Shown piece after piece: positions 1-32,873 of a stretch of DNA of 32,873 nucleotides. The notes beneath the pieces are model-generated. The model was not told where the DNA came from, made no database searches, and saw nothing but the letters and a program-made list of their open reading frames with translations. The translations under genes and the position numbers were made by a program. This DNA comes from a virus, in the IMG/VR virus record IMGVR_UViG_3300032311_000652, positions 1-32,873 of that record. One strand, given 5' to 3'. The first letter of the stretch is position 1. Each line of letters starts with the position of its first letter.

Positions 1-134
1 GCTGTTTCATTGTTATTTTGATTCGAAGGATTCGAAACACGAGCGACATAAGCAATAAACTCATCAACGCTCATGGGGCCATCTTCTTTATTAATAATTG
101 GTTGTGTGACCGCAATAATCTTAGCAGTATTCAT
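1..134 (-). CDS. thyX: FAD-dependent thymidylate synthase ThyX, N-terminal part
   Basis: Only the first 44 codons are inside the window; the gene runs off its left end. The product begins MNTAKIIAVTQP and continues through MSVDEFIAYVARVSNPSNQ, the characteristic N-terminal stretch of phage ThyX proteins, which make dTMP from dUMP using FAD and methylene-tetrahydrofolate. The active-site RHR motif lies outside the window. The start ATG overlaps the upstream stop as TAATG, so translation is probably coupled. It fits with the dCMP deaminase and MazG-like genes elsewhere in the window as part of phage nucleotide supply. Recognition rests on the N-terminus alone. Confidence 0.82.
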   Translation of the reverse strand, partial: MNTAKIIAVTQPIINKEDGPMSVDEFIAYVARVSNPSNQNNNET

Positions 135-334
135 TATTTAACTCCATTAATAATTTTAATTGTTTCAGATAAGCTCTCTTCAACAAACCAAATCTCACCT
201 CTACTACCATAAATACACGTAGCTAAACTACCACCATCTGTTGGCTTTTCATAAATAGAAGCTACATGGTCTGGATTAATATAAATCGGCATACCTTGTA
301 GCTCATTAAAGTTATTTGTAAATTTAACGAGCAT
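134..334 (-). CDS. 66-aa FlbD-like small protein
   Basis: A 66-residue soluble protein whose pattern (LQGMPIYINPDHVASI, then a beta-rich stretch, then VEESLSETIKII) resembles the small FlbD-like fold: a short N-terminal strand, a VNPDxI-like turn and a C-terminal V-x-E-S helix. Such proteins are common in phages but have no assigned phage role. It starts inside the end of the upstream gene (11-base overlap) and its stop overlaps the thyX start, so it belongs to the same operon. The resemblance is from pattern only. Confidence 0.72.
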   Translation of the reverse strand: MLVKFTNNFNELQGMPIYINPDHVASIYEKPTDGGSLATCIYGSRGEIWFVEESLSETIKIINGVK

Positions 335-668
335 ACTTAGAATCCACTTCTTTAATCATCATATTTGACATATTGTGTAAAGAACAAATATACTCTGCCA
401 TTACAATATCAGTAAGTTCACAAACTATGTTATTATTCTCATCGTGAACAGTAATATTCTTACCGTCTTCCCAACGAATAAACCAACGAGCAGTTTGCAT
501 CTTAGTACGCTCTTTAAACATCTTCAAGTGACGAAGATTGTAGAATAAATCTGCGTTTGCCTTTTCCATAATCATATCACTTGTTTCCCTATAATGAAAG
601 TCTGTGTCTAACATCGGGTCAAAGTCTCTAAACTCTGCCATCATTTTCTTTGATTTATAACCAGTCAT
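324..668 (-). CDS. hypothetical protein, 114 aa
   Basis: I chose the ATG at 668, product MTGYKSKKMMAEF..., because it overlaps the stop of the upstream small membrane gene as ATGA. A longer in-frame extension to 719 would run through that gene. The protein is charged and mostly helical, with no signal peptide or membrane segment. It contains a tryptophan-rich stretch (ARWFIRWEDGKN) and a C-terminal helix with many Met residues. I do not recognise a family. It sits in a tightly coupled run of small early-type genes upstream of thyX. Confidence 0.68.
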   Translation of the reverse strand: MTGYKSKKMMAEFRDFDPMLDTDFHYRETSDMIMEKANADLFYNLRHLKMFKERTKMQTARWFIRWEDGKNITVHDENNNIVCELTDIVMAEYICSLHNMSNMMIKEVDSKYAR

Positions 669-805
669 TTTCCACTGCCTAAAAGTAATATAGCTAGTAA
701 CATCCACCAAGCACTCCAATTATGCCATTCAATAAGATATACTGTTCCACCAAGAACAAACATACCCCAAATAATCATAAGAGTAAGAACTACTATAGCT
801 TTCAT
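665..805 (-). CDS. 46-aa membrane protein
   Basis: This small gene encodes MKAIVVLTLMIIWGMFVLGG, a loop with TVYLIEWHNW, and a second hydrophobic stretch (WWMLLAILLLG) ending in SGK. Two membrane-spanning segments are likely. Its ATG overlaps the upstream stop (TAATG) and its TGA overlaps the downstream ATG, so it fills the gap between two coupled genes exactly. That fit is the main argument that it is real. Function unknown. Confidence 0.72.
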   Translation of the reverse strand: MKAIVVLTLMIIWGMFVLGGTVYLIEWHNWSAWWMLLAILLLGSGK

Positions 806-1053
806 TAAAGTTTCTTTTTCAAAATATCTTGGGCTTCACTATGAGGAAAGTAGTACCCAATAAGAACTTTCATAGAGTCACGAAAACGAATATTATTAAT
901 CAAGTCTTCATATTCAAAAGTTTTCAATCCTTCAGCTTTATGCTTTTTCTTGAGGCGCTTAATATCTTCTTTAAGCCTACGATAGTCTTCAACTAGAATA
1001 TTACGAAATATAGTATCCATAGCTTCATCATCAAGTTCAATGTTGTATTTCAT
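805..1053 (-). CDS. hypothetical coiled-coil protein, 82 aa
   Basis: The preferred start is the ATG at 1053, four bases after the stop of the upstream gene; an in-frame ATG at 1074 would overlap that gene. The product starts MKYNIELDDEAMDTIF and then has a highly charged, Lys/Arg/Glu-rich helix (roughly residues 23-45) likely to form a coiled coil. Small proteins of this type occur in T4-like and cyanophage genomes without a known role. No catalytic motif is visible. Confidence 0.68.
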   Translation of the reverse strand: MKYNIELDDEAMDTIFRNILVEDYRRLKEDIKRLKKKHKAEGLKTFEYEDLINNIRFRDSMKVLIGYYFPHSEAQDILKKKL

Positions 1054-1057
1054 TTTA

Positions 1058-1780
1058 TTAATCCCACAATCCATGATAATATTTACCAAACAGTCTTAGA
1101 CCATTCTTACGACGTGCCCAAGCCTCATCCATAGCTTCACGGTCAACTTTCCAAGTATCGTTTGGACCAGTCACCATCTTATAAAGACCATTTTCCTGTA
1201 GCTCCCAACTAGTATCATGCTCTCCGCTGTAGAACTGGTCTTCCCAATTATCATCTACTTCACATTCGAAAGCGTGAATAATCTCATTAAGAATCCAATT
1301 CCAACGAGCATGGACAGTACTCTCTTCATCATTACTGAGAGACTTACCCTCGGTAACTGCTGGAGCATTAGGATTTGGATGAAAACACTCAGGAACATCT
1401 TCCAAATCAGTATAAGGAGACCCGTGTTTAGTATCACGAAGCTGCTTAAGCATAGGAAGAACGATAAGAGCAAGAGTATGGTCCATACCCCAAGTATCAT
1501 AGCGGTCAATACGAATTTGTACCTTACGAGTCTTCTTCTTATCAAAATACTTTAGCAGCTTATAAAGCCAAGTCTTAGGACGATTATTCTTATACTTAGA
1601 ACCAGTTGAGTCCTCAGGTATAACACTTCCATAAGCAAGCCACTCACCAAAGTTGTCTACCCACTCAGGATGTTGCTTTACACCATACTCATCAACAGTT
1701 TTAGGTGCCCAAAAGCAAAGTTTTTCTGCAAGCTGATAAGGGCCAAGCCACTCATTATATGGACCAATATAAACTTTCAT
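1058..1780 (-). CDS. conserved phage protein, 240 aa, function unknown
   Basis: The product begins MKVYIGPYNEWLGPYQLAEK and contains the stretch KVQIRIDRYDTWGMDHTLAL followed by a His/Pro/Asp-rich region. I recall this arrangement from conserved but uncharacterised proteins of T4-like phages. It is soluble and rich in Trp and acidic residues, without a signal peptide. The start lies right after the metallophosphoesterase stop, and the GGAG of its ribosome-binding site is inside that gene, so the two are probably coupled. I cannot assign a function. Confidence 0.75.
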   Translation of the reverse strand: MKVYIGPYNEWLGPYQLAEKLCFWAPKTVDEYGVKQHPEWVDNFGEWLAYGSVIPEDSTGSKYKNNRPKTWLYKLLKYFDKKKTRKVQIRIDRYDTWGMDHTLALIVLPMLKQLRDTKHGSPYTDLEDVPECFHPNPNAPAVTEGKSLSNDEESTVHARWNWILNEIIHAFECEVDDNWEDQFYSGEHDTSWELQENGLYKMVTGPNDTWKVDREAMDEAWARRKNGLRLFGKYYHGLWD

Positions 1781-1781
1781 T

Positions 1782-2564
1782 TTAAATCTCCACTATTAAG
1801 TTAGGATTGAAACTATTATACTCACCTGGATAACCACGAGGATTGCAAAGAATACGAGTATCCCCGATACGATAGTCATAGCTATCATGCACATGACCAT
1901 GAACCCAAAGTTTAATCTTAGGCTGACTAAGAATAAACTCATCAAGATTAGAGCAAAAAGCTCCATTACCTAGTAAATCATGTCGATACTTCTGATGAAT
2001 ACTATTACGGCTAGGAGCATGATGACCTAGAATCATAACACCGCCATCCCACGTTTCGGTGGCAAGTTTAATAGTCTCAAGAGCTGCTTCGTGACCTGCA
2101 AGAGTATCTAGAGGACGAAGTTTATGATAAGTATCGCCACGACGAATCTTGACTACTTTATAATCATTCATCATGTCCTTAATACTAAGCATAGTCAAAG
2201 GGTCACGATTATTAAAATCAGTCCAAAGAGTAGTACCAACAATACGAGTGCTTCCAAAGTTCAACCAAGAGTTATTCATCAAAATGATATTATCCCAAGG
2301 GTCAAGAGCATCACGAAGTTGCTCAATAGTATCATTCCAACAACCATTGTAATACTCATGATTACCTGGAATATATAAAATCTGGTCGAATTCTGAGCTT
2401 ATACTGTCAAAAAACTTACGATAACGGTCTCCAAGAGGGTTATTCTTATAGAGGTGACGAGCTACACAAATATCACCCGCAAGACAGAGAATATCTGCTC
2501 CTGCATTGTTAATTTGAATGTCTCTAAACTCTAAGTGAATATCACTCACAATTTGAAGTTTCAC
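1782..2564 (-). CDS. calcineurin-like metallophosphoesterase, 260 aa
   Basis: A full-length two-metal phosphoesterase. The motifs appear in order: DIHLEF near residue 8 (metal-binding Asp and His), AGDICV near 30, GNHEYY (Asn/His pair) in the middle, and GHHAP and HGHVHDSYD toward the C-terminus. Phage members act on phosphoesters such as nucleotides or RNA ends; the substrate here cannot be told from sequence. The start is a GTG with GAGGA upstream. The gene is first after a promoter at 2596-2624 and probably leads the run toward thyX. Confidence 0.9.
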   Translation of the reverse strand: MKLQIVSDIHLEFRDIQINNAGADILCLAGDICVARHLYKNNPLGDRYRKFFDSISSEFDQILYIPGNHEYYNGCWNDTIEQLRDALDPWDNIILMNNSWLNFGSTRIVGTTLWTDFNNRDPLTMLSIKDMMNDYKVVKIRRGDTYHKLRPLDTLAGHEAALETIKLATETWDGGVMILGHHAPSRNSIHQKYRHDLLGNGAFCSNLDEFILSQPKIKLWVHGHVHDSYDYRIGDTRILCNPRGYPGEYNSFNPNLIVEI

Positions 2565-2595
2565 GGTATTAGTTCCTCATTTGTGTTTATAATAT

Positions 2596-2624
2596 ATAAT
2601 AACAAAAAAACCACCTGCAAGCAA
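2596..2624 (-). promoter_or_regulatory. sigma70-type promoter inside a terminator hairpin
   Basis: Minus-strand -35 TTGCTT (2619-2624), 17-base spacer, -10 TATTAT (2596-2601); predicted start near 2589, upstream of the metallophosphoesterase. The -35 begins at the hairpin loop of the preceding terminator and the spacer contains its U-tract. Confidence 0.85.
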
Positions 2625-2630
2625 GTGGTT
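2604..2630 (-). terminator. intrinsic terminator after DUF932 gene
   Basis: Inverted arms at 2609-2618 and 2621-2630 (AACCACTTGC / GCAGGTGGTT, one G-U pair) are followed on the minus strand by a T run. It lies just after the DUF932 stop at 2652. A-runs flank both sides, so it could also work in the opposite direction. Confidence 0.85.
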
Positions 2631-2651
2631 TTTTATATAGGAATCTCTTCC

Positions 2652-3584
2652 TTATGAGGCGCTAGCAAACTTAACTGCTAGCTCAAGTGCCTTATGCTTT
2701 CGAGTTCGATTTTGCCCAAACCAAGCAGATGCCAAACGAGTATCTACAGAGCGACCAAGAGTATGGTCAGTCATATGAGTAACAGCATTAAAAGCCTGCC
2801 ACCAAGAACCTTCGGCAAAAGAGCTACCAGGCTGTTCAAGAAGAACTTCCATAGCGAACTTAGAGTTCTTGCTATCCTCATCTGTCGTACCAGTATTAGG
2901 GAATACGGCATTAAAGTAGTTCTGAACTTGCGCTTCCTTGTAAAGTTTAGAAGCTAGAAAGATTCCAGTATCCTTATATGTCTCAAAGCTACGATGGGCA
3001 AGACCAAGCATTTCAAGAACATATGCCTCATCCCACTGCTGATTATGATTTACACTAATACGCTTCTTAGAATCAGAACGAAGAGCAAAATCACAAGTAT
3101 TCTGACAGACAACTCGAATAGCCGTAGAACGAACTTCAATAGCCTTGCCACGCTGGTGAGGATTTACAAAGAGTAGATAGGGTTCAATCACATCATTCTT
3201 CACAATCTCAAAAGTATCGTGAATCTTAGCTAGACCCCAAACAATCTGCCCACCCTTCAAAGAACCAGCAGTATGCATTTCCATATCACCACGCTTCACA
3301 AAACCGTCGAATAGATTAAACGCTTCGTGATTCTGAAGAGGCTTCCAGTTAGGACCAACAATATCCATAAGCTTGCCATCAGTCTTACGGATTAGAGCAA
3401 ACTTGTCCTCAATTTCATGCTCATAATCAGCACTCTCATAAAAAAGAGGAGTCTTCTCAACTTCCCAATCAATACCTGCTGCTACTAGCATCTGTTCTAC
3501 AGAAAGGTCATTAGATACCTTAGTTCCTAGACCGTGCCAAGGAACTTGGCCTGCGTACGCCATTGTTTCAACTTCATGTGCCAT
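2652..3584 (-). CDS. DUF932 (phage/plasmid-like TIGR03299) protein
   Basis: 310 residues starting MAHEVETMAYAGQVPWHGLG, the hallmark opening of the phage/plasmid-like DUF932 family. Members are widespread on phages and plasmids; their role is unproven, with a link to replication or anti-restriction often suggested. Length is typical. The ribosome-binding site GGGAG is seven bases before ATG. It is a single-gene unit between a terminator-promoter at 3610-3652 and another at 2596-2630, which suggests separate and probably strong expression. Confidence 0.9.
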   Translation of the reverse strand: MAHEVETMAYAGQVPWHGLGTKVSNDLSVEQMLVAAGIDWEVEKTPLFYESADYEHEIEDKFALIRKTDGKLMDIVGPNWKPLQNHEAFNLFDGFVKRGDMEMHTAGSLKGGQIVWGLAKIHDTFEIVKNDVIEPYLLFVNPHQRGKAIEVRSTAIRVVCQNTCDFALRSDSKKRISVNHNQQWDEAYVLEMLGLAHRSFETYKDTGIFLASKLYKEAQVQNYFNAVFPNTGTTDEDSKNSKFAMEVLLEQPGSSFAEGSWWQAFNAVTHMTDHTLGRSVDTRLASAWFGQNRTRKHKALELAVKFASAS

Positions 3585-3609
3585 AAATTATCTCCCTCAA
3601 TCTTTAATA

Positions 3610-3638
3610 AGTATAGCAAAAAAATAAGCGAGAAACAA
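3610..3638 (-). promoter_or_regulatory. sigma70-type promoter overlapping a terminator
   Basis: Minus-strand -35 TTGTTT (3633-3638), 17-base spacer, -10 TATACT (3610-3615). The -35 lies across the loop and descending arm of the terminator at 3618-3652. It drives the DUF932 gene. Confidence 0.85.
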
Positions 3639-3652
3639 GGAGTTTCTCGCTT
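3618..3652 (-). terminator. intrinsic terminator downstream of tRNA-Gln(UUG)
   Basis: Perfect 11-bp arms at 3626-3636 and 3642-3652 (AAGCGAGAAAC / GTTTCTCGCTT), 5-base loop, then TATTTTTTT on the minus strand. It ends the unit containing tRNA-Gln. Confidence 0.9.
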
Positions 3653-3674
3653 TTAATTAGTGTATAACACAATT

Positions 3675-3748
3675 TGGTTGAGGGACAGGGACTCGAACCC
3701 CGATAGACAGATTCAAAGTCTGGCGTCCTACCATTAGACGATCCCTCA
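3675..3748 (-). tRNA. tRNA-Gln(UUG)
   Basis: Acceptor TGAGGGA/TCCCTCA with A73 and encoded CCA. The anticodon loop CTTTGAA gives UUG; the T-arm loop is TTCGAGT. The U1-A72 pair is typical of tRNA-Gln. One C-U mismatch tops the anticodon stem. Confidence 0.95.
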
Positions 3749-4093
3749 CCACTCTCCGAAGTATTCTTTTTCTCTACCTGCATATTGCCTAGCAATATAC
3801 CAAGCATCAGACTCTGTATAGTTAGGAATCTGATCTTCTCTATAATGCTGAAGAAGGAAATCCTTATCAGGGTCTTCATCAGCATCAATCACTCCATAGA
3901 AAAGAGAATTACCCTTCTTATCAACTTGAATAGTAATCTTAACTATTTTCTTGATTTTGATATAGGGTTCATATGTTTCAACTTCCCTAATCCAAGTCTC
4001 ACCTTCATGGTCCAACTCAAGAGTTTCATAACGTCTACGAACACGAGGAACTATAAAAGTATGACCTACATCGTATTTAGTATTAATATCCAT
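3746..4093 (-). CDS. hypothetical protein, 115 aa
   Basis: A soluble, acidic protein beginning MDINTKYDVGHTFIVPRVRR, with a basic strand-rich centre (IKIKKIVKITIQVDKK) and a C-terminal helix (SDAWYIARQYAGREKEYFGEW). I do not recognise a family. The gene starts right after the HNH stop with no clear ribosome-binding site. Its stop codon overlaps the first three bases of tRNA-Gln, so message and tRNA share a transcript. Confidence 0.7.
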   Translation of the reverse strand: MDINTKYDVGHTFIVPRVRRRYETLELDHEGETWIREVETYEPYIKIKKIVKITIQVDKKGNSLFYGVIDADEDPDKDFLLQHYREDQIPNYTESDAWYIARQYAGREKEYFGEW

Positions 4094-4094
4094 T

Positions 4095-4571
4095 TTACTT
4101 ATACCTATCTATTCTATCACTACTTTTATTTTTAGCTTTATAATTGTCGGTCTGAGAATGGCAATTAGGACATAGTATTCGTAAATTTTCTATAGTATTA
4201 TTATAAGCCTTACCATCTATATGGTCTACTTCAAGTGTTAACTTACTACCATTCCACTCTTCTCCGATACCACAAGAAGAGCATTGATAATTAAATATAC
4301 TAAGTAAATATATTTTGGCCCAACCACCTGTACTAGTAGTTAATGGTTTACCAGCATATTTACCATCGAGTAAGTCTTTTACTTTTAATTTTCTTTCGTA
4401 CTCATGTTGACAAGTATTATTACAATACTTATTACTTTTAGGGATTATATCCCCACAATTAAGACATGTTTTATTTTTTCTTAGTTTATTATTATAAGTT
4501 GCAGAGCAAGAACTATTACAAAATTTAGGATTAGAGGTCTGGGCCTCACAAGATAAACAAATATTAATCAT
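4095..4571 (-). CDS. HNH homing-type endonuclease with zinc-finger N-terminus
   Basis: 158 residues. The N-terminal half has repeated Cys pairs (CLSCEAQ, CNSSC, CLNCGD, CNNTC) that look like two zinc knuckles. The C-terminal half has an HNH core: CSSCG, then LEVDHIDGKAYNNTIENLRI and CPNCHSQTDN. This is the layout of many phage homing or free-standing HNH nucleases. There is no visible intron, so it is probably a free-standing mobile endonuclease gene sitting next to tRNA genes. Confidence 0.85.
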   Translation of the reverse strand: MINICLSCEAQTSNPKFCNSSCSATYNNKLRKNKTCLNCGDIIPKSNKYCNNTCQHEYERKLKVKDLLDGKYAGKPLTTSTGGWAKIYLLSIFNYQCSSCGIGEEWNGSKLTLEVDHIDGKAYNNTIENLRILCPNCHSQTDNYKAKNKSSDRIDRYK

Positions 4572-4631
4572 TCTTTTATTATAAATTAAAAGATTCGAAA
4601 TGGCAAGCAGTTTTTTGACCAGTTTTAAAAA

Positions 4632-4708
4632 TGGCGACTCCGGCAGGATTCAAACCTGCGACCTAGGGAGTAGAAATCCCTTGCTCTATTCAGCTGAGCT
4701 ACGGAGCC
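4632..4708 (-). tRNA. tRNA-Arg(UCU)
   Basis: Acceptor GGCTCCG/CGGAGTC, G73 and encoded CCA. Anticodon stem AGGGA/TCCCT with loop TTTCTAC gives UCU. T-loop TTTGAAT. Reads AGA, a codon expected to be common in an AT-rich phage. Confidence 0.95.
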
Positions 4709-4721
4709 TTAATCTTTAATA

Positions 4722-4750
4722 AGTATATCAAAACTATAACTATCTGACAA
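4722..4750 (-). promoter_or_regulatory. sigma70-type promoter for tRNA-Arg
   Basis: Minus-strand -35 TTGTCA (4745-4750), 17-base spacer, -10 TATACT (4722-4727). Predicted start is about seven bases upstream of the tRNA-Arg 5' end. A small hairpin (AAGAGT/ACTCTT) lies just upstream of the -35. Confidence 0.82.
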
Positions 4751-4756
4751 GAGTTT

Positions 4757-5464
4757 TTACTCTTTCTTTTCACCAACTAGTTGTAGTAAACTCACAAAAA
4801 TATTGATGAAATCAAGATAAAGATTTAAAGCGCCAAGTACTCCAGCCTTCTCTCTCTCATCACCATAAGAATTATCATAATGGTCTTTAATCTGCTGAGT
4901 ATCATAAGCAGTTAGAGCAGTAAATATTAGAACAGCAATACAACTAATCGCAAAGGCAAATGCGGAGCTTTGTAGAAAGATATTAACTACGCTTGCAATA
5001 CATAGACCTAGAGCACCCATTATAAGAAATGAGCCAAACTTTGTTAAATCTCGTTTAGTTATATACCCATAAAGAGAAGCGGCTCCAAAGGTAGAGGCGC
5101 TAATAAAAAATACCTGAACAATACTTCCGAGTTTATAGATAGCAAAGATTGAGCTAAGACTCAATCCCATAACTGCTGCAAAGACGAATAGAAAAAGCTT
5201 AGCAGAATAAGGACTCATCTTATCTAAGAGACCCATAAGTAGTAAACTCATACCTAGAGGAGCAAAAATTACTACCCATTTGACAGGAGTTCCCCAAATA
5301 AAAGACATGGTTTCTGGAGACATAGAGACTCCAAGAGACACAAGACCACTTATAGCAAGTGCTACAGTCATATAGTTATAGACTTGAAGCATAAACTTTC
5401 TTAGTCCGAGGTCGTAAGTAACTGCGTTTAATGAATTATAAGTAGTATTATAATTTACTTGCAT
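4757..5464 (-). CDS. Bax inhibitor-1/YccA-family membrane protein, 235 aa
   Basis: Start at ATG 5464 (MQVNYNTTYN) is set by AAGGA seven bases upstream; a longer frame to 5509 overlaps the previous gene. The protein has about seven hydrophobic helices, the family opening LGLRKFMLQVYNYMTVALAI, and the C-terminal FTALTAYDTQQIKDHY with NLYLDFINIF. Bacterial YccA binds the membrane protease FtsH and slows degradation of membrane proteins. By inference, this phage copy may protect phage or host membrane proteins during infection. The N-terminus resembles alphaproteobacterial homologues. Confidence 0.9.
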   Translation of the reverse strand: MQVNYNTTYNSLNAVTYDLGLRKFMLQVYNYMTVALAISGLVSLGVSMSPETMSFIWGTPVKWVVIFAPLGMSLLLMGLLDKMSPYSAKLFLFVFAAVMGLSLSSIFAIYKLGSIVQVFFISASTFGAASLYGYITKRDLTKFGSFLIMGALGLCIASVVNIFLQSSAFAFAISCIAVLIFTALTAYDTQQIKDHYDNSYGDEREKAGVLGALNLYLDFINIFVSLLQLVGEKKE

Positions 5465-5474
5465 AGTATTTCCT

Positions 5475-5981
5475 TTATTTATCTGACCAGTGACGGTTAA
5501 ATCTTTCAAAATAAAAAGTTAAATCTTCAATACTATCATCATAGTATTGACCTACATAATCTGATTTTACTTTACTATGTATATTCTCACAAAGAGCTAC
5601 TAAAGTAATATCTGACCTTGAATAACCCCATTCATATAAAGTGTTTAATATCCAAGTCCAGTTACCGCCTCTTATTATACCAGCCTCTACTAAAACTAAT
5701 CTTTTAAACTTAGTAATCTCATCTTTTTGTTTCTGCATTTTCTCAATATAAAAATCTGCAGTTTCATCTGGATAAGTTACATCAACTGGGATTAAAGATA
5801 ATATTTCTCCGTTCCTACTCCAACTATGTGCTAAATGCATAGCAACTGTAGCAGAATAATCAGGAGATGCCATAATTATAGCTGTATCTTCAAAAGTAAA
5901 TTTAGAATCATCAACTATACTTAATAAATAGGATATTAAATCATATTCTTTATCTCTTGATATAAAAAAAGGTTTTTTCAT
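5475..5981 (-). CDS. possible phosphoribosyltransferase-like protein, 168 aa
   Basis: The stretch FKRLVLVEAGIIRGGNWTWI resembles the PRPP-binding loop of type I phosphoribosyltransferases (hyd4-D/E-D/E-GxxxGG-T). The second acidic residue is Ala here and the final Thr is replaced, so activity is doubtful. An earlier segment (DTAIIMASPDYSATVAMHLAHSW) fits the helix that follows the first strand of that fold. AAGGA precedes the ATG. The gene stands just upstream of the YccA-like gene with an 10-base gap. It could also be an unrelated Rossmann-like protein. Confidence 0.65.
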   Translation of the reverse strand: MKKPFFISRDKEYDLISYLLSIVDDSKFTFEDTAIIMASPDYSATVAMHLAHSWSRNGEILSLIPVDVTYPDETADFYIEKMQKQKDEITKFKRLVLVEAGIIRGGNWTWILNTLYEWGYSRSDITLVALCENIHSKVKSDYVGQYYDDSIEDLTFYFERFNRHWSDK

Positions 5982-5993
5982 TTTAATCCTTTA

Positions 5994-6081
5994 TGGCGGA
6001 GAGTGTGAGATTCGAACTCACGGTAGGTTTCCCTACGTCTCGTTAGCAGTGAGGTGCCTTAAGCCGCTCGGCCAACTCTCC
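5994..6081 (-). tRNA. tRNA-Ser(GCU)
   Basis: Class II tRNA with long variable arm. Acceptor GGAGAGT/ACTCTCC, G73 and encoded CCA. Loop CTGCTAA gives GCU; T-loop TTCGAAT. Confidence 0.95.
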
Positions 6082-6092
6082 TAATAAGTTTT

Positions 6093-6398
6093 GTCGGGGT
6101 GCCCTGTTCCCGAATCTCTTCGTTATACGAACTACTGTACCTATATCTAGGTGCGTGAGGAGGCTGTTCTCACCTCAAAACTTATATCTCAAACCGGAGT
6201 TTGAGGGTGCTAATCGACGTATCGAGTTAGCGGGGATTACTATGGGTGTAGTTCTCCACTACTTGCCTGCTGTCCCATTCCAGCGCCCTCTGTCCCACGA
6301 AATCTAGCTGGTTATTTCTAGATTCCAGAGGCGTAATCGTTTTCAGAGTTTATACAACCAATATAAACTTTAATCTGAATAACTAATTACGGTCCACG
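6093..6398 (-). ncRNA. candidate structured noncoding RNA, about 300 nt
   Basis: No convincing protein gene covers most of this stretch, but the minus strand is full of stems. A closing helix TAATCGT/ACGATTA bounds an AGTTTATA/TATAAACT hairpin extended by CAGA/TCTG. Then come CCTCTG/CAGAGG around AATCTAG/CTAGATT, GTAGT-GGAGA-ACTAC, a bulged CTAACTCGA/TCGATTAG, CTCAAAC-TCCG-GTTTGAG and CCTA-GATA-TAGG. It ends just upstream of tRNA-Ser. It lacks the signatures I know for tmRNA, RNase P, SRP RNA or group I introns. It may be a leader or spacer processed with the tRNA, or an independent RNA. Its 5' end overlaps a possible 36-codon ORF. Confidence 0.5.
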
Positions 6399-6497
6399 AT
6401 TATATTGCTTCTTCCAAAGATAAGAACTAAGCTTAATAGCAGCACATTCAATCTTTGAAATGAAACTAGAGTTCCAAAACCAATGATTATATCTCAT
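6387..6497 (-). CDS. possible 36-aa protein
   Basis: ATG at 6497 begins one base after the lipoprotein stop (TAATATG) and runs MRYNHWFWNSSFISKIECAA to an end at YNRGP. The high Trp/Tyr content and the tight spacing suggest a real small gene coupled to the lipoprotein. No ribosome-binding site is clear and the 3' end overlaps a structured RNA helix. Function unknown. Confidence 0.45.
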   Translation of the reverse strand: MRYNHWFWNSSFISKIECAAIKLSSYLWKKQYNRGP

Positions 6498-6498
6498 A

Positions 6499-6855
6499 TT
6501 AATACTGCCTACAAACACGTTCGTTACGATACGTATTATAATAAGGGTCATACTGTCGAACAATACGACACTGTACTACAGGCTCACGAATGTACACAGG
6601 ACGCTCTTGAACAATAACTCGCTCACGAGGAGGTGGAGCATATCCTTGATTCTGGTCCATATTACGACCTACTTCATTACCAATAAGTGCTCCAGCTACT
6701 GCTCCAACTGCAGAACCAGTAGAACCAGCTCCAAGAGCGCGAGCGGTGGCGTAGCCACCTACTGCGCCAATGCCTGTTCCAGCCATTTGGTTAGGACTAG
6801 ACTGACAACCAGCTAGACCTAAAGCTAGAGTTCCAATAAGTAGTACTTTTTTCAT
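6499..6855 (-). CDS. glycine-zipper outer-membrane lipoprotein, 118 aa
   Basis: Signal peptide with lipobox LAGC (Cys17) and then a glycine/alanine-rich glycine-zipper segment (about residues 27-65, GIGAVGGYATARALGAG...). This resembles the 17-kDa surface antigen/YMGG family of alphaproteobacteria. A Pro/Arg-rich linker leads to a C-terminal piece with two Cys (VVQCRIVRQYDPYYNTYRNERVC), possibly disulphide bonded. It would be anchored in the outer membrane facing the periplasm. Role in infection unknown; it is one of several envelope proteins encoded in this window. Confidence 0.85.
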   Translation of the reverse strand: MKKVLLIGTLALGLAGCQSSPNQMAGTGIGAVGGYATARALGAGSTGSAVGAVAGALIGNEVGRNMDQNQGYAPPPRERVIVQERPVYIREPVVQCRIVRQYDPYYNTYRNERVCRQY

Positions 6856-6871
6856 TAACTTCTCCTAAAAA

Positions 6872-6950
6872 TGGTCTGCGTGGTAGGATTTGAACCTACG
6901 TTATTCCTGACTCCAAATCAGGTGCCATTACCAGGCTAGGCGACACGCAG
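6872..6950 (-). tRNA. tRNA-Pro(UGG)
   Basis: Acceptor CTGCGTG/CACGCAG, A73 and CCA. Stem CCTGA/TCAGG with loop TTTGGAG gives UGG; T-loop TTCAAAT. The coding frame of the upstream nuclease runs 55 bases into this tRNA. Confidence 0.95.
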
Positions 6951-7258
6951 ATATATTTTTCCAATTTTTCTAAATGAATTTTTTTCTCAAAATAACCTAG
7001 AAAAGTATTGCATTGGTGACAAAGAATACCTCTAACTTTATTAGTTTTATGACAGTGATCAATATTACCGCTAGAGGAACTAGTACCTGAAAACATAATT
7101 AACTGCTTTTCACATAAGGCACATTTTCCATCCTGACTTTTATACAAATTAATTTGATCTATACGAGTCATATTGTACCTATAGAGACCGTCTTTACACA
7201 CTCTACAGATAAAACCTTTTAAGTTATGTTCTTCTTGACAATATTTACATTTTTTCAT
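6896..7258 (-). CDS. endonuclease VII-family HNH nuclease, 120 aa
   Basis: N-terminal zinc knuckle (CKYCQEEH ... CRVCKDGL) is followed by the recombination-endonuclease-VII core: YKSQDGKCALCEKQL, GNIDHCHKTNKVRGILCHQC and NTFLGYFE. T4 endonuclease VII resolves Holliday junctions; many phage relatives are free-standing mobile nucleases, so the role here is open. The start lies nine bases after the CCA end of a tRNA and has no ribosome-binding site. The last 18 codons are inside tRNA-Pro, which is unusual and implies competition between tRNA processing and the full message. Confidence 0.8.
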   Translation of the reverse strand: MKKCKYCQEEHNLKGFICRVCKDGLYRYNMTRIDQINLYKSQDGKCALCEKQLIMFSGTSSSSGNIDHCHKTNKVRGILCHQCNTFLGYFEKKIHLEKLEKYICVSPSLVMAPDLESGIT

Positions 7259-7267
7259 AATAATAAT

Positions 7268-7343
7268 TGGTGCCGAAGACTAGAATCTAACTAGTTTATT
7301 TCCCTTATGAGGGGAACGCGATACACATTACCGCCCCATCGGC
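7268..7343 (-). tRNA. tRNA with CAU anticodon (Met or Ile2), atypical T-loop
   Basis: Acceptor GCCGATG/CTTCGGC with one U-U mismatch, A73 and CCA. Stem TTCCC/GGGAA with loop CTCATAA gives CAU. The T-stem ACTAG/CTAGT is perfect but its loop is TTAGATT: the usual C56 is A. The D-arm is short. It could be elongator Met, Ile read by lysidine, or decayed. Confidence 0.75.
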
Positions 7344-7348
7344 TTATT

Positions 7349-7433
7349 TGGTGGGAGGGGATGGATTCGAACCAACTCACCCAAGAGAACTGATTTACAG
7401 TCAGCCGCGACTCTCCAACTTCGCCGCCCTCCC
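7349..7433 (-). tRNA. tRNA-Tyr(GUA)
   Basis: Class II. Perfect acceptor GGGAGGG/CCCTCCC, A73, CCA. Loop CTGTAAA gives GUA; T-loop TTCGAAT. Confidence 0.95.
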
Positions 7434-7438
7434 AAAAC

Positions 7439-7993
7439 TTATGCTCTAATTGTTACAGTACCTTCCCACGGACCTAGAAACTCTAACCAGCTTTCATGGT
7501 CAACTGTAATTGGAAACTTTTTTCTATTTGAAAGAAGTTGGTAATAGGTAGGTTTAAATGGTTTAAGTCTAGGAAGCCAACGACCTACTGGAGCTTTATC
7601 ACCTTTTAACCCATTACAATGTGTACAAGAAGAAACAATATTCTCCCAATGAGATAATCCGCCTAAACGCCTAGGAATAACATGGTCATAAGTTACCTCA
7701 TTAATAGTAAGAGGCTTCTCACAATATGCACACACACCGTGGTCTCTATAAAAAAGAGAATCGCGCCTAAGCTTCACAACTTCTTTAGCCTTTACCTGTT
7801 GGTTTCTAGCAATAACAGAAGGCCATTTCATGTTTACAGAAGGAGACTGAATCTTTCTATCGTAGGAGAATACTGGGTGACAAGTTCCATTAAAAACTCT
7901 AGTTACCGCATCCTCGACACAGATAGTATGAATAGGAATCAACGATATTGGCATATAGTTGGAATTAAGAACTAAACATCTTAATCCTATCAT
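7439..7993 (-). CDS. HNH endonuclease, 184 aa
   Basis: The HNH core lies in the C-terminal half: HGVCAYCEKPL, then YDHVIPRRLGGLSHWENIV (catalytic His with the paired Asn), then CTHCNGLKGD, which supplies the second zinc-binding Cys pair. The N-terminal half (VLNSNYMPISLIPIHTICVE...) is the typical lead-in of the 5-methylcytosine-type HNH proteins seen in phages and cyanobacteria. It has a strong ribosome-binding site (AAGGAG) and its own promoter at 8023-8051. It stands next to tRNA-Tyr. Confidence 0.9.
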   Translation of the reverse strand: MIGLRCLVLNSNYMPISLIPIHTICVEDAVTRVFNGTCHPVFSYDRKIQSPSVNMKWPSVIARNQQVKAKEVVKLRRDSLFYRDHGVCAYCEKPLTINEVTYDHVIPRRLGGLSHWENIVSSCTHCNGLKGDKAPVGRWLPRLKPFKPTYYQLLSNRKKFPITVDHESWLEFLGPWEGTVTIRA

Positions 7994-8022
7994 AAATCTA
8001 TCTCCTTTTTGAATTATTATCT

Positions 8023-8051
8023 ATAATAACAAAACTATAAGTATCTGTCTA
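8023..8051 (-). promoter_or_regulatory. sigma70-type promoter for the HNH gene
   Basis: Minus-strand -35 TAGACA (8046-8051), 17-base spacer, -10 TATTAT (8023-8028). Predicted start near 8016 gives a short leader to the ATG at 7993. Confidence 0.75.
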
Positions 8052-8069
8052 TAGCAAAACTTATGTTCT

Positions 8070-8145
8070 TGGTACTACCTCCTGGACTTGAACCAGAACT
8101 CCGAGCTCCACAAACTCGGGTGCTAACCAATTACACCAAGGTAGC
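8070..8145 (-). tRNA. tRNA-His(GUG), alphaproteobacterial type
   Basis: Acceptor GCTACCT/AGGTAGT, CCA encoded. Stem CGAGT/GCTCG with loop TTGTGGA gives GUG; T-loop TTCAAGT. Position 73 is A and the base before G1 is A, so the usual G-1:C73 pair is missing. This is the arrangement described for many alphaproteobacteria. Confidence 0.93.
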
Positions 8146-8148
8146 TAA

Positions 8149-8217
8149 ACTACTGCTCCGATTCGAACGGTGTCCTAGTCTTGTCAATCTGTGTTTCCCA
8201 ACAACACCGACAGTAGT
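8149..8217 (-). tRNA. tRNA-like element, probably degenerate
   Basis: A perfect 7-bp acceptor-type stem (ACTACTG/CAGTAGT), a D-arm-like hairpin (GTGT/ACAC with TTGGGAA) and a canonical T-loop TTCGAAT are present. The segment where the anticodon arm belongs (AGATTGACAAGACTAGG) does not pair, and no CCA follows. It may be a decayed tRNA or a tRNA mimic. If the loop is TTGACAA the anticodon would be GAC. Confidence 0.5.
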
Positions 8218-8317
8218 AAACTGTGATAGTTCCGATATCGCCCATCGTCACTAACAACCGTTGAGCAGAGACTCGCGAATCTCCTGAATCAGGTTGGACC
8301 CTGATGCTTTTTGCCTA
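8218..8317 (-). other. structured spacer between tRNA-like elements
   Basis: About 100 bases without an ORF. The minus strand can form ATCAGG/CCTGAT, GGAGA/TCTCT and GATA/TATC hairpins and a GTGA/TCAC closing stem. It lies between the anticodon-loop-insert tRNA and the tRNA-like element, so it is probably transcribed with both. Confidence 0.35.
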
Positions 8318-8475
8318 TGGTGCCCACACGACGACTCGAACGCCGGACCTATACATTACTTTTTGGTATTTAAAGCTTTAGGCTTTTCATACCCATAAAC
8401 AGCTAACATTAAGCTAGCTGGTAGCGTTACCCGCTACGGAATAGTGTATTGCTCTACCAACTGAGCTATGGGGGC
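8318..8475 (-). tRNA. tRNA with an 82-base insertion in the anticodon loop
   Basis: The two ends form a normal tRNA of 76 bases: acceptor GCCCCCA/TGTGGGC (one mismatch), D-arm GCTC-AGTTGGTA-GAGC, variable AGGTC, T-arm CGGCG-TTCGAGT-CGTCG, A73, CCA. The anticodon stem ATACA (8445-8449) pairs perfectly with TGTAT (8351-8355), but 89 bases lie between instead of 7. The insert folds into hairpins GTAGCG-GGTAA-CGCTAC, AGCTAGC-TTAAT-GTTAGCT and GGTAT/ATACC. Removing 82 bases would leave loop CTAGTAA (AGU, Thr) or CTATTAA (AUU, Asn), depending on the junction. It is far too short for a group I intron core. Confidence 0.8.
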
Positions 8476-8595
8476 TTAATGTATAATAAGGGATAGAAAA
8501 GTTAAGACAATAATAGGCATCCAAAATACAAAGCTAACAATCTTTGCCAGTTCAAATGCTGATTCTGCTTTTCTAAAAACTTTTGAAGTACTCAT
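8476..8595 (-). CDS. 39-aa single-pass membrane protein
   Basis: Encodes MSTSKVFRKAESAFELAKIV followed by a hydrophobic helix (SFVFWMPIIVLTFLSLIIH). AAGGA sits just upstream of the ATG. The stop codon directly abuts the 5' end of the insertion-bearing tRNA. Too small to classify; likely an inner-membrane microprotein. Confidence 0.65.
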   Translation of the reverse strand: MSTSKVFRKAESAFELAKIVSFVFWMPIIVLTFLSLIIH

Positions 8596-8605
8596 AATTT
8601 CCTTT

Positions 8606-8687
8606 TGGTGCGTCTGGAGGGACTTGAACCCCCATGCCGAAGCACTAGTTCCTAAGACTAGCGTGTCTACCGTTTCACCACAGACGC
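8606..8687 (-). tRNA. tRNA-Leu(UAG)
   Basis: Class II with long variable arm. Acceptor GCGTCTG/CAGACGC, A73, CCA. Stem CTAGT/ACTAG with loop CTTAGGA gives UAG. Confidence 0.95.
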
Positions 8688-8694
8688 ATAATAT

Positions 8695-8768
8695 TGGAGC
8701 GGGGTAGGAGAATCGAACTCCTTTGACTAGCTTGGAAGGCTAGGACACAACCAATATGACAACCCCGC
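8695..8768 (-). tRNA. tRNA-Gly(UCC)
   Basis: Acceptor GCGGGGT/ACCCCGC, U73 as usual for Gly, CCA. Stem CTAGC/GCTAG with loop CTTCCAA gives UCC; T-loop TTCGATT. Confidence 0.95.
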
Positions 8769-8783
8769 GTTATTTATGTTTCG

Positions 8784-8855
8784 AGCGGGCGAAGGGGGTC
8801 GAACCCTCGACATCAACCTTGGCAAGGTTGCGCTCTACCACTGAGCTACACCCGC
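8784..8855 (-). tRNA. tRNA-Gly(GCC), CCA not encoded
   Basis: Acceptor GCGGGTG/CGCCCGC and U73, followed by CGA rather than CCA, so the end must be added by nucleotidyltransferase. Stem CAACC/GGTTG with loop TTGCCAA gives GCC; T-loop TTCGACC. Confidence 0.94.
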
Positions 8856-8870
8856 ATCGAACTATTATAT

Positions 8871-8899
8871 ATAATATCAAAAATATGGATAGTTTGCAA
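8871..8899 (-). promoter_or_regulatory. sigma70-type promoter for the Gly/Gly/Leu tRNA unit
   Basis: Minus-strand -35 TTGCAA (8894-8899), 17-base spacer, -10 TATTAT (8871-8876), just upstream of tRNA-Gly(GCC). Confidence 0.83.
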
Positions 8900-8907
8900 G
8901 AATTTTT

Positions 8908-9096
8908 TTACTTATAAAATGTACCTATGCGCTCTACATAGTTTTCAGCACAAGACTCAGCATAGTGTATACTTTTATTCTCAAGCTTTACTATATCTAC
9001 TATAGTATCGTTTTCAATAAGTTTTACATAGAAGTCTATTTCATCTTTATGAATTTCGGCCTTACGATTATCTTTTTTATAAGTATCAATAAGCAT
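8908..9096 (-). CDS. hypothetical protein, 62 aa
   Basis: I place the start at ATG 9096 (MLIDTYKKDNRKAEIHKDEI) because GAGG lies seven bases upstream; a longer frame starts inside tRNA-Arg. The protein is small, soluble and charged, with a central hydrophobic strand (FYVKLIENDTIVDIVKL) and a helix AESCAENYVERI. No family recognised. It lies between tRNA-Arg(ACG) and a promoter. Confidence 0.62.
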   Translation of the reverse strand: MLIDTYKKDNRKAEIHKDEIDFYVKLIENDTIVDIVKLENKSIHYAESCAENYVERIGTFYK

Positions 9097-9115
9097 GACG
9101 ATTGCCTCTATATAG

Positions 9116-9382
<267 letters not shown>

Positions 9383-9385
9383 AAT

Positions 9386-9461
9386 TGGAGGGGTAGATGG
9401 GAGTCGAACCCACATTATACAGTTTTGCAGACTGGTACCTAGCCATTCGGAGCACTACCCC
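9386..9461 (-). tRNA. tRNA-Cys(GCA)
   Basis: Acceptor GGGGTAG/CTACCCC, U73 as usual for Cys, CCA. Loop CTGCAAA gives GCA; T-loop TTCGACT. Its first seven bases overlap the end of the DadA-like gene. Confidence 0.95.
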
Positions 9462-10615
9462 AATATATTTTCTGCTATAGTTTCAGCAGTAGCAGCCCCT
9501 AGCGTCCAGCCAAGATGACCATGTCCTGTATTATACCAAATGTTAGGAACTTTAGAACGTCTAACAACTGGTAACATATTAGGAGTCATTGGTCTCAACC
9601 CGGCCCAAGGAATTACGTGTTCAGTACTAATACCATCAAAGTTATTTTTAACCCAAGAAATTAAAGGGTCAACTCTATCTTTACGAATATCATAGTTGTA
9701 TCCGTTAATCTCAGCTGTACCAGCAATTCTAAAACGATTGCCTAAGCGAGAGGATACAATTTTAGCTTCATCATCTAATAAACTTACTGCTGGAGCGTTA
9801 TCACTATCTCCAACATCTATAGTTATACTATAACCTTTTACAGGGTAGATGTCAAGAGGATCTTTAATTAGTCTAGAGAGTTTAGCACTCTCAACTCCTG
9901 CACAAAGTACCACAGTATCATTCTTAAATATTTTATCTAGTAAATTAAGTTTTAAGTTATATAAAAATTTTACAGCATATTTACTCTTTAAAACTTCTGA
10001 GAGTTTTACGCAAAACTTATGAATATCCCCATTTGCATCATCCGTAGTATATATACCTCCAATAATATTACTATTAACTAGAGAAGGTTCTATTTTACGT
10101 ACCTGATCAGAAGTTAGTAGGTCACGGTCTACTCCTAAATTCCAATACAGTTGGCATGAGCGTTTAGCTTCTTCAAGATATTTTTTATCTTTATAAAAAT
10201 GAAGAATACCTTTTTTAGTTAAATCAAAATCAATACCTTCTTCTTCTGCTATCTTAAAATAGATTTCTCGTGCAGCAAGACCTATTTTAATAGTTTCCTC
10301 AGTATTAAGTATAGATTTACCAGAAGCAGTTGCTTCTAGGAATTTATACAACCAACGATATTTAGTTAGCGAAAAAGAAGGATTGATTAACAGAGGAGCA
10401 TCTTTACGCAATACCCATTTAGATGCTTTAAAGACGTTGGACCAAGTGGTCCAAACGTCGCTGTTGGAAACAGACAGCTGCCCTCCATTTGCATAAGAAG
10501 TCATCATAGCCGCATAAGGTTGAGCCTCTATAACTGTAACATCTACCCCGCGTTTTGCAAGGCTGTATGCTGTAGTAATACCAGTAATTCCTGCACCAAT
10601 TACATAGGCTTTCAT
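9455..10615 (-). CDS. FAD-dependent D-amino-acid dehydrogenase (DadA-like)
   Basis: 386 residues of the DAO fold. An N-terminal dinucleotide-binding motif (VIGAGITGITTAYSLAKRG, then VTVIEAQ) binds FAD. The family segment SYANGGQLSVSN follows, and the C-terminal PWAGLRPMTPNMLPVV and NTGHGHLGWTLG are diagnostic for DadA. Bacterial DadA oxidises D-amino acids and passes electrons to the respiratory chain. It is about 30 residues shorter than typical. The gene directly follows a peroxiredoxin gene. By inference it is an auxiliary metabolic gene that could use D-Ala released from peptidoglycan; its stop overlaps tRNA-Cys by seven bases. Confidence 0.9.
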   Translation of the reverse strand: MKAYVIGAGITGITTAYSLAKRGVDVTVIEAQPYAAMMTSYANGGQLSVSNSDVWTTWSNVFKASKWVLRKDAPLLINPSFSLTKYRWLYKFLEATASGKSILNTEETIKIGLAAREIYFKIAEEEGIDFDLTKKGILHFYKDKKYLEEAKRSCQLYWNLGVDRDLLTSDQVRKIEPSLVNSNIIGGIYTTDDANGDIHKFCVKLSEVLKSKYAVKFLYNLKLNLLDKIFKNDTVVLCAGVESAKLSRLIKDPLDIYPVKGYSITIDVGDSDNAPAVSLLDDEAKIVSSRLGNRFRIAGTAEINGYNYDIRKDRVDPLISWVKNNFDGISTEHVIPWAGLRPMTPNMLPVVRRSKVPNIWYNTGHGHLGWTLGAATAETIAENILG

Positions 10616-10631
10616 TTATGTCTCATCAATT

Positions 10632-11171
10632 TTACTTAGATTTTAGATAGGCTAGAACAGTCTCAGGAGAACTCTCACCATAAGGGTCAGTTGTACACTC
10701 GTGCATCTTACCGGGTTCCTCGAACCAAGCCTCGATAGTCATATCATTGACTACAGCAGCATAACGCCAAGTACGAACTGCAAAACCTAGAGCACGATTA
10801 ATAGCCATCATCCCTATTTGCATAGCAAAATCAATATTGCCATCAGGAATCATTTTTACTTTTTGAATGTTCTGGTCTTTTGCCCAAGCGTTCATAACAA
10901 AAGCATCATTACAACTCATGCAGTAGACTTCATCAATACCTAGGGACTTAAACTCATCATAGCTATTTTCAAAACCCGGTAACTGATAGGTGCTACAAGT
11001 AGGAGTAAAAGCTCCTGGAAGGCTGAATAAAACTACTCGCTTACCAGAGAAATAATCGGCAGTAGTCATATCTTGCCAACGATAGGGATTAGGGCCTTCA
11101 ATAGAATCATCCCTAATACGAGTTTTAAAAACTACATCAGGAATTCGTGTACCAACTTTACTATTTTCCAT
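10632..11171 (-). CDS. peroxiredoxin (Prx5/AhpE-like redoxin), 179 aa
   Basis: Thioredoxin-fold protein with the peroxidatic motif PGAFTPTCS (catalytic Cys, with the conserved Thr and Pro), preceded by KRVVLFSLPG and followed by LPGFENSYDEFKSLGIDEVYCMSCND, which matches the Prx5 family including a second Cys. It reduces peroxides with thiol electrons. An AAAGGA ribosome-binding site lies before the ATG. It is upstream of and probably cotranscribed with the DadA-like gene, so it may protect against peroxide made by the oxidase or by the infected cell. Confidence 0.92.
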   Translation of the reverse strand: MENSKVGTRIPDVVFKTRIRDDSIEGPNPYRWQDMTTADYFSGKRVVLFSLPGAFTPTCSTYQLPGFENSYDEFKSLGIDEVYCMSCNDAFVMNAWAKDQNIQKVKMIPDGNIDFAMQIGMMAINRALGFAVRTWRYAAVVNDMTIEAWFEEPGKMHECTTDPYGESSPETVLAYLKSK

Positions 11172-11194
11172 ACTATATATCCTTTCTTTGTTAA

Positions 11195-11268
11195 TGGCTG
11201 GGGAACAAGGATTCGAACCTCAGATAACGGAGTCAGAGTCCGCTGTTATACCACTTAACTATTCCCCA
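11195..11268 (-). tRNA. tRNA-Gln(CUG)
   Basis: Acceptor TGGGGAA/TTCCCCA (U1-A72 as usual for Gln), G73, CCA. Stem GCGGA/TCCGT with loop CTCTGAC gives CUG; T-loop TTCGAAT. The 5' end directly abuts the stop codon of the barrel protein gene. Confidence 0.95.
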
Positions 11269-12675
11269 TTAAAACCCATAAGTATAAGTTATTCCAATAG
11301 AACTTACCTTTGGATTAATTAATGATTTTTGTTCGAATCCAGCATTTAAACTAATTAAATGTTTTGGATTAATTTGATAATTTATTCCTGCACTAGTCCC
11401 AAAAGTAACACTTTTAACCTTAGTAAAGCTACTGTTAAAAGTATTCAAGTTACTAATATCACTCTGACCATTAATAGAACCAGAATTTGTTTTTAAATTT
11501 TTTGATAGACCAATGCTAGTATTAACTGATATACTATCAGTTAGACCTTTGCTAATAGTAACACCCGCAAGCAAATCAATAGATTTTTGATTATAAGGAT
11601 TAACTGTCAGAGGAAATATAGCCCTAGACTCGGTATACCCATTAACACTAAGTTTAGTATATCGTACTCCAGTATAAGGTGTCAAGAATAAACTAGTAGA
11701 AAATGGTATAGTATAAGACATCTTAGATTGATAAGCACTACTAGCAACTTTTGTTTGTCCATAACCAGCTTCACTGTTATTTTGTAGTGGTCGAGTGATA
11801 ATATAATTACCAGAACCAGCAGCATAACTTACAGTAATGTTAAAATTATTATTATTCCAACCAATAAAACCGCCAATTAGGGGATTATTAGGTTTATAAA
11901 AAACTGTTTCAGTAGAAGAACTAGTAAAAGACTTGTCAAATGATACACCAAAATTAGATGAATCAGTAGTCTTACTAAGATTGATTGACCCGGACTTAAG
12001 ATTACCTATATCACTTCTATCATTACCAAAACTTATACTAACACATCCATACTCACCATTACAGCTATTATTTAAAGCTCCAGTAACTCTACTAGAAACT
12101 ATCGAGTTAATAATTTGTGAATCATTTTTAACAGCGTTAATACCTTGTTGTGTAGAAGTAGCAGTAATTACTGTTTGAGGTAACAAAGGAACAAAATTTT
12201 CAAGAATAAATTTAGGAGTCATTCCATCAAGTGAGTAATTACCTGAAGCCCTTGCTTCTATAACAATCCCAAACGCAATACTATCCCCAACAACATACCA
12301 TCTATTAGGAGGAACTGACGTTAATTTTCTAATTTGGTCTACTACAGAAACGTAGTTTGATGGATGAATTTTATCTATACTATCGGTAAATACTACTTGA
12401 GTAATACCATATTTCTCTGCTACGGCTGTAGCAGCTGTAGAAGGCATAGTAGAATACCCAAATAGATATTTAAGTGGAATTACCATAATAATCTTAGCAT
12501 CTGGCATCCTAGTTTTAATAGCTACAACGGTAGCATCAAGTTGAGGTTGGATAACCTCAATAGGATTATTACCATAGTTGCTACCACTACTAAGAATAAC
12601 AACATTATCACTATCAGCATATACAGGTTGTATATAGGCTGTAGTAATAAGTAATGCTGAGATTAATCTTTTCAT
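11269..12675 (-). CDS. secreted SGNH-type hydrolase (permuted) fused to a beta-barrel, 468 aa
   Basis: Residues 1-20 are a signal peptide (cut near VYA-DS). Residues 24-116 look like the second half of an SGNH esterase: VVILSSGSNYGNN (Asn33), the IKTRMPDAKIIMVIP strand, and D101-x-x-H104 followed by Pro. Residues 127-180 look like the first half: WYVVGDSIAFGI (Ser132) and a Gly near 151. So blocks III-V precede blocks I-II, suggesting a circular permutation. From about 205 to the C-terminal TYGF the protein is beta-strand rich with alternating residues and a terminal Phe, as in autotransporter or outer-membrane barrels. Likely outer-membrane located; possible deacylation of surface glycans is inference. 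Confidence 0.75.
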   Translation of the reverse strand: MKRLISALLITTAYIQPVYADSDNVVILSSGSNYGNNPIEVIQPQLDATVVAIKTRMPDAKIIMVIPLKYLFGYSTMPSTAATAVAEKYGITQVVFTDSIDKIHPSNYVSVVDQIRKLTSVPPNRWYVVGDSIAFGIVIEARASGNYSLDGMTPKFILENFVPLLPQTVITATSTQQGINAVKNDSQIINSIVSSRVTGALNNSCNGEYGCVSISFGNDRSDIGNLKSGSINLSKTTDSSNFGVSFDKSFTSSSTETVFYKPNNPLIGGFIGWNNNNFNITVSYAAGSGNYIITRPLQNNSEAGYGQTKVASSAYQSKMSYTIPFSTSLFLTPYTGVRYTKLSVNGYTESRAIFPLTVNPYNQKSIDLLAGVTISKGLTDSISVNTSIGLSKNLKTNSGSINGQSDISNLNTFNSSFTKVKSVTFGTSAGINYQINPKHLISLNAGFEQKSLINPKVSSIGITYTYGF

Positions 12676-12695
12676 GCTATATAACTTTCAGGTAG

Positions 12696-12772
12696 TGGCG
12701 ACTTCGACCGGACTTGAACCGGCGGCTTCCTGCGTGACAGGCAGGCACTCTAACCAACTGAGCTACGAAGCC
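12696..12772 (-). tRNA. tRNA-Asp(GUC)
   Basis: Acceptor GGCTTCG/CGAAGTC, G73, CCA. Stem CCTGC/GCAGG with loop CTGTCAC gives GUC; T-loop TTCAAGT. Confidence 0.95.
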
Positions 12773-12927
12773 TTAAATTTGGCGCGGGCTAACCTAAGAT
12801 AAAAAAGACCTTTAGGCTTAATCTCTTACTATACCCCCACGCAGTATAGTCGTAGCTACCCTAACTACTTATATATACAAGAATAGCATTGTATATATAA
12901 GGGCTAGTTTTTATCAAAACTAGCAAA
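12773..12927 (-). other. hairpin-rich spacer between a small gene and tRNA-Asp
   Basis: No ORF. In transcription order: a perfect 9-bp hairpin with loop GATA (12903-12924), a perfect 13-bp AT-rich hairpin (arms 12868-12880 and 12889-12901), then ACTATAC/GTATAGT with a 9-base G-rich loop. None is followed by a real U-tract, so they look like processing or protective structures rather than terminators. Confidence 0.6.
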
Positions 12928-13308
12928 CTAACTACCTGCTAACATTATCATTTGCAGATAACAAATTTTACGTTTAAAATTACGCTCTTTATTCCACTCA
13001 TAAATAACAATTTTTGGTCGTTGATGATCTTTTTTCTCAAAAAGAATCTCTAGTTCATCTGGTAATAGAATACCTAAATGTCGTAGAGTTTTATGAGCAT
13101 TTACTTGTAGATTAAAAAGTAAGTCCTTATCATACCAACATCGAGCTAGAACTGCTCCTAGATATTCCATAATCTTTTCTTTAATATCAGCAGAATTAAT
13201 TACAGTCTCAATAGGAGGTTCTTGGTCGAAAGAGGCTTCTGAGTAACTATAACTTGCGTTACTCTGTATTAACGCTCTATCATATACTAATACTGGAAGG
13301 CTTGACAT
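12928..13308 (-). CDS. hypothetical protein, 126 aa
   Basis: Start ATG 13308 (MSSLPVLVYDRALIQSNASY) is supported by GGAG seven bases upstream; a longer frame would run into tRNA-Thr. The middle is helical and acidic (FDQEPPIETVINSADIKEKI...). The C-terminus (RPKIVIYEWNKERNFKRKI) is basic. No motif or membrane segment recognised. The stop is followed closely by two strong hairpins. Confidence 0.62.
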   Translation of the reverse strand: MSSLPVLVYDRALIQSNASYSYSEASFDQEPPIETVINSADIKEKIMEYLGAVLARCWYDKDLLFNLQVNAHKTLRHLGILLPDELEILFEKKDHQRPKIVIYEWNKERNFKRKICYLQMIMLAGS

Positions 13309-13326
13309 TAAACTACTCCAAGTATG

Positions 13327-13402
13327 TGGTGCCGGTTGTCGGAATCGAACTGACCACATCCTCCTTACAAAAGAGGCGCTCTACCAAATGAGCTAAACCG
13401 GC
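13327..13402 (-). tRNA. tRNA-Thr(UGU)
   Basis: Acceptor GCCGGTT/AACCGGC, A73, CCA. Stem CCTCT/GGAGG with loop TTTGTAA gives UGU; T-loop TTCGATT. Confidence 0.95.
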
Positions 13403-13411
13403 GAATTAAGT

Positions 13412-13431
13412 GGGAGCTAACCTTGGCTCCC
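13412..13431 (-). other. short GC-rich hairpin between tRNA-Asn and tRNA-Thr
   Basis: Perfect 6-bp arms GGGAGC/GCTCCC with an 8-base loop and no following U-tract. Possibly a processing signal in the tRNA precursor. Confidence 0.4.
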
Positions 13432-13461
13432 TGCGAGTCTATTTATGGCGACTACCCGTAT

Positions 13462-13537
13462 TGGCTTCTAGGGAGGGCCTCGATCCCCCGACCCGCGCAT
13501 TAACAGTGCGCTGCTCTACCAGCTGAGCTACCTAGAA
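13462..13537 (-). tRNA. tRNA-Asn(GUU)
   Basis: Acceptor TTCTAGG/CCTAGAA, G73, CCA. Stem GCGCA/TGCGC with loop CTGTTAA gives GUU; T-loop ATCGAGG departs from the usual TTC start. Confidence 0.93.
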
Positions 13538-13544
13538 ACATTAC

Positions 13545-14081
13545 TTAGAACTTATAATTGAAACCTGCTGCAAAGACATTGTCTTCACGAACGCGATCGA
13601 AGTCAGCTACATAACGGTAGCGAAGATCTGCCTCAAAGTTCTTTGTGACTGGATAACGTACGCCTGCGCCTACATTAACCACAGTATCATCCTTAACCTT
13701 ATTAGTACGATAACCTACACCCGCTAGGACATAAGGAATTACCGGACCAAACTTATATTGGACAACCCCGTTTGTCGCAATTAGGTGAGATGGCTTAAGC
13801 TTATTACTTACAGTAACAGCTTCGTGCTGATAGTCATAAGTTACTTCAGCACGGAATAAGTTGTTAAACTCATATCCGCCTCTTACCCCCAGGTTGTTAA
13901 TCTTGGACCAATCAAGGCTGCTATCTGTAACAAAACCAGTTGACGCACCTACGAAGTAGGGCATAGAAGCTGTTGATACAGGAGCTGGTGCTGTAGGCTG
14001 TGACTTACTAGGTAAGTCAGCTGCAAGTGCAGCTGTTGACATGGCCATGAAAGCAACCACGGACTTTGTAAAAGTCTTCAT
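13545..14081 (-). CDS. Omp25-like outer-membrane beta-barrel, 178 aa
   Basis: Signal peptide MKTFTKSVVAFMAMSTAALA with cleavage before ADLPSK, an opening common in alphaproteobacterial surface porin-like proteins. A Pro/Thr linker precedes an 8-stranded OmpX/OmpA-type barrel: alternating strands such as NLGVRGGYEFNNLFRAEVTY and VIPYVLAGVGYRTN, ending in AAGFNYKF with the terminal Phe used by BamA. It is the only gene here with a perfect consensus promoter (14134-14162), so strong expression is likely. It may alter the host surface, for example against superinfection; that is inference. Confidence 0.88.
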   Translation of the reverse strand: MKTFTKSVVAFMAMSTAALAADLPSKSQPTAPAPVSTASMPYFVGASTGFVTDSSLDWSKINNLGVRGGYEFNNLFRAEVTYDYQHEAVTVSNKLKPSHLIATNGVVQYKFGPVIPYVLAGVGYRTNKVKDDTVVNVGAGVRYPVTKNFEADLRYRYVADFDRVREDNVFAAGFNYKF

Positions 14082-14106
14082 TGTTTTTTCCTTCCTTTTA
14101 TTTTAG

Positions 14107-14128
14107 AGAGCCTAATAATTTAGGCTCT
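14107..14128 (-). other. 5' UTR hairpin of the Omp25-like gene
   Basis: Perfect 9-bp stem AGAGCCTAA/TTAGGCTCT with a 4-base loop sits right at the predicted 5' end of the message (start near 14127). Such 5' stems commonly protect mRNA from decay. Confidence 0.6.
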
Positions 14129-14133
14129 TGACA

Positions 14134-14162
14134 ATTATACTATTTAAAATAGCGCTTGTCAA
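14134..14162 (-). promoter_or_regulatory. perfect consensus sigma70 promoter
   Basis: Minus-strand -35 TTGACA (14157-14162), 17-base spacer, -10 TATAAT (14134-14139). Both hexamers match the consensus exactly. Drives the Omp25-like gene and probably the tRNAs beyond. Confidence 0.93.
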
Positions 14163-14171
14163 TATAAAAAT

Positions 14172-14248
14172 TGGTACTCCGTATGGGATTTGAACCCATG
14201 ATCTCTGCCGTGAGAGGGCAATATCCTAAACCGCTAGACGAACGGAGC
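14172..14248 (-). tRNA. tRNA-Glu(CUC)
   Basis: Acceptor GCTCCGT/ACGGAGT, A73, CCA. Stem TTGCC/GGCAG with loop CTCTCAC gives CUC; T-loop TTCAAAT. Confidence 0.93.
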
Positions 14249-14251
14249 AAA

Positions 14252-14327
14252 TGGTTGGGACAACTGGACTTGAACCAGTGACCTAACGCTTATCAAGCGT
14301 TTGCTCTACCAACTGAGCTATGCCCCA
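14252..14327 (-). tRNA. tRNA-Ile(GAU)
   Basis: Acceptor TGGGGCA/TGTCCCA, A73, CCA. Stem AACGC/GCGTT with loop TTGATAA gives GAU; T-loop TTCAAGT. The upstream small gene ends 35 bases inside it, in the anticodon loop. Confidence 0.95.
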
Positions 14328-14469
14328 AGCTTTCTTTAATCTCTTTCTTAATTCTTTTAGATTCTAAAGAGTCTCTAAAGTCCTGTACAATACAACAATG
14401 ACAACGTAGTCTTAAAGATTTCTTACCTCGTAAATCAAACTGACCAGCGTGTTTATTGCTTTTTGCCAA
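14293..14469 (-). CDS. 58-aa basic protein with TTG start, ends inside tRNA-Ile
   Basis: A TTG at 14469 preceded by AAGGAG six bases upstream starts MAKSNKHAGQFDLRGKKSLR, followed by LRCHCCIVQDFRDSLESKRI and a Lys-rich helix. The Cys-His-Cys-Cys group could bind a metal. The last 11 codons lie in tRNA-Ile. The strong ribosome-binding site makes the TTG start more credible than a longer frame that begins in tRNA-Lys. Function unknown. Confidence 0.6.
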   Translation of the reverse strand: MAKSNKHAGQFDLRGKKSLRLRCHCCIVQDFRDSLESKRIKKEIKESLGHSSVGRANA

Positions 14470-14486
14470 AATAAACTCCTTATAAA

Positions 14487-14562
14487 TGGTGAACTCTCTG
14501 GGACTCGAACCCAGGACACGCGGATTAAAAGTCCGATGCTCTACCAACTGAGCTAAGAGTCC
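14487..14562 (-). tRNA. tRNA-Lys(UUU)
   Basis: Acceptor GGACTCT/AGAGTTC, A73, CCA. Stem TCGGA/TCCGC (one mismatch) with loop CTTTTAA gives UUU; T-loop TTCGAGT. Confidence 0.95.
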
Positions 14563-14568
14563 ATAAAT

Positions 14569-14644
14569 TGGTAGACCGTACAAGGGTCGAACTTGTGACA
14601 AACCGATTAAGAGTCGGTTGCTCTACCAACTGAGCTAACGGTCC
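14569..14644 (-). tRNA. tRNA-Lys(CUU)
   Basis: Acceptor GGACCGT/ACGGTCT, A73, CCA. Stem ACCGA/TCGGT with loop CTCTTAA gives CUU; T-loop TTCGACC. Confidence 0.95.
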
Positions 14645-14817
14645 TAACTACAAATCTTACGTTCTACATAGCCACGAGGTGTGTTATCCCAAGTAGAATA
14701 ACAGTACTTAACATGAACTGTTGGTGGCATATATACAGGATTATAAGTCTCTGTAGTAGTTTTTACAGTAGAACTACAGCCACCTAGAAATAAAGTAAGT
14801 GCTAAAACTTTATACAT
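14644..14817 (-). CDS. 57-aa lipoprotein
   Basis: Encodes MYKVLALTLFLGGCSSTVKT: a short signal peptide with lipobox LGGC (Cys14), then a 43-residue periplasmic tail with two Cys (VKYCYSTWDN ... ERKICS). AGAGG five bases before the ATG supports the start. The stop overlaps the first base of tRNA-Lys(CUU). The size and lipid anchor would suit an outer-membrane spanin subunit or a small entry-exclusion lipoprotein, but no nearby partner makes this case firm. Confidence 0.78.
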   Translation of the reverse strand: MYKVLALTLFLGGCSSTVKTTTETYNPVYMPPTVHVKYCYSTWDNTPRGYVERKICS

Positions 14818-14832
14818 ACTAGCCTCTAAATA

Positions 14833-14906
14833 TGGCGCCAGAGGTAGGAGTTGAACCCACGCCCTCGGTTTTGGAGACCGATGTGCTACCGTAACACTTC
14901 ACTGAC
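14833..14906 (-). tRNA. tRNA-Trp(CCA)
   Basis: Acceptor GTCAGTG/CTCTGGC with one U-U mismatch, G73, CCA. Stem TCGGT/ACCGA with loop CTCCAAA gives anticodon CCA; T-loop TTCAACT. The upstream gene stops two bases before it. Confidence 0.92.
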
Positions 14907-14907
14907 A

Positions 14908-15357
14908 CTAAAACTGCTTAATTACAATACCTAATTCTACAGCACCTGCTGCTTTAGAATTATAGAACGGGTCTGGAAGCACTCTAAATCGGACAAAAAG
15001 TTTATCACATTTAATAGCAGATTGAATACCTATAACGGGAGTTATGTCATACTTATACCCTGTAACTACTCCGTAATAAGGCCCAGCCTCAAAACTAATA
15101 CATCCATTAGTTTTATACTGAAAAGGGCTATAATCAACCCCAAAATAGAAACTAGTATTATTAATACTATTTCTATAGACTCCAGTTTGAATACCGTAAT
15201 CTTCACGACCGTATCGCATAGCTACCCCATAATTTCGTTCCATAAAGTTATGATTATCTAAATGCTTAGAGTACCCATGTGCAATAAAAGACATATCGTC
15301 GGCCTTAGCAGCATTAAAACTAAATAGAGTTGCACAAACTGCTAGAATCTTTTTCAT
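14908..15357 (-). CDS. secreted outer-membrane barrel-like protein, 149 aa
   Basis: Signal peptide MKKILAVCATLFSFNAAKA and then short amphipathic strands rich in Tyr and Gly (YGVAMRYGREDYGIQTGVYR, TSFYFGVDYSPF, GPYYGVVTGYKYD), ending in VELGIVIKQF with a terminal Phe. Size and pattern are those of an 8-stranded outer-membrane barrel, broadly like PagP/OmpX. I see no PagP catalytic residues with confidence. AAGGA precedes the ATG. It is one of three barrel-type proteins within 4 kb. Confidence 0.75.
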   Translation of the reverse strand: MKKILAVCATLFSFNAAKADDMSFIAHGYSKHLDNHNFMERNYGVAMRYGREDYGIQTGVYRNSINNTSFYFGVDYSPFQYKTNGCISFEAGPYYGVVTGYKYDITPVIGIQSAIKCDKLFVRFRVLPDPFYNSKAAGAVELGIVIKQF

Positions 15358-15375
15358 TTACTATCCTTAAGTTAA

Positions 15376-15451
15376 TGGTGTGCCGGGAGGGACTCGAACC
15401 CCCAACCAGTCCGTTATGAGCGGACGGCTCTGACCATTGAGCTACCAGCAC
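15376..15451 (-). tRNA. tRNA with CAU anticodon (Met or Ile2)
   Basis: Acceptor GTGCTGG/CCGGCAC, A73, CCA. Perfect stem GTCCG/CGGAC with loop CTCATAA gives CAU; canonical T-loop TTCGAGT. Full D-arm. The identity (elongator Met or lysidine-modified Ile) cannot be settled by eye. Confidence 0.92.
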
Positions 15452-15456
15452 GAATA

Positions 15457-15547
15457 TGGTAGGGATGCCAGGTTTCGATCCTGGTCAAGAACACCCGTCC
15501 GGTGCTAAAGAGTTTATAAATCTCTCCCGCGTCCAACGCCCACCCCC
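15457..15547 (-). tRNA. class II tRNA-like gene, unusual anticodon
   Basis: Acceptor GGGGGTG/CATCCCT (two wobbles), T-stem CCAGG/CCTGG with loop ATCGAAA, A73, CCA, and a long variable arm (CACC/GGTG). The D-loop is very short (GCG-TTGGA-CGC). Stem AGAG/CTCT with loop TTTATAA would give UAU (Ile); shifting the loop by one base gives AUA (Tyr). A class II tRNA with A73 would normally be Leu or Tyr. Confidence 0.65.
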
Positions 15548-15564
15548 ATAATTCATTATTATCT

Positions 15565-15593
15565 ATAATAACATAAATCTAAGCATTAAGCAA
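15565..15593 (-). promoter_or_regulatory. sigma70-type promoter
   Basis: Minus-strand -35 TTGCTT (15588-15593), 17-base spacer, -10 TATTAT (15565-15570). Sits between tRNA-Ala and the class II tRNA-like gene and drives the latter and genes beyond. Confidence 0.85.
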
Positions 15594-15601
15594 GAAAGAA
15601 A

Positions 15602-15678
15602 TGGTGGACCAGACAGGACTTGAACCCGCTGCCTTCTGAATGCAAGTCAGACGCTCTACCCAGTTGAGCTACTGGCCC
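15602..15678 (-). tRNA. tRNA-Ala(UGC)
   Basis: Acceptor GGGCCAG/CTGGTCC, A73, CCA. Stem TCTGA/TCAGA with loop CTTGCAT gives UGC; T-loop TTCAAGT. Confidence 0.95.
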
Positions 15679-15877
15679 TAAACACTATTAATAATGTATT
15701 CTCGTTATGGGCATGGATAGACCGCCATACCGTTCGCTTTACTCTGTAATCTTATTTGTGGGAGCAACTCCATTTTTCAATTACAACTCAGTATTGGCCG
15801 TGCTAGCTAGACAGAGGACCCATTGACTGTGCGCTGTGCAGGAACACTGCAATTTTCCGAGACTACATAATTAATAG
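15679..15877 (-). other. structured spacer between tRNA-Val and tRNA-Ala
   Basis: 199 bases without an ORF. Small hairpins can be drawn on the minus strand: TGCAG-TGTTC-CTGCA, GGAG-TTG-CTCC and ATGG/CCAT. No promoter or terminator seen. Confidence 0.4.
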
Positions 15878-15952
15878 TGGTACCCGATGACGGGATTGAA
15901 CCGCCGACCTTCGCCGTGTAAAAGCGTTGCTCTTCCGCTGAGCTAATCGGGC
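15878..15952 (-). tRNA. tRNA-Val(UAC)
   Basis: Acceptor GCCCGAT/ATCGGGT, A73, CCA. Stem ACGCT/GGCGA (outer pair mismatched) with loop TTTACAC gives UAC; T-loop TTCAATC. Confidence 0.92.
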
Positions 15953-15956
15953 ATAT

Positions 15957-16040
15957 TGGCGGAGGTACAAGGATTCGAACCATCAACCTTGCGGTGGCAC
16001 GGTTTTCAAGACCGTTTGAGCACCTTGCTCGCATACCTCC
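15957..16040 (-). tRNA. tRNA-Ser(UGA)
   Basis: Class II. Acceptor GGAGGTA/TACCTCC, G73, CCA. Stem ACGGT/ACCGT with loop CTTGAAA gives UGA; T-loop TTCGAAT. Confidence 0.95.
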
Positions 16041-16346
16041 AAATGCTGGTTACTGCCATCCAGCAACTCCCTTTACGCGGAGTAGATTCCGAGATAAGAC
16101 GGGTCAAGTAACCAAGACACTTCAGGCGGCAAGAGCCTACACCCATCCCAGCCACTTGACCTTAGGGGGACGGCAATCTGTAGGTTCTCATCTCCTACAA
16201 ATCTTATAGATACTTGTTACACTTAAAATAAGTAAGAATCAATCCTCTAAAGCGAGCAAAAACTCCCAAGTATATACTTGCTATACTCCGGCAGGGATTA
16301 TCCTCTCTAGTATATACAGGAGTGACCGACCTCTCCTTACAAGTAA
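16041..16346 (-). other. 306-base noncoding spacer, strongly structured
   Basis: No credible ORF. Visible minus-strand pairings: ATTTGTAGG/CCTACAGAT (9 bp), GGTCAAGT/ACTTGACC (8 bp, enclosing about 45 bases with a GGC-TCTT-GCC hairpin), CTCC/GGAG, and GCTGG/CCAGC directly before tRNA-Ser. The palindrome GTATATAC occurs twice in the 5' third. It may be a processed precursor spacer or an RNA of its own. Confidence 0.4.
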
Positions 16347-16420
16347 TGGTTGCGCAGGAAGGATTTGCACCTCCATCTTTAGCTTATGAGGCTAATGAAT
16401 TACTGTTACTCTACCGCGCC
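16347..16420 (-). tRNA. initiator-like tRNA-Met(CAU)
   Basis: Acceptor GGCGCGG/CTGCGCA pairs from position 2 to 7 while 1-72 (G-A) is mismatched, the hallmark of bacterial initiator tRNA. A73, CCA. Stem TTAGC/GCTAA, loop CTCATAA gives CAU, but lacks the three G-C pairs usual for initiators. The T-loop TGCAAAT has G in place of U55. Confidence 0.75.
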
Positions 16421-16691
16421 AAATTTTGGAGTCCGATTAGAGCCTGTTACTCTCCCCATCACGCCTAACTCGGACAAAGATTAGGTCAGGTCGATATGAT
16501 ATATGGCAGGTGAGGTATCTAGTTCTTATAGCGAACTTTCCCATTCTCCTTTTATCGGTTAATTACTCCGACCTTATTATATACCCAAACTGCAGACGGG
16601 ATATTCTATAAGCTTTCCTTACCATATAGTATATAAATAGGCTTAAGGTCATCAACCTTAATGAAGTGTGATACAACCTACTTATATAAAT
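16421..16691 (-). other. 271-base noncoding spacer with long-range stem
   Basis: No ORF. Minus-strand hairpins TTAAGG/CCTTAA and GTTCG-CTAT-AAGAAC-like pairs, and a long stem GTCCGA(g)TTAG/CTAA-TCGGAC enclosing GGGGAGAGTAACAGG just before the initiator-like tRNA. No promoter found. Confidence 0.4.
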
Positions 16692-16767
16692 TGGCGCGGC
16701 GTGACGGATTCGAACCGACATTGATCTCCTTGAAAGGGAGGGTTCCTAGCCATTAGAAGAACGCCGC
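16692..16767 (-). tRNA. tRNA-Glu(UUC)
   Basis: Perfect acceptor GCGGCGT/ACGCCGC, G73, CCA. Stem CCTCC/GGAGA with loop CTTTCAA gives UUC; T-loop TTCGAAT. Confidence 0.95.
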
Positions 16768-16770
16768 ATA

Positions 16771-16796
16771 ATAAAAAACCCTCTAAAGAGAGGGTT
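16771..16796 (-). terminator. intrinsic terminator after the RlpA-like gene
   Basis: Perfect 8-bp stem AACCCTCT-CTTT-AGAGGGTT (16777-16796) followed by TTTTATT on the minus strand. It ends the RlpA-like unit; tRNA-Glu follows within a few bases. Confidence 0.88.
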
Positions 16797-16834
16797 GTGT
16801 AAAAGCTATAGAAGTTAATCTAGCTTTTACACAA
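16795..16834 (-). other. 14-bp inverted repeat upstream of terminator
   Basis: Arms 16795-16808 and 16821-16834 (TTGTGTAAAAGCTA and its complement) pair perfectly over a 12-base loop and touch the terminator hairpin. Likely a stabilising 3' structure. A 26-codon ORF (MMNKNNKNSNKG...) overlaps it but has no clear ribosome-binding site. Confidence 0.6.
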
Positions 16835-16947
16835 CAAATTGGCTACTTCCCATGTGGAGAAGCTTATGCCTTTATTTGAGTTCTTATTGTTTTTATTCAT
16901 CATTTTCTTATAATACTAGATTTATAACTACTTGGCAATTTAAAAAT

Positions 16948-17352
16948 TTATTTTTGCAGTAAATTGCTATAGTTTGTTTTTAAAACATCTACTCTAACTA
17001 GTTGAATACCTTTTTTAATATAGTCTAAATCTAAAGCAGTTTGTTTAGAGAAATCAAATTCCATAGATTTTACAAATGGACCTCTATCATTAATTTTTAC
17101 AATAGTAGTCTTATTATTAGATAAATTAGTAACTCTAACTAGAGTACCAAAAGGAAGCGTCCTATGTGCCCCAGTAAGTTCTTTAGAGTTGAATCGTTCT
17201 CCAGAAGCTGTAATAGTACCTTTACTGTACCACGCAGCCTTACCTTCTAAAGATTGGGTAATTTCTTCCTTTTGGGGGATAATATTTTTTATATACGCAC
17301 AGCCACTTAAAAATAAACTACTAGCGCAGATTAAAAGTATCTTTTTAATAAT
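16948..17352 (-). CDS. RlpA-like lipoprotein, 134 aa, probable ATT start
   Basis: Lipoprotein signal IIKKILLICASSLFLSGC with lipobox LSGC, then a double-psi beta-barrel of the RlpA family: KAAWYSKGTITASGERF, LTGAHRTLPFGTLVRVTN, and INDRGPF with the catalytic-type Asp. RlpA proteins bind or cleave peptidoglycan glycan strands. No ATG, GTG or TTG lies between the AGAAGGA ribosome-binding site and the signal peptide; the codon six bases after it is ATT (17352). The longer frame runs through tRNA-Leu and is not credible. The C-terminal SPOR domain of many RlpAs is absent. Confidence 0.82.
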   Translation of the reverse strand: MIKKILLICASSLFLSGCAYIKNIIPQKEEITQSLEGKAAWYSKGTITASGERFNSKELTGAHRTLPFGTLVRVTNLSNNKTTIVKINDRGPFVKSMEFDFSKQTALDLDYIKKGIQLVRVDVLKTNYSNLLQK

Positions 17353-17373
17353 ATTATTCCTTCTAGTAAGATT

Positions 17374-17456
17374 TGGTGCGCTCTGCCGGAATCGAACCGG
17401 CACGCCGAAGCGAGAGATTTTAAGTCTCTTGTGTCTACCTGTTTCACCAAGAGCGC
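17374..17456 (-). tRNA. tRNA-Leu(UAA)
   Basis: Class II. Acceptor GCGCTCT/AGAGCGC, A73, CCA. Stem AGAGA/TCTCT with loop CTTAAAA gives UAA; T-loop TTCGATT. Confidence 0.95.
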
Positions 17457-17476
17457 ATATCAATCATTTATATCTT

Positions 17477-17505
17477 ATAATAACAAAAAATTAAGTATCT
17501 ATCAA
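17477..17505 (-). promoter_or_regulatory. sigma70-type promoter for tRNA-Leu/RlpA unit
   Basis: Minus-strand -35 TTGATA (17500-17505), 17-base spacer, -10 TATTAT (17477-17482). Abuts the U-tract of the preceding terminator. Confidence 0.9.
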
Positions 17506-17539
17506 GCAAAAAGAAAAGGCGAGAATCTCTTCCCGCCTT
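17506..17539 (-). terminator. intrinsic terminator after the 72-aa gene
   Basis: Arms AAGGCG (17534-17539) and CGCCTT (17516-17521), extended by GAA/TTC pairs inside, followed by TTCTTTTT on the minus strand. It follows the stop at 17564. Confidence 0.82.
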
Positions 17540-17563
17540 CTAAAAGATATTATAGCTTACGGG

Positions 17564-17782
17564 TTATGCCATAATCTTAACGTCATTACCTATAGCCTTA
17601 TATGGTAAAGGACGCCCAGCAGCATCAGTAACCAACTGGTTATCAATAGTACCAGCCATATAAGTTCCACCATGCCCAGCGTTCTTACCTGCGTAAAGAA
17701 CTGGAACAACAGTCTTACCATTCATAACTTTATAGGAGGTGATTTTAGCACGACCTGCTGTATTATTACCCTTACCTGCCAT
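17564..17782 (-). CDS. hypothetical protein, 72 aa
   Basis: MAGKGNNTAGRAKITSYKVM..., a Gly- and Lys-rich small protein with a central YAGKNAGHGGTYMAGTIDN and a terminal KAIGNDVKIMA. No signal peptide. TAAGGA precedes the ATG. Compact beta-rich proteins like this occur next to structural genes in phages, but I do not recognise it. It is the last gene before a terminator. Confidence 0.72.
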   Translation of the reverse strand: MAGKGNNTAGRAKITSYKVMNGKTVVPVLYAGKNAGHGGTYMAGTIDNQLVTDAAGRPLPYKAIGNDVKIMA

Positions 17783-17793
17783 TTTAATTATCC

Positions 17794-17985
17794 TTACTTA
17801 GTTGGTGCGAAAGATGAAAGTGTCTTATCGAATGACTTGCCAATATACTTAGCAAACTCAACCTGAAGATCATGAGTCTTCACAATAACATTACGAAGTT
17901 CTACAGGCTGAATCCAAGTTAGAAATGCACTAACTGTACGGTCATAAGTCTCAATATTCTTAGTTGTATCTGAAATCTTATCCAT
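17794..17985 (-). CDS. hypothetical protein, 63 aa
   Basis: MDKISDTTKNIETYDRTVSA followed by FLTWIQPVELRNVIVKTHDL and a C-terminal helix. It resembles the short phasin-like helical proteins in being all helix with no Cys, but the match is not firm. AAAGGAG precedes the ATG. It is first after the promoter at 18009-18037 and pairs with the 72-aa gene 11 bases downstream. Confidence 0.7.
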   Translation of the reverse strand: MDKISDTTKNIETYDRTVSAFLTWIQPVELRNVIVKTHDLQVEFAKYIGKSFDKTLSSFAPTK

Positions 17986-18008
17986 GTCTTTTCTCCTTTG
18001 TATTATCT

Positions 18009-18037
18009 ATAATAGCAAATAAACTATTATCAAGCAA
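18009..18037 (-). promoter_or_regulatory. sigma70-type promoter
   Basis: Minus-strand -35 TTGCTT (18032-18037), 17-base spacer, -10 TATTAT (18009-18014), upstream of the 63-aa and 72-aa genes. Confidence 0.87.
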
Positions 18038-18071
18038 GTTGTATTTAAATTTTAATACTGCATAATAAGTT

Positions 18072-18233
18072 TTAGTTTCTGTTTTTAGTTGCATCATAGG
18101 CTAATGAAGGAATTTCAGCTCTTGTGATATTTAGTTCTTTTAAATCTCTATCTGAAAGATTATATAGTTCATTCATGATTTGTGCAGCTTTACATTGAGC
18201 TACAAAGTAGTTATATATAGTATTAATAAACAT
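18072..18233 (-). CDS. DUF1127-like mini-protein, 53 aa
   Basis: Encodes MFINTIYNYFVAQCKAAQIM followed by NELYNLSDRDLKELNITRAE and IPSLAYD, which matches the DUF1127 core (L-sDreL-DiGitR-eIp-lay). DUF1127 proteins are short and abundant in alphaproteobacteria, where some affect RNA turnover and phosphate responses. GGAG sits eight bases before ATG. No promoter directly upstream was found; the 240 bases beyond are structured and noncoding. It could modulate host RNA metabolism, which is inference. Confidence 0.8.
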   Translation of the reverse strand: MFINTIYNYFVAQCKAAQIMNELYNLSDRDLKELNITRAEIPSLAYDATKNRN

Positions 18234-18474
18234 TGTATTTACTCCATTTATGCTAGTATTAGATATATAAAGTAGTACTCTTATATATCTCCTGAAATTT
18301 AGGCGTAGTTCTGACGTCTACAGCAGTTGCGTCTCTCCGAGACGACGTTATTCTCTATGTGTTTCTCCGAAACTACGAAGTGTGTTATGTGCCTCTGTGT
18401 TCCACATCGTTTACACTTCGTGTTCAACGTGATTACATACCTAGAATAGCATATTTAACCTGTTCTAGCAAATC
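18234..18474 (-). other. structured noncoding stretch upstream of the DUF1127 gene
   Basis: No ORF. In transcription order: ACGAAGTGT/ACACTTCGT (9 bp) enclosing ATGTG/CACAT, then GTTTC-GGA-GAAAC, then GTCTC-GGA-GAGAC, then a GACGTC-containing hairpin. Two adjacent hairpins with GGA in the loop resemble CsrA/Rsm binding sites. May be a long leader of the DUF1127 message or a separate RNA. Confidence 0.45.
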
Positions 18475-18684
18475 TTATTTTTTAATATATGGAGATATTA
18501 AAGTTTCTAGTTTTTTCTTGTATCTACGATCTACACGAGGTAAGTCCTGCTTATGAATATCTAAGTGACCGTTACGAAGAAGTTCAGCGTGATACATAAA
18601 ATCACCAAATCCCTTTTGGCTTTGCTTAATATTTTCATTAGCGTAATTTTCTAAGATGCTAGCAGCACGTTTTAGCTTTATCAT
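18475..18684 (-). CDS. hypothetical protein, 69 aa
   Basis: MIKLKRAASILENYANENIK... is a small basic helical protein with RVDRRYKKKLETLISPYIKK at the C-terminus. Its ATG overlaps the stop of the upstream gene (ATGA), showing translational coupling. No domain recognised. Confidence 0.7.
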   Translation of the reverse strand: MIKLKRAASILENYANENIKQSQKGFGDFMYHAELLRNGHLDIHKQDLPRVDRRYKKKLETLISPYIKK

Positions 18685-19037
18685 TTTCTAGGTCCTCCAG
18701 GCTTAGGCTGTGCTTTTGAACCAGAAGGACCGGCCCATAGTACCTTGCGCGCCCAGTAATTAGCACTGAACTTATCATTCTTAGTAAGAGCTCCGCTCCC
18801 AGAACGAATTCCTCCAGAGCGAGCTAAATAGTTAGCGCGAGCTTCTGCACTATAGTTGTGTCCATACCCTTTTTGACCAAATTCCACAACTTTAATTTCT
18901 TCACCTTTTTTAGCTAGAACTCGCATCTTCTTTTGTGAGTCTGAGGGTGCGCGTTTTGGTTTATTAAATCCTGGGAATGTCTCTCCACGATAACGTACAC
19001 CTCCTGAGGTGCGTTCTGTATCTTTTGTTGTAGCCAT
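18681..19037 (-). CDS. basic phage protein with DUF6321-like core, 118 aa
   Basis: Strongly basic. The middle, KKMRVLAKKGEEIKVVEFGQ then KGYGHNYSAEARANYLARSG and SANYWARKVLWAGP, resembles a short conserved domain (DUF6321-like) of T4-like phages, ending here in a Pro/Gly/Lys tail. A nucleic-acid-binding or virion role is plausible but unproven. TAAGGAG precedes the ATG. It lies between the tail/neck-like gene and a coupled 69-aa gene. Confidence 0.68.
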   Translation of the reverse strand: MATTKDTERTSGGVRYRGETFPGFNKPKRAPSDSQKKMRVLAKKGEEIKVVEFGQKGYGHNYSAEARANYLARSGGIRSGSGALTKNDKFSANYWARKVLWAGPSGSKAQPKPGGPRK

Positions 19038-19048
19038 TATATTTCTCC

Positions 19049-19462
19049 TTATTCGGCATGTCTATAAGCTATATCTACGTTAACTGTTACAATACTATAG
19101 GGTTCAAAAAGTCCCTCATCATGTTCTAGAGAATTTATATGAATATCATCTGCTTGAACATATGTTCTTGGGGTAAGCGCATTTAGTGCGTCTTCAATTT
19201 GTTGTATAAGCTCGTCACCCGCTCCTATAGCATCCTCACTACGAACATATCCTCGAATAATTAAATTAAAATCACCGCCTACGACAGAAGGTGCGGCTTC
19301 TACATGAGACTTATAGTCAGTCTCAATATGAAGACATATTGTAGGAAAATCATTTATTTGGTCTAGCCATTTAAAATGCTCAAATACAGGACAGCCAATA
19401 CTTGTACGAAGAGTATCGGCAATTCCTGCTATAATATTTCGTTTATCAGCGCTATAAGCCAT
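19049..19462 (-). CDS. possible tail-terminator/neck protein, 137 aa
   Basis: Start at ATG 19462 (MAYSADKRNIIAGIADTLRT) is set by GGAG six bases upstream; a longer frame starts within the structured leader. The pattern of an N-terminal helix, VFEHFKWLDQINDFPTICLH, a strand pair around GGDFNLIIRGYVRSED, a helix LIQQIEDALNAL and a last strand SIVTVNVDIAYRH fits the alpha/beta fold of phage tail-terminator or neck proteins. It is the best structural-protein candidate of this block. No enzyme motif seen. Confidence 0.6.
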   Translation of the reverse strand: MAYSADKRNIIAGIADTLRTSIGCPVFEHFKWLDQINDFPTICLHIETDYKSHVEAAPSVVGGDFNLIIRGYVRSEDAIGAGDELIQQIEDALNALTPRTYVQADDIHINSLEHDEGLFEPYSIVTVNVDIAYRHAE

Positions 19463-19473
19463 AGTTCTCCAAT

Positions 19474-19560
19474 GTGAGTTGGTCAGTGACATCTATTAAA
19501 AGTGTCTGAAGGCAGTTCGTAATTGCCTTAAGGCTAAAGTTATCTGTATGACCAACTCAC
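19474..19560 (-). promoter_or_regulatory. structured 5' leader with 12-bp closing stem
   Basis: Arms 19549-19560 and 19474-19485 (GTGAGTTGGTCA and its complement) pair perfectly. The first arm is the very 5' end of the predicted transcript and the second ends five bases before the GGAG ribosome-binding site. An inner AAGGCA/TGCCTT hairpin is also present. Confidence 0.7.
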
Positions 19561-19565
19561 TCCTT

Positions 19566-19594
19566 ATTATAACAAAATTATAAAATATTACCAA
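19566..19594 (-). promoter_or_regulatory. sigma70-type promoter
   Basis: Minus-strand -35 TTGGTA (19589-19594), 17-base spacer, -10 TATAAT (19566-19571); start near 19559, at the edge of the leader stem. Confidence 0.85.
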
Positions 19595-19602
19595 AAGAAA
19601 TA

Positions 19603-19634
19603 TAAAAAAACTGGAGCTATTTCTAGCCCCAGTT
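19603..19634 (-). terminator. intrinsic terminator after the SpeD-like gene
   Basis: AACTGG-(G)-GCTA-GAAA-TAGC-(T)-CCAGTT stem, roughly 9-10 bp with one mismatch and a GAAA-type loop, followed by TTTTTATA on the minus strand. The next promoter begins nine bases later. Confidence 0.88.
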
Positions 19635-19659
19635 CTTAATAAAATTATATGTAAGTCTT

Positions 19660-20025
19660 TTAGGCTTGACGAGTTAAATAGTTAGGACGAATATACTTAG
19701 CTCCAAAGAACTGACGAACTAAGTCAATTACAACCTGGTCATCATATTCCTTACAAGAGAATACATCAAGATACATTGCATTACCACCCATACCATCATC
19801 AGGTACAAAGTGTGCACAAATATTGGAGGTTTCAATCAACTGAACTAGAGTAAATCCAGCCTTATTTCCAGAACCAAAGTTTACAATCTGTGGTTCGCCA
19901 TAGGCGACCATATCAATATCTCTAACAAGAGTTTTAACAAAATTATAAATAGTATCGTAACTAGTAATTGCTTCGTGGTCTAGTTCAGCGCAGTCTAGTA
20001 CAAGATGATAACCCCAATATGCCAT
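19660..20025 (-). CDS. phage S-adenosylmethionine decarboxylase-like (SpeD) protein, 121 aa
   Basis: Start ATG 20025 (MAYWGYHLVLDCAELDH) follows GGAGG eight bases upstream. The family core is LVQLIETSNICAHF and LDVFSCKEYD: Ser67 aligns with the self-cleavage Ser that becomes the pyruvoyl group, His72 and Cys91 with the conserved His and Cys. The residue before Ser67 is Thr where bacterial enzymes have Glu. AdoMetDC feeds polyamine synthesis; phage relatives have also been shown to decarboxylate other substrates, so the substrate is open. It is flanked by terminators on both sides. Confidence 0.88.
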   Translation of the reverse strand: MAYWGYHLVLDCAELDHEAITSYDTIYNFVKTLVRDIDMVAYGEPQIVNFGSGNKAGFTLVQLIETSNICAHFVPDDGMGGNAMYLDVFSCKEYDDQVVIDLVRQFFGAKYIRPNYLTRQA

Positions 20026-20065
20026 GCTAATATCCTCCATTCATTAAGAGTTTCTACTCTTAAAG

Positions 20066-20097
20066 CAGAAAAAAGCCAAGACGTATTGTCTTGGCTT
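20066..20097 (-). terminator. strong intrinsic terminator ending the RNA array
   Basis: Perfect 10-bp stem AAGCCAAGAC/GTCTTGGCTT with 5-base loop (20073-20097) followed by TTTTTTC on the minus strand. A second hairpin (TTAAGAGT-AGAA-ACTCTTAA, 20043-20062) lies between it and the SpeD ribosome-binding site. Confidence 0.92.
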
Positions 20098-20585
20098 AAA
20101 GGTATAAATGGAGTGGATACGGCTATACACTCCTGCGATACTATTTCGACTTCGTGCACCTAAGTAAGTATCTCATTATAAATCGCGCACAGCCCCGAAC
20201 TCCCCGCCTGCGTCGTGATCTGTCACCAAACCGGCAGCTTACGCTGCGCCTCCTAATACAGACCTTGCCATATAAACTGTTTAATTCAAAACTCTCAAAG
20301 GCAGAGAATACGAGACCTTGTTTAAGTTTTGAGTAGAAATATTACTACTTCTATGCTGTCCCCTCAACAGCTTTATCGAGCCAAATCCATTGGAAAGGAG
20401 GTGATTTAACCCTATAATTGTTGTATGCAGCCCCCAAACCCGCTACATACAGTGACACTACTTACTACTATATCCCTTTCGGTTTACCAGCTAGTGTCTT
20501 GCCTATTCAACCTAATTTACATTAAATTGAATATGCTAATCTTATCTAAGTGTGGTGGACCCTTATCTAAGATTAGTTTTTACTA
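20066..20585 (-). ncRNA. candidate large structured RNA with 16S-tail mimic, about 520 nt
   Basis: Bounded by a promoter (20592-20620) and a terminator (20066-20097), with no credible ORF. Minus-strand helices include CTAATCTTA/TAAGATTAG with inner TAAG/CTTA, GACACTA/TAGTGTC holding a GAAA-capped hairpin (20473-20483), a perfect 10-bp TGTATGTAGC/GCTGCATACA, GCTGT/ACAGC, GGTCTGT/ACAGATC enclosing a GTAA-capped CAGC/GCTG hairpin (20233-20250), and GGAGTG/CACTCC. At 20393-20405 the RNA would read ATCACCTCCTTTC, identical to the 3' tail of bacterial 16S rRNA. Length and GNRA loops recall the large ornate phage RNAs (ROOL, GOLLD); family membership is not shown. Confidence 0.6.
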
Positions 20586-20591
20586 TAACTA

Positions 20592-20620
20592 AGTATACTA
20601 GATTTTAATATACTCAGCAA
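20592..20620 (-). promoter_or_regulatory. promoter of the 520-nt RNA
   Basis: Minus-strand -35 TTGCTG (20615-20620), 17-base spacer, -10 TATACT (20592-20597). Confidence 0.8.
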
Positions 20621-20624
20621 TAAT

Positions 20625-21502
20625 AAAATAAATTTTATTAAAACATTAGCTTGAGATTAAAGCTAAAAACGATTACCTTTGGACCGTATCTCTTCCATTG
20701 CAGTAGAAGGTTAATCCTTTATCCACTAAGCCTCTATTTCAAGAGTATCTCAGTAGTAATCAGTGCTGCTGCTTTTAAAGTGATGCTGTGCACTTGTCAT
20801 ATTATACTACTCATTAAGCTTTCTAACACCTGCCGACGCAGCTCATTCCCGCTAAAGAATTATGTCAGTCTACTTAATAAACACTTTGGACTTGCGGTCC
20901 TCTATGCACCTCATTCCTTACGGTGAGGTTTTAAGCACTTTTCGTATAATACCGGAGTAGTCTTTGCTTTTTAATAATACCGGAATTAAACCGGCTACCA
21001 TATGTTTAAAAGACATCTGCTCTATCGTTGAGCTAATTATTATGTAAACCTACTACGATGTGCTACTCCCGTTGGTTCATATCTTGTTAGATACAAAATT
21101 CAACACACCGCTCATCTTTCTCCTTGCGGGATACTCAATCTTGTTTCAGGATTCTGTCCATTTCATCTTAAACTTTTCAGCTTAAGTGTCCAGCCACCTT
21201 AACAATACAACACACCCTTCTACGCGAATAGTTGGATTCAGTTGCTACACATTAGTCATCACAGTATAGTAGTTTGCATGTAGAGGTATAGATTGCGGTC
21301 TATTTGTTTCTCACCGATTGGCTCTGAAATCTATCCTTTCGGACCTGTACCTACTAGTCGTGTTTATTGCCATGCGAGATGACACACGGACTAGCCGCTG
21401 ACTTGTGCTTGCATAAACGAACTCTTACGAGCGCAAGATTGTAGGAAATCTTGCTTTGGGTTAGTTACCTAACTTATTCTATCGACGTTATGCCGCCAAT
21501 CT
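20625..21502 (-). ncRNA. candidate giant structured RNA containing a tRNA, about 880 nt
   Basis: Starts after the promoter at 21509-21537 and ends near a TTAGCTT/AAGCTAA hairpin with T-rich tail. No real ORF. GNRA-capped hairpins are frequent: GTTAG-GTAA-CTAAC (21460-21473), CTC-GTAA-GAG (21422-21431), TCC-GAAA-GGA (21334-21343) and CCTCA with an inner CC-GTAA-GG (20909-20928). A perfect 8-bp GCAAGATT/AATCTTGC lies near the 5' end. tRNA-Lys is embedded in the middle. Large size, many GNRA loops and an internal tRNA match what is known of GOLLD RNAs of phages and lake/marine metagenomes. This assignment is by resemblance only. Confidence 0.55.
20971..21042 (-). tRNA. tRNA-Lys(UUU) embedded in noncoding RNA, CCA not encoded
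   Basis: Acceptor TAATAAT/ATTATTA is all A-T; A73 is followed by AAA instead of CCA. D-arm GCTC/GAGC, stem GATGT/ACATA with loop CTTTTAA gives UUU; T-stem GCCGG/CCGGT with loop TTTAATT (C56 replaced). Duplicate of the tRNA-Lys(UUU) at 14487. Confidence 0.85.
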
Positions 21503-21508
21503 TTATAT

Positions 21509-21537
21509 ATCTTACCAAACTTTTAAGCTCTAAGCAA
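21509..21537 (-). promoter_or_regulatory. promoter of the tRNA-containing RNA
   Basis: Minus-strand -35 TTGCTT (21532-21537), 17-base spacer, -10 TAAGAT (21509-21514), followed by TATAAAGATTGG, which recurs at the neighbouring promoter. Confidence 0.75.
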
Positions 21538-21544
21538 GAAAAAA

Positions 21545-21901
21545 TTCACATTCAAATCTATATGTTAACGGCGGATTTGACACGCAACGATTAGAAACTA
21601 GGGTAGACCTTATTTTAATGACGAGCTACCATCGTCTGGCTTTTTAAAGTGAGACCACACTGTATTAAGGAACCTTTACAACCTTAATGTTTTTTTATAG
21701 ACAAAACATACATAAAAAACTTGGATTTTGATGAGGTGTCCAACCGTGTCTTATTTAACGACCTACAGTTGGTCGAAAGGTTTACTCCTAGGAGAGGGCG
21801 CAGTTCGCGTAAATTCGCCCTAATAATAGATTTTGATGATGAATCATGGTTCTATTAAACCTTGGGTGGTTATTCAGTAATCAACTGTTTCCAACCAATC
21901 T
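21545..21901 (-). ncRNA. candidate noncoding RNA, about 360 nt
   Basis: From the promoter at 21908-21936 to a CAAATC/GATTTG hairpin followed, eight bases on, by TTTTTT just before the next promoter. No credible ORF in either strand. Its first bases (TTTAAAGATTGG) match the start of the next RNA. A GGGCG/CGCCC hairpin (around 21795-21820), TTAAGG/CCTTAA pairs and AT-rich loops are visible. Function unknown. Confidence 0.45.
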
Positions 21902-21907
21902 TTAAAT

Positions 21908-21936
21908 ATATTAACAGAGATTTAGCAAACAAGCAA
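21908..21936 (-). promoter_or_regulatory. promoter of the 360-nt RNA
   Basis: Minus-strand -35 TTGCTT (21931-21936), 17-base spacer, -10 TAATAT (21908-21913). Confidence 0.75.
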
Positions 21937-21969
21937 GAAAAAAATTATTTTAATTTTTAAGTTACTATA

Positions 21970-22365
21970 AAATAAAAAGACAGTTTTTTAGCTAGTTGAT
22001 CTGTCAACAACTACTCTATCACGGAATAATTAAAATATTCCTATAAAGTTTCTATCATAAAAATATAGAACTACTCATACTAAACTAGGCTTTTAGGAAT
22101 AGATTTAATTCTAGTTTGTGCTAGAATCCTGGGTAGCCCGAACCTGTCACCTAACGGGCAGCGTGACTCACCGCTCTCTTATATCGTCTTAGATTTTCGG
22201 AATAAAAGACAAGAGACATGAGTATTTTCTTAAAGTAATTATACTCAAAAACCTAAATATTTCTTATTAACGTAAAGCTATAGTCAAACAAACGTCTTGA
22301 AAATATAAAGGTACCAAGACCACCTACTGACCGAATTTTCGGTGCGGTAGCTTTATATCCAAGAT
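21970..22365 (-). ncRNA. candidate noncoding RNA, about 395 nt
   Basis: Begins after the promoter at 22372-22400 and ends at GACAG/CTGTC followed by TTTTTATTTT (21970-22005). Visible helices: ATATAAAG/CTTTATAT enclosing ACCGAA/TTCGGT, GAGTAT/ATACTC, GCCCG/CGGGC, perfect ATTCTAG-CACAAA-CTAGAAT, AGTTCTAT/ATAGAAACT, GGAATA/TATTCC and AGTTG/CAACT. No ORF of note. Function unknown; part of the same array. Confidence 0.5.
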
Positions 22366-22371
22366 ATTGTA

Positions 22372-22400
22372 ATCTTATCAGAAGATAAGATTATATGCAA
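22372..22400 (-). promoter_or_regulatory. promoter with operator-like inverted repeat
   Basis: Minus-strand -35 TTGCAT (22395-22400), 17-base spacer, -10 TAAGAT (22372-22377). A perfect 9-bp inverted repeat (22371-22379 and 22384-22392) covers the -10 and most of the spacer, as an operator would. Confidence 0.7.
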
Positions 22401-22411
22401 GAAAAAAATTT

Positions 22412-22696
22412 CTAAACTTCCTCATATGAGGACTTAGAATATTCAATATCCGAACCATCAAACCAAAAGGTATAACCAGGTTCAGATTCGAGATTTTCCT
22501 GCCAAAACTGAACAAGCTTAGAGTGCTTATGTTCTTTCTTATCTTTTTGACGATAAAATCCTGGGCAATCACAACGATAGTAGTTATTACCCTTTGTCAC
22601 CTGATAAGTGACAAAGGAATTATCTTTCTCTGAGAACTTAACAATTTCGCAAACCGTAGGTTTGCTAGTTGCCTTAAGCACATATTGGTCAGTCAT
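22412..22696 (-). CDS. hypothetical protein with SWIM-like Cys/His cluster, 94 aa
   Basis: The central stretch YRCDCPGFYRQKDKKEHKHS has a C-x-C pair followed by H-x-H, resembling a SWIM zinc finger (CxCx(n)CxH) with His replacing the second Cys. SWIM domains bind DNA or proteins. Flanks are strand-rich and acidic at the C-terminus. It starts TAATATG, one base after the upstream stop, so it is coupled to the 79-aa gene. Classification is tentative. Confidence 0.7.
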   Translation of the reverse strand: MTDQYVLKATSKPTVCEIVKFSEKDNSFVTYQVTKGNNYYRCDCPGFYRQKDKKEHKHSKLVQFWQENLESEPGYTFWFDGSDIEYSKSSYEEV

Positions 22697-22697
22697 A

Positions 22698-22937
22698 TTA
22701 GGCAGCCTTAGTTGCGAGACGGTCCTGATTATCTACAATAAAGGTTTCAATCTCTTCCTTCATACCGAGAATGATAGCCCACTCATCCTTATAAAATGTT
22801 ACAGGAAATTTTCTAATATTATTAATCTGAACAGCTCCCTTTGGGGAAACCTTAACAACTACTGACTTCTTAGCTTTAGTTTCAGCAGCGGCAAGAGCAG
22901 CAATAAGTTCATCCTTAGACATTTCAGCGTAGTTCAT
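22698..22937 (-). CDS. hypothetical protein, 79 aa
   Basis: MNYAEMSKDELIAALAAAET, an Ala/Lys helix, then VVKVSPKGAVQINNIRKFPV and TFYKDEWAIIL, a pattern I recall from small conserved phage proteins of unknown role (a K-G-A-V-x-I strand pair followed by an aromatic helix). TAAGGA precedes the ATG, and a promoter lies at 22975-23003. Transcribed with the SWIM-like gene. Confidence 0.75.
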   Translation of the reverse strand: MNYAEMSKDELIAALAAAETKAKKSVVVKVSPKGAVQINNIRKFPVTFYKDEWAIILGMKEEIETFIVDNQDRLATKAA

Positions 22938-22974
22938 TTTTATAATCCTTAGTTGTTATCTTCATTACTTTTAT

Positions 22975-23003
22975 AGTATATCAAAAACTTAAGTATTAAA
23001 CAA
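22975..23003 (-). promoter_or_regulatory. sigma70-type promoter
   Basis: Minus-strand -35 TTGTTT (22998-23003), 17-base spacer, -10 TATACT (22975-22980), for the 79-aa and 94-aa genes. Confidence 0.83.
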
Positions 23004-23013
23004 GAACAAAGTA

Positions 23014-23247
23014 TTAGTCTTCACCAGCCATACTCTCCCAAAGTTGCATTTTAACATTCTCAATCAACCAAAGATTCTCTTTAATTTCACCCTCAGAAGA
23101 GGCAAGGTAGAAATCACCGTCTTTAGTAAATCCACAAACTAGAAGAGTATCAAAGGTATCAATTTCTTCGAGAAGAGCTCTTGCAATCTTAATAGGATTA
23201 ATCTTACCATAAGTCTTTCCGGGAAACTCAACAATATTATCGTTCAT
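23014..23247 (-). CDS. hypothetical protein, 77 aa
   Basis: MNDNIVEFPGKTYGKINPIK, then a helix ARALLEEIDTFDTLLVCGFT, a strand DGDFYLASSEG and a C-terminal helix. Short phage proteins with this N-VEFPG-K opening and a D-G-x-x-Y-x-A-S-S centre are common and uncharacterised. AAAGGAG precedes the ATG and it has its own promoter. Confidence 0.75.
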   Translation of the reverse strand: MNDNIVEFPGKTYGKINPIKIARALLEEIDTFDTLLVCGFTKDGDFYLASSEGEIKENLWLIENVKMQLWESMAGED

Positions 23248-23278
23248 GTATTTACTCCTTTGATTTATCTTATGTTTT

Positions 23279-23307
23279 ATAATATCAAAAAGCTAACTAG
23301 TTGACAA
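23279..23307 (-). promoter_or_regulatory. sigma70-type promoter
   Basis: Minus-strand -35 TTGTCA (23302-23307), 17-base spacer, -10 TATTAT (23279-23284), upstream of the 77-aa gene. Confidence 0.87.
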
Positions 23308-23324
23308 GTATAAAAAGGTTGTAA

Positions 23325-23708
23325 TTAGTCTTTACTAGTTAGTATAGCTTTTATATCAGGCGGGGTCCATCCATCAGGCTTTTGAACCTTACCGTCAGAA
23401 CGTCTAATTACCTTGCCATCAACAAGCTTTGCCATATTGCTTCGATGCACCTCAGCAAAAACATCGTCCAAAGGAATGCCGTAAGAAACGGCAGTGCCAC
23501 AAGCAATATAGATAATGTCAGCAAGTGCATCAGCAATCTCGACGATATCATTATTATACTCTGCAACAACATATTCAGTGTACTCTTCTGCTAAAAGTTT
23601 TCTACGAAGTTCACGCTCTTCTTTAGAAGGGAGTTCCGGGGTTTCACCAACTCTTTGACCAAAAGCTTGGTGAAAATCTTTAACATTTGTATAAAAATTA
23701 TCTGTCAT
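23325..23708 (-). CDS. MazG-like nucleotide pyrophosphohydrolase, 127 aa
   Basis: All-helical NTP-PPase with the metal-binding pattern LLAEEYTEYVVAEYNNDIVE then IADALADIIYIA (EExxE followed by ExxD). The C-terminal GKVIRRSDGKVQKPDGWTPP is typical of phage members. These enzymes hydrolyse (d)NTPs to monophosphates and can lower alarmone or non-canonical nucleotide levels. The ATG overlaps the upstream aminotransferase stop (ATGA), with AGAGG before it. It ends the sugar cassette operon. Confidence 0.9.
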   Translation of the reverse strand: MTDNFYTNVKDFHQAFGQRVGETPELPSKEERELRRKLLAEEYTEYVVAEYNNDIVEIADALADIIYIACGTAVSYGIPLDDVFAEVHRSNMAKLVDGKVIRRSDGKVQKPDGWTPPDIKAILTSKD

Positions 23709-24787
23709 ATTCTACCTCTTAAAGTTTCTATAATATAATCTACCTGCTCATCAGTCATAAATGGGTGACACGGTAGACATATTATCGTATCAGACATATC
23801 CTCTGAATGTGGGAGCATAGCTTTTTTATCTGTAAGCTCAGATAAAGTAAATGGGTAATTAATATTATAAGGTATACCGGAGGCTTCTAGTATTGTTATA
23901 ATATTATCTCTATTCTCTGTAGAAAAATAATAGTAATGATAAACATGTTTCTTACAATGAGAAGCAATAGGAAGTTTAACTAATTTAGAATACTTAGCAG
24001 CTATATTAGCTCTTTTATTATTCCAGTCATCTAAATATTTTAACTTATGATACAATACGATAGCAGAAATACCCGAGGGTCTATGATTAGAACCCTCTGT
24101 AGAGAATTTATATTTTTCGTACATCCCACAGTTTACTAAAGACCTTATAGTAGTAGCTAAACTATCACTTAATGTAGATACGATACCTGCCTCAGAAATT
24201 CCTCCTAAGTTCTTACCTGGGAAGCATGACCAAAAAGATACGTCACCATAAGAACCTACAATATTACCATCGGTAAACTCTGCTCCATGAGATTGAGAGC
24301 AATCTTCTACTATTCTACAATCATGTTCTTTAGCTATAGAAAATATAGATTTCATATCACAAGGATGCCCAAGAATATGCGTAGGTACTAAAATTATATT
24401 TTTATATCTAGCTCTATTATATTTAAGCCAATAAGATAAATGGGTTACATTATATTGTAAATAATCGTCACAATCTATAAATTCATAGTTATAACCTAAA
24501 GATTTAGTTACAAATAATATAGAAGCCCAACTATTATTTTGTAATAGTACACAAGTTTCTCCTGGGTTATATTGAAAACTCTGTAAACATACTTTATAAG
24601 CATCAGTACCAGAGGATACCATAATAGAGTTTCTTAAGCTACTATAACTACTCCAAGCATCTTCAAACCTTTTAACATAGGGGCTATTTACATAGTGACC
24701 AGAAGATAAAAAGTCTTCTATCTCTGGCATAGCCTCTTCTTTTATTAAATTCCATTGAGCTTTTAAATCATTTAATGTAATATTCAT
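23705..24787 (-). CDS. DegT/DnrJ/EryC1-family sugar aminotransferase, 360 aa
   Basis: PLP-dependent sugar aminotransferase. Visible: SSGTDAYKVCL (cofactor phosphate site), EDCSQSHGAEF (Asp162 with the Gln/His that hold PLP), and FWSCFPGKNLGGISEAG with Lys192 as the Schiff-base lysine. The usual CFNxxKN is CFPGKN here. It would transfer an amino group to a keto-sugar nucleotide, probably for a modified amino sugar of the envelope or virion. Length is typical. The start overlaps the end of the LpxA-like gene by 20 bases. Confidence 0.9.
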   Translation of the reverse strand: MNITLNDLKAQWNLIKEEAMPEIEDFLSSGHYVNSPYVKRFEDAWSSYSSLRNSIMVSSGTDAYKVCLQSFQYNPGETCVLLQNNSWASILFVTKSLGYNYEFIDCDDYLQYNVTHLSYWLKYNRARYKNIILVPTHILGHPCDMKSIFSIAKEHDCRIVEDCSQSHGAEFTDGNIVGSYGDVSFWSCFPGKNLGGISEAGIVSTLSDSLATTIRSLVNCGMYEKYKFSTEGSNHRPSGISAIVLYHKLKYLDDWNNKRANIAAKYSKLVKLPIASHCKKHVYHYYYFSTENRDNIITILEASGIPYNINYPFTLSELTDKKAMLPHSEDMSDTIICLPCHPFMTDEQVDYIIETLRGRI

Positions 24788-25355
24788 TTTTTAAATTAAA
24801 ATACCTTACAGTTTCTATTTCTAAAGTGTGTTCATCTATATTTTTTCTAGATAATCCTACAGTATTTTTTTTAAGTAGTTTAGTAGGAACACCTGCGTAT
24901 ATGTTTCCGGGTAATATAAGTGATTTTTTAGTAACTACGGAGTTTAAACCCACCAAAGAATAAGAACCTACTATACAATATTGGTGTATAGCACTTCCCA
25001 TACCTAAAAAGGAACCATTCATAATATATGAATAACCAGCGACCATAGAACTACAAGCTAAGGTACAATCATTTTCAATAGTTACATCGTGAGCTATATA
25101 GGAATGATTCATCAGATAATTATTATCACCTATAGAAGTGATAGCATCTACAGACCTATTTATAACTACATGCTCTCTAATAGTATTATTATTACCTATA
25201 ACTACCCGACCAGAGGATTCTTTATTTGGAAACTCCGCAGGAGTACCTATACTAACAAAAGGATATATAGTATTACCAGTACCAATATCTACATAATCCC
25301 AATCAATAAAAGCTAATTTATGTATTAAATTACCTTTTACTAAGTCAAACATCAT
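24768..25355 (-). CDS. LpxA-like left-handed beta-helix acyltransferase, 195 aa
   Basis: Hexapeptide-repeat protein matching UDP-GlcNAc acyltransferase LpxA. NNNTIREHVVINRS corresponds to the LpxA NxIRE...R region. LMNHSYIAHD carries His84 and His89, the latter in the place of the catalytic His125 of E. coli, and IHQYCIVG matches HQFC. It is about 65 residues shorter than cellular LpxA, mostly at the C-terminal helical domain. With the aminotransferase and dehydrogenase it may N-acylate an amino sugar rather than make lipid A. Confidence 0.85.
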   Translation of the reverse strand: MMFDLVKGNLIHKLAFIDWDYVDIGTGNTIYPFVSIGTPAEFPNKESSGRVVIGNNNTIREHVVINRSVDAITSIGDNNYLMNHSYIAHDVTIENDCTLACSSMVAGYSYIMNGSFLGMGSAIHQYCIVGSYSLVGLNSVVTKKSLILPGNIYAGVPTKLLKKNTVGLSRKNIDEHTLEIETVRYFNLKNEYYIK

Positions 25356-26118
25356 TTTCTTTTAACCTGACTAATTTATTATAAGAAACAGCTTGTTCTA
25401 ATATACTAAGATTAGAGTTATACTCTTTAGTCGTATATAGTAATGCTTCTGTATCTTTTGGAAAACAATGACCACCAAAACCACGTTCTAGAGTTACTTT
25501 AGTATGACTATGAGTAATTCTACTATCAGAACCTACTAAATGGGCAACAGTCTCATAGTTAGTTTTAGTTTTCTGGCATAAATCATAAATTTGATTAAAA
25601 AACGCTACTTTAGTTGCTAGAAAACTATTTCTAACATACTTAGTTAAAATAAGGTCTTCGGGTGAATAAACTTGAACATCTAGTATATCATTATATGCTT
25701 CAATGAATAACTCTTTCCAGAATTTTGTAGCATCTCCACCAATATACATTTCAAACATATTAGCAAAGTCTTCTAAAGCAGTTTCTGCTCTTAAAAATTC
25801 AGGAGAAAAACCGATAGTATGAGTAGGATAAGTTCTCTTGATATGGTCCCACCCTTCTAATGATACTGTACTTTTAATAAGAATAGGTGTAGATATACGA
25901 GTATCTCTGATGACTTTTAATACATTTTGTATATCACAATTACCATCTACTCCTTCAGGAGTAGATACACAAACAATGACTCCATCAGCATCTGGATAGT
26001 CATAGACCCTAGAACTATTAAAAGCAGGGTCTACAATATGGATATTATTATGTATTTTTAATAGACTATCATGAGCTTTACCAACAAAACCATACCCCGC
26101 AATAACTATATTTTTCAT
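25345..26118 (-). CDS. short UDP-sugar/GDP-mannose dehydrogenase-family protein, 257 aa
   Basis: NAD-binding GYGFVG (residues 8-13), SPEFLRA (105-111), LTKYVRNSF (Lys160/Asn164) and GFGGHCFPKDT with the catalytic Cys218 are all present. Cellular enzymes have about 390-440 residues; this one stops after the central helix and lacks the C-terminal domain that completes the UDP-sugar site. It could still oxidise a smaller or differently held sugar nucleotide. It lies in the sugar cassette, two bases from the methyltransferase gene. Confidence 0.85.
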   Translation of the reverse strand: MKNIVIAGYGFVGKAHDSLLKIHNNIHIVDPAFNSSRVYDYPDADGVIVCVSTPEGVDGNCDIQNVLKVIRDTRISTPILIKSTVSLEGWDHIKRTYPTHTIGFSPEFLRAETALEDFANMFEMYIGGDATKFWKELFIEAYNDILDVQVYSPEDLILTKYVRNSFLATKVAFFNQIYDLCQKTKTNYETVAHLVGSDSRITHSHTKVTLERGFGGHCFPKDTEALLYTTKEYNSNLSILEQAVSYNKLVRLKENDV

Positions 26119-26119
26119 A

Positions 26120-26701
26120 TTAACATCTTTCTATAACTAATAACCCGTTATTATTTTGATAAAAATCTGCCATTTTCCATTGCTTTTTATTATAAGCTAG
26201 AAATTCTTCTATGGCATATGATAGACCAGGTATAATTAAATTAGGTCTACCATAAACTTCTCCAAAACGACCCCAAGTTATTACATCGTGAAATACTATA
26301 TATTTATTAACTTTAGAAGCGTGAATATGAAGTTCTTGTTTTAATTGATAATAGTGGTGCTCTGTATCAATAAACAATAAGTCTGTTTGTTCTATATCTA
26401 CAGCTAGTACGTCTGCTAATTCAAACTTAAAGTCAATATCTAACTCTTTACAAATAGACTCTACATCCGCAAGAGATAGCCCTGCTATAGCATCGGCAGA
26501 GTGTAAGTCTGGGTGACTAATATCATAAGACCTTAAGACTTTAGGCTTACCAGCGACAAAAGCCCAAGTACTAGTAGGAGCTCTTACCCCAAACTCAGTA
26601 ATATGGTCACACTTTTCAGCATAACTTTTTAATGTTAAAATATGCTCATTAATATCAGAAGGAGTTTCACTAACTACCTTGATAATTTCATCAATATTCA
26701 T
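26120..26701 (-). CDS. class I SAM-dependent methyltransferase-like protein, 193 aa
   Basis: The strand-loop ITEFGVRAPTSTWAFVAGKP takes the place of the SAM-binding ExGxxxG motif. LLFIDTEHHYYQLKQELHIH with KYIVFHDVITWG matches the CmcI/cephalosporin-hydroxylase-like and sugar O-methyltransferase families (Methyltransf_24), with a metal-binding Asp/His set. It probably methylates a sugar hydroxyl of the cassette product. GGAG sits seven bases before ATG. Confidence 0.75.
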   Translation of the reverse strand: MNIDEIIKVVSETPSDINEHILTLKSYAEKCDHITEFGVRAPTSTWAFVAGKPKVLRSYDISHPDLHSADAIAGLSLADVESICKELDIDFKFELADVLAVDIEQTDLLFIDTEHHYYQLKQELHIHASKVNKYIVFHDVITWGRFGEVYGRPNLIIPGLSYAIEEFLAYNKKQWKMADFYQNNNGLLVIERC

Positions 26702-26704
26702 ATA

Positions 26705-27472
26705 TTAGCTCCAGTCATCTTCTAATTCAATAGAGTCATAAATAGCTCTCCAATTAATTCTAGGAGTTAGACAATTTTCAGTTAGATGAGCAGACATACC
26801 TGGAACAGGGCAAATAGCACCTGATTTAGCATAAGCTTCCCAAGTAAAACTATCAGAGTTAAATATAGCATTTTGTTTAAGAAGCTTCATATGCTGCTGC
26901 CAAACAGCACCAAGAGCAGAAGTAACTCCTGTACAAGAAGGAATAGTTCTCCAATGTGAATATTCATTCAGTAGAAGTTCACAGTTCCTACTTCTATCTA
27001 GTGTATAACGGTCTGGATAATCATAAGAGGTAACAAACCCTTTCCATCCATCTTTATAAACAGATTTCATAGCAGGAAGTGCATTAGGAAGATGTAGGAA
27101 ATCATCATTACATAGATAGTGTACGTCATTTGGATATTTCTTAGTAGTCTCATCCATTAGATTAGCAAAGACAGTATAGTGAAAACGCCTATGGTCCATG
27201 ACATGACCAATAGTATCTTCTACGGCTGCATCAATAGGAGTAATTTGACATTCATACAAACTTACGTTAGGAGTTTTACAGTTAGCTACTAGCCAATCTA
27301 AAGTAGACTGTCTGACTTTATCCCAACAGATAATAATTGTATCTTCTACAGTGATAGAAGCTTGTACTGATAACCAGCACTTACGTAGCATCTCACGCTT
27401 ATCTTTGCCTTCCCACCGTTTTGCAAAACTTAGAGTATCTTGTACTTCACTAACTCTCCAATAAATAATCAT
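26705..27472 (-). CDS. glycosyltransferase-like protein, 255 aa
   Basis: MIIYWRVSEVQDTLSFAKRW opens the protein; a strand VEDTIIICWDKV, then YECQITPIDAAVEDTIGHVM and HYLCNDDFLHLPNALPAM, resemble GT-A glycosyltransferases, with the NDDF standing for the DxD metal site. It continues with GWKGFVTSYDYPDRYTLD. I recall similar proteins in marine myoviruses annotated as glycosyltransferases. Its start TAATATG follows the deaminase stop directly. Donor and acceptor unknown. Confidence 0.7.
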   Translation of the reverse strand: MIIYWRVSEVQDTLSFAKRWEGKDKREMLRKCWLSVQASITVEDTIIICWDKVRQSTLDWLVANCKTPNVSLYECQITPIDAAVEDTIGHVMDHRRFHYTVFANLMDETTKKYPNDVHYLCNDDFLHLPNALPAMKSVYKDGWKGFVTSYDYPDRYTLDRSRNCELLLNEYSHWRTIPSCTGVTSALGAVWQQHMKLLKQNAIFNSDSFTWEAYAKSGAICPVPGMSAHLTENCLTPRINWRAIYDSIELEDDWS

Positions 27473-27473
27473 A

Positions 27474-27878
27474 TTAATACCTTTTCAATGTTTGATATGT
27501 ACCTTCTAAGTTAGTAGTATAAACAACCTTAGACAGGTTAAAAGACTCAATAGCTTGCATACAACCTTTACAAGGTTTAGCAAGACCTTCTGAGCCGTCT
27601 TTCTTAGTTCTAACAATAAAAAGAGTAGAACCGACTAGTGCATCAGTTCCTACTCTTTTTATAGCATTTTTAATAGCATCTATTTCTGCATGAAGAAAGA
27701 TAGCCTGCGGATGCTTACTAAATTTATTCTGCAAAGGGTGGGTCTTATTTTTATTATGCCCAAAAGAAATAATTTTATTATTTTTTACGACGCACGCTGC
27801 GAGGGTTTGGTTCCCTACACACTGTATGTCTTGAGTGATTTTCTTCAATATAGAGATAAAGCTCTGGTCTTTTTTCAT
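27474..27878 (-). CDS. dCMP/cytidine deaminase-family protein
   Basis: Zinc deaminase motifs are clear: LHAEIDAIKN (His ligand and catalytic Glu) and KPCKGCMQAI (two Cys ligands). The N-terminal TLAACVVKNNKIISFGHNKN is the usual substrate loop of deoxycytidylate deaminases, which supply dUMP to thymidylate synthase; this fits with ThyX in the window. The start is uncertain: ATG 27878 gives 134 aa, and an in-frame GTG at 27920 gives 148 aa. Either start overlaps the upstream small membrane gene by 100 bases or more. Confidence 0.85.
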   Translation of the reverse strand: MKKDQSFISILKKITQDIQCVGNQTLAACVVKNNKIISFGHNKNKTHPLQNKFSKHPQAIFLHAEIDAIKNAIKRVGTDALVGSTLFIVRTKKDGSEGLAKPCKGCMQAIESFNLSKVVYTTNLEGTYQTLKRY

Positions 27879-27981
27879 CTGGACAAACCAAGTTGTAAGT
27901 TGCGGATTCGGTGGCTTCACCTATTGAAATACATATAAATAATATCATAAAAAATAACAATAGTGCAAGAAAAAATTCCAT
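27778..27981 (-). CDS. possible 67-aa membrane-anchored protein overlapping dCMP deaminase
   Basis: MEFFLALLLFFMILFICISI is a strong membrane segment or signal anchor. It is followed by a polar tail with two Cys (TYNLVCPDEKRPELYLYIEE ... TVCREPNP) and a basic end. It starts one base after the upstream stop. Doubt comes from the large out-of-frame overlap with the deaminase and from a promoter-like TTGCAC-18-TATTAT inside its first codons (27942-27971 approximately). It could be a small spanin- or antiholin-like protein. Confidence 0.5.
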   Translation of the reverse strand: MEFFLALLLFFMILFICISIGEATESATYNLVCPDEKRPELYLYIEENHSRHTVCREPNPRSVRRKK

Positions 27982-27982
27982 G

Positions 27983-28213
27983 TTAGAACTTTTTCTTGGA
28001 TACTAAAGGAGCTAATTCGTCTGCTAGCTTATAAAACATCATAGCTGAAGTTTCTGGACCATTAGCTTTAAGGTAAAATTGCCTAGTTATAGCTAGCAAA
28101 ACTGCAGCGGTTGCTTGTGGATTTCTAGCACTATAAAATTCAACTATTGTATGAAAATCTTTCATAGCTGAAGTTATAATTTCATGTGCTTCATGTGTTG
28201 GTTTTTTATCCAT
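27983..28213 (-). CDS. hypothetical helical protein, 76 aa
   Basis: Start ATG 28213 (MDKKPTHEAHEIITSAMKDF) follows AAGGA; a longer frame would overlap the SprT-like gene. The protein is helical and continues HTIVEFYSARNPQATAAVLL, ending in Lys-rich SKKKF. It is short and amphipathic with no signal peptide. Family not recognised. Confidence 0.68.
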   Translation of the reverse strand: MDKKPTHEAHEIITSAMKDFHTIVEFYSARNPQATAAVLLAITRQFYLKANGPETSAMMFYKLADELAPLVSKKKF

Positions 28214-28223
28214 TATAAATTCC

Positions 28224-28775
28224 TTATGATGCTCGCCTAATTGGTCCAAGTTCTTGAGTGATGGCGATTTTCTTTAAAGCTCTATATCTAATCCCAGTAT
28301 CATTTTGATTTGGCAAAATATTATTTACATAAACTTGCCTAAGAATATAGTAGTGCTTTTTAAAGTCTTCTCCATGAGGTTTATTGGTAGGTATTTTATG
28401 ATAAAATTTATGCCAATATTGAACTGCGTGGGCCATCTCATGGCATAGGACTGCTAAAATCCTGTGTTCAATATTATCAGAATAAAAACCACCAATTACA
28501 GGGTCATCATCATAAGATGAATATTCATAGAATCTATATACATTAGTAGGTTGTGTATAGTTATATAAGGCAATATTTATGCCAGGAACCCATATACCAT
28601 CTACTTTATAAATACCGCCTCTACAACGAGTTCTAGATTTAGAAAAGTCAAACTTAATCATACCTAGCTCAAAATTAGAACACGACTCATAGGGCCAAGT
28701 CCTAATAAAAGATTCCATATCTCGTACTTTAGAGTTACCCCAGGCAATCCAAGAAGCTTTTTCAAGACTATTCAT
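28224..28775 (-). CDS. SprT-like zinc metallopeptidase, 183 aa
   Basis: AVLCHEMAHAVQYWHKFYHK carries the HExxH zinc motif (His112, Glu113, His116), and the third ligand is probably in KPHGEDFKKHYYILRQ, the order found in SprT/Spartan-like proteases. The N-terminal region contains a strand-rich part before the motif. Cellular relatives clear DNA-protein crosslinks; phage ones are uncharacterised. The ATG overlaps the stop of the upstream zinc-finger gene (ATGA), so the two are coupled. Confidence 0.85.
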   Translation of the reverse strand: MNSLEKASWIAWGNSKVRDMESFIRTWPYESCSNFELGMIKFDFSKSRTRCRGGIYKVDGIWVPGINIALYNYTQPTNVYRFYEYSSYDDDPVIGGFYSDNIEHRILAVLCHEMAHAVQYWHKFYHKIPTNKPHGEDFKKHYYILRQVYVNNILPNQNDTGIRYRALKKIAITQELGPIRRAS

Positions 28776-28951
28776 TTTTTACCTATAGATTTAATGTTAT
28801 CACGAGTAATAAGCTGGTAGGGGCCTTTATTATAAGAAATAGACACAGTATATTGTTTTTGCCCCTCTCCATGAGAGAGACAAGTACGATACCCAAGTTT
28901 AGCACGTTTATCGCTAAACTCTTCTCCACAAACTCTACAATAATTTTTCAT
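28772..28951 (-). CDS. 59-aa zinc-finger protein
   Basis: Encodes MKNYCRVCGEEFSDKRAKLG then YRTCLSHGEGQKQYTVSISY: CxxC plus C-x-x-H form a compact zinc finger, and the tail NKGPYQLITRDNI is strand-like. Such short zinc-finger proteins are frequent in T4-like phages. GAGG is six bases before ATG. It is the first gene after the structured leader at 28962-29055 and is coupled to the SprT-like gene. Confidence 0.82.
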   Translation of the reverse strand: MKNYCRVCGEEFSDKRAKLGYRTCLSHGEGQKQYTVSISYNKGPYQLITRDNIKSIGKK

Positions 28952-28961
28952 AGATAGCCTC

Positions 28962-29055
28962 GTAGTTATTAATAGTTAATTTGTAATAATCTCCAATACG
29001 TCAGTTTATGTAACATTACAAATAGTATGACAGAGACGATGCGAGATATAACTAC
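28962..29055 (-). promoter_or_regulatory. structured 5' leader of the zinc-finger/SprT operon
   Basis: Outer stem GTAGTTAT/ATAACTAC (28962-28969 with 29048-29055) and inner stem TTTGTAAT/ATTACAAA (28980-28987 with 29015-29022), both perfect 8 bp, lie between the promoter and the ribosome-binding site (GAGG at about 28958-28961). The outer stem ends right at that GAGG. Confidence 0.62.
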
Positions 29056-29067
29056 AAATTATTTTAT

Positions 29068-29096
29068 ATAATAACACGAATAAGGCTTTAATCCAA
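29068..29096 (-). promoter_or_regulatory. sigma70-type promoter
   Basis: Minus-strand -35 TTGGAT (29091-29096), 17-base spacer, -10 TATTAT (29068-29073). Heads the long operon that runs down to MazG; no other clear promoter was seen down to 23307 except one inside the 67-aa gene. Confidence 0.83.
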
Positions 29097-29117
29097 GAAG
29101 TTTATTTTTTACAAAGG

Positions 29118-29798
29118 TTATTCATCCCCATAAATATGTAGAATATCTTTAATAGCAGGATGTCTTTCAACGTCACTAGGTTTGAAAGCTATAGTACTAA
29201 TATAAGAAGATTCCATAGTTTTTTCTTTTTGTAAAAAGTCTTGTAATCCATTTAAGTTCTTTTGGTCATTTTGCTGTAAATCACCTGTTATCACTATTCT
29301 ACTCTTATCACCGAGCCTAGTTAATAGAAGCTTCATCTGATTAACAGTAGCATTTTGCATTTCATCTGCTACAATCCAAGCATTCTTAAAAGTACGACCT
29401 CTCATATAAGCTAGAGGTGATATTTCAATTTTTTCACATTTAATTAAGTAATCAATATGTTCTTTACTAAAATGCTCTTTAAATACGTCCATTATAGGCC
29501 TAACCCATGGGTCCATTTTTTCTTCTAGAGTACCAGGTAGAAAACCATGCTCTTCGTCTACTGATACAGCGGGTCTCGTAATAACAATTTTATTAAAAAG
29601 TTTTCTCTCAAAAAACTCTATTCCTTTTTCTACTGCAAGAAGAGTTTTACCTGTTCCAGCAGGACCAGTAGCAAATACATAATTTTTACTGAAGTCATTA
29701 AGATATGTTAAGTATAATTCTTGATTTGGATTTTTAGCTTTAATTTTATTATTAAAGTTAGTTATTTCGTATACTTTACCAGAAGACCTTCTACCCAT
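29118..29798 (-). CDS. phoH: PhoH-like ATPase, 226 aa
   Basis: Start ATG 29798 (MGRRSSGKVYEITNF) follows AGGAG. The P-loop is ATGPAGTGKTLLAVEKG (Lys51), then TRPAVSVDEEHGFLPGTLEE and IVADEMQNAT (Walker B), TRLGDKSRIVITGDLQQND (sensor): the full PhoH signature. PhoH-like ATPases are a marker of large marine phages; in bacteria they belong to the phosphate regulon and act as RNA helicase-type ATPases. A terminator precedes the gene by about 20 bases. Confidence 0.93.
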   Translation of the reverse strand: MGRRSSGKVYEITNFNNKIKAKNPNQELYLTYLNDFSKNYVFATGPAGTGKTLLAVEKGIEFFERKLFNKIVITRPAVSVDEEHGFLPGTLEEKMDPWVRPIMDVFKEHFSKEHIDYLIKCEKIEISPLAYMRGRTFKNAWIVADEMQNATVNQMKLLLTRLGDKSRIVITGDLQQNDQKNLNGLQDFLQKEKTMESSYISTIAFKPSDVERHPAIKDILHIYGDE

Positions 29799-29814
29799 TA
29801 ATATACTCCTATAA

Positions 29815-29851
29815 AACAAAAAATCTCTGCCTATTTTTATAAGCAGAGATT
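29815..29851 (-). terminator. intrinsic terminator upstream of phoH
   Basis: Perfect 9-bp stem (arms 29822-29830 and 29843-29851, AATCTCTGC and complement), 12-base loop, then TTTTTTGTTTT on the minus strand. It ends a short transcription unit that starts at 29935-29963. Confidence 0.85.
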
Positions 29852-29868
29852 ACATTGAGTTTTTCTAA

Positions 29869-29928
29869 TTAAGATTTGACAAATAAATGTTTACCCCAAA
29901 CTTTTTTAAAAGAGGTTCTACGCCTCAT
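29869..29928 (-). CDS. possible leaderless 19-aa peptide in a mini transcription unit
   Basis: ATG at 29928 coincides with the predicted transcription start of the promoter at 29935-29963 and encodes MRRRTSFKKVWGKHLFVKS, a very basic peptide. There is no ribosome-binding site. The unit ends at the terminator 29815-29851, about 110 bases in all. It may instead be a small RNA with a 5' GAGGC/GCCTC-like hairpin. Confidence 0.4.
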   Translation of the reverse strand: MRRRTSFKKVWGKHLFVKS

Positions 29929-29934
29929 TTCTGT

Positions 29935-29963
29935 ATAATAACAAAAATAAGAGTCTTTAGCAA
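29935..29963 (-). promoter_or_regulatory. sigma70-type promoter
   Basis: Minus-strand -35 TTGCTA (29958-29963), 17-base spacer, -10 TATTAT (29935-29940). Confidence 0.82.
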
Positions 29964-29974
29964 TATAAAAAATC

Positions 29975-30166
29975 TTAAAAAGAAGCTGACTTAGTTGAAT
30001 AAGAAACATTATCAGTAAGAATTATTTGATAAACATTTGAGTCATCAAAAAAATTAATATGACATTCTACGCAACTTATAACTTCTTCTTTTTTATGACT
30101 AGGAATAACCCAGCGTTTCTGTAAATTTTGACACGCTGGGCATTTATCGACTATTGTGTAATACAA
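29975..30166 (-). CDS. 63-aa zinc-ribbon protein, probable TTG start
   Basis: DKCPACQNLQKRWVIPSHKK and VISCVECHINFF give two Cys pairs (CPAC and CVEC), a zinc ribbon. A TTG at 30166, two bases after the holin stop, gives MYYTIVDKCPACQ; the in-frame extension to 30280 lies wholly within the holin gene and is not credible. AAAGG 12 bases upstream is a weak ribosome-binding site. Function unknown. Confidence 0.6.
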   Translation of the reverse strand: MYYTIVDKCPACQNLQKRWVIPSHKKEEVISCVECHINFFDDSNVYQIILTDNVSYSTKSASF

Positions 30167-30168
30167 TA

Positions 30169-30453
30169 TTATTCTGTACCTTTCATTTTCTCCTGACCAC
30201 GTGACCACGCAGTAACGCCAAGAACGGCTCCCATAGCTAGATGATACATTCCACCGCCTTGTAGGGTTAGTGGTGTCCACATACCAACTGCCTGACCTGG
30301 ATTTAAATACTGTAGCACATTATATAGTACAGGACCTAAAACAAAATCAAATAAACAAGTTACCATATATGTCCATCCCATAGCTGGACGCCATTTTTTT
30401 ACCATCCAGTCTTCTGCTGGTTTTACTTCTACTATTTCTTGTTGTTCTGCCAT
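30169..30453 (-). CDS. phage holin (3TM type), 94 aa
   Basis: WMVKKWRPAMGWTYMVTCLF opens the family signature, followed by two further hydrophobic stretches (VLGPVLYNVLQYLN and MYHLAMGAVLGVTAW), with a charged C-terminus. This matches the three-transmembrane holin family (HP1/Phage_holin_3 type) that forms the inner-membrane lesion at lysis. AAGGAG precedes ATG. No endolysin gene is recognisable next to it in this window. Confidence 0.85.
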   Translation of the reverse strand: MAEQQEIVEVKPAEDWMVKKWRPAMGWTYMVTCLFDFVLGPVLYNVLQYLNPGQAVGMWTPLTLQGGGMYHLAMGAVLGVTAWSRGQEKMKGTE

Positions 30454-30470
30454 TTTTTATTCTCCTTTTA

Positions 30471-31772
30471 TTAAGCTAATTCTTCCCAATCTAAAGCAGC
30501 TAATACTTTATCGTTATTAGCTATTGATTCAATAGCTACTGTCATAGTAGTAGATGTATTAGATATACTATTAGATAATAATTGATATCTAAATAATTGA
30601 GAATCTAATTGTATAGTAGGACTAGTACTACCTGTAGATACAAAGTACCCTTGTATTAAATTAGTAGCATTAGCTGTCGACATAGTAGCATTAGCGTTAG
30701 CATTATACTCAACTATTGAATTATTTCCTACAGGCTGCCAATTAGCTCCTATAATATCTGCATTAGAAATAAAAATATATCTAAAATCACTTGCAGTAGT
30801 TCCTACTAAAGAAAGTTGTTTTGGAAGAGCAATACTATCTAAGTTACCTGCTTTTAATCTTAAAGATACTGCTGGGTATAAAATATCTTTTAAGGGTAAA
30901 ATTTTAGGATTACTTACTTGCAACCCTATTGTTCTTGGAGTACCTGCTAATTCATAACCACCTTCAGAAATAACAGTAGTACAGATTTGTTTAAAAGTAG
31001 CATTAGAAGTGAGAGTATTAGTAGCTTCTATTTCACATCTAACAGGTAAAGATGCAGTTGTCATATAAACATCTGATTCTGAATTAGCATGATGAAAAAC
31101 GTGACATACTATATACTGTCCATTAATTATAAAACCACAACGTACAGAACCTACACCTAACCATTCAATATCAGACCAAAATATTTGTGTTTTAGATATA
31201 TCTAAGGTAATAGAACTTAAATTTCTGTCTGTACCATCAAGACGATTTACGCTCCAATCACTTTGAGGTATTCTTGTATCTACAGCAACTCCTGTAACAT
31301 AAGATCTTTTTACTATATAAAGAGTAGAATTATATAGTTCTAAAAAAATACCATTTTTTGTATTAAAATAACCTATTCTTTGTCTTAAATTATTTTGTGC
31401 TGGAGCCATACAAAAACTATTCATAGTTAATAAACTTTTACCTGGTTGATAGTGCATAACTCTAGTAGTTTCTCTAGTTGCAGAACTTCCAGAAACTGTT
31501 CCAACAGTTAATGCCATAGTAGAAGCGTTAGCTAAATGCGTAATAGAGGATATTCCAGTATTTCCAGAATTCCACTTTAGTGGAACATCTCCATATCTAA
31601 AATTAGAATCAAATAGTGTAAAAGGAGCTGAAATCCTATTTCTTCCAAAGGCGTCTTTAGATAAATTTGTATTTCCATATTTAGAGTATAACCCTATATC
31701 AGCTGTAGATACTACTACTGGTATTTCAGCAGTTGGTGATAGTAATTCATTTTTATTATGGTCATATTTCAC
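30471..31772 (-). CDS. virion structural protein, 433 aa
   Basis: The sequence DAFGRNRISAPFTLFDSNFR, HYQPGKSLLTMNSF, RIGYFNTKNGIFLELYNSTL, DWSVNRLDGTDRN and IFWSDIEWLGVGSVRCGFII matches a structural protein I recall from marine myoviruses and cyanophages, probably part of the tail or baseplate. It is beta-rich, Ser/Thr/Asn-rich and lacks a signal peptide. The start is a GTG with GGAG seven bases upstream. It is followed by the holin gene. Confidence 0.8.
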   Translation of the reverse strand: MKYDHNKNELLSPTAEIPVVVSTADIGLYSKYGNTNLSKDAFGRNRISAPFTLFDSNFRYGDVPLKWNSGNTGISSITHLANASTMALTVGTVSGSSATRETTRVMHYQPGKSLLTMNSFCMAPAQNNLRQRIGYFNTKNGIFLELYNSTLYIVKRSYVTGVAVDTRIPQSDWSVNRLDGTDRNLSSITLDISKTQIFWSDIEWLGVGSVRCGFIINGQYIVCHVFHHANSESDVYMTTASLPVRCEIEATNTLTSNATFKQICTTVISEGGYELAGTPRTIGLQVSNPKILPLKDILYPAVSLRLKAGNLDSIALPKQLSLVGTTASDFRYIFISNADIIGANWQPVGNNSIVEYNANANATMSTANATNLIQGYFVSTGSTSPTIQLDSQLFRYQLLSNSISNTSTTMTVAIESIANNDKVLAALDWEELA

Positions 31773-31784
31773 GTTATTTCTCCT

Positions 31785-31943
31785 CTAACACAATACAGAG
31801 AGTATCACGTTACTTATAAATAATATCTCTCCATATTTCTTCCATAACAATAAACCTGCTAATATAAATAATAAAACAGATATTATATATAATATTTTAC
31901 TTACTATTTGTTCTGAAAATTCCATCCCAGATATATTTATCAT
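31785..31943 (-). CDS. 52-aa membrane protein
   Basis: ATG 31943 follows GGAG by nine bases and gives MINISGMEFSEQIVSKILYI, then a hydrophobic helix VLLFILAGLLLW and a second one ILFISNVILSVLC. The start overlaps the 3' end of the cyclase gene by 47 bases in another frame. Function unknown; lysis or cyclase-associated roles are possible by position only. Confidence 0.6.
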   Translation of the reverse strand: MINISGMEFSEQIVSKILYIISVLLFILAGLLLWKKYGEILFISNVILSVLC

Positions 31944-32873
31944 TTTGGTATACTCCAGGAGGATTAATCTTATACTCTTCAATTCTTTCATTCATCATAT
32001 CGTAGTATTCATCCATATCACCTTTAAAATAAGTTTTTAAAGTTTTAATATAATTTTGGGCCACAGCCCAATTCATATTACGATAGTGATTAATAAAATG
32101 TTTATGGTCTTTAGCTTTTTCTACGCTTTCAAAGTCTTTATCAACGATAGTATATATATTAACACCCTCTGATTTACCTTTAACAGCAAGACAATCAAGC
32201 TCTAAACAAAGATACTCGTCTTTCACATACTCATATGTTTTAGGACCGATTACCATCTTCACATGATAAGGCTTGCTCTGTCCTTCAAGACGACTTGCCA
32301 AGTTAACAGTATCACCCAAACAAGTATAATCAAAACGCTGAGAAGATCCCATATTTCCGACAACAACGCTACCTGTATTAATACCAAGACCCATACCAAA
32401 AGGAGGGACACCTTCGTCAGAAATCTCTCTGTTGAATCTTTCCAAGTCACCTAACATCTCTAAAGCTGTTTTAACTGCGTGTCGTGCGTGCCATTCATCA
32501 TCTAGTGGTGCGTTCCAAAAAGCCATTTGAGCGTCACCAATATATTTATCTAATGTACCATCATTTTGTATTATTTTTGACGTCATAGCTGTCATATAAC
32601 GATTCATAATCTGAGTTAACCCCTGAACGTCGCTTCCGTAATGCTCAGAAATAGTAGTAAACCCACGAACATCAGTAAACATAATTGAAAGTTCACGAGT
32701 CTCACCCCCAAGTCTTAGAAGCTCTGGGTTTTTTTGTAGTTTTTCAACAAGAGCTGGTGACAAATATGTTCCGAATTGTTTTTTAATTTGTTGCTTAAGT
32801 CTAAATTCTCTGGCAAAATTATTAAATATTAAGTGTCCAAATATTATAGAACAGGATATTATTATATAACTAA
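31897..32873 (-). CDS. class III adenylate/guanylate cyclase, C-terminal part
   Basis: The frame is open to the right end of the window, so the N-terminus is missing. A membrane segment (SYIIISCSIIFGHLIF) is followed by REFRLKQQIKKQFGTYLSPA, the standard link to a cyclase domain in CHASE2-type sensors. The catalytic domain has IMFTDVRGFTTISEHY (metal Asp), DKYIGDAQMAFWNAP (adenine-type Lys and second metal Asp) and LGDTVNLASRLEG (Asn and Arg of the transition state). All key residues are present, so it should make cAMP. Cyclases are rare in phages. Confidence 0.88.
   Translation of the reverse strand, partial: SYIIISCSIIFGHLIFNNFAREFRLKQQIKKQFGTYLSPALVEKLQKNPELLRLGGETRELSIMFTDVRGFTTISEHYGSDVQGLTQIMNRYMTAMTSKIIQNDGTLDKYIGDAQMAFWNAPLDDEWHARHAVKTALEMLGDLERFNREISDEGVPPFGMGLGINTGSVVVGNMGSSQRFDYTCLGDTVNLASRLEGQSKPYHVKMVIGPKTYEYVKDEYLCLELDCLAVKGKSEGVNIYTIVDKDFESVEKAKDHKHFINHYRNMNWAVAQNYIKTLKTYFKGDMDEYYDMMNERIEEYKINPPGVYQNDKYIWDGIFRTNSK

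Follow-up and report, generated by a model that had tools for sequence, protein, structure and literature searches.

A probable short structured intron beside the wobble position of a phage tRNA-Thr gene

Judged from sequence comparison, a phage tRNA-Thr gene is probably interrupted by a small (82–87 nt) structured intron that adjoins the wobble position. The gene lies in a 32,873-nt stretch, the whole of IMG/VR record IMGVR_UViG_3300032311_000652 (the window). This reading is supported by one fixed insertion site, a conserved covarying element, two host tRNAs with identity-matched split anticodons, and an uninterrupted syntenic counterpart. An intron predicts one site, two tRNA species, matching anticodons, compensated stems and an uninterrupted gene in synteny, all of which are seen here, and on this basis we infer that the insert is spliced. 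A sequence-only reading of the window had proposed either a short intron or splicing route of a new type, or a tRNA-like RNA with another task; the conserved covarying insert, the two identity-matched tRNAs and the uninterrupted counterpart speak for the former.

The interrupted tRNA-Thr gene and its insert

On the minus strand at window positions 8318–8475, a tRNA can be read from the acceptor stem through the CCA end, with an 82-base insert. In the intron mode, ARAGORN placed a tRNA-Thr(agt) at c[8318,8475] and an insert of 82 bases after position 33; the ordinary mode missed it. When the stretch was searched alone, the Rfam tRNA model (RF00005) matched 8321–8475 with 43.6 bits (E 5e-8; gathering score 29 bits), and the alignment was interrupted solely in the anticodon loop; the match was absent from a whole-window search run with fast filters. 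In 5.7 Mb of shuffled sequence ARAGORN made one intron-type call, and none with a CCA end. This control, together with the recurrence of the element with covariation in three other lineages, excludes a chance origin. Thus, the two programs, the shuffle control and the homologues confirm the earlier claim of a tRNA gene with an 82-base insertion in the anticodon loop. The parts of the gene are as follows:

8318–8475, minus strand: whole 158-nt gene of the interrupted tRNA-Thr, including its CCA (ARAGORN -i; Rfam tRNA model; 175 bits with model R1, which was made here and whose training includes 8318–8475 itself)
8443–8475, minus strand: 5' exon with the acceptor 5' strand, D-arm, anticodon stem 5' strand, C32 and U33 (alignment with homologues and with the uninterrupted tRNA of locus L015)
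8361–8442, minus strand: 82-nt insert (ARAGORN and homologue alignment; conserved in loci L106/L144/L211, L212 and L222)
8318–8360, minus strand: 3' exon with A34 G35 U36 A37 A38 (Thr anticodon), anticodon stem 3' strand, variable loop AGGUC, T-arm, acceptor and CCA (ARAGORN, alignment)
8421–8437, minus strand: insert hairpin 1, GUAGCG-GGUAA-CGCUAC, nearly invariant across homologues, with an invariant UCC just before it
8400–8420, minus strand: insert hairpin 2, of variable length, with 6 covarying pairs (covariation and fold)
8365–8393, minus strand: insert hairpin 3, with a covarying outer stem GGUAU/AUACC and an invariant apex AGCCUAAAGCU (alignment, covariation, fold)

The D, anticodon, T and acceptor stems of the cloverleaf (RF00005) and the CCA were all found. 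The anticodon stem has 5 bp (AUACA/UGUAU), and the D-arm and the encoded CCA are retained. The T-arm (CGGCG/CGUCG, loop UUCGAGU) contains one G.U pair. The arms had been described as intact, which is right for the anticodon stem, D-arm, T-arm and CCA, but in the acceptor stem (GCCCCCA/UGUGGGC) one position is a C.U mismatch. In the gene the anticodon loop is 89 nt long, and it has 7 nt only with the insert removed. ARAGORN found no second NGU tRNA-Thr within the window; 28 further tRNA calls were made by ARAGORN in the same phage fragment, which also contains a GOLLD RNA and a skipping-rope RNA.

The three hairpins noticed earlier in the insert are those of its minimum-free-energy fold (z -4.7), and none of 200 shuffled sequences was equally stable. 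Apart from hairpin 2, which varies, the inserts have in common UCCGURGCGGGUAACGCUAYCA, close to the 5' end, and AGCCUAAAGCU, within hairpin 3. An alternative pairing inside the insert, UCCGUR/YRUGGR, is also conserved; it overlaps hairpins 1 and 3, both of which are kept in all four sequences, and it was set aside as a lead only.

Homologous inserts and compensatory changes

A search of related phages for the same insert had been suggested, and it was found in three further uncultured phage lineages, in tRNA-Thr and tRNA-Ala genes, giving four distinct sequences with that of the window. Scanning viral contigs for tRNA-Thr halves 85–115 bases apart, with an ARAGORN filter, yielded L106 and its copies L144 and L211, and L212 and L222 came from searches with degenerate core patterns. 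The first three loci carry the same tRNA-Thr gene with an insert of 85 nt, and its identity in three separate contigs argues against an assembly artefact. L212 has a tRNA-Thr gene with an insert of 86 nt, and L222 a tRNA-Ala gene with an insert of 87 nt, G3.U70 in the acceptor stem and a 3' exon starting with GGC. G3.U70 is the Ala identity pair. Few proteins are shared between these phages and the window, most of them 27–54% identical; the phages carrying the insert are related but distant.

In all homologues the insertion site adjoins the wobble base (33/34 or 34/35). In the four-sequence alignment, standard pairs occupy 98.9% of the pair cells, and 24/47 pairs are changed on both sides. The covariation score of 0.63 exceeds those of shuffles (0.25) and of slid partners (about 0.1), and none of 500 shuffles and no slid version came close. 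Covarying pairs were found in the acceptor stem (5/7) and the anticodon stem (4/5), and also in the T stem and in hairpins 2 and 3. The possibility that the two halves had drifted apart in relatives was thus not borne out: the relatives keep the tRNA stems through compensatory changes. The anticodon bases, in turn, keep their place even though most of the stem pairs are exchanged.

These data also bear on the view that the gene is dead and carries a random insertion. The acceptor mismatch and the unusual A34 would fit such a gene, but four lineages share the element and its site, with compensatory changes in every part, and the encoded CCA and the conserved bases of the D-loop and T-loop are retained in the homologue alignment. 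As a dead gene predicts none of the features expected of an intron (the site, the anticodon match, the compensation, the syntenic counterpart), we regard this explanation as extremely unlikely.

Other searches outlined the distribution of the element. No match to the window insert was found in an exact 25-base search of viral contigs, because hairpin 2 varies. Searches with the neighbouring HNH and peroxiredoxin genes recovered phage relatives, including L015, and the insert was in none of them. Two loci matching the degenerate pattern (L206 and L207) were protein-coding and taken as chance matches, and 11/11 matches to the core pattern in genome_contigs lacked a tRNA context and look like chance as well. 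With model R2, 1.06 Mb of collected loci gave no member outside the four families, no match exceeded the chance level in 50 complete tRNA-rich phage records, and 274 bacterial genomes gave no match in a run without a positive control. No significant match to the element was obtained by blastn against INPHARED (50,697 phage records), and no Rfam family other than tRNA fits it.

The uninterrupted counterpart and the restored anticodon

The tRNA that would result from removal of the insert is seen uninterrupted in a relative. Locus L015 is part of a 202-kb phage contig that has several proteins in common with the window, the larger ones 54–67% identical. In L015, tRNA-Leu(UAG) is followed by an ORF for a small membrane protein and this by an uninterrupted tRNA-Thr(AGU); in the window the order is tRNA-Leu(UAG), a homologous 39-aa ORF and the interrupted tRNA-Thr, with the protein match at the ORF joining window 8479–8739 to L015 18739–18972. 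From this synteny, not from a tree, we infer that the two tRNA-Thr genes are orthologous. The window neighbours are:

8476–8595, minus strand: ORF of a putative 39-aa membrane protein between tRNA-Leu and the interrupted tRNA (sequence reading; homologous ORF in the same place in L015)
8606–8687, minus strand: tRNA-Leu(UAG), upstream neighbour of the interrupted tRNA, also upstream of the counterpart tRNA in L015 and L106

The boundary of the insert is uncertain by one base (33/34 or 34/35). In the window, excision at either position gives the loop CU-AGU-AA, with the anticodon AGU as in L015. The two boundaries give GGU or AGU in L106 and L212, both Thr, and GGC or UGC in L222, both Ala. The identity of the tRNA body goes with the split anticodon: C2-G71 accompanies G35U36A37 in the Thr genes, and G3.U70 accompanies G35C36 in the Ala gene. 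A wobble A34 is unusual for bacterial tRNA-Thr; the A34 of the predicted window product is also present in the L015 tRNA-Thr.

The sequence-only reading had offered, as its other proposal, a tRNA-like RNA whose large anticodon arm acts, for instance, as a decoy for anticodon nucleases. In its fuller form this alternative holds that the transcript is never spliced, and that it is a stable tRNA-like RNA whose enlarged anticodon arm serves as a decoy or inhibitor, e.g., of anticodon nucleases cutting near 33/34, or that it is a regulatory RNA. Anticodon nucleases such as PrrC cut at the site where the insert sits, the insert itself is strongly structured, and there are other odd tRNA-like RNAs in the arrays. 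One of them lies just downstream of the interrupted gene in the window (8146–8217, minus strand) and has a 7-bp acceptor-like stem (ACUACUG/CAGUAGU) and a T-loop UUCGAAU, but no good D or anticodon arms and no CCA. Another, directly upstream of the interrupted tRNA-Thr in L212 (191–265, minus strand), resembles tRNA-Thr(UGU) and has a CCA, but lacks the canonical D-loop GG and T-loop sequence. A decoy, however, needs neither a split anticodon whose restoration matches the identity of the tRNA in both Thr and Ala genes nor an uninterrupted counterpart with the restored anticodon, as in L015, and it does not account for anticodon bases that keep their place while most of the stem pairs are exchanged. 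We therefore consider the decoy rather unlikely, and less likely than an intron.

Relation to known tRNA introns and possible routes of excision

Group I introns of bacterial and phage tRNA genes resemble the element in their anticodon-loop site and conserved fold. They exceed about 200 nt and have a P3–P9 core, whereas no such core is detectable in the element. The group I model (RF00028) gave no match on 8318–8475 at E<=5. The positive control, a genuine group I intron in a phage tRNA-Leu(UAA) (L158:614–908, plus strand), was readily detected with 59.7 bits, and the group I assignment was rejected. A reduced group I intron, or a derivative spliced with a trans-acting factor, might still be imagined, as under one boundary choice 3/4 inserts end in G, and a group I intron does occur in a tRNA gene of another phage contig, that of L158. 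Nevertheless, with 82–87 nt too short for the P3–P9 core, no common helix pattern seen and no Intron_gpI match at E<=5 where the L158 intron scores so clearly, such an origin appears very improbable.

Protein-spliced tRNA introns of archaea and eukaryotes are of similar length and also lie in the anticodon loop, but their canonical boundary is 37/38, in contrast to 33/34 or 34/35 in the element. A bulge-helix-bulge would need the 5' bases of the intron paired with bases of the 3' exon. Among the helices of at least 4 pairs kept in all four sequences, none joins the 5' bases of the intron to the 3' exon, and this assignment was rejected as well.

A 2014 review knew phage introns in protein genes only (PMC3984707). 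Devoto et al. in 2019 described enigmatic introns in Lak megaphage tRNAs, believed to be the first in phage tRNAs (PMC6784885). Thus, the earlier statement that known tRNA introns of bacteria and phages are group I introns is incomplete, as these short Lak introns are unclassified; a genuine group I intron is present in the phage tRNA-Leu of L158. In the open-access literature searched, phage tRNA introns outside group I are the subject of this one report, which gives no mechanism. The Lak introns are the closest precedent: they, too, are short enigmatic anticodon-loop inserts in phage tRNAs, including tRNA-Thr, with insert-free relatives. The two interrupted Lak-A1 tRNA genes examined (L259, MK250015 491400–502000) are:

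492335–492523: hairpin and apparent nested tRNA-like sequence
about 500003–500167: hairpin and apparent nested tRNA-like sequence

Their inserts, of about 113 and 93 nt, each seem to combine a hairpin with a nested tRNA-like sequence, unlike the window element, and in the Lak-A1 tRNA-Thr the insertion point seems to be near 36/37, two or three bases to the 3' side. Model R2 found no match in the Lak-A1 tRNA regions. As these two inserts differ from the window element in sequence, structure and position, assignment to the Lak type was rejected; the element is a different type within a poorly understood kind of phage tRNA intron.

If the intron reading is right, the insert would fold by itself, the tRNA halves would pair via the anticodon stem, and RNase P would trim the 5' end. 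Excision of the insert and joining of the halves would then give the 7-base loop CU-AGU-AA. The joined tRNA would read ACU/ACC codons and complement the phage's own tRNA-Thr(UGU). The excision could be RNA-catalysed, or it could equally be the work of a nuclease together with an RNA ligase, from either phage or host. RNA catalysis is possible, since the invariant loop and apex segments exceed the needs of a passive hairpin. It is conceivable, though we hold it only tentatively, that the insert acts as a self-splicing ribozyme. At about 85 nt it would be far below the size of any self-splicing intron known; hairpin 1 and the invariant apex of hairpin 3 would make up its catalytic core, and it would cut itself out beside the wobble base and ligate the tRNA halves. 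To our knowledge, all self-splicing introns known so far are much larger than 82–87 nt. The contigs gave no match to the RtcB and RNA_ligase families, which is weak evidence because they are fragments, and none to the T4 Rnl1 family in a search without a working control. Bacteria are not known to have short tRNA introns like those of archaea and eukaryotes. A self-splicing insert would represent a new ribozyme class, and one removed by proteins would mean that phage-infected bacteria have a route of tRNA splicing not described before. With a conserved covarying element of 82–87 nt, two tRNA species and an uninterrupted counterpart, the system is a compact object for testing.

Inserts of other kinds were noticed as well. 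The contig of the L212 homologue also has a tRNA-Lys gene (L212:3299–3424, minus strand) with a 50-nt anticodon-loop insert, CUU/GACCUAAACAGAUAUGG...GGUGAAAG/UUAA. It resembles the element in being short and in the anticodon loop, and its removal would restore the anticodon UUU, but it differs in length and sequence type and lacks hairpins 1 and 2. A 175-kb viral contig (L091) has tRNA-like genes at 7646–7786, 7953–8087 and 10135–10266 (minus strand) with inserts of about 40–60 nt and a common motif around GUUACUUAG; these are possibly another insert family, and not all of their anticodon stems are convincing. Two of the insert-bearing phages have a skipping-rope RNA by the tRNA array (window 6086–6183 and L212:927–1023, both minus strand). 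The GOLLD RNA of the window (20648–21111, minus strand) has a tRNA-Lys(UUU) embedded at 20971–21042; tRNAs embedded in the GOLLD linker are already known (PMC12286853).
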